64,000 nucleotides of DNA from Thiocapsa bogorovii (lineage in GTDB: Bacteria; Pseudomonadota; Gammaproteobacteria; Chromatiales; Chromatiaceae), in the NCBI RefSeq assembly GCF_021228795.1, contig NZ_CP089309.1, positions 3,779,501-3,843,500 of the forward strand. Direction: 5' to 3'. The translations under genes were made by a program, and so were the position numbers. Shown piece by piece: positions 1 to 64,000 of this stretch (position 1 is its first letter; the number at the start of each line of letters is the position of its first letter). The notes beneath the pieces were generated by a model that was given only the letters and a program-made list of their open reading frames with translations, had not been told where the DNA came from and did no database searches.

Positions 1-1506
1 CAGCTCGAGGTCGCCGTCGGCGACGATGTCGAGGTCGCCCTGGACGCGGTCGAGGACGGATTCGGCGTCACCCGTCTCTCGCGCGAGAAGGCAAAGCGGT
101 TCGCCGCATGGGATCATCTCGAGAAGGCGTTCGAGGCGGCCGACACCGTCAAGGGCATGATCAACGGTAAGGTTAAGGGCGGTTTCACCGTCGACCTGGG
201 CACCGTTCGCGCCTTCTTGCCGGGGTCTTTGGTGGATGTGCGCCCGGTGCGCGACACCACGTACCTCGAAGGCAAGGAGCAGGAATTCAAGGTCATCAAG
301 CTCGACCGCAAGCGCAACAATGTGGTCGTCTCCCGCCGCGCCGTGGTGGAAGAGGAATACAGCGCCGAGCGTGATCAGCTGCTGAAAAACCTTGAAGAAG
401 GCATGGAGGTCAAGGGTATTGTCAAGAACCTGACCGACTACGGCGCCTTCCTGGATCTGGGCGGCATCGACGGTCTGCTGCACATCACGGATATGGCCTG
501 GCGTCGCGTCAAGCATCCTTCCGAGGTGGTCGAGATCGGCGACGAGGTCACCGTGAAGGTGCTCAAGTTCGACCGCGAGCGTCAGCGTGTCTCGCTCGGT
601 CTCAAGCAGATGGGCGAGGACCCGTGGGTCAACATCTCGCGCCGTTACCCGGAAGGCACCCGCGTCTTCGGCAAGGTCACCAACATCGCCGACTACGGCT
701 GCTTCGTGGAGATCGAAGAGGGTGTCGAGGGTCTGGTCCACGTCTCCGAGATGGATTGGACCAACAAGAACATCCATCCGAGCAAGGTCGTGGCACTTGG
801 CGACGAGGTCGAGGTCATGGTCCTGGATATCGACGAGGAGCGTCGCCGCATCTCGCTCGGTATCAAGCAGTGCGCCATGAACCCCTGGGATGAGTTCGCG
901 GTCACCCACAAGAAGGGCGATCACGTCTCCGGCAAGATCAAGTCGATCACGGATTTCGGCATCTTCATCGGTCTGGACGGCGGCATCGACGGTCTGGTGC
1001 ATCTGTCCGACATCTCCTGGGACGAGGCGGGCGAACAGGCCCTGCGTCGTTACAAGAAGGGCGACGAGCTCGAAACGGTCGTGTTGTCGGTCGATCCGGA
1101 GCGCGAGCGCATCTCCCTGGGTGTGAAGCAGTTGGATAAGGATCCCTTCTCCAGCTTCGTGGCCCTGCACGAGAAGGGCAGCGTCGTCACAGGCACCATC
1201 TTGGATGTAGATCCCAAGGGGGCGACCATCGCCCTGGCCGACGGCGTCGAAGGCTATCTGCGTGCCTCCGAGATCTCGCGCGACCGCATCGAGGATGCGC
1301 GTGCGGTTCTGAAGGCCGGCGAGGAGATCGAGGCCAAGTTCCTGGGCGTCGATCGCAAGAACCGCACCCTTTCGCTGTCGATGAAGGCGAAGGATGTCGA
1401 GGAAGAGCAGGCGGCCATCAAGGGCTACTCGCGCGATTCGTCCACCGCGACCACCCTTGGCGATCTCCTCAAAGAGCAGATGGAAGAGGCTCAGCGCGGC
1501 GGCTGA
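1..1506 (+). CDS. rpsA: 30S ribosomal protein S1 (5' end outside window)
   Basis: S1 holds mRNA on the 30S subunit during translation initiation. The reading frame is open from the first base, so the start lies upstream; 501 codons remain of about 557 in the usual protein. The fragment begins inside the first S1 repeat and then contains repeats 2 to 6. Repeats 3 to 5 show the OB-fold pattern V-x-G-x-V-x-x-(I/L)-x-D-(Y/F)-G-x-F followed by DGL(L/V)H and a closing R-(I/V)-S-L-G-(L/V)-K-Q (for example around 405-620, 655-870 and 920-1130). Repeat 6 is divergent, as expected. The order rpsA-ihfB is conserved in gammaproteobacteria and supports the call. Confidence 0.97.
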
Positions 1507-1547
1507 TAACCCGTCACGATGTCTCTTGCATGATGTCTCTTTAGGCG

Positions 1548-1575
1548 GGGCCCGTATCGCGGGCCCTTTCTCCTT
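1548..1575 (+). terminator. Putative intrinsic terminator or attenuator between rpsA and ihfB
   Basis: A perfect 7-bp stem (GGGCCCG, 1548-1554, with CGGGCCC, 1560-1566) with a 5-base loop is followed by a T/C-rich tract. It would end rpsA transcription and lies just upstream of the ihfB ribosome-binding site (AGGAG at about 1580). Confidence 0.6.
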
Positions 1576-1592
1576 TTCCAGGAGTCGACACC

Positions 1593-1934
1593 ATGACCAA
1601 ATCAGAACTGATCGACGTACTGGCGGCGGCGCAGGACCACCTTCCCTACAAAGACGTGGAGGAGGCGGTACGAAAGACCCTCGATCGCATGAGTACTGCA
1701 CTTGCCTCCGGCGAGCGGATCGAGATCCGAGGTTTCGGAAGCTTTTCGTTGCACTACCGGCCGCCCCGGATCGGGCGTAACCCGAAGACCGGCGACTCGG
1801 TCGCCTTGGCCGGGAAGCATGTCCCCCATTTCAAGCCCGGCAAGGAGCTCCGGGACCGCGTCAACCAAGCGTTTCAAGACGAGCAGGGCACGCAGGAAGA
1901 AGAGCGCATCCCGCTTGCGGCGGCCTCTCGCTGA
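1593..1934 (+). CDS. ihfB: Integration host factor subunit beta
   Basis: This is a DNA-bending protein of the HU/IHF family (113 aa) and partner of IHF-alpha in nucleoid organisation, transcription and recombination. It begins MTKSELI, typical of IhfB, and contains the family signature [21 protein letters not shown] at about residues 46-66, whose beta-arm inserts into the minor groove. The C-terminus carries an acidic extension (EQGTQEEE) beyond the usual length of about 95 aa. AGGAG lies 8 bases before the ATG. The position downstream of rpsA matches the usual order. Confidence 0.96.
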
Positions 1935-2201
1935 CACTGTCGTATCGGGCACCGCATTCGGCGGTGCCCCTCTCGGGTCTCTGCCCCTCCCGTCCTGTGA
2001 TCGCCTTCACAGGTCTGTCGATCGATCCTGATTAAGCTCCCGTTATCCGTGTCGTTCGGTCCCCCGGCGATGGATGGGGTGCGTGTGATTTCACCTCTTT
2101 CTTCCGTCGTCGTCGGATCCGTGCGTTCGGTGTGCCATGGCACGAGCAGCTCACCCGAGAGTGGATTGCTCCGGATCGATCTTCAGCGCAAGGGGTGTGT
2201 G

Positions 2202-3734
2202 ATGACAGCGAGCAAGCAGGGTTCGGGCCTTGATCGACGTGATTTTCTAAAGGGTTTTGCATCCGCCGGCATTGCGGCGGGGTTTGTTGGGCCCGGCGAG
2301 GTCCTCGCCAAGGCCCAGTCGGGTCCGCCAGCGGTTCCGCCCGGCCAATTCGGGCGCAATTTGCTGCCCCCGCCGACGATCTCCGGTCCTCAGTCCGGCG
2401 AAGGTTATTGGGCAAAGGTTCGCAAGACCTTCTCGTTGCCTAACGATTACATCCATATGAACACGGGCACCACCGGCTCGCCGCCTCAGTTCGTGGTCAA
2501 CAACCTTGCCGTCTACAACCTCTACAAGGCGGAGGATCCCCGCGACTGGGGTGCCAATCTGGCCGCGGACTTCCCGACGCTCTTCCCGACCAGCCCGTCG
2601 GCGACCGGCGCGCGTCAGGCGCAGGTGGCCGAGGTTTATGGCGCCAATCCCGATGAGATCGTGCTGAGCTACAACACGACCGACGCATGCAATCTGATCT
2701 TTGCCGGGACCCCCTGGAAGCCCGGTGATCGGATCGTCACGACCAGCTTCGAGCACCCCGCCTTGGCCGGTCCGATCGCTTGGGCCCGTGACTACCATGG
2801 GGTCGAGGTCGTGATCGTCGATATCCCGTCGAATTTCACCGCTGCCATCACCGTCGACGAGGTGCTGGACTGGTTCGAGTCGGAGCTTTCCGTGCCTTTG
2901 GATCCAGCCAACAAGCAGTACCTTGCCATCTCCGAAATCTTCTACAAGAACGGTGTGCGGATGCCGATTCCCGAGTTGTGCGCATTGGCACGCCACTACG
3001 GCGCTTACTCGATCATCGACACGGCCCACGGTTGGGGGATGCTGCCTATCGACTGCCACGCCTACGGTGCGGATTTCATCGCGGGGGCGGGTCACAAATG
3101 GCTCTGCGGAGGGCCCGGGACGGGGATTCTCTATGTCCGCAACTCGGGAACCGACCCTCTGCCGCCGTTTGCAATGGGCAACTTCTTCTTGTACGGGAAC
3201 CCTTTCGTTGCCCAGAGCACCTGGTACGAGAGTCGTGCGTGGAACCCGAGCGTTTATATGCAGTTCCGCGGCGAGAGCAATACCCCCGCGCTCTATGCAA
3301 TGACTGACTCGGTCAGCTATTTCGATCAGATCGGCGTGATTGCCATCTATGATCGCGGGGTCGCGCTCGGAAATTACCTCAAAGGGCTCATCGCCGCGCA
3401 ATGGGGCCCGAGTGCGCTTTGGGTCCAGGAGAATTCGGACGCCCGCTTCGCGACCGCACTGACCTCGTTCAACCCGTTCGCGGACAAGGACAACGCGGCA
3501 GCCTACGGCGCAATGAATGCGGCCATCAGTGCGGTGAACGGCGCCTTGGCCGCGGAGACACCGAAGATCTATATCCGCTCCGTGACCTGGCGAAGCAGTT
3601 CCGCGGCACCGGCGGACGATCGCGTGGGGTTCCGCATCTCCACCCACGGCGTATACAACAACTACGACGAGATCGATGACGTCTTCGATCGGCTCGTCTA
3701 TCACATCAATCAGAGCGACTTGGCGCAGCTCTGA
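2202..3734 (+). CDS. Tat-exported PLP-dependent enzyme, class V aminotransferase family
   Basis: The frame extends upstream to 2049, but the ATG at 2202, preceded by AAGGGG, starts a 510-aa protein with a twin-arginine signal: [10 protein letters not shown] near residue 9, then a hydrophobic stretch ending in an AKA site. The rest is a class V aminotransferase / isopenicillin N epimerase-like fold with the aspartate motif DTAHGWGM and the pyridoxal lysine in [10 protein letters not shown] (K299). Folding with PLP in the cytoplasm would explain Tat export. PvdN of fluorescent pseudomonads is a known periplasmic, Tat-exported member, but no siderophore genes lie nearby, so the substrate is unknown. 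The last 25 bases overlap the convergent kinase gene. Confidence 0.85.
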
Positions 3735-6520
3735 TGACTGTCCGTCGGTCGAGAGGAGTCGCCGGAGCCATCCGACCGGGTCGCGTGCCCTGCCGGATGC
3801 TTTTCGATTCCGTTGAGGAGATCGATCAGCTCGGATCGGTTCAAGGGCTTGGTCAGATAGCCGTCGATACCTGATTCCAGAGCGGCCGCCCGCTCCTCGG
3901 GCAATGCGGCCGCCGTCAGTGCGTGGATGGGGGTTCGGCCCAGACTCGGGTCCGCGCCCTCGTGCTCGCGGATCAGCCGGGTCGCCTCCAAACCACCCAT
4001 CACCGGCATCTGCATGTCCATCAGAATGAGATCGAAAGTGTCGCGCTCGACGTGCTCCAGCGCCTCTCGGCCGTTGTTGGCCAGGGTTATCTCATGGCCC
4101 CACTTGCCCAGAAGTCGGATCATGAGCTTCTGATTGACCAGGTTGTCCTCGGCCAGCAGGATCTTCAGCGGCTTGGCTGGTTGCTGCGGTGAACGAGCTT
4201 GCGGCTGCGCCAAGGGCGCCGCATCCCGCGTGCGCTCGCCCAAAGCGTTTTGAACGGCCTTCAGCAGCTCGTCGTGGGCGACGGGCTTGGCGAGGAGGGC
4301 GTCTATACCTAAGTCTCGGCAGCGCTCGGCATGGCCGGGGATGACACCCGAAGAGAGCATGATCATTTTGAGGTGTTGTGTCCGCGGGATCCGCTTGAGC
4401 GCGGAGACGACCGCGAAACCGTCTAGATCCGGCATCTCGAAGTCGATCAGGAGCAGATCGAACGCCCGCATGTCCGGGTCGGCAACGACGGCGAGGCATC
4501 CGGTGCCGTTACGCGCCTCGGTCACCTGCATGCCCCACTGCACGAGCATGCGGCAGAGAATCCGGCGATTCACCGCGTTGTCGTCGACCAGCAAGACGCG
4601 TTTTCCCCCCAGCTCGGGCGGTTGCGGTGCAACGAAGTCCCGGTCGCCGACGCCGAGCGGCAGGGTCACATGAAAGGTGCTGCCCTCGCCGAGCTTACTC
4701 TCGACCCAGATGCGTCCACCCATCAAGGCGGCCAACCGATTGGAGATCGTCAGACCCAGGCCAGTACCGCCGAAACGTCGCGTGATCGAGCCGTCCTCCT
4801 GCGAGAATGCATCGAAGATACGCTTCTGGTTTTCCGAGGAGATGCCGATTCCGGTATCGCGCACGGCGAAATGAACCTCTACCCGATCCTCTGCGATCGG
4901 TCGTGCAGCCACGTGCAGAGCGACCTCGCCCTGCTCGGTAAACTTGATGGCGTTGTTTAGAAGGTTGACGAGGATCTGTCGCAGGCGACCCGGGTCTCCG
5001 ATCAAGCGACGCGGGACATCCGGCGCGAGCTCGCTGAGAAGCTCCAACGGTTTCTCCTGCGATTTCACCCGCAAGGAGCGCATGATCTCGTTCACGAGGG
5101 CCTGAAGGTCGAGATCGATCGACTCGACCGCCAGCTTGCCTGCCTCGATCTTGGAGAAATCGAGGATATCGTTGATGATCGTCAGGAGGCCGTCGGCGGA
5201 TGACTTCACGACGTTGAGACAGTCGCGTTGCTCTTCGCTCAGTGGTGTCTCGAGGGCCAATTCGGTCATCCCGATAATGCCGTTCATCGGTGTTCGGATC
5301 TCGTGGCTCATGGCTGCCAGAAACTCGGATTTCGCCCGGCTGGCATCCTCGGCACGCCCGACGCTGGTCTTCAGAGATTCCGCCATCTCTTCGAGCCGAC
5401 GGGTGTTGTCGAGCAGATCCTGCTCTAACGCCTCGCGGCGCGCGATCTCCTCGGAGAGTCGTTGGTTCTGGTGCTCGAGGCGGTCGCGCAGACGATCCGA
5501 TCGGGCATATTTCTCCTCGAAGAGAATCGCCCGCAACCGCATGCGGTCGAAGCCGACCGCCGCGAACAACAGGACGAAGGGAAAGGCACCCAGGGTGTAG
5601 AGAAAGAGCCTCGAGCTGAGATGCCCGTAGACGGAGTCTTCCGTCATCAATGTCAGCAGCGACAAAGGCGTACCCGGGACCGCGCTGCGCACCGCCAGCC
5701 ACCCATCGAGATCCGCCCGAGCAGTTCCCCGACGGTCTGCTCGACGGCTCGCCCGATGATCCGCAGGGCGATCCGGCGCCGCGTCGATCGGCATCAGCGT
5801 GTTTTCGGGCAAGCGCGCAAGGGCATGCGCCAACTCGGGATCGACCTCGATCTCGGGACCGGGCGGCGCGATCACCAGGCCGTCCGGTCCGACGAGAAGC
5901 TCCTGATAGCGCGCCGAGGATGTCTCCTCGTCCCCGCTCGAGATCAGCAGCCAGGCGAGTTGATCGAGACTGCCGACCGTGACGACGACGCCTTTGTAGA
6001 TCCCTTTGTGGAAAACCGGGGCGCTCGCGATCAAGCGGTGTGATTCGTTTTGAATCGAGATCTTGCCTTCATGCTCGAATCCCTCCGGGAGATCGACGGG
6101 TGGAGCATCGGGCTGCAGGTCGACGAGTGTCTCGCCCTGCTCGTTTCCGTAGAGGATCCGCTGGTAGAGGGGCGATCCGCGCAGGGTCTTCTGCTCGAGA
6201 TGTCGGCGGAAACGCTGCTCGATGGCATCGAGATTGGTGTTCAATCCGTACTGCAAAGACATGCCCAAGGCGAGATTGATCAGGTAGGCCTCGATCTCAT
6301 GGCTTTCGGCGAGGTCGATGGCGCTGTTGCGGCGCTCGGCGGTAAAGTCGGCGACGGCGATCGCGCGACGTTGGCTGTCCGCAACCAATCGAGCGTCCGC
6401 GGCCGAGCGCAACAGGTCTTGTGCCGTGAAGACATTCCAAAGAAGAACAATGGTATAGACGCAGAAGATGACCGCTAACAGGAGCGGCCAGCGAGGGGCG
6501 AGTCGACCTAGCAACGCCAT
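3710..6520 (-). CDS. Hybrid sensor histidine kinase with two receiver domains
   Basis: The 936-aa inner-membrane protein has a first transmembrane helix at about residues 11-33, a periplasmic sensor region to about 300, a second helix at about 303-325, a short coiled coil, a HisKA domain with [12 protein letters not shown] (His near 405), an HATPase_c domain with the N box and the DTGIGI and GGTGLGL motifs, and two receiver domains with phospho-acceptor aspartates in LLIDFEMP (near 691) and LILMDMQMP (near 833). No Hpt or output domain is present, so the phosphate must pass to another protein. The gene follows a solute-binding protein gene on the same strand, which suggests that protein presents the ligand. 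The 3' end overlaps the convergent PLP-enzyme gene. Confidence 0.9.
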
Positions 6521-6675
6521 CTTGGTGTGGATCGCTCAAGGCCTGCGCGGCTGCACGAGGAGGCCTGTCGAGCGCTCAAGGTGTGGTTGCGCGGCATGTC
6601 GAGATCACCCCCTCTTCGGGCGGTGCCTGCGGTTCCCGACGTGATCGGGCGTCAGGCGCTCCGACGCCGCCCGAT

Positions 6676-7569
6676 TCAGGAGTTGCGGTCGAAGAACCCC
6701 GGAAAATAGCGGCGGATCCCCGGGTAGTATTTGTCGACCAAGCGATCGTAGGTGCCATCGGCCTTGATTCTCGCGAGGTAGTCGTCGAAGGCGTCACGCA
6801 GAGCCGGCGAGCTTTTCGGAAAAGCGGCGGCAAGATTCTGATGTTCCGAGATGGGGCCGATGATCTTGATGGCTCCGGCCCATTTCTTCAGATCGAGAAT
6901 GGCATCCGGCACGTCCAAAAGGGTCAGCTCCGCCTCCTCGTTGAGCAGCGCCGGGACCATCTCGTTGAGGTTCGAGCTTCTGGTATAGGACTTCAAATCG
7001 ACCCCGGCACCGGTCAAGCCGTAGTTGGCCGGGTCGAGACAGGTCCGCTCCATCACCAAGAGGCTTTTGGATCCGATCAGCGCCTTGGTTTGAAGAATAT
7101 CACGGGAGAGGTCGTCGCTACCCGAGATCGGGGAAAGCTCGGATTCCGAGCGGGCGACCAGGAGCACCTGAGACGGAAAGGTGGGTTGTGAATAGAGCAG
7201 TACCTGCTCGCGCCAGGGAAGCACGGTAAATCCGGCAGCGATCATGTCCCCGCGGATCGGGTAGTCGCCTTCGAGGGTAACCTCCGAACCGTTTCGCACC
7301 ACGTCCTTGCCCAACAGATCGCGCATGACGTTGTAGAAGTTCGTGTCGACGAGGACGTAGTTGACACCGAGCTCCTTCGCGAAGCCTTTCACCAATTCAA
7401 CGTCGAAACCGTCACCGGAGCCGGTGACGAAGTTGGCGTATTTGATGCCGAGATGGCGCAACTCGCCGCGCTCCCGGATCTCGTCGAGATCGCTGCACCA
7501 AGCGGCCGATGAAAGCCACGCAAGCACCAGAGCACAGCCGAGGGTGAGACCTCTGCTTAAGACGTTCAT
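6676..7569 (-). CDS. Periplasmic solute-binding protein, family 3
   Basis: The 297-aa protein has a signal peptide (MNVLSRGLTLGCALVLAW, cleavage near SAAWC-SD) followed by a type II periplasmic binding fold of the amino-acid-binding (SBP_bac_3) kind: DLDEIRERGELRHLGI, GDGFDVELVKGFAKELGV and a C-terminal IKADGTYDRLVDKYYP. The frame is open to 7641, but ATG 7569 has GGAGG at the right distance and begins the signal peptide. The Cys at the cleavage site could be lipidated, though the lipobox is poor. No permease or ATPase gene is adjacent. It lies between phoR and a hybrid kinase gene on the same strand, so a sensory role is more likely than transport. Ligand unknown. Confidence 0.85.
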   Translation of the reverse strand: MNVLSRGLTLGCALVLAWLSSAAWCSDLDEIRERGELRHLGIKYANFVTGSGDGFDVELVKGFAKELGVNYVLVDTNFYNVMRDLLGKDVVRNGSEVTLEGDYPIRGDMIAAGFTVLPWREQVLLYSQPTFPSQVLLVARSESELSPISGSDDLSRDILQTKALIGSKSLLVMERTCLDPANYGLTGAGVDLKSYTRSSNLNEMVPALLNEEAELTLLDVPDAILDLKKWAGAIKIIGPISEHQNLAAAFPKSSPALRDAFDDYLARIKADGTYDRLVDKYYPGIRRYFPGFFDRNS

Positions 7570-7634
7570 CAGCGCATCCTCCGGGACCTGTTTCGACCGG
7601 GACCGGCTCCAGATCCTACGCCCGCGCGCGATCA

Positions 7635-9089
7635 TCAACAAGCGGCCGAGCGTCGACCTCGGTCCAGGTGTGAGCCTGCCGTATCCGGCGCCGGAGTCGA
7701 TCGGGCTTCGATCGTGGTGGGTTCAGGCACGGCGCGAGGTGCGGTGGCCTGTTCGACCTCTTCCCGGAGGATCGCTCGAGCCCTCGGGAAGACGCACGAA
7801 AAGGTCGATCCCCGCCCGATCTCGCTAGCGATCAGCAGGCGCGCATCGTGCCGGTTCATGATGTGCTTGACAATGGCAAGACCGAGTCCGGTGCCTCCGG
7901 ATTCGCGCGAGCGGGCCTTGTCGATGCGATAGAAGCGTTCCGTCAGCCTCGGCAGATGCTCGGGCTCGATGCCGGGGCCGTTGTCTTCGACCCGAAGTTC
8001 CAGGCTGTCGCTCAATGCCGACCAACGGACATGGATCTCAGTACCCTCGGGTGTGTGCTTGACCGCGTTGAAGACGAGATTGGAGAAGGCACTGCGCAGC
8101 TCGGGCTGGCTCCCGAGCAGGAGTAGATTCTCGTCGACGTCGGTCGAAAACAGGTGCCGGCCCTTGCTCAGTGCGTGGGCCTCTTGGAGGATCAGATGCA
8201 GCTCGTCGGGGACATCGACAAGCTCTTGCGCCTCCGGGTGCTCGTGCATCTCTAGGCGAGAGAGTGTCAGCAGGTCTTCGATGATGAGGCGCATGCGCTC
8301 GGCCTGATTGTGCATCAGCGACAGAGGCCGACGATGGTTCTGGGGTGTCGCCGAGGCGTCGATCAGGCTCTCGAGGAAGCCGGCGATGACGGTCAAGGGC
8401 GTGCGCAGCTCATGCGAGGCGTTCGCGACGAAGTCGCGCCTGATCATGTTGAGGTGATAGATCTTGGTGATGTCGCGCGCGACGACGAGTCGCTGGCGCT
8501 TGCGCTCGCCGAACGGGGTAATGCGCAGCGACAGCATCAGTGCTCGGTTGTGCTCCGGGGCGAAATCCATCGGCCTCAAGGATTCGCCGACTTCGACGAA
8601 GTCCTTGAGGTCCGGATGGTTCAGGATCTCGAAGAGAGGCCGCCCGTCGTCCTCGGGCCAGTGCACGTTCATCAAGGTCGCCGCGGCGGGGTTCGCCCAT
8701 TCCACCCGATGCTGCTTGTCGAGGATGACCAGGCCGTCCGGTACCGCGTTGGCCGCCTCGCGGAAGCGACGCGTGAAGCGGATCTGGCGCTTGCGGCCCT
8801 TGCGCCCGCGCTGTTGATACTGTGCGATGCTGCGATAGATCTCGCCCCAGAGCCCGCGCGGAAAAGGCGGGATCAGTCTGTGATGACGCCGGATCAGCAG
8901 CGCGAGATGAATAAGGAGGAAGAGTTGGCGCAGCAGATAGGCGACGAGGACCGGTGTTCCGACCCAAGCCCATTCGGGTGCGGCCAGCCATGGCGCGGTG
9001 CACAGGACGATCGTGGTTGTGAACAGCCACACCTCGAACGACACGGCGTGCCGCCAGGACTCTCCCCGTGGGTGCGGTTTATCGGCCAA
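7635..9089 (-). CDS. phoR: Phosphate regulon sensor histidine kinase
   Basis: The 484-aa kinase has two N-terminal membrane helices without a large periplasmic loop, as in PhoR, then a charged stretch, a PAS domain (FREAANAVPDGLVILDKQHRVEWANPAA) and HisKA with ASHELRTPLTVIAGFLE (His near 226). The HATPase domain has NAVKHTPEG, DNGPGI and GGTGLGLAIVKH. It phosphorylates PhoB under phosphate limitation. The gene starts 5 bases after phoB ends on the same strand. The C-terminal tail of about 50 residues is low in complexity. No pst or phoU genes are in the window. Confidence 0.94.
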   Translation of the reverse strand: MADKPHPRGESWRHAVSFEVWLFTTTIVLCTAPWLAAPEWAWVGTPVLVAYLLRQLFLLIHLALLIRRHHRLIPPFPRGLWGEIYRSIAQYQQRGRKGRKRQIRFTRRFREAANAVPDGLVILDKQHRVEWANPAAATLMNVHWPEDDGRPLFEILNHPDLKDFVEVGESLRPMDFAPEHNRALMLSLRITPFGERKRQRLVVARDITKIYHLNMIRRDFVANASHELRTPLTVIAGFLESLIDASATPQNHRRPLSLMHNQAERMRLIIEDLLTLSRLEMHEHPEAQELVDVPDELHLILQEAHALSKGRHLFSTDVDENLLLLGSQPELRSAFSNLVFNAVKHTPEGTEIHVRWSALSDSLELRVEDNGPGIEPEHLPRLTERFYRIDKARSRESGGTGLGLAIVKHIMNRHDARLLIASEIGRGSTFSCVFPRARAILREEVEQATAPRAVPEPTTIEARSTPAPDTAGSHLDRGRRSAAC

Positions 9090-9094
9090 TCTCG

Positions 9095-9781
9095 TCAGGT
9101 CTTGTCCGAGAAGCGATAACCGACGCCGCGCACGGTCTGGAGCAGTCGGTCGTGGCCCGAGGCTTCGAGCGCCTTGCGCAGGCGGCGGACGTGCACGTCG
9201 ACCGTGCGTTCCTCCACATAGACCTGATCGCCCCAGACTTGATCGAGCAGCTGCGAGCGGCTGAAGGCGCGATCGGCGTGGGTCATGAAGAAATGCAGCA
9301 GGCGATATTCGGTCGGTGCGATCTCGACGGGGCGTCCCTCGGCGGTCACCCGGTGGCCGATGTTGTCGATGCGTAGCCCCCCGACGTCGATTTCGTCCGC
9401 CGGCTCGTCGGTCTTGGCGCGCCGCAGGACCGCCTTCACGCGAGCCACCATCTCGCGCGGCGAGAAGGGCTTGGCGATGTAGTCGTCGGCCCCGGTGTCG
9501 AGACCCTTGATCCGGTCCTCTTCCTCGCCGCGGGCACTGACCATGATGATGGGTACGGCGCGCCTTTTGGGATTCTGCTTGAGCTGTTGGGCCAGCTCGA
9601 GACCGGAGCGTCCCGGCAGCATCCAGTCGAGCAGGATGAGGTCGGGGCTCTCGATGGTCAGGAGCTTGCGCGCTTCGTCCGCATGGGCAGCCTCGATCAC
9701 GCGATAGTCGGCATTTTCGAGCGCGAAACGCATGACCTCGCGAATATCCGGTTCATCGTCGACGACAAGAATGGTGGTCAT
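9095..9781 (-). CDS. phoB: Phosphate regulon response regulator
   Basis: The 228-aa OmpR-type regulator has a receiver domain with acidic pocket VDDEPD, phospho-acceptor in DLILLDWMLPGRSG (Asp near 52) and the conserved K in YIAKPFSPREM. The C-terminal winged helix ends in the VDVHVRRLRKALE recognition region. It activates phosphate-scavenging genes after phosphorylation by PhoR, whose gene follows directly. No clear Pho box is seen in the 225 bases upstream; that space holds a palindromic element beginning 8 bases before the start codon. Confidence 0.95.
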   Translation of the reverse strand: MTTILVVDDEPDIREVMRFALENADYRVIEAAHADEARKLLTIESPDLILLDWMLPGRSGLELAQQLKQNPKRRAVPIIMVSARGEEEDRIKGLDTGADDYIAKPFSPREMVARVKAVLRRAKTDEPADEIDVGGLRIDNIGHRVTAEGRPVEIAPTEYRLLHFFMTHADRAFSRSQLLDQVWGDQVYVEERTVDVHVRRLRKALEASGHDRLLQTVRGVGYRFSDKT

Positions 9782-9788
9782 GGTGTTC

Positions 9789-9872
9789 TGAACCGCGTTC
9801 GGTGTGATCTGTGATGTGTCGAATGAGCCGCGGCCCGGCAGCGACTTTGCGCCGTCGCCTCGACGCCGTTCA
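9789..9872. repeat. CGCGGTT-family palindromic element (single module), phoB-putP spacer
   Basis: The ends TGAACCGCGTT (9789-9799) and GACGCCGTTCA (9862-9872) match as inverted repeats at most positions and resemble the ends of the other family copies. It lies just upstream of phoB. Pairing is weaker than in the copies at 12371, 31215 and 45164. Confidence 0.45.
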
Positions 9873-10006
9873 GGTAAAAACCTCGAATGTGCAGCGTGGG
9901 TTCACCCGGGTCGACCTGGTCTTGCGGGGTTGGGGTAAGTCGACCGGGGTGCATTCTATTGACGATTGATGACGACACGATGACGGCGTCGCCCATTGTC
10001 GCCCGC

Positions 10007-11509
10007 TCATGCCCGAGACGCCTTCAGCTCGGTCTCGACCTTCGTGAAGCGCGCGGCGAGGCCCTCGTGTTTTTTCTTGTCCGCGCGACTGACCAGGACG
10101 ATCGCGAGCGTCGCGAAGAGGATGCCAGGCACGATCTCGTAGAGCTCGAACAGGCCGCCTTGGAGTTGCCGCCATCCCAACACTGTCAGGCCGCCGACCA
10201 AGATCCCGGCGAGCGCCCCAAGACCGGTCATGCGCGGCCAATACAGTGAGAGGACCAGCGCCGGACCGAAGGCCGCTCCGAAGCCTGCCCAGGCGTAGGC
10301 GACGAGATCGAGCACCATAGCATCCGGGTCCAGCGCCAACCAAAAGGCGGCGACGGCGATCACGACGACCGTGATCCGCCCGACGGCGACCAGCTCGCGT
10401 GCCCCGGCCTTGCGACGCAGCAGGGTGCGATAGAGGTCCTCGGTGAAGGTGGACGAGGAGACCAGCAGCTGCGAGTCAGCGGTGCTCATGATTGCGGCCA
10501 GGATGGCGGCGAGGAGAAGACCCGCGATCAACGGATGAAACAGCAGATCGACGAGCAGGATGAAGACGGTCTCGCGCGCCTCGGGCGCGAGCGGCTGCTC
10601 GATGATCAGAATGCCCGCAAGGCCGGTCAAGGTGGCGCCCGCAAGCGTGACGGCGACCCAGGTGACCGCAATCCAGCGGGCCAGCGGCACCTTTCGCGGC
10701 GACGCGATCGCCTGGAAGCGGGCGAGGATGTGCGGCTGACCGAAATAACCCAGGCCCCAGGCGGCCAGGGAGAGGATACCGATAAAGCCCAGTGCGCTGC
10801 CGTCGGCGCGCGTGAAGGGGTCCAGGAGGTTCGGGTTGGCGGCCTCGATCACCTCGAGCGCCAACGCGGTATCCCCGATCTGCGATACGGCCACCCAAGG
10901 CACGGCGACCAGGGCCACCGCCATCAGCATCCCCTGCAGGACATCCGTCCAGGAGACGGCCAAAAACCCGCCGATCGCGGTGTAGATCATGATGGAGAGG
11001 ACGCCGATCCCCACGGCCCAGAGATAGGGCAGCCCGAAGACCGACTGGAAGAGCTTGCCCCCGGCCACCAAGCCGGCGCTGGTGTAGAGCAGAAAGAACA
11101 GCAGGATAAACAAGGCGGCGATGCCGCGTAACCATCCGGCCCGGTCTTCGAATCGGTTGGCGAAATACTCCGGCAGGGTCAGTGCGTTGCCGTACGCCAT
11201 GCTGAAGACCCGAAGGCGCGCCGCGACCAGGCGCCAATTCGCCCAAGTGCCGAGCAAAAGCCCGCCGGCGAGCCAGACCGACTCAACGCCGGCCGCGTAG
11301 GCGAATCCGGGAAGACCGAGCAGCAGCCAGCCGCTCATGTCCGAGGCGCTGGCGCTCAATGCGGCGACCCCGCTGCCGAGCCGCCGGCCGCCGAGGATAA
11401 AGTCCGACAGATCCCGGGTGCGCCGATAGGCGTACCAGCCGATCATCCAGACCACGGCGAAGTAGACGGCGAAGGTGAATGCGAGAAGGAATGGATTCTG
11501 GGTCGACAT
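10007..11509 (-). CDS. putP: Sodium/proline symporter
   Basis: The 500-aa protein of the sodium:solute symporter family has about 13 predicted membrane segments. The N-terminal stretch ALSASASDMSGWLLLGLPGFAYAAG carries the sodium- and substrate-site residues typical of PutP, and GNALTLPEYFANRFED follows as in the family. It imports proline with Na+ for nutrition or osmoprotection. It stands alone, with no putA nearby. The C-terminal cytoplasmic tail is lysine-rich. Confidence 0.92.
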   Translation of the reverse strand: MSTQNPFLLAFTFAVYFAVVWMIGWYAYRRTRDLSDFILGGRRLGSGVAALSASASDMSGWLLLGLPGFAYAAGVESVWLAGGLLLGTWANWRLVAARLRVFSMAYGNALTLPEYFANRFEDRAGWLRGIAALFILLFFLLYTSAGLVAGGKLFQSVFGLPYLWAVGIGVLSIMIYTAIGGFLAVSWTDVLQGMLMAVALVAVPWVAVSQIGDTALALEVIEAANPNLLDPFTRADGSALGFIGILSLAAWGLGYFGQPHILARFQAIASPRKVPLARWIAVTWVAVTLAGATLTGLAGILIIEQPLAPEARETVFILLVDLLFHPLIAGLLLAAILAAIMSTADSQLLVSSSTFTEDLYRTLLRRKAGARELVAVGRITVVVIAVAAFWLALDPDAMVLDLVAYAWAGFGAAFGPALVLSLYWPRMTGLGALAGILVGGLTVLGWRQLQGGLFELYEIVPGILFATLAIVLVSRADKKKHEGLAARFTKVETELKASRA

Positions 11510-11598
11510 GCGGGGTCCTTTCGATTGGCCGATTCGCCTTGTCGGATCGGTCTCGGATCGTTAGTTTAGGGTTTGCCGGCGGTCGTTTCCAAAACGAC

Positions 11599-11790
11599 TG
11601 AACCGCGCCCGGCGCGGCATGCGGTGTTTTCGGATGGAATCGGCCCCGGCAGACTTGACGCGCGTTAGAGTCTGCGCGATTCAACACATTAAAAACTATA
11701 TTCTTTTAAAACGCGCCCCTTCCAGGGGTCATGGATGCACCAAAGGTCGAGAGCGCTCGAGCACGAGCCGCTCACTCTGGACGCGGTTTA
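11599..11790. repeat. Bipartite CGCGGTT-family palindromic element, copy A
   Basis: Module 1 runs from TGAACCGCGCC (11599-11609) to GCGCGATTCA (ending 11683). An AT-rich linker follows (about 11684-11707), and module 2 ends in GACGCGGTTTA (11780-11790). Internal blocks such as CGGCCCCGGCAGACT (about 11641-11655) recur in the copies at 12371 and, in part, 45164. It fills most of the putP-nudix spacer and ends 16 bases before the nudix start codon. Confidence 0.75.
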
Positions 11791-11806
11791 GATCGAGGAA
11801 TCTCCC

Positions 11807-12373
11807 ATGACCGAAGCACGGATCCTGAAGCGTGAGCCTGTCTTTGAAGGCCGGGTGATCGACGTCGCCCTCGAGACCGTCGCTATGCCCTCGGGGCAGG
11901 AGGTGCAGCTCGAGATCATCCGTCACCCCGGCGGTGCCGCCGCGGTCGCCTTGGACGAGCAGGATCGCGTCTGTCTGTTGCGGCAGTTCCGACACGCCGC
12001 GGACGGCTGGCTCTGGGAGCTTCCGGCGGGCAAGATCGATCCGGGCGAGACGCCGCGCGACACGGCGACCCGCGAGCTCGCCGAAGAAGCCGGCCTGACC
12101 GCGGAGGACTGGACCGATCTCGGACGCATGCACAGCTCGCCCGGCGTCTTCGCGGAGGTGATTCATCTCTGGATGGCACGCGGGTTGACCCGGCAGCCGC
12201 ACGCGCACGAGCAGGACGAGCTGATCGAGATCCATTGGCTGCCCTTGGCCCAGGCACTCGACTGGTGCAACGACGGCGAGATTACCGACGCGAAAACACT
12301 TGTCGGTCTCTACCGTGCGCACGGGATGATCAAGAGTGCCCTCGAAATGCTCTCCGAGGATGCGGGCTGCTAA
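11807..12373 (+). CDS. Nudix hydrolase, ADP-ribose pyrophosphatase-like
   Basis: The 188-aa protein has a full Nudix box, GKIDPGETPRDTATRELAEEAGL (near 84-106), fitting G-x5-E-x7-REUxEExGU with the Mg2+-binding glutamates. The upstream strand LEIIRHPGGAAAVALDEQDRVCLLRQFRHAADGWLWELPAG and downstream SPGVFAEVIHLWMARGL match the ADP-ribose/NDP-sugar pyrophosphatases (NudF type). It would hydrolyse ADP-ribose to AMP and ribose 5-phosphate. The gene sits between two palindromic elements: copy A ends just before its RBS (GAGG), and its own TAA stop is the first three bases of copy B. Confidence 0.88.
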   Translation: MTEARILKREPVFEGRVIDVALETVAMPSGQEVQLEIIRHPGGAAAVALDEQDRVCLLRQFRHAADGWLWELPAGKIDPGETPRDTATRELAEEAGLTAEDWTDLGRMHSSPGVFAEVIHLWMARGLTRQPHAHEQDELIEIHWLPLAQALDWCNDGEITDAKTLVGLYRAHGMIKSALEMLSEDAGC

Positions 12374-12561
12374 ACCGCGCCCAGTGCGCCATGCGATGTT
12401 TTTGGATGGGATCGGCCCCGGCAGACTCGACGACCGTTGGACCCGGCGCGGTTTAGAGGATTAAGGAACAGATCCTGTTCACTGCGTCCCCGCGAAGGGT
12501 TGTGGATGCACCGAGCGTCGAGCGCATTCACACGAGATCATCTCGCTCGGGACGCGGATCA
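12371..12561. repeat. Bipartite CGCGGTT-family palindromic element, copy B, stop codon to stop codon
   Basis: Module 1 is bounded by an exact 11-bp inverted repeat, TAAACCGCGCC (12371-12381) and GGCGCGGTTTA (12445-12455). A linker and a second module follow, ending in GACGCGGATCA (12551-12561). The first TAA is the stop codon of the Nudix gene, and the last TCA, read on the minus strand, is the TGA stop of znuB. The element therefore fills the convergent spacer exactly. Confidence 0.8.
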
Positions 12562-13389
12562 ACGCACCTGCCGCGGGCGCACCAGCCGTCTTCGGCCGAT
12601 CAGACCTCGCCCGGCCTCGACCGTCGCGGCCAGCGCGATCAGCACCGCGACCAGCACCGGACCGAAGGGCTGATCCAGCGCCAGAGCGGCGAGGTAGGCC
12701 AGGAGATAGCCGCCGGCGCCGCCGAGCGCGCAGATCGCCATTGTCCAGGTCCAGCCGGGGGCAATGCGAAAGGCGATCCAGGCCGGCACCAAGACCAGCG
12801 CGAAGGCCCCCATCAGACCGACGGTCGCGGTGCCGATCGCCATCGCCAGCGCGGCCAAGAGGTCGAAGCTCAGGTGCCAGCGGTGTGTCGGCAGGCGGTT
12901 CGCGGTTTCGTCGTGCGGAAAGAAACGTGCGCGCATCAGCCGGGGTACGAGCCGTGGCAGGGCGGCCGCGGCGAGCCCGGCGAGCGCGAGTGCGGCGCAC
13001 AATTCCGCTGCCCCCGCGAAATACAGCTGACCGTCGACGAGCGCATGGCCGAGTGTCGCGCCCAGGCGCGTGTTCGCCGCGATCAGAAAGAGCGCCGACC
13101 ATCCGAAGAGGATCATGAACCCGTAGGCAAGATTGCCGCGTGCCCCGGTCAATGATTTGACCGCACCCCCGGCCAGCGCGCCGAGCGGTGCACCGAGGAC
13201 CGCGGGCAGCCCGAACGCGAGTCCGAGCAGTGCGCTCGCCGCGGCCAGATGCGCGAGTCCGAGCGCGGCCAGCCATTCGTCGCGCAGCACGAGCAGGGCC
13301 CCGATGGGCGGCAACACCAGCGCGATGGCCAGCCCAGTGATCAACGGCACCCGAAACAACGGATCCAAGACCAAATCCAGCGCGCTCAT
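12559..13389 (-). CDS. znuB: Zinc ABC transporter permease (ZnuB-like)
   Basis: The 276-aa ABC-3 family permease is strongly hydrophobic, with about 8 membrane helices and the family features LRDEWLAALGLAHLAAASALLG near the N-terminus and a conserved middle region, LLAALAMAIGTATVGLMGAFALVLVPAWIAF. The frame is open to 13617, but the ATG at 13389 overlaps the ATPase stop in an ATGA junction, so translation is probably coupled. It would carry Zn2+ (possibly Mn2+) across the inner membrane. Confidence 0.87.
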   Translation of the reverse strand: MSALDLVLDPLFRVPLITGLAIALVLPPIGALLVLRDEWLAALGLAHLAAASALLGLAFGLPAVLGAPLGALAGGAVKSLTGARGNLAYGFMILFGWSALFLIAANTRLGATLGHALVDGQLYFAGAAELCAALALAGLAAAALPRLVPRLMRARFFPHDETANRLPTHRWHLSFDLLAALAMAIGTATVGLMGAFALVLVPAWIAFRIAPGWTWTMAICALGGAGGYLLAYLAALALDQPFGPVLVAVLIALAATVEAGRGLIGRRRLVRPRQVR

Positions 13390-13985
13390 GCGATCGCGAT
13401 GACCCGCGAGCAGGCATCCTCGAGGAATCGCTGCTCGTGGCTGACGAGCAGAACCCCCCGCTCCGAACCCCTCTGCGCACCGCTCGCGTCTCGCCGGGTC
13501 AGCCGACTCGGGTCGAGCATCTCGAGCAGCAGGGCCTCCCGCTCGGGATCGAGATTGTTGGTGGGCTCGTCGAGGAGGATCAGATCCGCCTCGCCGGCGA
13601 TGGCGGCCCAGACGCACAAGAGCTGATATTGACCGCCGCTCAGGCGGTCGATACGCCGCCCCGAGACGGCTTGGATGGCGGCCGGCATGTCCTGCATGGA
13701 TGCCCCGGCAAAACGCAGCAGCTCGCGTCCCGTCACCGGCATGCTCGCCAGTCGGACCGGTGTCTGCTCCTGATAGGCGATGACCAAGCCGGGCCTCCGC
13801 AGGATGTGCCCCGAGAGCCGATCCGCGCGGTCCGCAATGGCATTGAGCAAGGTGGATTTACCGCACCCGTTCGCGCCCCACAAGCCGACGACCTCGCCCG
13901 GCGCGATGTCGAGCGAGACGGGCCCGACCACGGGTCGGCCGTAGCCGGCGACGAGGTCCTCCACGCGCAACAGCGGTGCGCTCAA
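13386..13985 (-). CDS. znuC: Zinc ABC transporter ATP-binding protein (ZnuC-like)
   Basis: The protein has Walker A GANGCGKST, signature LSGGQ, Walker B LILLDEPTNNLD and the switch histidine in VLLVSHE. The frame is open far upstream, but homology begins at LLRVEDLVAGYG. The best start is TTG at 13985, which overlaps the TGA stop of znuA (TTGA) and gives 199 aa; a GTG six codons further on is the alternative. The protein is short for a ZnuC (usually 230-260 aa) and lacks the regulatory C-terminal extension. Placed between the binding-protein and permease genes, it energises metal import. Confidence 0.85.
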   Translation of the reverse strand: MSAPLLRVEDLVAGYGRPVVGPVSLDIAPGEVVGLWGANGCGKSTLLNAIADRADRLSGHILRRPGLVIAYQEQTPVRLASMPVTGRELLRFAGASMQDMPAAIQAVSGRRIDRLSGGQYQLLCVWAAIAGEADLILLDEPTNNLDPEREALLLEMLDPSRLTRRDASGAQRGSERGVLLVSHEQRFLEDACSRVIAIA

Positions 13986-14875
13986 GGCGGCGGCGCCAAG
14001 GTCTGCACCCAGAGGTCGATGTGATCGAGATAACCGCTTCCGTCGGCGCCCATCGGCGGGTCGAGCGTGAGACGGCGGGCGTCCCATCCCAGGTCTTTGG
14101 CGAGGCGTTCGGGTGCCCGCGCAGACGCGTAAGGGGCGTAGACGATCACGCCGGAACGACCCCGAAGCCCCTCCGAGAGGGCCTTGATCTGCCGGGCGGT
14201 CGGCGGTACGCCGGGGATCTCCTCGATGGTACCCAGCAGCGGAACCCCGAAGCGATCGAGCAGATAGAGCGCATCCCGATGGTAGAGGACCACACCCGGC
14301 GCACCCGCCAGTCGGGCTTGCCAAGCAGCCATGCGTTGCTCCGTCGCGGCGGCGAAGGACCGCGCGTTGGCCCGATAGGTCTCGGCGCCCGCGGGATCAA
14401 GGAGTGCCATGCGCTCGCCCAATGCGGAGGCGACGCGCGTCATCCGCACCGGATCCATGTTGACGTGCGGGTTGCCGATCGGATGGACATCGCCGAGCGC
14501 ACGGTCCGCCGGCGAGCCGACCTCCAACAGATCGACCTGGGCCGCGCCTTCGAAATAGCCCGGCTGTCCGGGCAGGATAAGCGGATTGGCGGCGCTGGCG
14601 ATCGCCACCGGCAGCCAGCCGACCTCGAGCTCCGCGCCCACGGCGACGACCAGATCCGCATCGCGCAGCGCACGAATCATGGTCGGCTTGGCTTGGAGGC
14701 TATGCAGATCGCGATCCGGCGAGGCCAGCACCGTGACCTGCGCGCGACCGGCGCCGACCGTGCGCGCCAAGGCGCCCATACCCGAGCTGGTCGCCACGAC
14801 ATCCAGCCCGGCGGCGTTGACGCCCCCGAAGGCGATCAGCCCCCCGACAACGAAACCGACAAAACCCTTAACCAT
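13982..14875 (-). CDS. znuA: Periplasmic zinc-binding protein (ZnuA-like)
   Basis: This cluster A-I metal-binding lipoprotein/SBP of 297 aa starts at ATG 14875 (GAGGGA 6 bases upstream; an upstream in-frame start at 14914 lacks a signal peptide context). The signal peptide is MVKGFVGFVVGGLIAFGGVNAAG. Metal ligands are expected from DLHSLQ, from NPHVNMDP (the family's DPHxWLDP position) and from LYHRDALYLL, with an acidic C-terminal residue. The His-rich loop of E. coli ZnuA is absent. It leads the znuA-znuC-znuB operon, with overlapping junctions. Zinc is preferred to manganese because of the DksA2-like gene nearby. Confidence 0.85.
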   Translation of the reverse strand: MVKGFVGFVVGGLIAFGGVNAAGLDVVATSSGMGALARTVGAGRAQVTVLASPDRDLHSLQAKPTMIRALRDADLVVAVGAELEVGWLPVAIASAANPLILPGQPGYFEGAAQVDLLEVGSPADRALGDVHPIGNPHVNMDPVRMTRVASALGERMALLDPAGAETYRANARSFAAATEQRMAAWQARLAGAPGVVLYHRDALYLLDRFGVPLLGTIEEIPGVPPTARQIKALSEGLRGRSGVIVYAPYASARAPERLAKDLGWDARRLTLDPPMGADGSGYLDHIDLWVQTLAPPP

Positions 14876-14947
14876 CACAGATCCCTCGTCAACCGCGTTA
14901 AACAAAGCGACCACCTCGACCCGATGCAGACCGAGATCGATTCATCC

Positions 14948-15034
14948 TGAAATCGCGTCGGCTCCAAGATCACGGACACATGCGTCCAGCGATCCCGAGT
15001 GAACCCGCTGCATGTACCGGGGGACGCGATTTCA
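14948..15034. repeat. CGCGGTT-family palindromic element, single module
   Basis: An exact 12-bp inverted repeat, TGAAATCGCGTC (14948-14959) and GACGCGATTTCA (15023-15034), differs from other copies by a C-to-T change matched by G-to-A on the other arm. A direct repeat of TGAAATCGC brings the motif to the TGA stop codon of the outer-membrane gene (15043-15041, minus strand). Confidence 0.65.
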
Positions 15035-15040
15035 GCGATT

Positions 15041-16699
15041 TCAGAAGGCGTGCGCCCCGTGCGATCCCATGCTGACCAGGAACTGCAGATAGAAGGCGTC
15101 GAACCGCTCGCGCTCCCCGGGGGCCACCAGGATGTCGTTGTGCGCATACTGAGCGCGCAGTCGCGAGAATTCCGAGAGGTTCCAGGTCACATCGAAGGTC
15201 CACCGATCCGACGAGCCGAAGCTCGCGTTCTCGCTGCCGCTGATCTCGTTGGTCATCCCGAGCACGTCGTAGCGCAGGCCGGCCGTCCATTTCGGGGCGA
15301 ATCCGTAGATCGCCTGGGCATAAAGACCGTCCGTGGTGAAGGTACGGCGCGTGCCGAGAACCTCCGGATGGGCGCTCGAGGTGATCTTCATATCCTTGAT
15401 CGAGCGCAGATACTCGCTCTGGAACTTGAAGCTCTTGTGTCCGTAAGCGCCGCCGCCGTCGTAGGTGTAGACCAGATCGACACCCCACAGCTGGGCGTCG
15501 CCGGCGAGGCCGTCGCGGAGGATCTCGATCTCGTGATCCGCGTCATGCGCATCCTCGTGATCACCGTCGTGTTCGAGCGTGTCCTCCCGCGCCTCTTGAT
15601 GCTGGTTGTTGTTTGCGTAGGACAGTCCGAGCTGAAGCGCATGATTGGTGCCGATCTCGGGTGCGACCTTGGCGAAGGCGGTCCAGAGTCGCGGGCCGTC
15701 GTCGGTGTCGCCGAGCTCCAGCGCCGCCTGGTCGTCGTCGCCCAAGGTCGCGCCGAAGATCTCCTGGTTGCCCTGCAAGCCCTCGACGCCGAGTAGGGTA
15801 TAGACCGGCAGCTTCGGGAGCCAGGTGAGCTGGAGTCCGGTGTCCTGAAGCCCGTGCGGGCCGAGCAGATTGAGGTAAGGCAGATTCTGATCGACGAAGT
15901 CCCATTGATGGGGATGCTGTCGATTGATGTACCCGAAGTCGCTGAGGAACTTGCCGCCTTTCACGCGCAGGCCGGCCGGGAGGCTGCGGGTTTGAAAGAA
16001 GCCCTCTTCAAGCTCCACGGTGCCGTCTCCGTCGATCGAGAGGAACAGGGAGGCGTCGAAGTAGGGGTCGACGGTTGCCGAAAAGGCGATCTCGGCCTCG
16101 CGGAAATTAAACCCGTTCTCGGTGAGACCGTGCAGGTGGCCGCCATGCTCCTCGTCGCCATGGTCCGCCTCGTCGCTGTGCGGCACCCCGCGCGAGGGCT
16201 GGTAGGCAAGCCCGACGAGCGTCGCGCCCTCGCCGTCGATCCCGTCGTGGTAATAGTTGCCGTCGAGGAAGACCGAGATCTGCGGGTTGAACGCGTTGCC
16301 CGAGTCCAGTGCGCCGAGAACCGTCTTGCCGGACTCCGGGCTCGCGGGCGGCGTGACCGCCGGCGCGGTCATGGGTCTGGACTCGGTTGTCGCGAGATCG
16401 GCGGCCTTCTCCGCGCGCTCCGCAGCCGCCTCCGAACGCGATGCGGCCTTGGCTGCGTCACGCTCCGCCTTGGCGAGGCGGGACTCAAGATCCTGAATTT
16501 GGCGCTCGTACTGGGACTTCATCTGATCGACCATCGCCCGGAGCTCGGCGAGCTCGGTATCCGTTGCGGGGAACGCGCTCATCGGCGTCAGCAAGGCTAT
16601 CGCGACGGCGACCCGCACCCCGGCCCTTTCAGCGAGCCGGTGTCGGACCGCAAACCCCTCTCGCGGCAGGCCCTGTGGGTCGATGTTATAACGTTTCAT
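15041..16699 (-). CDS. Outer-membrane beta-barrel protein, putative zinc-linked porin/receptor
   Basis: The 552-aa protein has a signal peptide (VRVAVAIALLTPMSAFPA), a periplasmic coiled coil (TELAELRAMVDQMKSQYERQIQDLE..., roughly residues 47-105) and a long barrel region ending in aromatic F. Two stretches are rich in His, Asp and Glu (near 180-195 and 395-412: HSDEADHGDEEHGGHLHGL and EHDGDHEDAHDADHE), which suggests metal binding. No TonB-dependent plug domain is evident. It lies upstream of znuACB on the same strand, so a role in zinc passage across the outer membrane is plausible. A GTG at 16618 with GAAAGGG upstream is an alternative start that would put the signal peptide at the N-terminus (525 aa). 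Confidence 0.7.
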   Translation of the reverse strand: MKRYNIDPQGLPREGFAVRHRLAERAGVRVAVAIALLTPMSAFPATDTELAELRAMVDQMKSQYERQIQDLESRLAKAERDAAKAASRSEAAAERAEKAADLATTESRPMTAPAVTPPASPESGKTVLGALDSGNAFNPQISVFLDGNYYHDGIDGEGATLVGLAYQPSRGVPHSDEADHGDEEHGGHLHGLTENGFNFREAEIAFSATVDPYFDASLFLSIDGDGTVELEEGFFQTRSLPAGLRVKGGKFLSDFGYINRQHPHQWDFVDQNLPYLNLLGPHGLQDTGLQLTWLPKLPVYTLLGVEGLQGNQEIFGATLGDDDQAALELGDTDDGPRLWTAFAKVAPEIGTNHALQLGLSYANNNQHQEAREDTLEHDGDHEDAHDADHEIEILRDGLAGDAQLWGVDLVYTYDGGGAYGHKSFKFQSEYLRSIKDMKITSSAHPEVLGTRRTFTTDGLYAQAIYGFAPKWTAGLRYDVLGMTNEISGSENASFGSSDRWTFDVTWNLSEFSRLRAQYAHNDILVAPGERERFDAFYLQFLVSMGSHGAHAF

Positions 16700-17156
16700 G
16701 ATTAAGGCGGGCTTCTCAGGCTAACAGCTAAAAGAGAGGTCATGCGCCGGTGCGCGAAACGAGGCCGATTCAGCCCGTGGCGCGGCGCAAGGGCGGTTTT
16801 GGGTCCAACGCTCCTAAAGGAGCCGCTCGCGTTTTCGGTGGCCGGACCGGCGGCCCGGAACGGCTTGTCTCCGATAGACTTGCCGAAGGCCACCCGAATA
16901 CGCGATGCTCCGCGGATGTCGCCCGGCTTGCCGGCGGTCTGACCGGCTGGGGCCAAGGACAGTGCGCGATGCACTCCTCGGGCGGCGTGCCGGCGAGATC
17001 CCCGGCGGTTCGATCGGGAACACAAGGTTGCATCGGGGCCGATGCGTTGCGTGGTCCAGATGCCGACAGCGCGTTCGGATCAGCCTACTCAAGAAGGTAC
17101 TAAAGTCGTGTTATGTTATTACATATTCGATCTGCGTCAAGGTGAGGGGGTGTCCG
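16700..17156. other. Divergent intergenic region between the outer-membrane gene and dksA2
   Basis: About 457 bases hold no gene with convincing codon use or homology. The right end (17100-17156) is AT-rich relative to its surroundings and contains the candidate Zur box and the RBS GAGGGGG of the DksA paralogue. Nothing else recognised. Confidence 0.5.
17110..17122 (+). promoter_or_regulatory. Candidate Zur operator upstream of dksA2
   Basis: GTTATGTTATTAC matches the palindromic gammaproteobacterial Zur core GTTATAnTATAAC at 10 of 12 defined positions. It lies 35 bases before the dksA2 start codon, where repressor would block transcription. The consensus is from memory, so the match needs scoring against a matrix. 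Confidence 0.5.
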
Positions 17157-17582
17157 ATGGCTGAGGATCCAGGATCCGACTATTCTCCCAGTCCCGATGA
17201 GGAGTACATGAACGAGCGCCAGCTGGCCTACTTTCGCGCCAAGCTGCTCGCCTGGCGGGCCGAGCTTCTGGACGAGGCTCAAGGAACGCTCGACGGCTTG
17301 CGCGACAGCGCCCATCAAGAGGTCGGCGACGATGTGGATCGCGCCACCCGCGAGGCGGATCAGGCGCTGGAGCTGAGGACCCGCGACCGTTGTCGCAAGC
17401 TGGTCCATAAGATCGACGAGGCGTTGGTGCGAATCGAGGACGGAAGCTACGGCTACTGCGAGGAGACGGGCGAGCCGATTGGTCTGGCACGGCTGGAAGC
17501 GCGGCCGGTCGCGACTCTCTCCGTCGAGGCGCAGGAGCGGCGCGAGATCAAGGAGCGCCAGCGGTTGAGCGGCGCCATGTGA
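17157..17582 (+). CDS. dksA2: DksA paralogue lacking the zinc finger cysteines (DksA2-like)
   Basis: This 141-aa secondary-channel RNA polymerase factor acts with ppGpp. It has the coiled-coil tip acidic motif (GDDVDRA, residues 57-63, matching DxxDRA of DksA) and the LELRTRDRxRKLxxKI helix. The four zinc ligands of DksA are C-x2-C-x17-C-x2-C; here they read C101-x2-T104-x17-S122-x2-A125, so zinc cannot bind in the normal way. The same C-T-S-A pattern is described for Pseudomonas aeruginosa DksA2, a Zur-controlled replacement used when zinc is scarce. ATG 17157 follows GAGGGGG; the frame is open to 16905 but without homology. Confidence 0.88.
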   Translation: MAEDPGSDYSPSPDEEYMNERQLAYFRAKLLAWRAELLDEAQGTLDGLRDSAHQEVGDDVDRATREADQALELRTRDRCRKLVHKIDEALVRIEDGSYGYCEETGEPIGLARLEARPVATLSVEAQERREIKERQRLSGAM

Positions 17583-17628
17583 GGCCGGCTCCGGCCCCTC
17601 GCTCGGACGAGGGCGGGCCGTTCGGCTC

Positions 17629-18231
17629 TCAGAGCGGGCCGATATTGATGCCGATCGACAGGCGCGGCAACGCGCTGCGATTGGTCTCGACGGCATGCGG
17701 GAGGTTCGGCGGGAAAAAGATGAAGGTCCCGGCTCGCGGCTCGATGCGAATCGTCGATGGTCCGTCGTAGAGGATCAAATCGCCCGAGTCCGGTGGTACG
17801 GCGACGTAATAGACGCCCGAGAGAAGCTCGTCGTGCTCGTCGTGGGTGTGCTTCGAGGTGCTTTGACCCGGTCCCGTGAGATTCAACCAAAACCCGCAGT
17901 GCACTGATCCTGGAGCGCGTCCGAGGATCAATCCGGCGCAGACGACGGCCTGGTCCAGGACGGAGGTGATGGCGGGGATGCGTGTTCGTTCGAGGTAGAG
18001 ATTCTCGAACCGATCGCCGATAAAATGGGTGCGACGTTCGAAATCATCCGCTTGCATCCCGCTTACGGCGGCCGAGATCGCCGCGTTGACCCGCTCGGCA
18101 TCGGCTAGGCCGCATCGGTGGATTTCGGCGTTGGACCAGCCGACTCGGCTCGGCACCCCGGAAGCGGATTCGCTGCCGCGGAATGCGATCCTCTGCGCCG
18201 CCCCTTGCGCATCTGTGGTGGGCTGTTTCAT
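17629..18231 (-). CDS. 2OG-Fe(II) oxygenase-like protein
   Basis: The 200-aa protein resembles the putative 2-oxoglutarate/Fe(II) oxygenases of the TIGR02466 type. The double-stranded beta-helix core is visible: GFWLNLTGPGQSTSKHTHDEHDELLSGVYYVAVPPDSGDLILYDG, with HxH/HxD candidates for the iron ligands, then FFPPNLPHAVETN carrying the distal histidine, and a closing R in PRLSIGINI. The ATG at 18231 has AAGGGGGA upstream; an earlier in-frame start at 18294 is possible. It is convergent with dksA2. Substrate unknown. Confidence 0.75.
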   Translation of the reverse strand: MKQPTTDAQGAAQRIAFRGSESASGVPSRVGWSNAEIHRCGLADAERVNAAISAAVSGMQADDFERRTHFIGDRFENLYLERTRIPAITSVLDQAVVCAGLILGRAPGSVHCGFWLNLTGPGQSTSKHTHDEHDELLSGVYYVAVPPDSGDLILYDGPSTIRIEPRAGTFIFFPPNLPHAVETNRSALPRLSIGINIGPL

Positions 18232-18302
18232 CGAGCTGTTTTCCCCCTTCGTTCCTTCGAGATCGGGTCTGGCGGGCCGTGCGCTCGTTGTCAACCGAAC
18301 AC

Positions 18303-20044
18303 CTAGCCCGAATATTTCATAAAAAAGGGCGACTCTCGTTCAACCCATTGATAAAATGGCTGTTCCGCCAAGAACGCTTCGGAAGAAGCTAAACGAGGTC
18401 GCCCATGCCCGAGTCTACCCCGGAACAGCTGCGTTTTCCCCCGGTCGCCGGTTTCACGGTCCGCGGCGACTTCGACGGCGGCGCCATGTCGTCTGACTTT
18501 GGCCCCATGATTCTGCGCGGGGTTGATCGGCAGATCGGCCTGACCGAGCGGTTGAGCGCAGCGATCGATGATTGGCGCCATCCGTCCTACACCACCCATC
18601 CGATGCGTGAGCTGATCGCGCAACGGGTCTACCAGATCGCCTGTGCTTACGAAGACGGCAACGACGCCAATGCGCTGCGCCGTGATGCGCTGTTCAAGCT
18701 GGGGCTGGAGCGCAAGCCGCTGGATGCGACGACGGACCTGGCCAGCGGGCCGACCTTCTCGCGTTTGGAGAATGGGGTCGGCGCGCGCGACCTCTACCGC
18801 ATGGCGCAGGCCTTCGTCGAGGCCTTCATCGCCAGCTACCCGAAGGCGCCGCAGGTGATCGTGCTCGATATGGACCACTCCGAAGACGCCACCCATGGCC
18901 AGCAGGAGTTCGCGTTCTACAATCATCACTACGGCAACCATTGCTACTTGCCGCTGTTTCTCTTCGAGGGCCTCTCGGGGAAGTTCATCACCGCGGTGCT
19001 GCGTCCCGGCAAGCGCCCCACCGGCGCCGAGAACGCGATGATCCTCAAGCGCGTGCTCAAGCGGCTGCGGGCCGCGTGGCCACGCACACGCATCATCCTG
19101 CGCGGCGACGGACACTTCTCCAACCCCGAGTTGATGGCCTTGGCGATGGCCGATCCGTTGACGGATTTCATCTTCGGCCTGGCGGGTAACCGGGCTCTCA
19201 CGCCACGGGCCGAGCCGTTCTTGGCCGACGCCCGCAAGCTCCATGCGCTGCGCATCGAGAACGCCCGGCGCGCCGACGCCGACGTACCCGAGCGGACCCG
19301 CACCTACCACGAGGTTGACTACCGTGCCGGTTCCTGGCCCGGCGCGTGTCGGACCATCCTCAAAGCCGAGGTGACGGCGCGCGGCGACAACCTCCGCTTC
19401 GTCGTCACCTCCTTGGACTTGCCCAGTCCCGAGTGCGTCTACCGCGATCTGTACTGCGCGCGCGGCCAGGACGAGAACTTCATCAAAATGATCAAGAACG
19501 ATCTGGCCAGCGATCGCACTTCCGACAGCACCTTCTTGGCCAATCAGATGCGCTTGTTCTTCTCCTGCGCCGCTTACGTCTTGCACCAAACGCTGCGCAC
19601 CGAGGTCCTCGTCGGCACGGAACTGGCCAACGCCCAGCCTGCCACCGTGATCATCAAACTGTTCAAGCTCGCCGTGCGCGTGGTGCAGTACAAAGACCGC
19701 GTGCGCCTGCACCTGCCCTCGAGCTGTCCGGTCAAGACGCTGTTGCAGCAGGTCACCGAGAGGCTCTTCAACGCGCAGCCCGGGCGGCGCCCGCCTAGAC
19801 GCACATACATCCCCGCACGGGGATTTCAGCACGCGCACGACGACTATGCCCACCTCGGGCAGGGCATCGTACGCCTGCGCGGCGACAAAACTACTCGTGC
19901 CCCGTTGATCAAGCCCGTTGCCGCTCGGTATTTCCACCATTCAACCCCCGCGGCGTCCCGGTCATCGCCCTCGGTGACGCCCAGCGCCGCGCAAATCCGC
20001 GAGGCCAGTGTCGGCTGTGTCGGTTTATGAAACATCCGGGCTAG
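18303..20044 (+). mobile_element. IS1380-family insertion sequence
   Basis: Terminal inverted repeats of 21 bp are CTAGCCCGAATATTTCATAA... (18303-18323) and its partner at 20024-20044, matching at 19 of 21 positions; the outer CTAG resembles ISEcp1/IS1380 ends. They enclose one transposase gene. No target duplication is evident: the left flank ends ...CGAACAC and the right flank begins TACCTCG, which is also the end of the neighbouring palindromic element. Confidence 0.9.
18405..20030 (+). CDS. IS1380-family transposase
   Basis: The 541-aa DDE transposase looks intact. The first catalytic Asp lies in VIVLDMDHSEDATHGQQEF with PLFLFEGLSGKFITAVLRPGKRP after it, the second in RIILRGDGHFSNPELM, and the Glu in LYCARGQDENFIKMIKNDLASDRTSDSTF, the YREK-like signature of the family. 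The remainder (LANQMRLFFSCAAYVLHQTLR) is also typical. The stop codon lies inside the right terminal repeat. It is somewhat longer than many family members (about 450-500 aa). Confidence 0.92.
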   Translation: MPESTPEQLRFPPVAGFTVRGDFDGGAMSSDFGPMILRGVDRQIGLTERLSAAIDDWRHPSYTTHPMRELIAQRVYQIACAYEDGNDANALRRDALFKLGLERKPLDATTDLASGPTFSRLENGVGARDLYRMAQAFVEAFIASYPKAPQVIVLDMDHSEDATHGQQEFAFYNHHYGNHCYLPLFLFEGLSGKFITAVLRPGKRPTGAENAMILKRVLKRLRAAWPRTRIILRGDGHFSNPELMALAMADPLTDFIFGLAGNRALTPRAEPFLADARKLHALRIENARRADADVPERTRTYHEVDYRAGSWPGACRTILKAEVTARGDNLRFVVTSLDLPSPECVYRDLYCARGQDENFIKMIKNDLASDRTSDSTFLANQMRLFFSCAAYVLHQTLRTEVLVGTELANAQPATVIIKLFKLAVRVVQYKDRVRLHLPSSCPVKTLLQQVTERLFNAQPGRRPPRRTYIPARGFQHAHDDYAHLGQGIVRLRGDKTTRAPLIKPVAARYFHHSTPAASRSSPSVTPSAAQIREASVGCVGL

Positions 20045-20309
20045 TACCTCGTTCCACCTTATTTTGCGTGCTCAGCGAGGCGAGAAGCATTCAGCGGCTA
20101 GGCGCGCGAGCGCAGGAAGAGTGACCCTCTTTCAAGCTCGGGCAACAACGGCGCTGAACGCTTCTCACCTCGCCCTTCGGGAGCCCCCCAAAGGCGCCAG
20201 GGCAGCGTTACAGCCCTTGGAAATAGCTTCCCACTATTCCCCGCGGTCTGTGCCTTGCCCTGACGCCTTTGGGGGGCTCTGAGCATGCAAAATAAGGTGG
20301 AACGAGGTA
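20045..20309. repeat. MITE-like nested palindromic element
   Basis: Outer arms of 31 bp (20045-20075 and 20279-20309) match at 30 positions and begin TACCTCGTTCCACCTTATTT. Inside lie two further long stems: 20075-20096 with 20152-20173 (20 of 22 match) and 20181-20204 with 20256-20279 (23 of 24 match). The whole 265-bp unit has no coding content and ends 5 bases before the creA stop codon. It looks like a miniature transposable element without its own transposase. Confidence 0.85.
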
Positions 20310-20314
20310 CTCGC

Positions 20315-20794
20315 TTATGGGGCGTGCCCGCTCCAAGGTAGAATCGGTACGGCGGTAATGCTGTTCTTGGGCGAGCCTTCGATGACCCTGTCGCTATAGC
20401 TCAAATACACCAGTGTGTGGCGGGGCGCGTCGTAGAAGCGCACGACCTGGAGGCTTTTGAACAGCAGAGATGTGCGTTTCTTGAACACTTCGTCGCCGTT
20501 CCGCTTGCCGTCGCGAATCTCGTCGGCGAGCGTAATGGGACCGACCTGAACACAGTGGATCGCCGCATCGGAGGTGTCCTCCGCGACCCCGACAGCACCT
20601 GAAACACCTCCCGTCTTGGCTCGACTCAGATAACAGGCCACGCCCGGGATCTCCTCGTCATCGAAGACCTCGACGAGGATCTTGTCGTTCGGCCCCATCC
20701 ACTTGAACTTGGTGGCAACGCTTCCGATGATCTCGGCGGCGGCTGTCCCGATCAGGAGCAATAGGGCTAGGCCGAGTGCGATGCGTCTTCTCAT
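20315..20794 (-). CDS. creA: CreA family protein
   Basis: The 159-aa exported protein has a signal peptide ([20 protein letters not shown]) and the CreA sequence pattern: [43 protein letters not shown], then [15 protein letters not shown] and [41 protein letters not shown]. The two cysteines (in GVACYLS and IHCVQ) are conserved in the family. Its molecular function is unknown. It starts about 33 bases after the flavoprotein gene on the same strand and may be co-transcribed with it. Confidence 0.93.
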
Positions 20795-20827
20795 GGGGGC
20801 GATCTCGAGCGGTGGCGCTGTTGGACC

Positions 20828-22021
20828 TTATCTCGCGAAGAGTCGGTCCGACTCGCTGCGGCTACGTGTCAGGGCGTCCTCGATCGAGACGCCGAGGAAC
20901 CAGTTTCCGGTGACGGCGAGCCGGGTCCCGGCGAGGGTCTCGTCGAGCCGCCTTACCCGTGCGGGATGGCCCGTGCGCAGGGCAGGCAAGCGATTGCGCA
21001 CCCGCGCCTGCGCAGCGATGTGACGCGGCGTGGTGCCCAACGCGAGACAGGCTCGCTCGATCTGTGCCTGCTCGCTCAGCACGCCGGGACGGAAGTGGAA
21101 TGCAAATCCGCGGTAGCTCGGGTCGGCGAGAAAGTCGCGCGAGACGGCCGAGTAGAATGCTTCGTCGACGGCGATGAGGCCCGCGATGGGTTTGAGCCCG
21201 AGGTCCGAGGTGCGGAACGCCAAGACCAGGGTCTCGATCTCCGCCACGCCGATATCGGTGATCGCGGCCCGTGCGGCGTCGAATCCGGCCGGCATCAGCG
21301 CGGTGGCGACATCGGGCGGAACGGCGAGGGTCAGCGCGCCGCAGGTCAGTGTCTCGCCACCGGCGGTCACGCGAAAGCCCTCGCCGTTGCGCTCGACCCC
21401 GGAGATCTGCTGTCCGGTGCGGACCTCGAGCCCCTTTTGGGCTGCGATCGCCGTCGGGATGGCGGAGAGCCCGGTCGAGAAGGTGAATGCCTTGATCACG
21501 TCCTTGCGGCGCGGTTTGCGCCGAAACAGGGCCTCGGCGGGGTAGTCGTCCGCCGGCTGGCAGATGACGGCTTGAAAGGCATAACGCAGCAGGTCGCGAT
21601 AGTTGCGGTGCCCGAGCACATCCCCGTAATAGGCGGAGACGCTGCGCCCTTCTTTGGGGGCGGAAAAGATCTTCGGAATCGAGCGCATTGCCTCCCAGAG
21701 GTGCAGCGCCGATAGGATCGAGGTCCGCTGTCCGCCTTTCCAGAGCAAATAACCGACCTTTCCCTTGGGCTGAACGTGTCGGGTCAATCCGAGATCGTCC
21801 AGGATCGACAGAAGGTTGCCGTAGCTGTTGAAGCAGGTGTGACCGCCGGCCTCGGTCCAGAAGCCGCCGAGCTCCGGGAAGCTCTGGCTGTTGATGCAAC
21901 CCCCGACGCGATCCGAAGACTCCAGCACGAGGGTCCGCCGGCCGCGACGTGCTGCGAAATGGGCGGCACCCAAGCCGCTGATGCCGGCGCCGATCACGAT
22001 ATGGTCCAAATCCGTACTCAT
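20828..22021 (-). CDS. FAD-dependent protoporphyrinogen-oxidase-like / amine oxidase family protein
   Basis: The 397-aa flavoprotein has an N-terminal Rossmann motif (IVIGAGISGLGAAHFAARRGRRTLVLESSDRVGG) and the GG-doublet of the amine oxidase / HemY superfamily. The C-terminal FAD motif appears as LAVTGNWFLGVSIEDAL. It is shorter than typical HemY (450-470 aa). The ATG at 22021 precedes the Rossmann strand; the frame stays open to 22099. It could oxidise a porphyrinogen or a carotenoid-like substrate; nothing in the neighbourhood settles this. It follows a hypothetical gene on the same strand with a 22-base gap. Confidence 0.75.
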   Translation of the reverse strand: MSTDLDHIVIGAGISGLGAAHFAARRGRRTLVLESSDRVGGCINSQSFPELGGFWTEAGGHTCFNSYGNLLSILDDLGLTRHVQPKGKVGYLLWKGGQRTSILSALHLWEAMRSIPKIFSAPKEGRSVSAYYGDVLGHRNYRDLLRYAFQAVICQPADDYPAEALFRRKPRRKDVIKAFTFSTGLSAIPTAIAAQKGLEVRTGQQISGVERNGEGFRVTAGGETLTCGALTLAVPPDVATALMPAGFDAARAAITDIGVAEIETLVLAFRTSDLGLKPIAGLIAVDEAFYSAVSRDFLADPSYRGFAFHFRPGVLSEQAQIERACLALGTTPRHIAAQARVRNRLPALRTGHPARVRRLDETLAGTRLAVTGNWFLGVSIEDALTRSRSESDRLFAR

Positions 22022-22043
22022 ACTCTGCTCATAGGCTGATGCG

Positions 22044-22652
22044 TCAGTCGTGCGGCTCTTGCGTCTCGCTCGAAGGGGTCTCGTTCCGCGTGCGTTCAAG
22101 CCCCGGGCGTTCGGCCGGTGGATCCATCGCGGCGAGCGAAAGATAGCTGATGTCGGGAATCGGGATCGGTGTGGGCGGCGGCTCGCAGTCCGCTAGGCTC
22201 CAGTCCTGCCCCGAGACGAGACTCAACTTGCCTGTGTCGAAAGCCGCTATGTTAACCGTGCGTGAGGGCTCGAGAAAGTCGTCTTGGGTGGTCGCCAGCG
22301 AGAGGGGCGGGTTGTCGGTGCCGCGGTCGCTGGACGATTCCGGCTGCGGCTCTGCGTTGGGGTGCGACGTGGGGTCGGCATCGGTCGCGTTTCCGGATGT
22401 CCCCGACGGTTCCGCCTCGCCCAGGGGTGTCACCGTCAGGAGGGCGCCGGCTTGCTCGAAGACCTCGTTGAAGCGTGCGGTGGTCGCGACATCGGCGTTG
22501 CGCTTGACGATCACCGGTCGACCTGTAAACAGGCGCTCGGCACCGGCCTCGCTGAGCCTGAAAAGCGCCGTCAGACGCTCGCGCACCCTCGCCGGATCGG
22601 CTCCGGTTACCAGATCGCCCCTATAGCTGAGATCGAACCGTTCCTCGGCCAT
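22044..22652 (-). CDS. Hypothetical protein with an N-terminal DPxxVRxRLxxLF domain
   Basis: The protein of about 202 aa begins with a small conserved domain, ERFDLSYRGDLVTGADPARVRERLTALFRLSEAGAERLFTGRPVIVKRNAD...FNEVFEQAGALLTV (residues 4-75), seen at the start of various gammaproteobacterial membrane and regulatory proteins whose function is not known to me. The rest is Pro/Ser/Thr-rich and probably disordered. GTG 22664 is an alternative start. It precedes the flavoprotein gene. Confidence 0.6.
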   Translation of the reverse strand: MAEERFDLSYRGDLVTGADPARVRERLTALFRLSEAGAERLFTGRPVIVKRNADVATTARFNEVFEQAGALLTVTPLGEAEPSGTSGNATDADPTSHPNAEPQPESSSDRGTDNPPLSLATTQDDFLEPSRTVNIAAFDTGKLSLVSGQDWSLADCEPPPTPIPIPDISYLSLAAMDPPAERPGLERTRNETPSSETQEPHD

Positions 22653-22724
22653 GTTTGATGTCACGCTGGCGGCTCGGTGCAGAGCCCGGGCCGATGCTGA
22701 AGCGATCGCCCGGGCGGATTGGGG

Positions 22725-23297
22725 TCAGAGCGGCTTGGACAAACTGAATGCGCCTCGGACATCGCCGAGGCTGTAGCCGCGTGCCTTGTCGTCAGGATAG
22801 CGCTCATCGATGGCCGCCGCGACCTCCGGCGTGATGTCGCTGCCGTGGCAGGCGAGGCAGACCTCGCCGGTCGGGATCGCCTTCATGAAGCGAAAGGTCT
22901 CCCCGTCGGCGGTCTCGACGACAGCGGCATAGGCCATGGGTTGAACGTCTTCTCCGGCCACGCGGCGGGCGTCGAAGTCGGCGAGAACCTCTTGTTCCCA
23001 GGCATCGGGCGCATTGCCGGCAGTGTTTCGGGTCTTGAGGCTGGTCCGACCGACCTGCCAGCCGGAGCGCTCGGAGAGGTCCGCTGCGATGGCGGGTGCA
23101 CGGTCCTGACAGACCGCGATGGCATTGGTTGGACCGCCTTCCTTGATGGCGGCCTGCAGCTCGCCCTGCAGGGTGGTGGCAAACTCCTTGACGATCCCTT
23201 TGGCCTCCTCGACGTTCGGGTTCGGCGTTGTTTCGGCGCTGAGTGTCGTCGTGGCGAGGATGGCGGTTGCAGCGGTCAAGCGTGCGATCAGCTTCAT
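22725..23297 (-). CDS. DUF3365 (Tll0287-like) haem-binding protein
   Basis: The 190-aa exported protein has a signal peptide ending LSAETTP and a Tll0287-like / DUF3365 domain, a PAS-like fold that binds haem c. One haem motif, CLACH, is present (near residue 145) with the upstream pattern ACQDRAP...GWQVGRTSLKTRNTAGNAPDAWE typical of the family. It is probably a periplasmic redox or gas-sensing cytochrome. GGAG precedes the ATG at 23297; a TTG two codons upstream is a less likely start. Confidence 0.85.
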   Translation of the reverse strand: MKLIARLTAATAILATTTLSAETTPNPNVEEAKGIVKEFATTLQGELQAAIKEGGPTNAIAVCQDRAPAIAADLSERSGWQVGRTSLKTRNTAGNAPDAWEQEVLADFDARRVAGEDVQPMAYAAVVETADGETFRFMKAIPTGEVCLACHGSDITPEVAAAIDERYPDDKARGYSLGDVRGAFSLSKPL

Positions 23298-23569
23298 GCG
23301 CAAGGTCTCCGGGTCGATGGGTTGGGAGCAGGGTGTCGGGTCGTGTTGGCAGAACGGGTTTCGAGCGATTCGGGCGGGTCGCCGATCCGCGATCCCGGCG
23401 CGAGTCTCGCTGTCTTTGACGGATCGACCGTCGAGAGTTCCGCGCGCCCGTCGCTCGGCGGAACGCTACACGGGATCGAACTGGCCTGCATTGATTTTCG
23501 GTGAACCGCACGCGCCGGGTATTGCCGGTCCTCGCCCCCGCGGGCTCCTCGGCGGGATCGGCGTTTCGG

Positions 23570-23905
23570 TCAGCCTGTGGCTCGCAGGGGCGCGATCTTG
23601 GACGTCGCCTCCGGTTGCTGCGCGACCTTCTCGATGTCCCGCTTCTCGGTTTCGACGGTTTCGATCTCGGCCGACTTGCCCTTGAGAATGCGCTCGACGG
23701 TCTTGGCGTTGCGCGCGAGATAGATGGTCAACTCCTCGAGATCGCTCTCCGGGAGGTCCGGCAGGATCTTATCGTGGCGCAGGAGCTCGGCGAGACGCTC
23801 CGCGCTTTCGAGTGCTTTGTCATAGGCGTCGGCGGCCTTCTTGTCGGTCGTACGCAAGCGTTCGGCTCCCTTCTGGTCTCTGACGACGTATTCGATCTCG
23901 ATCAC
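23570..23905 (-). CDS. yebG: YebG family DNA-damage-inducible protein
   Basis: The 111-aa protein matches YebG: IEIEYVVRDQKGAERLRTTDKKAADAYDKALESAERLAELLR, then a block corresponding to the ALSLWLAEQKD...ILK region (LEELTIYLARNAKTVERILKGK). YebG is an SOS-regulated small protein of unclear biochemical role. It starts with GTG (GGAG 9 bases upstream). A LexA-type operator overlaps a TATAAT box upstream, as described separately, which supports both the gene call and its regulation. The C-terminus is longer than in E. coli (96 aa). Confidence 0.85.
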   Translation of the reverse strand: MIEIEYVVRDQKGAERLRTTDKKAADAYDKALESAERLAELLRHDKILPDLPESDLEELTIYLARNAKTVERILKGKSAEIETVETEKRDIEKVAQQPEATSKIAPLRATG

Positions 23906-23960
23906 GGTCTTGGGCTCCGGGGTCGGCTGTGGTGGTGCCCCGCGAGAGGGCTCGGTCGGG

Positions 23961-23985
23961 CATTATACTGTTGAAAAAGACAGGC
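23961..23985 (-). promoter_or_regulatory. LexA box and -10 element of the yebG promoter
   Basis: CTGT-N8-ACAG (23968-23983; the spacer reads TGAAAAAG on the plus strand) is the gammaproteobacterial LexA operator pattern. On the minus strand it is followed at once by TATAAT (23962-23967), a perfect -10 hexamer. LexA bound here would block RNA polymerase at yebG. Confidence 0.8.
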
Positions 23986-24067
23986 ATGCACGCTAGACCG
24001 TCGGCACGACGCCGGACACAGGACGGCTCGATACATCGAACGGTGTCTTGCTAAATGATTTCGAAAC

Positions 24068-24080
24068 GCCATAAAATGGC
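24068..24080. promoter_or_regulatory. Palindrome upstream of the XRE regulator, candidate autoregulatory operator
   Basis: GCCAT-AAA-ATGGC is a perfect 5-bp inverted repeat with a 3-base centre, 30 bases before the regulator start. Two CATGAT copies lie between it and the gene. The region is AT-rich compared with its surroundings. The binding role is inferred only from position. Confidence 0.35.
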
Positions 24081-24110
24081 ATCTCAAGCATGATAAGTGA
24101 TGTCTGAAAC

Positions 24111-24392
24111 ATGATCATTGCCGCGCAGATCCGCGCCGCTCGTGCGCTGTTGGGGATCGACCAGAGGCGTTTGGCCGAGGCTGCGGGTCTGTCTCTGCCG
24201 ACCATTCAACGGATGGAGGCCAGTGACGGTCAAGTCCGCGGCAACCTGGATTCGGTCATGAAGCTGATCGAGGCGCTCGACCGGGCCGGAATCGAGCTGA
24301 TCGGCGACGGTCAGGTCAGCGCAGGCGGCGGGCGCGGGGTCCGCCTCAAGCAGACACACTCGGAGGCGAGCGGCGTCGACGCGGCGCCATGA
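24111..24392 (+). CDS. XRE-family helix-turn-helix regulator
   Basis: The 93-aa protein has an HTH domain in residues 5-60: IRAARALLGIDQRRLAEAAGLSLPTIQRMEASDGQVRGNLDSVMKLIEALDRAGIELIGD. It resembles the small single-domain XRE regulators with a C-terminal tail of unknown role. The TGA stop overlaps the ATG of the HyfB-like gene (ATGA, 24389-24392), so it is the first gene of the Ehr operon and its translation is likely coupled to it. It probably controls that operon. Confidence 0.85.
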   Translation: MIIAAQIRAARALLGIDQRRLAEAAGLSLPTIQRMEASDGQVRGNLDSVMKLIEALDRAGIELIGDGQVSAGGGRGVRLKQTHSEASGVDAAP

Positions 24393-26404
24393 GGATCGAA
24401 ATCGCGTTGTCGATCGCCGGACTCGCGGTGGCGCTCGCCCTCGGGTCGGCCGCCGTTTCTCTGCTGGCGGCGCGATTTCCCAAGGTGGTGCGGTTCGTGG
24501 CGATGCCGCTGACCGGGCTTTGCGGTGTGACGGCGATCCTCGCCGGACTTAGTGCCTTGTCGTCGGGCGGCGTGGCGACGGCGACCTTGCCCTTGGGCCT
24601 GCCTTGGCTGCCCTGGCATCTGCGCATCGATGCACTCGCCGGGTTCTTCCTGCTCCTGATCGGTCTGGTGACCAGTGCGATCGGGCTCTACGGTCCGGCC
24701 TATGTGCGCGGGCTCGAGCAGGGCCGGGATTCGCTGGTTGCGCTCGGTGGCTTCACCGGGCTCTTCCTGGCCGGGATGCTCTTGGTCGTTCTGGCCGACG
24801 ACGCCTTCCTGTTCATGATCGCCTGGGAGGTCATGTCGCTGGCGTCCTACTTTTTGGTCGCCTTTCAGCACGATCAAGCGGCCAACCGACGCGCGGCCTT
24901 TCTCTATCTCCTGATGGCCCATATCGGCGGGCTGAGCATCCTGCTCGGGTTCGGCGTGCTGGCTTCCTTCGGCGACGGCTTCTCCTTCGCGTCCATGCGT
25001 GCCGCGGAGCTTTCGTCGATCTGGGCGAGCCTGACCTTCGGCCTGGTCTTCCTCGGCTTCGGCATGAAGGCCGGTTTGGTGCCGCTGCACGCCTGGCTGC
25101 CCGAGGCCCATCCCGCCGCGCCCTCGTATATCTCGGCCCTGATGTCCGGCGTCATGCTCAAGGTGGCGGTCTACGGCTTCATCCGCGTGGTCTTCGATCT
25201 GATCGGCGATGTCCAGTGGACCTGGGGGATGGCAGTCCTGGCGATCGGCAGCCTCTCCGCATTCACGGGCGCACTCTTTGCCCTGATGCAGACCGATCTT
25301 AAACGCCTTCTGGCCTATTCATCGGTCGAGAATCTCGGCATCGTCTTCATTGCTCTGGGGCTGGCGCTGATCTTCATCGGCACCGGCCATCGACAGCCGG
25401 GCGCGATCGCCTTTGTCGCGGCGCTCTATCACGCGCTCAATCACGCCCTCTTCAAGGGGCTGCTCTTTCTCGGCGCCGGCTCGATTCTCCACAGCACCCA
25501 CGAGCGGGATCTCGAGCAGATGGGCGGTCTGCTGCGGCGCATGCCCTGGACGGGGCTCTTTTTCCTCATCGGCTGTCTGTCGATCGCGGCACTGCCGCCC
25601 TTCAATGGCTTCGTCTCCGAATGGCTGACCTTCCAGGCGGCCCTGCAAGCCTGGCAGCTCGAAAGCGGCGTCATGCGCAGCCTCATCCCGATCGCGACCG
25701 CTGTGCTTGCGCTCACCGGCGCCCTGGTGGCGGCGACCTTTGTAAAGGTGTATGGCATCGCCTTCCTCGGTCAAGCGCGCAGTCGGCATGTGCGCCGCGC
25801 CCGGCCGGGCCCTTGGGGAATCCGTGCCGGCCAGGGTCTGCTCGCCGTACTCTGTGTTCTGCTGGGTCTCTTCCCGACCCTGGTCATCGGTCTGATCGAC
25901 GCTGTCCCGCGCCAACTCCTCGGTCTCGGTTTGCCTGAAGCGGGCAGCCGAGGCTGGCTCTGGCTGGTGCCCGATGCGTTCGAAGCGGCCAGCTACAGCG
26001 CTCCTCTGGTGACCTTGCTCCTGATCGCCATTGCCGTTGTCGTGGTCTGGGGCCTGCATCAGGTCGGCGTGCGCCGGGTGCGGCGCTGTGATGCCTGGGA
26101 CTGCGGCTTCGCGCCGCCGACGTCGCGGATGCAATACACCGCAACCGCCTTCGCCCAACCGGTTCGGCGCGTCTTCGCGCTGCTGTTCCGGGTGGAGGAG
26201 GGGCAGGTCGCGCGCGACGGCGGCGGGATGCGCCATCAGATCAAGATCGGCGACCGCAGTTGGGACAGGCTCTATCTCCCCCTGGCCGCTTTGGTCGACG
26301 GCGCGGCGCGACGCGTCGTCCGTTTGCAGTCGGGCAACGTCCGCGTCTATCTCGGGTCGACCCTGGCGACGCTCCTGGTCTTGCTGTGGATCGTCTCGGC
26401 GTAA
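24389..26404 (+). CDS. hyfB: HyfB-like antiporter subunit of Ehr-type membrane complex
   Basis: The 671-aa NuoL/M/N-like (Mrp antiporter-type) membrane subunit has about 15-16 helices. Conserved features include the glutamate in FMIAWEVMSLASYFLVAFQ, KAGLVPLHAWLPEAHPAAPSYISALMSGVMLK, the lysine/histidine-lined channel around YHALNHALFKGLLFLGAGSILHSTHERDLEQMGG and LLAYSSVENLGIV. The C-terminal portion (CDAWDCGFAPPTSRMQYTATAFAQPVRRVF) is typical of hydrogenase-4 subunit B rather than NuoL. It would move protons or sodium ions, coupled to electron transfer in the peripheral arm. It is the first structural gene of the six-gene operon. Confidence 0.93.
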   Translation: MRIEIALSIAGLAVALALGSAAVSLLAARFPKVVRFVAMPLTGLCGVTAILAGLSALSSGGVATATLPLGLPWLPWHLRIDALAGFFLLLIGLVTSAIGLYGPAYVRGLEQGRDSLVALGGFTGLFLAGMLLVVLADDAFLFMIAWEVMSLASYFLVAFQHDQAANRRAAFLYLLMAHIGGLSILLGFGVLASFGDGFSFASMRAAELSSIWASLTFGLVFLGFGMKAGLVPLHAWLPEAHPAAPSYISALMSGVMLKVAVYGFIRVVFDLIGDVQWTWGMAVLAIGSLSAFTGALFALMQTDLKRLLAYSSVENLGIVFIALGLALIFIGTGHRQPGAIAFVAALYHALNHALFKGLLFLGAGSILHSTHERDLEQMGGLLRRMPWTGLFFLIGCLSIAALPPFNGFVSEWLTFQAALQAWQLESGVMRSLIPIATAVLALTGALVAATFVKVYGIAFLGQARSRHVRRARPGPWGIRAGQGLLAVLCVLLGLFPTLVIGLIDAVPRQLLGLGLPEAGSRGWLWLVPDAFEAASYSAPLVTLLLIAIAVVVVWGLHQVGVRRVRRCDAWDCGFAPPTSRMQYTATAFAQPVRRVFALLFRVEEGQVARDGGGMRHQIKIGDRSWDRLYLPLAALVDGAARRVVRLQSGNVRVYLGSTLATLLVLLWIVSA

Positions 26405-26432
26405 GCAACATCAGGGTGCAGAGCTAAATCCG

Positions 26433-27398
26433 GTGGTCGACGCACTCACCCCATCCGCCTGGTTGCTCGCTTTCGAGCAGGCGCTCCTATATCCGGCGCT
26501 TGCGCCGCTCTTGGTGGGCTGGGTCCGCAAGGTCAGAGCGCGCCTTCAGAACCGGCGCGGGGCCTCGGTCCTTCAGCCCTATCGCGAGCTGCGCAAGCTG
26601 CTCTTCAAGGAGGCGCGAGTCGCCCACTCCGCCTCGCCTCTGTTTCGCGCCGCGCCCTCCGTGGTCTTCGTCGCCACCTGGCTGGCGGCGGCGACGGTGC
26701 CGCTCCTCACCATCGATCTGCCGATCGCGGTGGTCGCCGACATCATCGTCCTGGCCGGGTTGCTGGCGCTGGCAAGGGTCTTCCTCGCCCTTGCCGGCAT
26801 GGACGTGGGCACCGCCTTCGGTGGCATGGGCGCCTCGCGCGAGATGATGATCGCCGCCCTGGCCGAGCCGGCGATGCTGATGGCGGTCTTCACCCTGGCC
26901 ATGACCGCCCACAGCACCAATTTGGGCAGTGTCATCGCGCAGCACCTGGGGGATGCCTTCATCCTGCGCCCCTCCTATCTCTTTGCCTTTGCCGGCCTGA
27001 CCCTGGTGGCGCTTGCCGAGACCGGTCGCATCCCGGTCGACAATCCGACGACCCACCTGGAGCTGACCATGGTCCACGAGTCCATGGTGCTCGAATACTC
27101 GGGTCGGCATCTGGCTCTGATGGAGTGGGCGGCACAGATCAAGCTTCTGCTTTACGGTGTGCTGGTCGCCAACATCTTCTTTCCCTGGGGAATCGCGACG
27201 GATCCGGCACTCCTGTCGTTGGCGATCGGCTTAGGTGCCATCCTGCTGAAGCTGGCGGTGCTCGGGGCTGCCTTGGCGGTGGCCGAGACCGTCTTGGCGA
27301 AGATGCGCCTGTTCCGTGTTCCGGCCTTTCTGAATCTTGCCCTGCTGCTGGCCCTGCTCGGGCTCTTGAGCCATGTGATCCTGGAGGTCGGGGCATGA
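26433..27398 (+). CDS. hyfC: HyfC-like (NuoH-family) subunit of Ehr-type complex
   Basis: The 321-aa NuoH/HycD-family membrane protein connects the peripheral and membrane arms. Family motifs are QPYRELRKLLFKEARVA near the N-terminus, ASREMMIAALAEPAMLMAVFTLA, and ALAETGRIPVDNPTTHLELTMVHESMVLEYSGRHLALMEWAAQIKL, with the charged residues thought to form the quinone/proton entry path in complex I. The start is GTG at 26433; the frame is open further upstream but overlaps HyfB without homology. Its TGA overlaps the next ATG. Confidence 0.92.
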   Translation: MVDALTPSAWLLAFEQALLYPALAPLLVGWVRKVRARLQNRRGASVLQPYRELRKLLFKEARVAHSASPLFRAAPSVVFVATWLAAATVPLLTIDLPIAVVADIIVLAGLLALARVFLALAGMDVGTAFGGMGASREMMIAALAEPAMLMAVFTLAMTAHSTNLGSVIAQHLGDAFILRPSYLFAFAGLTLVALAETGRIPVDNPTTHLELTMVHESMVLEYSGRHLALMEWAAQIKLLLYGVLVANIFFPWGIATDPALLSLAIGLGAILLKLAVLGAALAVAETVLAKMRLFRVPAFLNLALLLALLGLLSHVILEVGA

Positions 27399-28093
27399 AC
27401 CTTCCGGCGTTGCCGCTGCTGCAACAGTTGGTGGTTCTGCTGGCCGCCCTGGTGCTCTTTCTCTCTTTTGTCCTGCTCGCGCAGAGTCGGCTGGTCTCGG
27501 CGATCCATGCCTTCGCCTGGCAGGGCGCTCTGGTCGCCGCGGTCACCGCGGTCGTGGCCCTGAGCGGCGAGGTCCATCATCTGTACTTCTCGGCGGGGTT
27601 GACGCTGGTCCTCAAGGCACTGGTGATCCCGGCGATGCTTCACCGACAGGTCCGCGGCCTGCAGCTGGAGCGTCACACCGAGGCCCTGCAGCGTCCGACC
27701 CTGGCCATCATGGCGGCCGTCGGGCTGGTGATCTTCAGCTACTGGCTGGTCTTACCGATGGTCGCCGAAGAGCTGGCCTTCACACGCAACATTCTCGCCA
27801 TCAGCCTTGCGGTGGTCCTGATCGGCTTTCTGATGATGGTGGTGCGCCACCAGGCGGTCGCTCAGGTGCTGGGTTTCATGTCTATCGAGAACGGGCTCTT
27901 CCTCGCCGCCGTCTCCGCCACCGGCGGCATGCCCTTGATCGTCGAGTTGGGCGTGGCCTTCGACGTCCTGGTGGCCATGGTCCTGTTCGGGGTCTTCTTC
28001 TTTCAGATCCGCGAGAGCATCGATTCGCTGGACGTGGATCGGCTCAATCGTCTAAGCGAGACGGCGGAGATCGCGGGGGAGGAGCGGCCATGA
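27395..28093 (+). CDS. hyfE: HyfE-like membrane subunit of Ehr-type complex
   Basis: The 232-aa membrane protein resembles hydrogenase-4 subunit E. Its second half contains a NuoK-like module with FMMVVRHQAVAQVLGFMSIENGLFLAAV, in which the membrane-embedded glutamate is conserved, and LVAMVLFGVFFFQIRESIDSLDVDRLNRL at the end. The ATG overlaps the HyfC stop (ATGA) and its own stop overlaps the HyfF start, so translation is coupled along the operon. Confidence 0.9.
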   Translation: MNLPALPLLQQLVVLLAALVLFLSFVLLAQSRLVSAIHAFAWQGALVAAVTAVVALSGEVHHLYFSAGLTLVLKALVIPAMLHRQVRGLQLERHTEALQRPTLAIMAAVGLVIFSYWLVLPMVAEELAFTRNILAISLAVVLIGFLMMVVRHQAVAQVLGFMSIENGLFLAAVSATGGMPLIVELGVAFDVLVAMVLFGVFFFQIRESIDSLDVDRLNRLSETAEIAGEERP

Positions 28094-29586
28094 CCGCACT
28101 CCTGCTTACCCTGCTTGCGCCTTTGCTGGGTGCGCTCGTGCTGGCGCTGGTCAGGCCGCCTGTTGTGGGCGGCTGGCTGAACCTTGCGATCTCGGCGCTC
28201 ACATTGGCTGCGGCCGGCTGGTTGGCCTGGACGGTGGCGCTGGACGGCGACGTCTTCGGCCGGCTGACCGGTATCGGTTTTCGGGTGGACGCCTTCAACG
28301 TCTACCTGGTGGCCTTGACCGCCTTCGTCGGTCTGACCACGTCGATCTTCTCGCGGCCCTACATGCGCCACGTCCGTGCCGAGGGTCGCGTTTATCTCGG
28401 CGGGATGCGCGTCTATCACAGCATGTATCAGACCTTCATGCTGACCATGCTTGTCGCGCTCACCACCGACAACCTGGGTGTCCTCTGGGTCGCCGTCGAG
28501 GGCGCGACCCTGGCCACCGTTCTGCTGGTCTCGCTCTACCGCACACCCGAGGCGATCGAGGCGGCCTGGAAATACTTCATCCTCTGCGGTGTTGGCATCG
28601 CGCTCGCCTTGTTCGGCACGGTCCTGACCTATTTCGCCGCTCAGCACGTCGATTTCGGGGCGGTCGACGAACCCGGCGCCGGTCTGATCTGGAGTAGCCT
28701 CTTCACCCATGCCGCCGCGCTCGACCCGACCGTCATGCGCATCGCCTTCGTCTTCCTGCTGGTCGGCTACGGCACCAAGGTCGGCCTGGTGCCCATGCAC
28801 CAGTGGCTGCCCGACGCCCACTCCGAGGGACCGACACCCATGTCCGCCGTGCTCTCCGGGCTGTTGCTGAACGTCGCACTCTATGCCCTGGTACGCTTCA
28901 AGATGCTGGTCGACGGCTCACTGGCGGCGACCGCCTCGCCGCACCTGGCGGGTGGCTTGCTGATGGGCTTCGGGTTGGTCTCCTTCACGGTAGCCGGGCT
29001 CTTCCTGCACCGCCAGCGCGACATCAAGCGCCTATTCAGCTACTCCTCCATCGAGCACATGGGGCTCATGACCTTTGCCTTCGGGCTCGGCGGCCCGCTC
29101 GCCACCTTCGGCGCGCTGCTGCACATGCTGGTGCATTCGCTGACCAAATCGGCCATCTTCGTCACCGTCGGTTATGCCGCGCACATCGCCGGGAGTCAGG
29201 GCATCGAGAAGATCCGCGGACTCATCCGCACCCAGCCGGCGGTCGGCTGGTCGCTGCTGATCGGCGTGGTTGCGATCGCGGGCTTCCCGCCGTTCGGTGT
29301 CTTCACCAGCGAGTTTCTGCTGCTCACCGCCACCATGCAGGCGCAGCCTTGGCTGACGCTTCCGCTGGTGATCGGTCTGGCCATCGCCTTCGCAGGACTC
29401 TTCCGGCATCTGCACCCGATGGTCTACGGCATCCGGCCTGAAGGCCAACAGCCGGTCCAGGCCAACCTGATCCCGGTCGCTGTCCACCTGGGTCTGGTGC
29501 TCTGGCTGGGGCTCGCGATCCCCGGCTTCCTCGCCGCGTGGCTGAACCGGGCGACGCAACTCATCACGGGGGCAAGTCTGCTGTGA
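28090..29586 (+). CDS. hyfF: HyfF-like antiporter subunit of Ehr-type complex
   Basis: The 498-aa second Mrp-type antiporter subunit has about 14 helices. It carries LWVAVEGATLATVLLVSLYRTPEAIEAAWKYFILCGVG (conserved Glu and Lys), GTKVGLVPMHQWLPDAHSEGPTPMSAVLSGLLLNVALYALVRF, FSYSSIEHMGLMTFAFG and HSLTKSAIFVTVGY, the pattern of HyfF/HycC-type subunits. With HyfB it gives two antiporter channels, so the complex could translocate more than one ion per turnover. HyfD is absent from the operon. Confidence 0.93.
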   Translation: MTALLLTLLAPLLGALVLALVRPPVVGGWLNLAISALTLAAAGWLAWTVALDGDVFGRLTGIGFRVDAFNVYLVALTAFVGLTTSIFSRPYMRHVRAEGRVYLGGMRVYHSMYQTFMLTMLVALTTDNLGVLWVAVEGATLATVLLVSLYRTPEAIEAAWKYFILCGVGIALALFGTVLTYFAAQHVDFGAVDEPGAGLIWSSLFTHAAALDPTVMRIAFVFLLVGYGTKVGLVPMHQWLPDAHSEGPTPMSAVLSGLLLNVALYALVRFKMLVDGSLAATASPHLAGGLLMGFGLVSFTVAGLFLHRQRDIKRLFSYSSIEHMGLMTFAFGLGGPLATFGALLHMLVHSLTKSAIFVTVGYAAHIAGSQGIEKIRGLIRTQPAVGWSLLIGVVAIAGFPPFGVFTSEFLLLTATMQAQPWLTLPLVIGLAIAFAGLFRHLHPMVYGIRPEGQQPVQANLIPVAVHLGLVLWLGLAIPGFLAAWLNRATQLITGASLL

Positions 29587-31217
29587 GCCGCTTCGACTGG
29601 CTGTCCGAGTTTCTCGCACGGTTCGAAGACGATCATCCGATCGCCCGATATGAAGACGTCCGCGCCTTGGCCCCGGCCCATCGTCTGGAGCTCGACGCCG
29701 AGGACTGGGGGGCGGCCGGGAAGATCGCTGCGGCGATGGGGCTGAGGCACGCAGGTGTCTGGGCCGACCCGCTCGGGGATCGTCCATCGGAGAGCCCGCA
29801 GGAGAGCGGGAGCGAGATCGAAGGTCCGGCCATCCGCGTTCAAGCGTGCCTCGAGCGGGACGGCGACTACCTGATCCTGCAAACCCTGGTTCCGGAAACA
29901 CGCCCGGTTCTGGACTCGCACACCCCGCTGTTCCCCGGCGTCGATCGCCTGGAGCGCCATGCCCAAGACCTGACCGGCGTGCGCTTTCACGGGCACCCGG
30001 ACGAGCGGCGTTGGACCCGCCATCAGGCCTGGTCGACCGATGACTTTCCCCTGCGCGCGGATTTCCCGATCGAGGGACGCAGCGTGCGGCGTACCCCGGC
30101 CGATGTCGACTACCCCTTCACCCGCATCCAGGGCAGCGGCGTCTACGAGATCCCGGTCGGACCCGTCCATGCCGGCATCATCGAGCCCGGGCACTTCCGT
30201 TTCCAGGCTGCGGGCGAGGATGTCATGCGTCTGGAGGCGCGCCTCGGCTATGTCCATCGCGGGATCGAGAAGCTCGCCGTCGGGCGCGATCCGCAGGGTC
30301 TGATGCGACTCGCCGGGCGCGTCTCGGGCGACTCGACCGTCGCCCATGCCTGGGCTGCCGCTCAGGCGATGGAACGGGCCGTTGGTTGCGCACTGCCGCC
30401 ACGCGCGACGAGCCTGCGCGCCATCCTGGCCGAGCGCGAGCGCATTGCCAACCACCTCGGCGACATCGGCGCCATCTGCAACGATGTCGGCTTCGCCTTC
30501 GCCCATGTCCAATGTGCCCGGTTGCGCGAGCAGTGGCAGCGCCGCAGCGCCGCGCTCTTCAGCCACCGCCTGATGATGGACACACTGGTCCCGGGCGGTG
30601 TCGCCCACGACATCTCGGAGACCGACTTCCGCGAGCTGCGTCTCGACCACGCGGCCCTTCACAAGGCCATCGCGCCCCTGTTCGATATCATCGACGACCA
30701 CCCGTCGCTCGACGACCGTCTGATCGGCACCGGCATCCTCGCGCAGGCCGACGCCCGCGCGCTCGGTTGTACCGGCTATGTCGGCAAGGCCAGCGGCCTT
30801 GCGTTCGATGTCCGTCGCGACAATCCCTATGCGCCTTACGACCAGGTGCGTGTCGAGGTCCCCGGAGAGACGGCGGGCGACGTCGCTGCCCGCGTTCGGG
30901 TTCGCATGAAGGAGGTTTGCGCGAGTCTCTGGATGCTCGATCGACTGCTGGATGCCCTGCCGGAGGGCGAGATCGCCGTACCCTTCCCGCTTCCGGAGGA
31001 GGGTGCCGTGGGCCTTGGCCTGGTCGAGGGTTGGCGAGGGGAGATCCTCTGTTTCGTGCGGTTCGCCGCGGAGGGCCGGATCGCCCGCTACTTCCCGCGC
31101 GACCCGAGTTGGTTCACCTGGCCGGCCCTGGAGCGCCTGATTCACGGCAACATCGTTCCCGATTTTCCGGTGTGCAATAAGTCGGTCAACGGGTCTTATG
31201 CGGGGGTGGATCTCTGA
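29583..31217 (+). CDS. hyfG: Large subunit of Ehr-type complex (NuoC-NuoD fusion, no NiFe ligands)
   Basis: The 544-aa protein starts at GTG 29583, overlapping the HyfF stop. Residues 1-165 form a NuoC-like domain (RLERHAQDLTGVRFHGHPD, FPLRADFP) and the rest a NuoD/hydrogenase large-subunit domain (GSGVYEIPVGPVHAGIIEPGHFRF...RLGYVHRGIEKL). In NiFe enzymes the first ligand pair is RxCGxC; here it is RVSGDS (246-251). The C-terminal DPCxxC is replaced by DFPVCNKS (527-534), with one lone Cys. It therefore cannot hold a normal NiFe site and belongs with the energy-converting hydrogenase-related (Ehr) group. Its redox role is unknown. The TGA stop begins a palindromic element. Confidence 0.92.
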   Translation: MSRFDWLSEFLARFEDDHPIARYEDVRALAPAHRLELDAEDWGAAGKIAAAMGLRHAGVWADPLGDRPSESPQESGSEIEGPAIRVQACLERDGDYLILQTLVPETRPVLDSHTPLFPGVDRLERHAQDLTGVRFHGHPDERRWTRHQAWSTDDFPLRADFPIEGRSVRRTPADVDYPFTRIQGSGVYEIPVGPVHAGIIEPGHFRFQAAGEDVMRLEARLGYVHRGIEKLAVGRDPQGLMRLAGRVSGDSTVAHAWAAAQAMERAVGCALPPRATSLRAILAERERIANHLGDIGAICNDVGFAFAHVQCARLREQWQRRSAALFSHRLMMDTLVPGGVAHDISETDFRELRLDHAALHKAIAPLFDIIDDHPSLDDRLIGTGILAQADARALGCTGYVGKASGLAFDVRRDNPYAPYDQVRVEVPGETAGDVAARVRVRMKEVCASLWMLDRLLDALPEGEIAVPFPLPEEGAVGLGLVEGWRGEILCFVRFAAEGRIARYFPRDPSWFTWPALERLIHGNIVPDFPVCNKSVNGSYAGVDL

Positions 31218-31335
31218 ACCGCGCCACCATGCGACAGGCGCGATTGGCTCTTGATTCGGGCCTCAAGTCCATCAACGAACGCTTCAGCGGGCGCGGTTCA
31301 GGATATTGAATGCTTTTTTTGGAACCGCGTCATGC
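31215..31335. repeat. CGCGGTT-family palindromic element, copy D (module 1, linker, start of module 2)
   Basis: An exact 11-bp inverted repeat, TGAACCGCGCC (31215-31225) and GGCGCGGTTCA (31290-31300), bounds module 1. An AT-rich linker ending in seven T follows, then GGAACCGCGTC (31321-31331), the start of a truncated module 2. The first three bases are the stop codon of the large-subunit gene. Confidence 0.75.
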
Positions 31336-31514
31336 GGAGGTTCCATGGGTATCTTCGACATCGCCGGTGGCGATAACCGTCCCTTAGCCACCGTTCAAAG
31401 CGATCCATCTTAGCCCCTCCCTCGCGGGAGAGGGGTTGGGGAGAGGGGGAGAATGAACCGAAATGGCTAAGTTGTTTCTGCACCGTCCCCTAGCACTCGG
31501 AGACGCGATTCAGC
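31336..31514. other. Spacer before the small-subunit gene with a purine/pyrimidine hairpin
   Basis: The region has no gene. CCCCTCCCTCGCGGGAGAGGGG (31414-31435) forms a strong hairpin and is followed by a G-rich stretch to about 31453. Together with copy D it makes a 297-base break inside an otherwise overlapping operon. Confidence 0.45.
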
Positions 31515-32039
31515 ATGTTCCGAATCCTTAAGCAATCCTTCCGCACCGGTGTCGTCACCGAGGCACCGCCGGATCACGACGATGGCGAGCTCGAACGGCT
31601 CGGGATCGAGGTGCGCCGACGCATCGATGCGCGCTTCGGCGGCAGTCTCGCCATCCGCCAGGTCGATGCGGGCTCCTGCAACGGCTGCGAGCTCGAGATC
31701 CATGCGCTCGACAACCCTTTCTACGATGTGGAGCGCTTCGGCATCCACTTCGTTGCCTCGCCGCGCCATGCCGACGTGCTGCTCGTGACCGGTCCGGTCT
31801 CGCGTCATATGGAGACCGCACTGCGTCGCACCTGGCGCGCCATTCCGTCCCCGAAATTCGTCGTCGCCGCCGGGACCTGCGCCTGCGACGGCGGGGAGAT
31901 CGGGGTCTCTTATGCCTCCTGCGGTCCGATCGAGAACGTCGTCCCGGTGGATGTGAAGATCCCTGGTTGCCCGCCTTCGCCGATGGATCTTTTGAAAGGA
32001 TTGCTCGGGGCGCTGGTGATCGATCGAGAGCGCGTTTGA
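31515..32039 (+). CDS. hyfI: Small subunit of Ehr-type complex (HyfI/NuoB-like)
   Basis: The 174-aa NuoB-family protein carries one [4Fe-4S] cluster equivalent to N2 of complex I. The ligands are visible: DAGSCNGCELEI (C55, C58), GTCACDGG (C122) and VKIPGCPPSP (C152). It would pass electrons to the site at the interface with the large subunit. Unlike the other junctions of the operon, 297 bases containing palindromes separate it from the large-subunit gene. No hydrogenase maturation genes (hyp) and no ferredoxin-like HyfA are present. Confidence 0.93.
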   Translation: MFRILKQSFRTGVVTEAPPDHDDGELERLGIEVRRRIDARFGGSLAIRQVDAGSCNGCELEIHALDNPFYDVERFGIHFVASPRHADVLLVTGPVSRHMETALRRTWRAIPSPKFVVAAGTCACDGGEIGVSYASCGPIENVVPVDVKIPGCPPSPMDLLKGLLGALVIDRERV

Positions 32040-32201
32040 CCCACAGCGCCTCGCGGTGGCCGGGGACGCCTGGTCTCCTTCGCGGCTCCGGGCGACAGCG
32101 ATTCCTGCTTGGTTGACATGCCCGGAAACTGCCTTATCGTTTGAGGCATTGATCGGCCGAGTTGCGGGGTCGGTGAACGCCGATGCGACGTTCCGAGCGT
32201 G

Positions 32202-35200
32202 CTACTGTGCCGAGCCCGTCTGATCTGTGCTTCGGAGATGCTCCCGCAACGCGCAGGCGGTCGGCAATTCGCCGGCGGCTGCAATCGTCTCGGGTGTCCC
32301 TTCCGCGACGATCCGGCCGCCCGCGTCGCCGGCTTCGGGGCCGAGGTCGATGATCCAGTCGGCCTCGGCCATGAGGTCGAGGTTGTGCTCGATGACCAGG
32401 ACCGAATGGCCGGCGTCGACCAGTCGGTGCAGGACGCTGAGCAGGCGCTCGACGTCGGCCATGTGCAGTCCGACGGTCGGCTCGTCGAGGACGTAGAGTG
32501 TGGGGCGGGCGGTACGCTGGGTCTTGATCGAGGCGGGGCCGGACTCCTGTCCCCGCGTAGGCGTCGACCGGGCCTTGGTCAGCTCGGTGACGAGTTTGAT
32601 GCGTTGGGCCTCGCCGCCCGAGAGTGTGGGGCTCGGCTGGCCGAGTTGCAGATAGCCGAGTCCGACATCTCGGAGCAGGGCGAGCGGGTGGTGGATGGCG
32701 CGGTGGGCGCTGAAGACATCCACGGCCTCGTCGACGCTTAGGCGCAAGACCTGCCCGATATCGAGTCCTTGGTAGCGGACCTCGCGGGTCTCGCGGTCGA
32801 AACGGCTACCGCCGCAGACCTCGCAGGTCATGCGGACATCCGGCAGGAAGCTCATCTCGAGCTTCTGAACCCCCTGTCCTTCGCAGGCGCTGCAACGCCC
32901 GCCGCTGGTGTTGAAGGAGAAGCGTGCCGGGCTCCAGCCGAGGATGCGGGCTTCCGACGTGGCGGCGAAGAGACGGCGGATCGGGTCCCAGAAACCGACG
33001 TAGGTGGCGGGGCAGGAGCGGGGCGTTTTGCCGATCGGGGTCTGGTCGACCTCCAGGACGCGGGCGAGGCCCTGCCAACCGATCAGGCGTTTGCAGCCGA
33101 CCAAGGTGCCCTTGCCGGGTCGCGCTCCGGTCTTGCCCTCCTGCGCGAGCAGATTGCGCAGGCTCTTGACCAGGACCTCGCGCACCAGTGTCGACTTGCC
33201 CGAGCCCGAGACGCCCGTAATGCAGACCAGCCGGGCGAGCGGGACGCACACCTCGATGTCCTGAAGGTTGTGCCGGCGGGCACCCGAGATCAGGAGCCAG
33301 TCGTCGCCCTTGCCGGTCGCACGGGCCGGTCGCGAGCGTTCGCGCGGGCGTGCGAGACAGCGCCCGGTGACGGAGGCCGGATCCTGCATCAGCTCCAGCG
33401 CGGTACCGCGGGCGATGATCTCGCCGCCGCGCGTGCCGGCGCCCGGCCCGAGATCGATGACCTCGTCGGCGCGGCGGATGGTTTCCTCGTCGTGCTCGAC
33501 CACCAGGATGGTATTGCCCTTGGTCTGGAGTCGGTCGAGCCCGTTAAGGAGCAAGCGGTTGTCGCGCGGATGTAGGCCGATGGTCGGCTCGTCGAGGATG
33601 TAGCAGACACCGCGCAGATTGGAGCCGAGCTGCGCGGCGAGCCGGATGCGCTGGGCCTCGCCGCCGGAGAGCGTGGGCGCGGCCCGGTCCAGCGTGAGAT
33701 AGCCGAGTCCGACCTCGGCGAGGAAGGCGAGCCGTTCGCGCACCTCGGCGAGTAGGTCGTGGGCGATGGTGCTCTCGCGGTGATCGAGATGGAGATCGGC
33801 GACGAAGTCCCCGGCCTGTTCCACGGTCAGGGCCGAGAGATCGGCGATCGAGCGCTCGCGAAAGCGCACGGCGAGTGCCTGCGGGTTGAGGCGCGCGCCG
33901 TGACAGCTCGGGCAGGGGGTCGATTCGATGGCGTCGTCCTCCTGCCACTGGTCCTCTTCGCCCGACTGCTCCGCGTCGAAACCGCGTAGCGCCAGTCCGG
34001 TTCCGAAACAGTCGCCGCACCAGCCTTGCTTGGAGTTGAAGCTGAACAGCCGCGGGTCCGGCTCGGGCAGGGCGATCCCGCAGCTCGGGCAGGCGCGTCG
34101 GGTCGAGTAGGGCGTCTCCGCGCCCCATGTGCCGTCGGCGACCGCCACGACACGGAGCGCGCCCTTGCCGAGATCCAGGGCCTGGTCCAGCAGGGTGCGC
34201 AACGCGTCTTCGTGATCGGGCCGGATGGCGATCTCCCCGACCGGCAGGTCGATGCTGTGCTCGCGATAGCGGTCGAGCCGGGGCCATTCGCGGGTCTCGA
34301 CCGGCTCGCCGTCGACCCGGAGCACGAACCAGCCGTGCCGCGCGGCCCACTCGGCCAATTCCTTGTAGATGCCTTTGCGGGCGACGACCAAGGGAGCCAT
34401 GAGGGCGACCTGTTGGCCCGCGTGATCGCGCTGAATCCGTTCCAGGATGGCATCCCGGCTCATGGGTTCGATGGGGACCGCGCAGGTGGGGCAGGTCTGA
34501 AGCCCGAGCCGAACGTAGAGCAGACGCAGATAGTGGTGGATCTCGGTGAGCGTGCCGACCGTGCTCTTGGCCCCGCCGCGGCTGGTGCGCTGCTCGATGG
34601 CGACGGTGGGCGGGATGCCGAGCACGGCATCGACATCGGGGCGCGCGGCGGGCTGGACGAACTGCCGGGCGTAGGCGTTGAGCGACTCCAGAAAGCGCCG
34701 CTGGCCCTCGGCAAAGAGGATATCGAAGGCGAGCGTGCTTTTGCCGCTGCCCGAGACCCCGGTGATGACGGTGAAGCGGTCGCGCGCGATCGTGAGGGAC
34801 AGATCCTTGAGGTTGTGCTCGCGGGCGTGGATGACCGAGATGAGCCCGTTGTCGGCAATTACGGCGTTGCCGGCGCTCGTCATGAAGCGCGGCGGGGCCT
34901 CCGCGATCGCGGTTTCCGGTGTTCCCGCGCGCGACAGGTCGCGCAAATGCTCGGCCAGGGCGCGCCCGGTGTGGCTCGTCGGATGCGCGGCGACCTGCTC
35001 GGGTGTGCCCTTGCAGACCAGTTCGCCGCCGGCCTCGCCGCCCTCGGGGCCGAGGTCGATCAGCCAGTCGGCCGCACCGATCAGGTCGAGATTGTGCTCG
35101 ATCACGAGCAGCGAATGGCCCTTGTCGAGCAGTCGCCGGAAGGCGTTCAGCAGGACCGCGACATCGGCAAAGTGCAGCCCCGTCGTGGGTTCGTCGAGCA

Positions 35201-37796
35201 GGAACAGCAGGCCGCCGTCGCGCGCCTTGCTGCGACCGGACTTGGCCAGATGGCCGGCTAGCTTCAGACGCTGGGCCTCGCCGCCCGAGAGCGTCGGCAC
35301 CGGCTGGCCGAGGCGAAGATAGCCGAGTCCGACCGCGAGCAAGGGCTCCAGCGCGCGTTTCAGGTCGGTATCCTCGTGGAGAAAGGCCAGTGCCTCGGTC
35401 GCCGTCATCTCCAGGACATCGGCGATCGAACGTCCGGGCGCGCCGGGTCGGGCGCCGATCTCGACTTCCAGCACGGGTGCGCGGTAGCGCCGGCCGTTGC
35501 AGTCGGGACAGCGCAGATAGACATCGGCGAGGAATTGCATCTCCAGATGCTCGTAGCCGTTGCCGCCGCAGGTCGGACAGCGTCCGGTGCCGCTGTTGAA
35601 GCTGAAGGTGCCGGCGGTGTAGCCGCGCTCCTTGGCAAGCGGCAGCGCGGCGAAGCGCTTGCGCAGCACGTCGAGCGCGCCGACATAGCTTGCCGGGTTC
35701 GAGCGCGAGGTGCGTCCGATGCTCGATTGATCGAGCAACACGACATCGGCGATCAGGTGATCCCCGTCGATCCCGGCGTGCGCGCCCGGCGGCTCGTCGG
35801 GGTGGCCCTTGCGCTGGCAGAGTGCGTTGTAGAGAACCTCCTGTACCAGGGTTGACTTGCCGGATCCCGAGATGCCCGTGACGACCACCAAACGGTGAAG
35901 CGGGATCTCGACATCGACCCCTTTGAGGTTGTGAGCCTGTGCGCCGCGGATGCGGATGCGCGGCCCGTTGGGGGCCGGGGGATCGGGCGGATGGCCAGCG
36001 GCGACCTGTCGCCGTCCCGCCAGATAGTCGCCGGTGAGCGAGCCGGGCGTCCGGATCAGGTCCGCCGGCGGCCCCTCGAAGAGGATGCGTCCGCCCTGTT
36101 GGCCGGGCCCGGGACCGATGTCGATGATCCGATCCGCCGCCCGCATCACCTGCGGATCGTGCTCGACCACCACCAGCGAATTGCCCTGGTCGCGCAGCCG
36201 TCGCAGGATGGAGACGACCCGGTCCATGTCGCGCGGATGCAGGCCGATGCTGGGCTCGTCCAGCACGAAGAGTGCGTTGACCAGCGTGCTGCCGAGTGCC
36301 GTGGTCAGGTTGATGCGTTGCACCTCGCCGCCCGAGAGGGTGCGCGACTGGCGATCCAGTGTGAGGTAGCCGAGCCCGACCTCGCAGAGATAGCGTAGGC
36401 GCGAGCGGATGCCCTCGATTAGCAGATCCAGCGCCGGATCCAGCGGCAGGGCGTCGCAAAAGTCACGGCAGGCGTTCAAGGGCAAGCGCATCAGATCATG
36501 GATGCAGAGTCCGGGTAGCGCCTGCCAGGGCGCCTCCTCCATGCCGATTCGCCCGTGCCGGAAGCGGCGCTCGGGCGGCAGCGCCCGATCCGCAAGCGTC
36601 CTGTCCCCCACGCGCCAATCCAGCGCCTCGTCGGTCAGTCTGGCCCCGTCGCAGGCGGTGCAGACATCGTAGGCGCGGTAGCGCGAGAGCAGCACGCGCA
36701 CATGCATCTTGTAGCTGCGCCCTTCGAGCCAGGCGAAGAAGCGTCGCAACCCGTACCAGACACCGGCCTCCCACTCGCCTTCGCCCTCGATGACCCAGGC
36801 CCGATCGTCGTCGGTGAGGTCGCGCCAAGGCAGATCGGTCGGGATGCCGCGGCGGTGCGCGAAGCCCATCAGGTCTTCTTGGACCTCCGAATAACTGTCG
36901 GACTGGATGGGCTTGATCGCGCCTTCGAGCAACGATTTCGACGGATCCGGCACGACCAGCGACCAGTCGATCCCGATGGTGCGCCCGAAACCCCGACAGG
37001 TCGGGCAGGCGCCGACGGGCGAGTTGAAGGAGAAGCGGCTCGGCGTCGGGTCCGCATAGGCGATGTCGCAGTCGGCGCAATGCAGATCGGCCGAGAAGCG
37101 CCAGGGCGGGCCGGGTTGACGGTTCGCATCGAGCGGATAGACCCGGATGCGTCCGTGACCGCGGGCCAGCGCGGTCTCGATGGCCTCGATCGCGCGTCCG
37201 CGCTGCTCGGCGCTCAGACGCAGCCGGTCTTGAATCACCTCGATGGCGGTCGCGTCCTCCGACAGGATCCGGACATAGCCCTGTTGGGCGAGCAGGATCT
37301 TGACCGCCTCGACGTCGAGCGATTCGGGCACCGGAACGGCGAAGGCGATCGAGACGTTTCGGTCGGCGGCCTCTGGCAGGGTGATCAGGTGCTCCCAGAT
37401 CCCCTCGGGCGTATCGCGCCGGACCTCGCGGCCGCAGCCCCGACAGAAGAGCCGGGCGGTGCGGGCGAACAGGAGCTTCAGGTGATCGTTCAGCTCCGTC
37501 ATGGTGCCGACGGTGGAGCGCGAGGTGCGCACCGGGTTGGTCTGATCGATCGCGATCGCGGGCGGGATGCCCTCGATCCGGTCGGCCGCAGGGCGGTCCA
37601 TCCGATCGAGAAACTGACGCGCGTAGGGCGAGAAGGTCTCGACATAGCGTCGCTGCCCCTCGGCATAGAGTGTGTCGAAGGCGAGCGACGACTTGCCGGA
37701 GCCCGAGACGCCGGTCACGACGATCAACTCGCCGAGCGGCAGGTCCAGATCGATGTCTTTGAGGTTGTTCTGGCGCACCCCGCGCAGGCGGATCAT
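32202..37796 (-). CDS. uvrA: Tandem double-length UvrA (excinuclease ABC subunit A family)
   Basis: The 1864-aa protein consists of two UvrA copies in one chain, against about 940 aa for standard UvrA. There are four Walker A motifs (GVSGSGKSS at 29-37, and others near 642, 1013 and 1527), four ABC signatures ([35 protein letters not shown]) and several CxxC zinc-finger pairs in each half, such as [16 protein letters not shown]...CPDCNGRRY and [16 protein letters not shown]...CEVCGGSRF. The second copy begins near residue 985. ATG 37796 is chosen because homology starts at [12 protein letters not shown]. It probably recognises DNA lesions, with the two halves mimicking a UvrA dimer. It follows the cyclase gene by 44 bases. 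Confidence 0.9.
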
Positions 37797-37840
37797 CTCC
37801 GTTTGCCGGCTCGGTTCCGACGTTGGTGTCTCGGGTCGAT

Positions 37841-38902
37841 TCAACGCTTGGAAATCTCGCTGTAGGCCACGACACGGTTGCGTCCGGCGTGCTTGCTTGC
37901 GTAAAGCGCCTCGTCGGCACGCACCATGAGGTCGTCGACATCGGTCGCCATGCTCGGGTAAGTGGCGTAGCCGATGCTGACCGTCGTCGTGACCGCGTCC
38001 TCGCGCGTGTCGATCAATGTGTTGGCGACCATCGCTCGGATGCGCTCGCCGGCCTCCCGTGCGTCCTGCTCGGTGGTTTCGGGTAGGAGCAGAATGAACT
38101 CGTCGCCGCCGTAACGGGCGACCAGATCCGCGGTGCGGATGCTTCGGCGGATCCCCTCGGCGACGGCGCGGATGACCTGGTTTCCGACGCTGTGTCCGTA
38201 GCGATCGTTGACCTCCTTGAGGTTGTCCGCGTCCACCATCATGAGCCCGAACGGACGGGCCTGCAGCGCGGCGGCCTGTTTGTGGCGAGCGAGGGCGGCC
38301 GAGAAGGCGCGCATATTCGGCAGGCCCGTGAGATCGTCGGTCTCCGAGAGACGCTGCACGAAATTGCGGGAAAAACTCATATCCGAGGCGATCAGCGAGG
38401 TGACGTAGGCGACCAAGGCAACGGGCGCGAACACGAGCATGAGGCGACTGAAGGTGGAGTAGGCGAAAAGCTCGGTTCCTTCGATCGTGTAGGCCGCCAA
38501 CAGATAGAAGCTGGCAATGAGACCGACCTCGAGGAGCGTGATGAGCTTGCCGAGCGTCAAGGCGCTGAAGACGATGACGAGCAGGAAGAGACTGATCAGA
38601 GGGCTGTCGACCTTGCCTGTGTGCCAGACCACGAAGGCCGTGAAGGTCAGCATGGCCCAGGTCTCGATCGTGAGCTTCCAGCGCGCCGGCAGGGTGAAGA
38701 GGTTCAGGTAGCGGAAGCCCAAGATAAACACGGCGAACACGGCGATCGCAGCGGCGATGCCCAGGGTCTGCTCGACGGGCTCGTCCGGCACGACCAGGTA
38801 GACCAGGACCAAGACAAGCAACAGCCATTCGATCTCGGCGAGGGTTCGATTGAAGCCGGTCAGCTCGACCGGATCCGGTGCCGCGACATCCCGTTTTTTC
38901 AT
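37841..38902 (-). CDS. Membrane-bound diguanylate cyclase
   Basis: The 353-aa protein has about six N-terminal membrane helices (residues 20-190) and a C-terminal GGDEF domain. The active-site motif is intact ([13 protein letters not shown], near 264), and the substrate-binding block [21 protein letters not shown] precedes it. It would make cyclic di-GMP in response to a signal sensed by the membrane part. The inhibitory RxxD site five residues upstream of GGDEF is not seen clearly. No EAL domain is present. It is followed by the uvrA gene on the same strand. Confidence 0.93.
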
Positions 38903-39213
38903 TTCTGATCGTCCCGCCGACGGCTTGTCTGTTTCGCGATGGTTCGTAAGGAACCGATTCTAAACCGCTCTAAACCCGTCCTTCGCGGACGAACGGCGCA
39001 TTGCCTTAGCCGGCTCGCGAGGCTTCATCCGCGGGGAGACCCCCGGCGCGGACCGATTTCCACGCATTCTCCATTGTCATTCTGCGTCACGGGGTCTGTA
39101 GTTGAGCCTTGTGGTTGGCTTTGCTGACCCTACGTTTCTCTCGTCGGGCAAGCCGGATCAGAAATTCGGCGGGCCCAGCTTCAGCAACCCATCTCGATCG
39201 AGGATCCAAGCCC
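38903..39213. other. Intergenic region between the cyclase and the small secreted peptide
   Basis: The 311 bases have no convincing gene. A small hairpin with a TTCG-type loop (CGTCC-TTCGC-GGACG, about 38979-38993) is the only structured element noted. Confidence 0.4.
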
Positions 39214-39375
39214 ATGTCGATGCGTCTCTCCACCCTTGCCACTGCCATTCTCCTGGGTTCCATGCTGGTCGCCGGCTCCCTCATGACGGCTCACGCCGGT
39301 GAAGGTTGCACCAAGGACAAGAACAAGGAGAGCGGAACCTCCGCAGCCTACCCGTCCACGATTCGGCAGCTCTAA
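39214..39375 (+). CDS. Small secreted peptide, unknown function
   Basis: The 53-aa protein has an N-terminal signal peptide (MSMRLSTLATAILLGSMLVAG...) cleaved near AHA-GEGC, leaving a mature peptide of about 24 residues, hydrophilic and Lys/Glu/Ser-rich with one cysteine. GAGG lies about 10 bases before the ATG. No family is recognised. The TAA stop is the first three bases of a palindromic element. Codon use and a clear signal sequence favour a real gene, but shortness keeps this uncertain. Confidence 0.55.
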   Translation: MSMRLSTLATAILLGSMLVAGSLMTAHAGEGCTKDKNKESGTSAAYPSTIRQL

Positions 39376-39562
39376 GCCGCGCTTTTCAGTCCTTTAAGAT
39401 GATCGAGGCGGGGCAACCCCGTTTCGATCGCTTGCTTCGACGAGGCGCAGTTCAGGATTTTTCGTGTTTTAACTTCCTGAACCGCGTTTCTTCGACACCC
39501 CCGAATCTCACCGACAACCAAATAAGTCCCACTCCGCGCCTAACCTGCCCTAACGCGGTTCA
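39373..39562. repeat. Bipartite CGCGGTT-family palindromic element, copy E
   Basis: Module 1 (39373-39454) starts TAAGCCGCGC at the stop codon of the small peptide and has a weaker partner GCGCAGTTCA. The linker (39455-39477) is T-rich. Module 2 is bounded by an exact 11-bp inverted repeat, TGAACCGCGTT (39478-39488) and AACGCGGTTCA (39552-39562). The right end is 2 bases from the stop codon of the convergent sensor gene. Confidence 0.75.
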
Positions 39563-39564
39563 AA

Positions 39565-41175
39565 TCAGAACCGACCGCGAATATATTTGAGTGCACGGCT
39601 GATCGGCAGCTCGATGTTCGACGGACCATTGCGGATGATAAACAACTCGCGGTTCTTGTCGTCGTGCAGGAAGGTCGGCGTGTCCGCGCGCTCGCACTCG
39701 ACCGCTCCCACGCGTAGACCCTCCAGGTCATAGAGGTCAAAGCGCACGAATCGTGCGTACTCGGCGCCGATATGGTGGTTGAGCAGGTTCTTGAAATGCA
39801 ACCTGCACTTGTCCTCGTTCTCGAACTTGTCGGCCTCCAACCCCAGCACGGTTCCCTTGTCCGATACCCCGAGCAACAGTATCCCGCCTTCCGAATTCAG
39901 GAAGGCCGCGACGGCCTTCAGCCAAGCAAGCTCGATCTCGCGACCCGTCGCCTTGCTGTGCAGGTTCATGCGCATCGTCGATTTGAATTCCAGATGCGTA
40001 CTTTCGCCCGAGTCGATCAGCTCGCGCAGATCGTCCTCGGCGCGACGCCGGTCGATGCTGAGCTTGGGAGTGTCGCGTAATTGGCGGTGATACTTGCGCA
40101 CCACCAGCGTTGTCATGCCCAGACTCGCCATCAGGATGCCAAGCACCGTCAGCGCAACGATATGCCACCGGCTCTGGAGGATCGCGAGGGTCTCGGAGAC
40201 AGGGATGACCACGCCGGCCCAACCGCCCGAGAGGTCCTCGGTCAGCGGTCTGAAGCCGCCCCACCACTGAACCCCCGAGCTGGTGAAACGGATGAGACCC
40301 TGTGACGGTCGGCCCGCCAGGTTCCAGGCCGACACGGCGTCGAATGCCAGGGGCCCGCCGGGCGTAAGGTGGGCTGAAAAGAAACCGCTGGCCTGCTCCG
40401 GATCCGGGGCTCGTGCGCTGTCCACGGGAACATAGACGCCGCCCGCCCCGCTGAAGAGAAAACCGCGTCCTTCGGCGGCGACCGCATGTCGCTCGATGCT
40501 CTCCACGATTGTCTGAATGGTGACGTCCAGTGCGGTGACCCGCAGCTGTCCCGACTGCATCCAACCCAAGGATGCGGTGAGTCCTGGGACCTGGGTCGAC
40601 TCGAACACATAGGGTCGGGTCCAGAGCAGGGTGCCGGGTCGATCGGCCGCGGCGGTGAACCAGGGGCGCGTGTTCGAATCGTACTCGCTTGTCTCCTCGC
40701 GCGTCCCCAGAGGGCGCAGCTCGGCGTCCCAGCGCGTGATGCGCATCGGCTGTCCCGTTCCTGGATCCCGCAGTCGGCTCATCCAGCCGTCGCCGTCGCG
40801 CCGCAGAAAATACTCGGCGCCGTCGGCCGAGGCATCGATCGCGCCTGCGATTTGGCCCATGTGCGCGAGAATCGGAGTCAGGCGTTGATTCAACGCCCCC
40901 TCGTCGGTTGGGGTCAGACCCGCAGCCGCCAGACCGTCTCGAATGATCAGGAGTTGTTGCTCGACCGGCACCAAGAGGCTGCGAACCTCGTCGCGAACCA
41001 ACGCGGTTGCGGCCTCGATGCGGCTTTCGGCCAGATCTTCCTTGATGAGGTTGATCAGGAGGATATTGATGGCCACCAACAGGCCGACGGTCAGGAGCAC
41101 CAGCAGCACAAGGTCGCGAAGGAGCCGCGAGCGGATCGGACCCGACGAGGTCCGCAGCAGTGAGAAGGGTGTCAT
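39565..41175 (-). CDS. Membrane sensor with periplasmic Cache-like domain fused to an AlbA_2 domain
   Basis: The 536-aa protein has a membrane helix at about 22-46, a large periplasmic domain (about 47-345) with dCache-like features (YDSNTRPWFTAA, WTRPYVFESTQVPGLTASLGW, RPLTEDLSGGWAGVVIPVSETL) and a second helix near 350-372. In place of a kinase or cyclase, the cytoplasmic part is an AlbA_2 (Schlafen AlbA-like, putative DNA-binding) domain: ESTHLEFKSTMRMNL...AFLNSEGGILLLGVSDKGTVLGLEADKF...RVGAVECERADTPTF. The protein would link an extracellular ligand directly to a nucleic-acid-binding or nuclease-like output. No partner gene is evident. Confidence 0.85.
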   Translation of the reverse strand: MTPFSLLRTSSGPIRSRLLRDLVLLVLLTVGLLVAINILLINLIKEDLAESRIEAATALVRDEVRSLLVPVEQQLLIIRDGLAAAGLTPTDEGALNQRLTPILAHMGQIAGAIDASADGAEYFLRRDGDGWMSRLRDPGTGQPMRITRWDAELRPLGTREETSEYDSNTRPWFTAAADRPGTLLWTRPYVFESTQVPGLTASLGWMQSGQLRVTALDVTIQTIVESIERHAVAAEGRGFLFSGAGGVYVPVDSARAPDPEQASGFFSAHLTPGGPLAFDAVSAWNLAGRPSQGLIRFTSSGVQWWGGFRPLTEDLSGGWAGVVIPVSETLAILQSRWHIVALTVLGILMASLGMTTLVVRKYHRQLRDTPKLSIDRRRAEDDLRELIDSGESTHLEFKSTMRMNLHSKATGREIELAWLKAVAAFLNSEGGILLLGVSDKGTVLGLEADKFENEDKCRLHFKNLLNHHIGAEYARFVRFDLYDLEGLRVGAVECERADTPTFLHDDKNRELFIIRNGPSNIELPISRALKYIRGRF

Positions 41176-41368
41176 GGAGAGGCTTGTCGTCCTGAGACTG
41201 AGGGGCGGTGTTGCGTCCGGGGTTCGGCGACACGCAATCGCGCGAAATATTCCCCTGCTCTGGGTATAGTAGCCCCGCCCGCACGTGGTGACCGCGTGCT
41301 CACGTCGCGCGGGACGCGGCGGCGAGACATGTCGACCGATCCTCCAGGCAAAGAGATAGGAGATGCCG

Positions 41369-41836
41369 ATGTCCGAGATCCATTACGACGCTCATCCCTC
41401 GATGTTGCGGATTCGTCCCTTTTCGACCCCATTGATCATCATCCTGATGCTGGCGGGGATCCTGTTCGCCGTCACGGGTTCGGCATTGATCCCGGTTCCA
41501 CTGCCCGAGCCGCTCGATGACCGAATCGTGAAGATTGCGGGCATGGTCGTCGCCGGACTGGCCTTGTTGCAGTTGTGCGTCTGGTGGTTGGCCACGCGAT
41601 CCGACCATCTCGTAATCCGCGACGACGAGCTGGTCTGGACCCATGGTCTGCTCAGCAAGAACTACACCGAGATCAAGCTCTCCTCGGTCCGCACGGTGCG
41701 GCTCCATCAAAGCCTCCTGCAGCGCATCTTGAACGCCGGCGACATCAAGATCTTCACCTCCGGGGACGTTCCGGAATTGATCGTCCGTGGTCTGCCCAAC
41801 CCGAATCGGCTGCGCGAGCTCCTCAAAGGCCTCTGA
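41369..41836 (+). CDS. Membrane protein with bacterial PH domain
   Basis: The 155-aa protein has two membrane helices (about 20-45 and 58-80) and a C-terminal bacterial PH-like domain: SDHLVIRDDELVWTHGLLSKNYTEIKLSSVRTVRLHQSLLQRILNAGDIKIFTSGDVPELIVRGLPNPNRLRELL. AGGAGA precedes the ATG at 41369; the ATG two codons upstream is too close. Function unknown. Its TGA stop is the first part of the 43-bp element that separates it from pepA. Confidence 0.8.
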   Translation: MSEIHYDAHPSMLRIRPFSTPLIIILMLAGILFAVTGSALIPVPLPEPLDDRIVKIAGMVVAGLALLQLCVWWLATRSDHLVIRDDELVWTHGLLSKNYTEIKLSSVRTVRLHQSLLQRILNAGDIKIFTSGDVPELIVRGLPNPNRLRELLKGL

Positions 41837-41876
41837 ACCGCGCGACAGGATCGCATACACCGCCGGACGCCGTTCA
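41834..41876. repeat. Minimal CGCGGTT-family element, stop codon to stop codon
   Basis: The 43-bp spacer between two convergent genes begins TGAACCGCG and ends CGCCGTTCA. The first TGA is the stop of the PH-domain gene and the final TCA (minus-strand TGA) is the stop of pepA. The two 11-base ends pair at 8 positions. Confidence 0.6.
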
Positions 41877-43364
41877 GGTGCGATTGAGCAGGAGCTGGGT
41901 GAGCAAGGCGACCGGCCGTCCGGTCGAACCCTTCTCCTTGCCGCTCAGCCAGGCGGTGCCGGCGATATCCAGGTGCGCCCAGCGGTAGGCCTTGGCGTAG
42001 CGCGCGAGAAAACAGGCGGCGGTGACGGCACCGGCCTCGCGGCCTCCGACGTTGGCCATGTCGGCGAAGTTGGTGTCGAGCTGCTGCTGATAGTCGTCCC
42101 ACAGGGGCATGCGCCAGGCGCGATCGGCGGCGGATTGGCCGGCCGCGATGATTTCTTCGGCGAGATGATCATCCGTGGTGAAGAGGCCGGAGGCGTGCTT
42201 GCCGAGGGCGATGACGCAGGCGCCGGTGAGGGTCGCCAGATCGATCACCAGCTCCGGGTCGAAGCGTTCGCTGTAGGTGAGTGCGTCGCAGAGGATGAGG
42301 CGGCCTTCGGCATCCGTGTTGAGGACCTCGATGGTCTGCCCTGACATGCTGGTGACGATGTCGCCGGGTTTGTTGGCGTCGCCGTCGGGCATGTTCTCGG
42401 ACGAGGGTACGACACCGACCAGGTTGATCGGCAGGCCCAGCTCGCAGGCGGCGAGCATGGTCCCGAAGACGCCTGCCCCGCCGCACATGTCGTATTTCAT
42501 CTCGTCCATATCGGCGGCCGGCTTGATCGAGATGCCGCCGGTATCGAAAGTGAGGCCCTTGCCGACCAGCACGACCGGCTTGGTGTCGGGCTCGCCGCCG
42601 CGATAGTGCATCACGATCAGCTTCGCCGGTTGGCGACTTCCGCGCGATACCGAGAGGAGGGCGCCCATCTTGAGCTCCTCCATGTCGGCCTCTTCGAGGA
42701 TCTCGGTTTCCAGGTGCTCGTAGCGCTCGCCGAGCTCCACGGCTTTCTCGGCCAGATAGGTCGGGGTGCAGATGTTGCCCGGCAGGTTGCCCAGCTCTTT
42801 GGACAGCGTCATGCCGGCCGCGATCGCGCTGCCGTGACGGATCGCCTGCTCGGCGCTCTGCGCGTCGGCCTTCTCGGAGAGCCAAACGTCGAGCCGCTTC
42901 AGCGGGGTCTTGGGTGCGTGCTTGTCGTCCTTTTTGGTCAGGGTGTAGCGATAGGTCTTGTCCTCGGCGGTCGTAACGAGATCGCGCACGGCCGCGTAGA
43001 GGTCGAGCCCGTCGGGACCGAGCTCTGGCAAGGTGCAAAGCGCTGCCCCCGCATGGGTCTGCTGCAGTGCCGCCACGGCGCCGACCAGTGCCTTGCGATA
43101 GTTGTCACGCCCGAACTCCTTGTGTTTTCCGCAGCCGACCACGAGGACCCGCTCGCTGGCCAGGCCGGGCAGATCATAGAGCATGAGGGTGCCGCCGACA
43201 CGACCGTCCATGTCGCCTTTCTTCAGGAGCTCGGACAGTCGCCCGCCGGTGGCGAGATCGAGCGCTACGGATGGCCCGGCGAGCTTGCGCCCCTCGAAGA
43301 TCCCGATCAGGATACAGGGCGTCTTGAGTTGAGCGATCTCGCCGGTCTTGATTCTGAATTCCAT
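41874..43364 (-). CDS. pepA: Leucyl aminopeptidase (cytosol aminopeptidase)
   Basis: The 496-aa M17 peptidase releases N-terminal leucine and other residues; in E. coli it also binds DNA at cer sites. The signature NTDAEGRLILCDAL is complete, and the metal and catalytic residues are in VGKGLTFDTGGISIKPAADMDEMKYDMCGGA. GGAGT lies before the ATG at 43364; the frame is open to 43556 without homology. It is divergent from lptG, as pepA usually is from lptF-lptG. Confidence 0.96.
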   Translation of the reverse strand: MEFRIKTGEIAQLKTPCILIGIFEGRKLAGPSVALDLATGGRLSELLKKGDMDGRVGGTLMLYDLPGLASERVLVVGCGKHKEFGRDNYRKALVGAVAALQQTHAGAALCTLPELGPDGLDLYAAVRDLVTTAEDKTYRYTLTKKDDKHAPKTPLKRLDVWLSEKADAQSAEQAIRHGSAIAAGMTLSKELGNLPGNICTPTYLAEKAVELGERYEHLETEILEEADMEELKMGALLSVSRGSRQPAKLIVMHYRGGEPDTKPVVLVGKGLTFDTGGISIKPAADMDEMKYDMCGGAGVFGTMLAACELGLPINLVGVVPSSENMPDGDANKPGDIVTSMSGQTIEVLNTDAEGRLILCDALTYSERFDPELVIDLATLTGACVIALGKHASGLFTTDDHLAEEIIAAGQSAADRAWRMPLWDDYQQQLDTNFADMANVGGREAGAVTAACFLARYAKAYRWAHLDIAGTAWLSGKEKGSTGRPVALLTQLLLNRT

Positions 43365-43618
43365 CGTCGGACTCCTGTTGGAGGGCCAGGGTGAAAGCGT
43401 TTTTCGGGCCGGTCGGTCGCGACGGGGTGCGCTGCCGACGGTCGACCGCCTGAGGATCTGGTGCTTTTGATGTCGAACCACGAGTCTACCGGAAGAAATC
43501 GTTCGGTCGAAGCCCGCCCGCTCGAGGCGCGCGTGCGCGGCGCGTCGGCTGTGCATCGCCGAGGCGGGTCCGGCGCCCGGGCAAGCGCCGCCCCGGTCGT
43601 GTTGCCGGGTCGGGCCTC

Positions 43619-44683
43619 ATGATCATCCTCGAGCGCTATCTGGCGCGCGCGGTCATCGGGGGCACGCTGCTCACCCTTGCGGTCCTGTTGCCGCTTCTAG
43701 GTTTTTTCATCCTCGCCGACGAGATCGACGCCGTCGGGGTCGATGGGTATGGACTCGCGGATGCGCTGGTGTTCATGGCGTTGACCCTGCCGCGCTATGC
43801 CTATCAGGTCTTCCCCATTGCGACCCTCATCGGCGCCCTGATCGGTCTCGGGGCCTTGGCGAGTCGCTCGGAGCTGGTGGCGATGCGGGCCGCCGGCTTC
43901 TCGGTGGCGCGGATCATTCGGGCCGGCCTACTCGGAGGTGTGCTGTTGGCGGCGCTTGCGGTGGTGGTCGGGGAGGTCGTTGCGCCGGTTGCCGAGCAGC
44001 GTGGCTTGGAGCTGCGCCGCCAAGCACTCTCCGGCGATGTCGCCCAGCAGACCGCCTACGGTTTCTGGGCCATCGACGGTCGTGCCTATGTCAACATCCG
44101 CGAGATCGCCTCGCCGACGCGTCTGCGCGACATCTTCATCTACCAGGTCGACGCGGATGTAGGGTCCCTGGTCGCAACCCATGCGGCCAGTGCGCGCTAC
44201 AGCGGGGACGGCTGGGTTCTGGAAGACATCGCGCGCAGCCGGGTAAGCGCGGCCGGGGTCGAGGTGGAGCGCACGGAGCGGGCCGAATGGAGCTCGATGC
44301 TGGATCCGGGACTGCTCAAGGTGGTCGTCGTCGATCCGCAGATGCTGCCCGTCTGGGGGCTTTACAAATACATTCGCTTCATGACGCTGAACAAGCAGGA
44401 TGCCGGACCTTACGAGGTCGTCTTCTGGGGGAAGGTGCTGCACCCGGTGCTGACGCTTTCGATGATCTTCGTGGCGATCCCGATCATCCTCGGCTCAGCG
44501 CGCACGATTGGGCTCGGGCCGCGTATCTTCGTCGGCGTCTTGGTCGGCATCCTCTACTATCTGGTCAGCCGGACCTTTGCATTCGTCGCGCTGCTGTTCG
44601 GGCTTGACCCGCTTGTTGCGGCGATCATGCCGCCGCTGTTGTTCATCACCGGGGCCCTGCTCTTGATGCGCCGGGTCGGCTAG
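43619..44683 (+). CDS. lptG: LPS export ABC transporter permease LptG
   Basis: The 354-aa inner-membrane permease takes part in the LptB2FG machine that extracts LPS. It has six helices with a periplasmic jellyroll domain in the middle (about 115-265). LptG rather than LptF is supported by IGALIGLGALASRSELVAMRAAGFSV, GEVVAPVAEQRGLELRRQALSG and AYGFWAIDGRAYVNIREI. In most gammaproteobacteria lptF lies between pepA and lptG; here the 254-base gap from pepA has no room for it. The ATG at 43619 has a weak RBS. Confidence 0.92.
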   Translation: MIILERYLARAVIGGTLLTLAVLLPLLGFFILADEIDAVGVDGYGLADALVFMALTLPRYAYQVFPIATLIGALIGLGALASRSELVAMRAAGFSVARIIRAGLLGGVLLAALAVVVGEVVAPVAEQRGLELRRQALSGDVAQQTAYGFWAIDGRAYVNIREIASPTRLRDIFIYQVDADVGSLVATHAASARYSGDGWVLEDIARSRVSAAGVEVERTERAEWSSMLDPGLLKVVVVDPQMLPVWGLYKYIRFMTLNKQDAGPYEVVFWGKVLHPVLTLSMIFVAIPIILGSARTIGLGPRIFVGVLVGILYYLVSRTFAFVALLFGLDPLVAAIMPPLLFITGALLLMRRVG

Positions 44684-44691
44684 GGACGGCC

Positions 44692-45156
44692 TCAGGACGT
44701 CTTGCCGGGACGCAGAAGCATGACCGGCCGCGTGTGCGAGCGGCGGTCGTGCCAGGCCAGACCGTCTCGGTCGATCAGGCTCCACCAGAGGCCCAGTCCG
44801 GCAGGCAAGAGGCTCAACGCGGCCCAGCCGAAGCGTTTGAGTGCATCGCCTGTGTTCAGGTTTTCTCCGTCGTCGCGGATGACACGGAACCTCCATGCGC
44901 GCATGCCGAGTGTCTGACCCCCGTGGGTCCAGAAGTAGACGTAGAACCCACAGATCACGATCGCCAGGTAGATCTGCATCAGGGCAAGATGAAGCGGTTG
45001 CTCGTTCGGCGAGGTGCCGGTCAGGCTCGTATAGGGGATCACGACCAACATGACCGCGAACATCAGAACGCCGAGCAGCAGCACGCTGTCATAGAGCAGT
45101 GCCCCGATACGGCGCAGCAGGGAAGGGATCTTGGCAAGGCTGATGTCGAGGTCCAT
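44692..45156 (-). CDS. RDD family membrane protein
   Basis: The 154-aa protein has two to three membrane helices and the RDD pattern: RRIGALLYDSVLLLGVLMF near the N-terminus, then TLGMRAWRFRVIRDDGENLNTGDALKRFGWAALSLLPAGLGLWWSLIDRDGLAWHDRRSHT at the C-terminus. RDD proteins are of uncertain function; some act as ion exchangers. Convergent with lptG, with 8 bases between the stops. Confidence 0.88.
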   Translation of the reverse strand: MDLDISLAKIPSLLRRIGALLYDSVLLLGVLMFAVMLVVIPYTSLTGTSPNEQPLHLALMQIYLAIVICGFYVYFWTHGGQTLGMRAWRFRVIRDDGENLNTGDALKRFGWAALSLLPAGLGLWWSLIDRDGLAWHDRRSHTRPVMLLRPGKTS

Positions 45157-45163
45157 GGTGTCC

Positions 45164-45385
45164 TTAAACCGCGCCCGGCGCGGTATGCGATGTTTTGGGA
45201 TGGGATCAGCCGCTGCCGACTTGACGAGCGTTGCAGTCGGCGCGGTTTAAGATTTTAAAAAATATATTATTTTAAACCGCGTCGCCGCTAAAAGTTGCGG
45301 CTGCACATCCGTTGAGCTCACTCGAAGACCAGCATCTCGCTCTGGACGCGGTTTCGGTCTTTGGATTTTTCACTGAAACCGCGTC
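45164..45385. repeat. Bipartite CGCGGTT-family palindromic element, copy C, with an extra downstream arm
   Basis: Module 1 has an exact 12-bp inverted repeat, TTAAACCGCGCC (45164-45175) with GGCGCGGTTTAA (45239-45250). The linker, about 45251-45271, is almost all A and T. Module 2 is AAACCGCGTC (45274-45283) with GACGCGGTTT (45345-45354). A further GAAACCGCGTC (45375-45385) can pair with 45345-45355, so the two structures exclude each other. It occupies most of the RDD-kinase spacer (45157-45459). Confidence 0.8.
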
Positions 45386-45459
45386 GAGGAAAAGGCGTCC
45401 GATGGACGCGAGGCCGGCCCTGACTCAACGTTGTTTCTTGACACTGCGGACGAGGTTTC

Positions 45460-48060
45460 ATGCGGCTCTCCGTCAAATCCATCCTGTTCGTCCTGTTGCG
45501 GCGCGTACCCATGCCCGTCATCGCGATCCTGGTCGGCCTTGCCGTGGGACTTGCGGTGTGGGGCCTTCTCGATCAGGTGCAGAGCCGTCAGGTCGACAAG
45601 ATCTTCGAGCAGGAGCTTCAGGCGCAGCTCGACCAGCGTGCACGCGAGAGCCTGATTCGCTTCGACCGTTATCTCTCCAACTATGGGGCGACCACACGCC
45701 TGCTCGCCAACCATCGGCGCCTATCCGAGTACCTGGAGCCGCTGTTCTGGTTCGAGGACGACGACGCCGAGCCGGTCGTCTACAAGGAGTTTCGGCCGCA
45801 TTGGCTCCCGGATTTCTTCGAACGCGCGGCGCTGAGCTCCCCGAGTCATGTTCTGCTGACCGACCCGCAGGGTCGGATTCGCGAGGTCTTCCAATCCGGC
45901 AACGATCCGCTCCCCGAGGAGATTGCGACCCGAATCCCGACGCGCTTGCTCAACGTGCGCGATGTGCGCTCGGTCATCGAGCGATTCGACGACAAACTCT
46001 ACTTGGTCAGCAGCGATGCTGTCGAGGACGCCGGTGGCTACGCGATGGGACATCTGGTGGTCCTGGTGCCCGTGGACGACGCCTTTCTGGCCTCGTCCCA
46101 ACGTGGCGTCTACGTCGGACGCGCCGCGGTAGCCTTGGTGGACGGGGCCGACCAGCGGATCGTCGCGAGCGTCGACTCCGAGATGCTGGTTCCCGGAACT
46201 CTGCTGTCGGACTGGTCGGGAAGCTACCTGGTCACCTCGCAGTCCATGGCGGAGTACGAGGGCTCAGACTCGAACGTTTTGTTCGCGACCTTTATCCCGC
46301 ATGCCGCGGTCGAGAAGATGTCGCGGCATGTCCGCATCTTCGAGCGCCGGCAGCGCGGGATCGCCGCCGCGGTCTACATCCTGGTGTTTACCGCGGTCAT
46401 CTATCTGGTGTCGTCGCGATTGAATGCGGTGCTGAAACGCATGACGCGGTTCTCCCAACGGGCGCTCGGTATCCCGGAGCCCGGTTTTCATCGCGGCGGC
46501 AATCAATTGCTCCTGCTCGAGGAATGGATTCAACATTTCACCCAGCTGGTGCTCAAGGCGCGCGAGGAGATGAGCATGAAGCATCAGGCCGAGATGCGCG
46601 AGAGCGAGGCACTTAAAGCGGCCGTCATGGAGGCGTCGCTGGACGCGATCGTGACGCTCGACCAAGGCGGTCGGATCATCGAGCTCAATCCGTCGGCGGA
46701 GCGTGTGTTGGGACTCGATCGCGGCGAGGCCACGGGAACCGTCTTCGCCGAACGCTTTCTGCCCGAAATCGCGCGCCCGGCCTTTCAGCGGCTTCTCGAT
46801 CGCTCGCGCCATCTGCATCGCGAGCCCCAAGGGCGGGGCGAGCTGGTCGCGCTGCGCTCGGACGGCTCGGAGATCCCGGTGGAGATCTCGATCGTGCCGA
46901 TCGATCTGGAGTCCGAGCGCTTCTACACGCTCTACATCCATGACATTACCGCGCGCAAGCAGGCCGAGCGGGAGATCAAGAGCCTTGCGCGGTTCGCGAG
47001 CGAGAGCCCGAACCCGATCCTGCGCGTGACGGGTGAGGGCCTGATCGTGTACGCCAATCGAGCCAGTCGTCCCTTGCTGCAGGCATGGGGCGCCGACCCC
47101 GGCGAGCTCTTGCCGGAGGATTGGTGCGCGGAGATCGCCGTCGCGCTCGAAAGCGGTGAGCCCCAAGAACGGGAGCAGGAGATCGCGGGCCAGGTCTATT
47201 CGCTGCTGTTCGCACCCATCCGGGATCTCGGTTATCTCAACATCTATGCCCGCGACATCACCGCGGTGCGCCGTGCAGAGCAGGAGGCCCGCCAGCATCA
47301 GGCCGAGCTGGTACACGTGTGCCGACTCAGCACCATGGGCGAGATGGCGACCGGCATGGCGCACGAGCTCAATCAGCCCCTCTCGGCGATCGTCAACTAT
47401 GCCAACGGCTGCTCGCGCCGCCTGCAGAGCGCCTCGTCGAAGACCGAGGATCTGGTCGGCGCCATGGGTCAGATCACGGTGCAGGCGCAACGCGCGAGCG
47501 AAATCATTCGTCGCCTGCGCGCCTTGGTCGGCAAACAGCCGCCGATCCGCACCGATGCCGATCTGAATCATCTAGTACGCGAGGTGTGCTCGTTCGTCGA
47601 GTTCGAGACCACTCGGCTGGCACTGCAGATCGAGGTGGATCCCGGCGCGCATCCGATTCCCGTCAACGTCGACCTGGTTCAGATCGAGCAAGTGCTGTTG
47701 AACCTGGTCCGCAACGCGATCGACGCCCTGCAGGATTCGCCAGAGGACCGTCGTCGTTTGCGTATTCGGACCCGGGTGGAGGGAGATCAGGCCATCGTCG
47801 AGGTCGAAGATACCGGCCCCGGCATCACTGCAGATCGCATCCTGCATCTCTTTCATCCCTTTTTTACGACGAAGGAGGGCGGCATGGGCATGGGCTTGGC
47901 GATCAGCCAGACCATTGTGGAGAATCATGACGGCCGCATCTGGGCCGAGTCCGAGCCCGGAAAGGGCTCGATCTTTTACGTCTCGCTGCCCCTCGCGCAG
48001 GCCAGTGCGCCCGAAGAGACGGCTGCCAGCGAATCCGAGCTCTTGGAGAGCCTGACATGA
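45460..48060 (+). CDS. Two-component sensor histidine kinase with periplasmic sensor and two PAS domains
   Basis: The 866-aa protein has membrane helices at about 18-37 and 302-322 enclosing a periplasmic sensor domain, a coiled-coil segment, PAS 1 (about 385-505: AVMEASLDAIVTLDQGGRIIELNPSAERVLG), PAS 2 (about 507-625), then HisKA with EMATGMAHELNQPLSAIVNYANGC (His near 635), the form seen in FixL/TtrS/DctB-like kinases, and HATPase with NLVRNAIDALQ, DTGPGI and GMGMGLAISQTI. The stop overlaps the regulator start (ATGA). The ligand is unknown. Confidence 0.9.
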   Translation: MRLSVKSILFVLLRRVPMPVIAILVGLAVGLAVWGLLDQVQSRQVDKIFEQELQAQLDQRARESLIRFDRYLSNYGATTRLLANHRRLSEYLEPLFWFEDDDAEPVVYKEFRPHWLPDFFERAALSSPSHVLLTDPQGRIREVFQSGNDPLPEEIATRIPTRLLNVRDVRSVIERFDDKLYLVSSDAVEDAGGYAMGHLVVLVPVDDAFLASSQRGVYVGRAAVALVDGADQRIVASVDSEMLVPGTLLSDWSGSYLVTSQSMAEYEGSDSNVLFATFIPHAAVEKMSRHVRIFERRQRGIAAAVYILVFTAVIYLVSSRLNAVLKRMTRFSQRALGIPEPGFHRGGNQLLLLEEWIQHFTQLVLKAREEMSMKHQAEMRESEALKAAVMEASLDAIVTLDQGGRIIELNPSAERVLGLDRGEATGTVFAERFLPEIARPAFQRLLDRSRHLHREPQGRGELVALRSDGSEIPVEISIVPIDLESERFYTLYIHDITARKQAEREIKSLARFASESPNPILRVTGEGLIVYANRASRPLLQAWGADPGELLPEDWCAEIAVALESGEPQEREQEIAGQVYSLLFAPIRDLGYLNIYARDITAVRRAEQEARQHQAELVHVCRLSTMGEMATGMAHELNQPLSAIVNYANGCSRRLQSASSKTEDLVGAMGQITVQAQRASEIIRRLRALVGKQPPIRTDADLNHLVREVCSFVEFETTRLALQIEVDPGAHPIPVNVDLVQIEQVLLNLVRNAIDALQDSPEDRRRLRIRTRVEGDQAIVEVEDTGPGITADRILHLFHPFFTTKEGGMGMGLAISQTIVENHDGRIWAESEPGKGSIFYVSLPLAQASAPEETAASESELLESLT

Positions 48061-48683
48061 ACACCGACGCAACCGTCTTCGTCGTCGATGACGACCAAGC
48101 CATGCGAACCTCTCTGCAGTGGCTGATCGAGTCGACCGGCATGTCGGTCCAGACCTACGAGTCGGCCGACGTCTTTCTCGCCAGCTACTATCCGGGGCGC
48201 GCGGGCTGCCTGCTGCTCGATGTGCGGATGCCGGGGATGAGCGGCCTGGAGCTGCAGAGCTACCTGGCACGCGAGGGGTATCGTCTACCGGTAATCCTGA
48301 TCACCGGGCACGGCGACGTCTCCATGGCGGTGAAGGCGATGAAGGCGGGAGCGGTCGACTTCATCGAGAAACCGTTTCACGACGAAGACCTGCTGCGCAG
48401 CATTCGGCGCGCACTCGAGGATGATCAGAGGCAGCGTGCCGGTCAGGCGGTGCGTGCCGATATCGCGGCACGACTCGCGGAGCTCACGCCCCGCGAGCAT
48501 GAGGTCATGGCGATGGTCACGGACGGCAAGTCGAACAAAGACATCGCCGCCGCACTCGGCGTGAGCGCCAAGACGGTCGAGGCCCACCGCGCCCGGGTGA
48601 TGGAAAAGATGCGGGCCGACTCCCTTGCCGAGCTGGTCCGGATGGCTTTGATTGCGGCGGCGGACGGGCCCGCCGTGCGCTGA
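48057..48683 (+). CDS. FixJ/TtrR-family response regulator
   Basis: The 208-aa regulator has a receiver domain (VFVVDDDQAMRTSLQWLIESTGM, phospho-acceptor in CLLLDVRMPGMSG, Asp near 54, IEKPFHDEDLL) and a LuxR-type HTH (about 138-200: LTPREHEVMAMVTDGKSNKDIAAALGVSAKTVEAHRARVMEKM). It is the partner of the kinase encoded just upstream, with a 4-base overlap. The genes it controls are unknown; no target site is visible from sequence alone. Confidence 0.93.
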   Translation: MNTDATVFVVDDDQAMRTSLQWLIESTGMSVQTYESADVFLASYYPGRAGCLLLDVRMPGMSGLELQSYLAREGYRLPVILITGHGDVSMAVKAMKAGAVDFIEKPFHDEDLLRSIRRALEDDQRQRAGQAVRADIAARLAELTPREHEVMAMVTDGKSNKDIAAALGVSAKTVEAHRARVMEKMRADSLAELVRMALIAAADGPAVR

Positions 48684-48758
48684 GGTGGGAGAGGTTTGCT
48701 CAGAAGTGGTCCGGGCCTCAAAATGACCGATCCTCAATCTTTCTCCGGAGCATGTTTG

Positions 48759-49742
48759 ATGTCCGAAAAGGCCCCCTGGATTACCTTCCGACCCGAGCTT
48801 AAGGTGCTCGATTGCACCGTTCGCGACGGGGGGCTCGTCAACGCCCACCGGTTCGGGGATGACTTCGTCGCGGCGCTGTATCGCGCCTGTATCGACGCCG
48901 GTATCGACTACATGGAGATCGGCTACAAGAATTCGCCGCGCGTCTTCCCGAAGGACAAGTTTGGTCCCTGGCGCCACTGCGACGAGGCCGATCTGCGTCG
49001 CGTGGTCGGTGACCACGATCCCGAGGCCACGGGACTGAAGCTGGCGGTGATGGCCGATGCTGGCAAGAGCGATTGGCAAACCCAGATCCAGCCCGCGAGC
49101 GAGAGTGTCCTCTCGATGATCCGTGTCGCCTTCTATGCCCACCAGGTCTCCGAGGCGGTCGATATGATCCGCCACGCGACCGAGCTCGGCTACGAGACCA
49201 CCGCCAACCTGATGGCGGTCTCCAACATCACCGAGACCGAGATCGATACCGTCCTCGAGGCCATCGCCGAGACGCCGGCGAGCACCATGGTGATTGTCGA
49301 CAGCTTCGGCTATCTCTATCGCGAACAGATCGACCGGCTCTACCGAAAATACACCGCGGCACTCGAAGGGACCGGCAAGGAGATCGGCATCCACGCCCAC
49401 AACAATCTCCAATTGGCCTTCGCCAACACCATCGAGGCCATCATCCTGGGCTGCAACCGGGTCGACTCGACGATCTTCGGCTTCGGCCGCGGTGCGGGAA
49501 ACTGCCATACCGAACTGCTGCTCGGTTTTCTGCGCAATCCGAAGTTCAACGTCCGCCCCATCGTCGAAGTCATCCAAAACCAGATGTTGCCGCTGCGCAA
49601 GGAGCTGGATTGGGGCCCGTCGGTCCCCTACAACATCACCGGACAGCTCAATCAACACCCGCGCTCCGCGATCGAGTGGCGCGAGGGTGCGACCCCGGAT
49701 GACTATCTGACCTTTTACGATAAGGTCGTCTCGGAGATTTGA
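48759..49742 (+). CDS. DRE-TIM metallolyase-like aldolase
   Basis: The 327-aa protein of the HMGL-like / pyruvate carboxyltransferase superfamily has LDCTVRDGGLVN (DRE-TIM motif) at about residue 15, IHAHNNLQLAFANT with the metal-binding HxH, and DSTIFGFGRGAGNCHTELLL. This is the pattern of 4-hydroxy-2-oxovalerate aldolase-like proteins, though no partner dehydrogenase is nearby. CTCCGGAG lies 8 bases before ATG 48759; an earlier ATG at 48723 is less likely. The citrate synthase gene follows after 167 bases. Substrate unknown. Confidence 0.8.
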   Translation: MSEKAPWITFRPELKVLDCTVRDGGLVNAHRFGDDFVAALYRACIDAGIDYMEIGYKNSPRVFPKDKFGPWRHCDEADLRRVVGDHDPEATGLKLAVMADAGKSDWQTQIQPASESVLSMIRVAFYAHQVSEAVDMIRHATELGYETTANLMAVSNITETEIDTVLEAIAETPASTMVIVDSFGYLYREQIDRLYRKYTAALEGTGKEIGIHAHNNLQLAFANTIEAIILGCNRVDSTIFGFGRGAGNCHTELLLGFLRNPKFNVRPIVEVIQNQMLPLRKELDWGPSVPYNITGQLNQHPRSAIEWREGATPDDYLTFYDKVVSEI

Positions 49743-49909
49743 CGGTTGTCGGCCTTCTGCCGCCAGCGACCAGCCGCCGATTCCCGGGCCCAGCGGTCAG
49801 CCTCCCCCTCGACAAGCCGGGGTTGAAAGCCGAGAGCAGGCCGCAGAAGTCAGCCGAGCCGTCCGAACGCCGATCCGCGTGAATTCCCCCTCATCCCTTG
49901 GAGGATGTC

Positions 49910-51199
49910 ATGTCCGACGAAGCGACCTTGACCGTGGGCGACGCCACCTATCGTTTTCCGATCATCGAGGGGACGGAGGGGGAACGCGCAATCGATATCC
50001 GAGCCCTGCGCGCGGAAACCGGCCTGATCACACTTGACCCCGGATACGGCAATACAGGGAGTTGCCGGAGCGCTATTAGCTTCATCGATGGCGAGCAAGG
50101 GATTTTGCGCTACCGGGGAATCCCGATCGAGCAGTTCGAAGAGGCGCCGAACTTCGTCGAGGTCGCCTGGCTATTGATCTTCGGTCATCTGCCGAGCCCG
50201 GAAGAATACGACACCTTTGCCGCCGATTTGACCGGGTGCGCCAATCTCGACGAGGGGATGAAGCATCACTTCGAGGGTTTCCCTCGGGCAGCGCCGCCGA
50301 TGGCCATCCTTTCGGCCATGATCAATGCCCTGTCCTGTTTCCATCCGGAGATCTTCGAGCTCCAGGACAAAGATGCGGTGCGGATCGCGTCCGCCGGCCT
50401 GATCAGTAAGATCCGCACCATTGCCGCCTACGCCTATCGTCACTCCAAGGGGCTGCCCTACATTTATCCGGATCCTCGGCTCAGATACGTGCCGAATTTT
50501 CTGCACATGATGTTCTCGCAGCCTTACGAGCATCATGTCTGCGAGCCGATCGTTCGAGACGCGCTCAACTTGATCCTGTTGCTGCACGCCGATCACGAGC
50601 AGAACTGCTCGACCTCGACGGTGCGAATGGTCGGCTCGAGCCAAGCCAATCTCTTCGCCTCCTGTGCGGCTGGCGTCTGTGCGCTTTGGGGTCCGCTGCA
50701 CGGCGGGGCGAACGTTGCGGTGCTCGAAATGCTCGAGCAGATCCATCAGGGACAGATGACGCCGGACGACTATGTGCGGCTGGCCAAAGACAAGGACAGC
50801 AAGGTCCGGTTGATGGGTTTCGGTCACCGGGTCTATCGGAATTTCGACCCGCGCGCACGCATGCTGGCGAAGATCGCAGAGCGACTCTTGCCGCAGCTCG
50901 GGGTCAAGGACCCGTTGCTCGACATCGCACGTCGTCTCGAAGAGATCGCGCTCGAAGATCCCTACTTCGTCGAGCGTCAGCTCTATCCCAACGTGGACTT
51001 CTACAGCGGCATCATCCTCCGAGCCATCGGGATTCCGGTGAACATGTTTACGGTCATTTTCGCGATCGGGAGACTTCCCGGCTGGATTGCCCACTGGTGG
51101 GAGCAGGACCAGACACCCGGCAATAAGATCGCCCGACCGCGCCAGATCTATGTGGGTCCCGAAGAGACCGATCGCGTGCTGTTGAGCGAGCGCCGTTAG
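49910..51199 (+). CDS. gltA: Citrate synthase, type II
   Basis: The 429-aa enzyme condenses acetyl-CoA and oxaloacetate at the entry to the TCA cycle. Catalytic residues are in LLHADHEQNCSTSTVR, GPLHGGANVAVLEML (His), MGFGHRVYRNFDPRA (His, Arg) and NVDFYSGI (Asp). The N-terminal domain of the hexameric, NADH-sensitive gammaproteobacterial type is present (SDEATLTVGDATYRFPIIEGTEGERAIDIRALRAETGLITLDPGYGNTGSCRSAISFIDGE). ATG 49910 follows GGAGG; the TTG four codons upstream overlaps that RBS. Confidence 0.96.
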   Translation: MSDEATLTVGDATYRFPIIEGTEGERAIDIRALRAETGLITLDPGYGNTGSCRSAISFIDGEQGILRYRGIPIEQFEEAPNFVEVAWLLIFGHLPSPEEYDTFAADLTGCANLDEGMKHHFEGFPRAAPPMAILSAMINALSCFHPEIFELQDKDAVRIASAGLISKIRTIAAYAYRHSKGLPYIYPDPRLRYVPNFLHMMFSQPYEHHVCEPIVRDALNLILLLHADHEQNCSTSTVRMVGSSQANLFASCAAGVCALWGPLHGGANVAVLEMLEQIHQGQMTPDDYVRLAKDKDSKVRLMGFGHRVYRNFDPRARMLAKIAERLLPQLGVKDPLLDIARRLEEIALEDPYFVERQLYPNVDFYSGIILRAIGIPVNMFTVIFAIGRLPGWIAHWWEQDQTPGNKIARPRQIYVGPEETDRVLLSERR

Positions 51200-51244
51200 T
51201 TCGTGCGAGCCGCGTGGGTTCGTGCCCGAAGACCGGATGCGGCG

Positions 51245-51742
51245 TCACAGATGAAGGCGCCGCAGCTCGACGTGGATCTCGGCATGCTCCCACATTTGCT
51301 CGAAGTCGTTCCGCAGTCGACGCGCCTCCACGCGGCCGTGCATATCGGCGATGCCCTCGCTGCCTTCGGCCAAGGGGCGCTTGAGATAAGTGCGCTCGTC
51401 CGCGATCAAGAAGGCGTCGGGGCGGACCGGGAGGTCGTCGACAAGGCGGCGGATCGCGATTCTCGAGGTCAGGCGCTGCGCGAGCTCGACGACCTGATTG
51501 ACGTTTTTGACCCCTTGTTCGGGATAGCTCAGCAGCACGCGCACGGGCGCGTCAGGGCGTGCGAGCGCGAGTCTTTTTACGGCCTCGACAAATGTTTGTG
51601 CGTTGTAGAGATCGCAATCCAGGGTGCGGTCGAACACGAGCAGCTCGCGCCGCGCCGTCTGTGCGATTGCAACCCCGGCGTCACGGATTTCGCTGCGTGT
51701 CGCGAGTAAGCGCGGGTCTGACGGCGGATGGGTTCGGTTCAT
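51245..51742 (-). CDS. DUF7931-like protein of unknown function
   Basis: The 165-aa soluble protein has the pattern of a small family that looks like half of a phospholipase-D-like fold (ARRELLVFDRTLDCDLYNAQTFVEAVKRLAL...VRVLLSYPEQGVKN...RPDAFLIADERTYLKRPLAEGSEGIADMHGRVEARRLRNDFEQMWEHAE). No HKD motif is present, so catalysis by that route is not expected. It is convergent with gltA; the upstream region is shared with nothing obvious. Confidence 0.6.
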   Translation of the reverse strand: MNRTHPPSDPRLLATRSEIRDAGVAIAQTARRELLVFDRTLDCDLYNAQTFVEAVKRLALARPDAPVRVLLSYPEQGVKNVNQVVELAQRLTSRIAIRRLVDDLPVRPDAFLIADERTYLKRPLAEGSEGIADMHGRVEARRLRNDFEQMWEHAEIHVELRRLHL

Positions 51743-52189
51743 CTCATCGGGCCCCGGCCGGGTGTGGCACGGCGGTCGTCCTGTCTGTGTCGAGCTGAAA
51801 AATCATGTCGCCGCCTGTTCGAAAGAAGTAGTTGCGAAATCGCAACAGGGTCGTTGGGTGGAGCGAATGCCGCATGGATGCTGGTCTTTGCGCTCGATAT
51901 GCACCAGGGTGATGTGGTATTCTGACAGCGGTCGTTGCAAATATGTTTCGCGCACTGAAAAAAGTTGCACTTTTGTGCCTGTTGTAGGCTAAAATGTCGT
52001 TGTCCCAAGTGCGGTCTGTCCATGCCGTCCGCGCGCACTCTTAAACCGATGAGCAGGCCTGCGGCGACAGACCCACGGCGAACGAGCGATTCACTCACGA
52101 TGATGTTGCTTTTTCCAGACATGTCCTCCGCCTTCGGTCAACGTCGACGTTAGAATCATCATCCATCCACCTGAACAGGAACTATAAAG
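51743..52189. other. Long intergenic region upstream of the OmpA-family gene
   Basis: The 447 bases are AT-richer than the coding surroundings. A 16-base perfect palindrome GTTGCG-AAAT-CGCAAC (51831-51846) is a possible operator. TAAAAT near 51990 may be a -10 for the OmpA gene, with an extended leader. Short frames on both strands lack homology. Confidence 0.4.
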
Positions 52190-52771
52190 ATGCGCAAACA
52201 GAAAAAGACCTCAAGGCTGGCCGCGCTTGCAGCACCGCTCGCGATGGTCATCACGATGGCGGCTCCGCTGTCCGTCCAAGCCGACTACAACTACGAGCAT
52301 TTCTGGTCTGCCCAGCCGGAAGGTACCGCATGGGTGACCAGCTACGGCGAGTGCTGGCAGAGTATCCACGGTCCCGATAACCTCGAGCCCTGCGTCAAGG
52401 AAGTGGAGGTTCCGAAGGAGTTCACCGTCCGATTGAATTTTGAGTTCGACAAATACGAGATCGCCAACGTCGTCAACGACAGCGAGCTTCAGCGCCTCGA
52501 CGATTACATCGCCCAGGTCAACTCGACCCAGGCTCGCGAGCAGATCTCCCTTGTCGGTCATACGGATGCCAAGGGATCCGACGAGTACAACATGGCACTC
52601 GGCATGCGTCGTGCCGACGCTGTTCGCAACTATATGATCAGCAAGGGTATCCCGGCCAGCGACATCGTGTCCGTCACGAGTATGGGTAAGCGGGATATGC
52701 TGCCTGAATACGACATCTTCTCGGTTCAGCAGCGCCGCGTGAAGATCCTCGCGGATTCCCAAGGTAGCTGA
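52190..52771 (+). CDS. OmpA-family peptidoglycan-binding protein
   Basis: The 193-aa exported protein has a long signal peptide (MRKQKKTSRLAALAAPLAMVITMAAPLSVQA), a short middle part with two cysteines (GECWQ, EPCVK) and a C-terminal OmpA-like domain (about 85-190: VRLNFEFDKYEIANVVNDSELQRLDDYIAQVN, LVGHTDAKGSDEYNMALGMRRADAVRNYMISKGI, VSMGKR-like end). There is no N-terminal beta barrel, so it is probably a periplasmic peptidoglycan-binding protein. AGGAAC precedes the ATG. Confidence 0.88.
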   Translation: MRKQKKTSRLAALAAPLAMVITMAAPLSVQADYNYEHFWSAQPEGTAWVTSYGECWQSIHGPDNLEPCVKEVEVPKEFTVRLNFEFDKYEIANVVNDSELQRLDDYIAQVNSTQAREQISLVGHTDAKGSDEYNMALGMRRADAVRNYMISKGIPASDIVSVTSMGKRDMLPEYDIFSVQQRRVKILADSQGS

Positions 52772-52796
52772 CGCCACGCCACTCGGATACGGCCGA

Positions 52797-52830
52797 ATCG
52801 ATCGCCCGGCTTCGCGCCGGGGATCGATCG
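52797..52830 (+). terminator. Hairpin downstream of the OmpA-family gene
   Basis: CGATCGCCCGGC and GCCGGGGATCGATCG form a long imperfect stem around TTCGC. No T tract follows, so it may stabilise the mRNA end rather than terminate. Confidence 0.4.
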
Positions 52831-52948
52831 CCCCCGCCGCTTCGGTTGGATCTTCTGAGCGTTTCCTTTATGAAACCGCACCGATCACGTGTGTGACCGG
52901 TGCGGTAGGGTCCAATAAGCCTCATCCCCCCGACCGGGGCTTATGGAT

Positions 52949-52985
52949 AGGCCGTTCGCGTCTACGTGAACGGCCTTTTTATTGT
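52949..52985 (+). terminator. Intrinsic terminator between the OmpA-family gene and purB
   Basis: AGGCCGTTC (52949-52957) and GAACGGCCT (52968-52976) form a perfect 9-bp stem with a 10-base loop, followed by TTTTTATT. It ends transcription from the left; it lies 9 bases before the purB stop. Confidence 0.85.
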
Positions 52986-52993
52986 CCCACTAC

Positions 52994-57032
<4,039 letters not shown>

Positions 57033-57187
57033 GCGGTGCTCCGGGTTCGGCGAACAGGTTGGCCCCGATTCTAGCGGCCAAGCCCGTGCGGCGCTATATG
57101 CTGCGGTGCAATATGTTCGGGCGGGGTTGGGGGCAAGCCTCCGGCTGCCGGCCTTGAGCCGTGATTCCTGTTCAGGCCGCGCGCTCG

Positions 57188-57835
57188 TTACGCATTCGGA
57201 TTCGCGGTGCGGTCGGCTACGCTGTCGAGGTAACGGCGGGCGTCGGCGAGGATCTGCTTGTTCTTCAGGAGCAGTTGCCAGCGGGTACCGCCGACCTGCC
57301 GCCACAGCATGGCGGAGCGGATGCCGGCGAGCAGGAGCGCGCGCACCCGATTCTGGTTGTCGGGATTCTGTAGATGCAGGGGGTCGCCGCGGACGATGAT
57401 CCGGGGTTCCAGCGTGCTGACGGTGTCGGTGTAGATCGCCGCGAGATGGGCCAGCATGTTCGGGTGCAGGAGTGCGAAGTGCTCCTGCTTCTCCTGCGCC
57501 GCCTCGATGCCTTCGCCGATGCGCGCGAGGAGGTCGGGGCGCGCCGCGAGGGCCCGCTCCAACTTTATCAAGAGAACCACATAGCGGGTCAACTCCAGGT
57601 TGCGCTCCGGCTTGCCGGTGAGTTGCGCGATGATCTGTCGTGCACCGTTCGCAACCCGTCCCGGCTCGCCGAAGACGGCACCCACACCATCGGCATTGAC
57701 CTGCAGAAGACTATAGATACAGGGCTCCATCGCGTCGGTGTCGGCCGAGCCGGAGCGGGCGACGCGCATGACGCAGTTGACGGCTTGATAGATACCGGCG
57801 AGGGCGACGAGGCGGTCGAGATTGTCGTGAGGCAT
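57188..57835 (-). CDS. hflD: High frequency lysogenization protein HflD homologue
   Basis: The 215-aa protein belongs to the HflD family, peripheral membrane proteins that in E. coli modulate lambda lysogeny through CII. Sequence blocks are [52 protein letters not shown] and [27 protein letters not shown] 57835 is preceded by AGGAG at about 12 bases; a TTG at 57880 is unlikely. It lies between mnmA and acnA on the same strand, as in the usual mnmA-hflD-purB order. Confidence 0.92.
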
Positions 57836-57917
57836 TCGGCTGATGATCTCCTGGTGAACTTGAAGGTCATTTGAACCCAACCGGGCGGTTGCGCCAAGTC
57901 CCGGTTCTCGACGCGGC

Positions 57918-59030
57918 TCAGTGCCACCCCGCGTCGATGATCGCGCCGCCGAGACAGACGTCGTCGCGGTAGAGCACGACCGACTGACCTGGCGTCACGG
58001 CGCGCTGCGGTTGGTCGAAGTGGATCCGGCAGCCCGACTCCCCGGCCTCCAAGACCTCGCAGTGTTGCAGAGGCTGGCGATGACGCAGACGCGCCAGGCA
58101 CCGAAACGGCGGGTCTTGCGGCGGTGCTCCGGCGATCCAATGCGGCTGCGCCGCACGCAACCCGGAAGACATGAGCAACGGATGGTGCGTCTCTTGAACC
58201 AGCACCAAGGTGTTGCGTTCGGCGTTCTTTGCGGCGACGAACCAAGGCGCCTCGCGCCCGCCGTGGATGCCGCCGATGCCGAGTCCCTGGCGTTGCCCGA
58301 TCGTGTAATAGGCCAGGCCCCGATGCTCGCCGATGGCAACCCCCTCGGCGGTCTCGATGGGGCCGGGCTCGCGCGGTAGGTAGCGGGCGAGGAAGTCCCG
58401 GAAGCGACGTTCGCCGATAAAACAGATCCCGGTGCTGTCCTTCTTCTCGGCATTGGCGAGTCCGAGACCCCTCGCGATCTCCCGAACCTCGCGCTTGTTC
58501 AGGTCATCAAGCGGGAAGAGCGCGCGCCCCAACTGAGCCTGATCGAGCAGATGCAGGAAGTAGGTCTGATCCTTGTCGGGGTCGGCGCACAGACGCAAAC
58601 GGGTCCCCTGCGCATCGCGAGTGACCCGTGCATAGTGGCCTGTGGCGATGAGGTCGGCGCCCAGACCCAGAGCGTGCTCGAGGAAGGCGGCGAACTTGAT
58701 TTCCCGGTTGCACAGGACATCCGGGTTGGGGGTGCGGAGGGCCCGATATTCGCTCAGGAAGGACTCGAAGACACGATCCCAGTATTCGGTCGCGAAGTTG
58801 ACGGTATGCAGCTGGATCCCGAGCCGTTCGGCGACGGCACGCGCGTCGGCCAGGTCCGCGGCGGCGGCGCAGTAGCCGGGGTCGTCGTCCTCTTCCCAGT
58901 TCTTCATGAAGAGCGCCTCGACCGCGTAGCCCAACGCGAGGAGACGATGGGCTGCGACGGCCGAATCCACGCCGCCGGAGAGGCCGACGATCACGCGGGT
59001 CGAGTGAGGCTGGTGCAATACGTCGGTCAT
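57918..59030 (-). CDS. mnmA: tRNA-specific 2-thiouridylase
   Basis: The 370-aa enzyme makes 2-thiouridine at position 34 of tRNA Lys, Glu and Gln. It has the PP-loop [14 protein letters not shown], the catalytic cysteine in [12 protein letters not shown], the second in [17 protein letters not shown], and [11 protein letters not shown] 59030 is at the homology start; the frame is open to 59150. It is divergent from icd, with 125 bases between the start codons. It leads the mnmA-hflD-acnA-purB cluster. Confidence 0.96.
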
Positions 59031-59155
59031 CGGGCGATTGTACCGGCCGCGTCGATCCGCGTCGCGAGCGGTTGCGGTCGTCCCGCATCGAAGGTCTGCG
59101 CAAGCCTCCGAGGCGGTGTTAGCATGGCGTCTTTTGGGCGACGAGAGCACTGCAC

Positions 59156-60415
59156 ATGGCCAACGACAACATCAAGATCCCTGCAGGCGGCGAGAAGATT
59201 CAGGTCAACCCCGACCTGTCTCTGAATGTACCGAACAACCCCATCATCCCCTACATCGAGGGCGACGGCATCGGCATCGATATCACGCCGGTGATGTGCG
59301 CGGTGGTCGATGCGTCGGTGGCCAAGGCGTACGGCGGGTCGCGCAAGGTCCATTGGATGGAGATCTATGCCGGCGAGAAGTCGACCCGCGCCTACGGCGA
59401 GGACGTTTGGCTTCCGGAGGAGACGCTGGCGGCGGTGAAGGATTATGTGGTTTCGATCAAGGGACCGCTGACCACGCCGGTCGGCGGCGGTATCCGCTCG
59501 CTGAACGTCACCCTGCGCCAAGAGCTCGATCTGTATGTCTGTCTGCGTCCGGTGCGCTACTTCAAAGGCACGCCGAGTCCGCTCAAGGAGCCCGAACACA
59601 CCGACATGGTGATCTTCCGCGAGAATTCGGAAGACATCTATGCCGGCATCGAATGGCAGGAAGGCTCGCCCGCGGCCAAGAAGGTCATCGATTTTCTGCG
59701 CAACGAGATGGGTGTAACCAAGATCCGATTCCCCGACACCTCCGGGATCGGCGTCAAGCCCGTGTCGCGGGAAGGGACCGAGCGTCTGGTGCGCAAGGCG
59801 ATCCAATACGTCATCGACAACGACCGATCCTCGCTGACCCTGGTCCACAAGGGCAACATTATGAAGTTCACCGAGGGTGCCTTTAAGCAGTGGGGGTACG
59901 ATTTGGCCAAATCCGAGTTCGGTGCCGAGGAGATCGGCGGCGGACCCTGGTGCAGCTTCAAGAATCCGAAGACCGGCAAGGAGATCGTGGTCAAGGACGT
60001 CATCGCCGATGCCTTCCTTCAGCAAATCCTGCTGCGCCCCAAGGACTACGATGTGATCGCGACCCTGAACCTCAACGGGGACTACATCTCCGACGCGCTG
60101 GCCGCGCAGGTCGGCGGCATCGGGATGGCGCCGGGGGCGAATTTGTCCGACACCGTCGCCATGTTCGAGGCCACGCACGGGACCGCGCCCAAATATGCCG
60201 GAAAGGATCAGGTGAATCCGAGCTCTTTGATTCTGTCGGCCGAGATGATGCTTCGGCACATGGGTTGGACGGAAGCAGCCGACCTCATCATCAAGGGTGT
60301 CGAAGGTGCGATTGCGGCCAAGACCGTCACCTACGATCTCGACAGACTCATGGACGGGGCGACGAAGCTGAGCTGTTCGGGCTTCGGCGATGCGGTGATC
60401 GCGCAGATGGATTGA
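59156..60415 (+). CDS. icd: NADP-dependent isocitrate dehydrogenase
   Basis: The 419-aa enzyme oxidises isocitrate to 2-oxoglutarate. It is close to E. coli Icd: [75 protein letters not shown], with the regulatory serine of the SLN motif. NADP preference is suggested by K/Y in the [17 protein letters not shown] adenine-binding loop. RBS is weak. It and mnmA share a divergent promoter region, as in E. coli. Confidence 0.97.
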
Positions 60416-60440
60416 CGGGCGAGGGCTTCGGTTCTTCGAG

Positions 60441-60474
60441 AAAAACGGGGCGCGGAACGGATATTCCGCCCCCG
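60441..60474 (-). terminator. Intrinsic terminator of cspD
   Basis: On the minus strand GGGGCGGAA and TTCCGCGCCCC form a stem with one bulge and a short loop, followed by GTTTTTCTC. It lies between the icd and cspD stops. Confidence 0.7.
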
Positions 60475-60543
60475 GCTGTCGTCGGATGTCAGCGTAAGGT
60501 CGCCTCCCGGGGCCGACAATCGCGAGCGCTCAGCGCACGGCGA

Positions 60544-60750
60544 TCAACTGACGCGATGCACATTGGCCGCATGAAGGCCCTTCGGTCCCTGACTGATCTC
60601 GAACTGGACTTTTTGTCCCTCGCGCAGGGTCTTGTAGCCGTCCATGTCGATGGCCGAGAAGTGGACGAAGACGTCCTCGTCGCGGCCATCGGGCTGCACG
60701 AACCCGTAGCCCTTGGCGTTATTGAACCACTTGACAACACCGGTAATCAT
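60544..60750 (-). CDS. cspD: Cold-shock-domain protein
   Basis: The 68-aa single cold-shock domain protein has RNP1 KGYGFVQP and RNP2 VFVHFSAI and binds single-stranded nucleic acids. It is divergent from clpS, the position of cspD in E. coli, where CspD is a replication inhibitor made in stationary phase; the name is given by synteny. Upstream 60751-61033 contains a short run of GTT/GTC repeats and no gene. Confidence 0.88.
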
Positions 60751-61033
60751 TTCAGGGCTCCTCCAGGAGTTGCAGGTCTCGCATTGGTGGTCGTCGTTGT
60801 TGTTGTCTGACGGGTGCCTTGAAACCTCGGAACCGCGCCATAACTGCGTAGTATAGTAAGGTGATTTCGGGGGTCAAACCGACATCCTCCGAGGCACTCC
60901 GAACCGATCCTCGTCACGGGTCGGAGCGGCCGGAAACCGAACGCGAGCCTCACCGCTCCACCCGGTATCGAAGCGATGTCAAACCGCGCGGTCGACATCG
61001 CAAGCCTCCAAAATTTTTCTAGAATTCCCAATC

Positions 61034-61357
61034 ATGAGTGACGACCTTCCGAGCGAGGAACGCGAATCAGGGCTGACCGTACAGGAGGCGAGACCGAAGC
61101 TTCGTCGGCCGCCCCTTTTCAAGGTCCTGTTGCTGAACGATGATTACACCCCGATGGAGTTCGTGGTGCAGGTGCTGGAGACCTTTTTCGCAATGAACCG
61201 CGAGAAGGCGACCCAAATCATGCTGCACGTGCATACTCGAGGTCGAGGGGTGTGCGGTGTTTTCACCAAAGATATCGCCGAGACCAAGGTGTCGCAGGTG
61301 AACGACTTTGCGCGAAGTCACCAACACCCCTTGCTGTGCACGATGGAAGAGGCTTAG
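61034..61357 (+). CDS. clpS: ATP-dependent Clp protease adaptor ClpS
   Basis: The 107-aa adaptor brings N-degron substrates to ClpAP. The core is [78 protein letters not shown], with the N-degron pocket residues in [10 protein letters not shown] and HVHTRG. The N-terminal 25 residues form the flexible extension that delivers substrates. clpA follows after 65 bases. Confidence 0.97.
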
Positions 61358-61422
61358 AGCCCGACACACCTGGTCGCTGCAGCGGCTCACTCCGTTTCGT
61401 CAACCCTGCTTGGATTAGGCCA

Positions 61423-63684
61423 ATGCTGAGCAAAGAACTTGAATTTACGCTGAACCGGGCCTTCAAGGAGGCGCGTGCGAAGCATCACGAGTACATGACG
61501 GTCGAGCACATGCTGTTGTCGCTTCTCGATAACCCGACCGCCGCGAAGGTGCTCAAGGCGTGCGGGACGGATGCCGAGAAGCTGCGTCGCGAGATCACCG
61601 CCTTCATCGACGAGACAACGCCGCTGATTCCCGACAGCGAGGATCGAGACACGCAGCCGACGCTCGGATTCCAGCGCGTCCTGCAGCGAGCGGTCTTCCA
61701 TGTTCAGTCCGCCGGAAAGAAGGAGGTCACCGGGGCGAACGTCCTCGTGGCGCTCTTCAGCGAGCAGGACTCCCAAGCCGTTTATCTGCTCAATCAGCAG
61801 GACGTGACGCGTTTGGACGTCGTCAACTATATCTCGCACGGGATCTCGAAGGTTCCGGGCGAGAGTCAGGACGACGAGATCCCCGGCGATGTCGACGAGC
61901 CGCGCGGAGAAGAAAAGGAGGGCAGCAGTCCGCTCGAGACGTTTGCGACCAATCTGAATGAAATGGCGCGCCAAGGGCGGATCGACCCCCTGATCGGTCG
62001 CGCCGCCGAGGTGGAGCGCACCGTTCAGATCCTCTGCCGGCGGCGCAAGAACAACCCGTTGTTCGTCGGCGAGGCGGGCGTGGGCAAGACCGCGATCGCC
62101 GAAGGCTTGGCCAAGAAGATCGTCGACGGACAGGTTCCGGAGATTCTCGGCGATGCCGTCATCTACTCGCTGGACCTCGGCGGCCTCGTGGCCGGAACCA
62201 AATACCGGGGTGATTTCGAGAAGCGGCTCAAGGCGGTCCTCGCACAACTGAAGCGCCAGCGTCACGCGATCCTCTTCATCGACGAGATCCATACGATCAT
62301 CGGCGCCGGGTCTGCCTCGGGCGGGGTCATGGATGCCTCGAACCTGATCAAGCCCGTGCTGGCCTCCGGTGATCTGCGTTGCATCGGCTCCACGACCTAC
62401 CAAGAATACCGCGGTATCTTCGAGAAGGATCGGGCGTTGGCGCGTCGCTTCCAGAAGATCGACGTCGAAGAGCCGTCGGTCGAGGAGACCTTCGAGATCC
62501 TCAAGGGGCTCAAGAGCCGGTTCGAAGAACATCATCAGGTGTCCTACACCAACCCGGCCTTGCGTGCCGCAGCGGAGCTGTCGAACCGTTACATCAACGA
62601 TCGCCATCTTCCCGACAAGGCGATCGACGTCATCGACGAGGCGGGTGCACACGTCCAGCTCAAGAGCCCCGCGAAGCGCAAGAAGCGCATCGATGTGGGC
62701 GACGTCGAGGCGATCGTCGCCAAGATGGCGCGCATCCCCTCGAAGAAGGTTTCGGCCTCCGACACGGAGTCGCTCAAGAACCTCGATCGCGATCTCAAGA
62801 TGGTCGTGTATGGTCAAGATGCGGCGATCGATGCCTTGACCTCCTCGATTCGCATGAACCGCTCGGGCTTGGGGACCGAGGAGAAGCCGATTGGCTCGTT
62901 CTTGTTCACCGGTCCGACCGGCGTCGGTAAGACGGAGGTGACCCGTCAGCTGGCGCGGATCCTCGGCATGGAGCTTCTGCGCTTCGACATGTCCGAATAC
63001 ATGGAGCGGCACACGGTCTCGCGGCTTATCGGCGCGCCGCCCGGATATGTGGGCTTCGATCAGGGCGGTCTGCTGACCGAAGAGGTCAACAAGCACCCGC
63101 ATGCGGTCTTGCTGCTCGACGAGATCGAGAAGGCACATCCCGATGTCTTCAACCTGCTCCTGCAGGTGATGGACCATGGGACACTGACCGACAACAACGG
63201 TCGGAAGGCAGATTTCCGCAACGTGGTCCTGGTGATGACCACGAACGCCGGGGCAGAAGAAACCGCTCGACGCTCGATCGGCTTCACCGAACAAGATCAC
63301 TCGACCGACGGTATCGAGGCGCTCAAGCGCTACTTCACACCCGAATTCCGCAATCGGCTCGACGCAGTCGTGCAGTTCGGCTCCTTGAGCGAGGAGACGA
63401 TCCGGAGCGTTGTGGATAAGTTCGTGTTCGAGCTCGAGCAGCAACTCGAAGAGAAGAAAGTGAGTTTGACGATCGACGCCGATGCCCGTGCCTGGCTGGC
63501 GGATAAAGGCTACGATCCGAAGATGGGCGCCCGTCCGATGGCACGGGTAATCCAGAACCACATCAAGAAGCCGTTGGCCAACGAGCTTCTCTTCGGTGAT
63601 CTCGTCGCAGGCGGAAACGTGCACATCCACGTGCAAGGAGAGACGCTCGCTTTCGACATCAACGGCGAGCCACGTTCGCTATGA
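61423..63684 (+). CDS. clpA: ATP-dependent Clp protease ATP-binding subunit ClpA
   Basis: The 753-aa AAA+ unfoldase has an N-domain ([37 protein letters not shown]) and two AAA modules with Walker A GEAGVGKT and GPTGVGKT, Walker B FIDEIHTI and LLDEIEKAH. The IGF loop near 620 docks ClpP. ATG 61423 is at the homology start; the frame is open to 61252 inside clpS. clpP is not in the window. Confidence 0.97.
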
Positions 63685-63706
63685 GCGACAGCCCGGCGAC
63701 AGGCGT

Positions 63707-63757
63707 CGACCGGCGCTCCGTGCGATCATCGCGTCTCCGGCGAAGGAGCGCCGGTCG
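63707..63757 (+). terminator. Long hairpin downstream of clpA
   Basis: CGACCGGCGCTCC (63707-63719) and GGAGCGCCGGTCG (63745-63757) form a perfect 13-bp stem with a 25-base loop. It has no strong T tract. It lies between the convergent clpA and infA. Confidence 0.55.
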
Positions 63758-63872
63758 CTGCGAACGACCCTAAGATAGCGTTTGCCCGGCGGCTACGACG
63801 GAATCGTTTTTGTCCTGCGTGTCCGTGAAGCCCTTTCCGGCCGTCTGCGACTCCTTTTCGTTTCGGACGTGC

Positions 63873-64000
<128 letters not shown>

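Follow-up and report, generated by a model that had tools for sequence, protein, structure and literature searches.

Why should a palindromic element run exactly from the stop codon of one gene to the stop codon of the next? The question is raised by copy B, a two-unit element that fills a convergent spacer (12371-12561) in the stretch of 64,000 nucleotides of the Thiocapsa bogorovii genome analysed here (the window). The left TAA of copy B (12371-12373) ends a Nudix gene on the plus strand (11807-12373), while its right TCA (12559-12561), read on the minus strand, is the TGA that closes an ABC-3 (ZnuB-type) permease gene (12559-13389, minus strand). A preliminary interpretation made from the letters alone (henceforth, the sequence-only reading) had described this arrangement, and had proposed that such elements supply or target stop codons or reflect a 3'-end signal. 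The genome is a single contig of 5,649,927 bp, which is the chromosome size given in the accessible text of PMC10892978 for T. bogorovii under its former name, Thiocapsa roseopersicina BBS. The closest named counterpart loci of the window are also from Thiocapsa.

The additional contacts with stop codons listed in the sequence-only reading were all found in the window, next to genes with Pfam domains NUDIX, ABC-3, bPH_2, M17 aminopeptidase and complex-I/hydrogenase-like. A 43-bp element (41834-41876) extends from the TGA of the bPH_2 gene to the TCA that ends the M17 aminopeptidase gene. The first unit of copy D (31215-31300) begins with the TGA (31215-31217) that ends a large-subunit gene of the Complex1_49kDa-like type. 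Copy E (39373-39562) is made of a decayed unit (39373-39454) and a second unit (39478-39562); it starts at the TAA (39373-39375) of a small ORF, which is a weak gene call (score 8.3), and its other end lies two bases ahead of the stop of a gene (39565-41175) whose sole Pfam match is SLFN_AlbA_2. A variant unit, TGAAATCGCGTC...GACGCGATTTCA (14948-15034), reaches the TCA at 15041-15043 through a GCGATTTCA repeat; the gene at 15041 gave no Pfam match. Two more two-unit elements, copy A (11599-11790; missing in the relative G001) and the intergenic copy C (45165-45356), lie away from stops. A search of the window yielded 0 matches to Rfam families at gathering thresholds; a search of the plasmid collection gave no match. 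As a separate observation, the second unit of copy D (31321-31512) is about 100 bp longer than in relatives G008, G010 and G002, and the extra bases include a GC-rich palindromic stretch of the TCCCTCGCGGGAGAGGGG type; they are not found in the element of those three genomes.

The end motif of the family, TRAACCGCGYC, occurs 668 times in the genome (342 + 326), compared with 17 occurrences (4 + 13) of the reversed control. Units have the form (TA)AACCGCG...CGCGGTT(TA); their arms measure about 11 bp, and their interiors are diverse in sequence and nearly fixed in length. When 124 units were gathered from 864 kb of the T. bogorovii genome and from the counterparts of the window in five relatives, with orthologs pooled, 108 of them measured 84-86 bp and the range was 79-88 bp, both TAs included. 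Units are found either single or in two-unit copies of about 190 bp. In the 41 two-unit copies of the six genomes, the linker is AT-rich and spans 19-24 nt in 40 cases and 31 nt in one; a GCC-type unit is paired with a GTC-type unit in 33. The family thus has the terminal inverted repeats, the lack of coding capacity and the size under ~300 bp that are traits of MITEs; it also shows the inverted conserved arms and the hairpin-forming, length-conserved spacer that make up the architecture of REPINs.

The distribution of the family is narrow. Among 29 genomes searched, 8 of the 11 belonging to the genus harbor 459 to 1640 ends, and the other three, which include T. imhoffii, contain 13 to 32. 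Outside the genus, the maximum was 43 ends, with 31 in its control. In our opinion, the observations presented here and below are probably best explained by a Thiocapsa-specific, non-autonomous, MITE-like family that inserts at TA and finds in stop codons near-neutral sites.

The coincidence with stop codons was then counted in 864 of the 5,650 kb of the genome, including two 400-kb blocks that were picked by position and in which copies had been noticed beforehand; gene calls (759 genes in the 864 kb) were made with a home-made hexamer caller. Of 137 ends in which ACCGCGYC is preceded by TRA, 34 had a TRA that was the stop of a predicted gene on the same strand. For the remaining ends, the nearest stop was located 1-60 nt before the end in 20 cases, 1-60 nt further in in 3, and further off in 80. 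Single ends inside predicted genes were 5 of the 137. Cores without TRA (223 with other bases and 4 with TAG) were found at a stop in 0 of 227 cases, a class in which the core cannot itself give TAA or TGA at that place. A side observation is that 8 of the 137 ends begin exactly 6 bases after a stop (TRANNNTRAACC), a figure above those of neighbouring distances; these are possibly nested or reinserted ends.

Elements were also counted with a strict finder that requires both ends; in the window it detected 4 elements, and the 43-bp remnant, the 14948 variant, the whole of copy A, the first unit of copy E and the second halves of copies B and D escaped it. Of the 57 elements thus detected in the 864 kb, 28 were at a stop (2 of them at both ends), 29 were intergenic and none was in a gene. 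One trivial explanation is chance: in a GC-rich genome, TA is frequent in intergenic DNA and around stop codons, and stops are among the few places that contain it. The fraction observed is, however, well above the fraction of non-coding TA sites found at stops (7.8%; P = 1e-16) and also above that of YTAR sites (17.7%; P = 6e-8). Likewise, of the 19 elements found in convergent gaps, 14 were at a stop, versus 34 of 113 YTAR sites (30%; P = 1e-4). Hence, the enrichment of element ends at stops anticipated in the sequence-only reading stands in the 864 kb. A stop excess was also detected in relatives G010 (23/70), G001 (9/23), G004 (8/17) and G002 (5/11), while the sample of G008 (2/5) was too small; as relatives share many copies with T. 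bogorovii, counts across genomes are not independent.

To which sequence does the element go? When 217 elements of six genomes were sorted by their flanks, 153 orthologous groups were obtained; an empty allele was present in at least one genome for 22 of them, 32 were shared without any empty allele and 99 were untested. Exactly two bases were left in the empty allele in 22 of 43 filled/empty comparisons. Those bases were TA in 7 comparisons, TG in 5 and other pairs in 10, and the 15 junctions other than TA are put down to divergence. At eight separate sites, one or more of the empty alleles had TA at the junction, a number that counts copy B in Thiocapsa sp. KS1 and two sites less cleanly aligned. 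In the clean cases, an empty C-TA-A, T-TA-G or T-TA-A corresponds to a filled TA-AACC...GGTT-TA. When the flanks of TA/TA copies located away from stops were inspected, a pyrimidine was found before the element in 15 of 15 and a purine after it in 14 of 15. Altogether, these sequence comparisons indicate that the family is mobile, with 22 orthologous groups having an empty allele, and that it inserts at TA, mostly in a YTAR context. The presence of TA on both sides of the element and of a single TA in several empty alleles fits a 2-bp duplication or insertion beside TA alike. The view that elements target stop codons is thus partly supported: TAA and TAG stops contain the target, which is TA, mostly within YTAR.

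The counterpart of copy B in KS1 provides a direct view of an empty site. In this element-free strain, the TAG of the Nudix gene and the minus-strand TAA of the permease gene overlap on one TA, and the Nudix gene ends at the same codon as in the copy B allele. Because a KS1-type empty site is one TA common to two overlapping convergent stops, copy B runs from stop to stop. The Nudix protein ends after the same Gly-Cys in 9 of 14 element-free loci; the 5 loci that differ are more distant. Relatives harbor two-unit copies in both orders at the copy B site, and therefore insertion, inversion or replacement has taken place there on more than one occasion. At the 41834 site, G002 and G008 carry 144 bp more, and on this comparison the 43-bp element is the remnant left by internal deletion of a longer element. 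The adjacent bPH_2 product is also 155 aa long in T. imhoffii, and it extends 7 and 18 residues further in G006 and G009, respectively.

On these grounds, a mechanism can be proposed. Insertion would occur at TA, mostly within YTAR, leaving TA on both sides. If a TAA or TAG stop were hit, the target TA and the outermost A of the element would make up a TAA on either strand, and the protein would remain unchanged. A hit in the one TA of overlapping convergent stops would keep both stops, and the element would then extend from stop to stop. Insertion slightly upstream of a stop would in turn supply a new one.

Comparison of C-termini in filled and empty alleles permits a distinction between kept and supplied stops. 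Seven polymorphic groups have the element at a stop, and in five of them the empty allele ends at the same place. In locus G001_B 140909, the empty allele has a stop at the junction in three genomes (TAA, TGA and TGA), with 152 codons each; in G001_B 185530, the empty allele has TAG at the junction, with 222 codons in both alleles. Direct reading showed identical C-terminal residues in G010_B 100118, where the empty allele has TAG at the junction in two genomes, and in G010_B 186148, where it has TGA. The fifth case, own_A 169335, with an element at two stops, is marked as doubtful: the empty allele of G001 retains TAAACC, the first bases of the element, and may be a deletion footprint. The stop was changed in the other two groups. 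In G010_A 63919, the protein is 12 C-terminal residues shorter with the element, and four relatives have those residues; in G002_A 13358, the element terminates an altered frame. The contrary idea that elements never create stops was discarded in view of this truncation and this altered frame among the seven groups. Hence the proposal that elements supply stop codons applies to a minority, namely two of the seven polymorphic stop groups; it fails for the other five and for copy B, where the old stop is kept. Judging from aligned alleles, supplied stops do happen as a minority outcome.

It might still be argued that the elements mainly create stops by truncating genes after landing towards their 3' ends. 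A TRA at the beginning of each end and the two altered loci are in line with this idea. However, besides the kept stops just described, genes should run into an element in the other two reading frames just as commonly, and the nearest stop was 1-60 nt further in for only the 3 of 137 ends mentioned above. Truncation as the main source of the coincidence is thus very unlikely.

Insertion preference may be one part of the explanation and retention another. The fraction of groups at stops was 7/22 for polymorphic groups, 19/32 for shared groups and 40/99 for untested ones (Fisher P = 0.057 for polymorphic versus shared). If the YTAR value of the T. bogorovii genome is taken as the expectation for pooled groups, the excess is clear for shared groups (P = 2e-7) and not significant for polymorphic ones (P = 0.09). 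The latter figure would suit chance; the former, together with the per-element and convergent-gap counts, makes chance an extremely improbable cause of the pattern. Retention at harmless sites probably adds to the stop excess, and its share may equal that of insertion preference. According to the mechanism proposed, copies inside genes would be lost and copies at stops would be kept by selection, and the stop fraction would rise with age.

The difference between shared and polymorphic groups also admits another explanation: elements might be 3'-end signals kept by selection, with the stop inside the stem of a hairpin that guards the mRNA end or stops transcription. Five units that were folded gave z-scores of -1.6 to -4.1, and the arms co-vary. 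On the other hand, about half of the copies are away from stops, and template switching also yields arm covariation. Furthermore, a scan of 11500-12700 detected no intrinsic terminator (GC-rich stem plus T run) at copies A and B, and the one terminator-like site in that interval compares with 1.0 expected. We thus view 3'-end function as an unlikely cause of the coincidence, and favor insertion at TA followed by retention.

Examination of element ends uncovered two main kinds. The outer bases of the 124 units were TA/TA in 71, TG/CA in 36, TA/CA in 3, TG/TA in 2 and other in 12, with orthologs pooled. Among the copies tested, empty alleles were found for 22 of 70 with TA/TA ends and for none of 24 with TG/CA ends (P = 7e-4), so that no target could be read for the latter 24. 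Because empty alleles are seen for TA/TA copies only, TG/CA copies appear to be the older kind. One position further outwards, the flanking bases can pair with each other in 6 of 18 young TA/TA copies, 87 of 132 other TA/TA copies and 31 of 36 TG/CA copies, again with orthologs pooled; the young set comprises 18 of the 22 copies with an empty allele, after dropping four with unclear gaps, and their addition yields 8/22. Variation between genomes is also observed at the ends of the first unit of copy A, which are TG/CA in T. bogorovii, TA/TA in G002 and TC/TA in G004. Because the arms co-vary, outward pairing rises with age and copy A has end variants, the arms seem to have been homogenised after insertion, with older copies becoming more palindromic.

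Template switching between the arms of inverted repeats has been described as a process that homogenises them, as stated in the accessible parts of PMC8604942 and PMC8794818. Selection for a hairpin would have the same effect on the arms. With either process, TA/TA ends might be converted to TG/CA and flanking bases drawn into the stem, and old copies would end up as TGA...TCA. A bolder version of this idea is that the family is pre-adapted to stops, its YTAR target and terminal A jointly restoring TAA on both strands: arms would grow outward in concert until the host stop became the base of a hairpin acting as the 3' end of many genes, and a transposon would thus have built a genus-wide 3'-end system. 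This speculation has, in our opinion, a low probability.

As for the enzyme involved, the symmetric YTAR preference suggests a DDE enzyme such as those of IS630 or IS5, presumably acting in trans. Transposase loci were surveyed for ends that might mark an autonomous partner. No partner was found in the 30 loci scanned out of 39 with PF13358 matches in 7 genomes (including all 4 of the T. bogorovii genome), nor in the 30 scanned out of 81 with PF01609 matches in 2 genomes. Unpaired ends 300-4000 bp apart were considered as a potential partner: two pairs enclosed a gene, and inspection of translations by eye revealed that neither was transposase-like. An insertion sequence near ends in G010 (L267) was rejected as it sits inside a two-unit element. 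Aside from this search, the T. bogorovii genome contains 60 DDE_Tnp_1 (PF01609) matches, many with equal scores, and G010 contains 21; the surplus is a probable recent IS expansion.

A different type of mover would be a RAYT, a Y1 tyrosine transposase that acts on single-stranded hairpins and gives one-sided TA insertion without true duplication, as for REPIN-type elements. One-sided target recognition is the mode of IS200/IS605, unlike the symmetric preference found here (Y before, R after). While 14 Y1_Tnp matches in the genome make a RAYT conceivable, none of the 14 loci had ends on both sides when ~1.5 kb was scanned on each: one has a unit ~1.3 kb away, and one has a single end. REPINs as depicted in the accessible text of PMC3116915 do share inverted conserved arms, variable interiors of fixed length, compensatory changes and dimers with this family. 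Differences from REPINs and from REP-BIME elements associated with RAYT are TA on both sides, the symmetric YTAR and the lack of a Y1 gene flanked by ends. A RAYT-moved family appears doubtful, and a DDE-type mover seems a better candidate.

Several other families of palindromic repeats invite comparison. YPAL (Yersinia palindromic sequences) were reportedly placed by De Gregorio in 2006 closely downstream of stop codons, and so would follow the stop instead of lying within it. Correia/NEMIS, RUP and ERIC/RU-1 elements resemble the Thiocapsa family in being shorter than 200 bp, with terminal inverted repeats, TA ends and no protein; they have target duplication, and RUP is linked to IS630-Spn1 (PMC2229807, accessible text). 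The Thiocapsa family differs from them in its diverse interior, its often paired units and the lack of a parent IS among the loci surveyed. The accessible text of PMC2229807 makes no mention of a coincidence with stop codons on this scale for TA-ended MITEs. YPAL also are mobile palindromes with filled and empty sites; however, they lack TA ends and produce duplications of 3-26 bp (accessible text of PMC2229807). REPs tagged with GTAG or CGTC are many-copy palindromes with frequent heterodimers, as in the present case, but measure 20-40 bp and have an unpaired tag at one end (PMC3733652, accessible text), compared with ~85 bp and paired TRA/TYA ends here; Thiocapsa is not mentioned in the accessible text of PMC3733652. 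In the open-access literature searched, as far as its accessible texts go, we found no earlier report of a TA-target MITE that inserts into stop codons.

If the mechanism is correct, a TA target plus a terminal A would constitute a simple rule to find safe sites in a gene-dense genome: TAA and TAG stops, even overlapping convergent ones, would be nearly neutral landing sites, and about half of the copies counted are found there. With both filled and empty alleles present in one genus, insertion bias, retention and arm homogenisation can each be measured on their own, and the concerted change from TA/TA to TG/CA provides a natural way to test template switching against hairpin selection.

Repeats of other kinds were also observed. 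Nested long inverted repeats that do not belong to the TRAACCGCGYC family lie between two genes at 20040-20314 of the window, one of 36 nt (94% complementary) and another of 24 nt (96%). In addition, the loci of G001 and G010 orthologous to window positions 7600, 20828, 26404 and 41185 contain further insertions, either at the corresponding sites or next to them; they consist of repeats of the GGCGATTTCCGGGAA... type and simple repeats of the (GACAAC)n type, some of which adjoin elements of the TRAACCGCGYC family.
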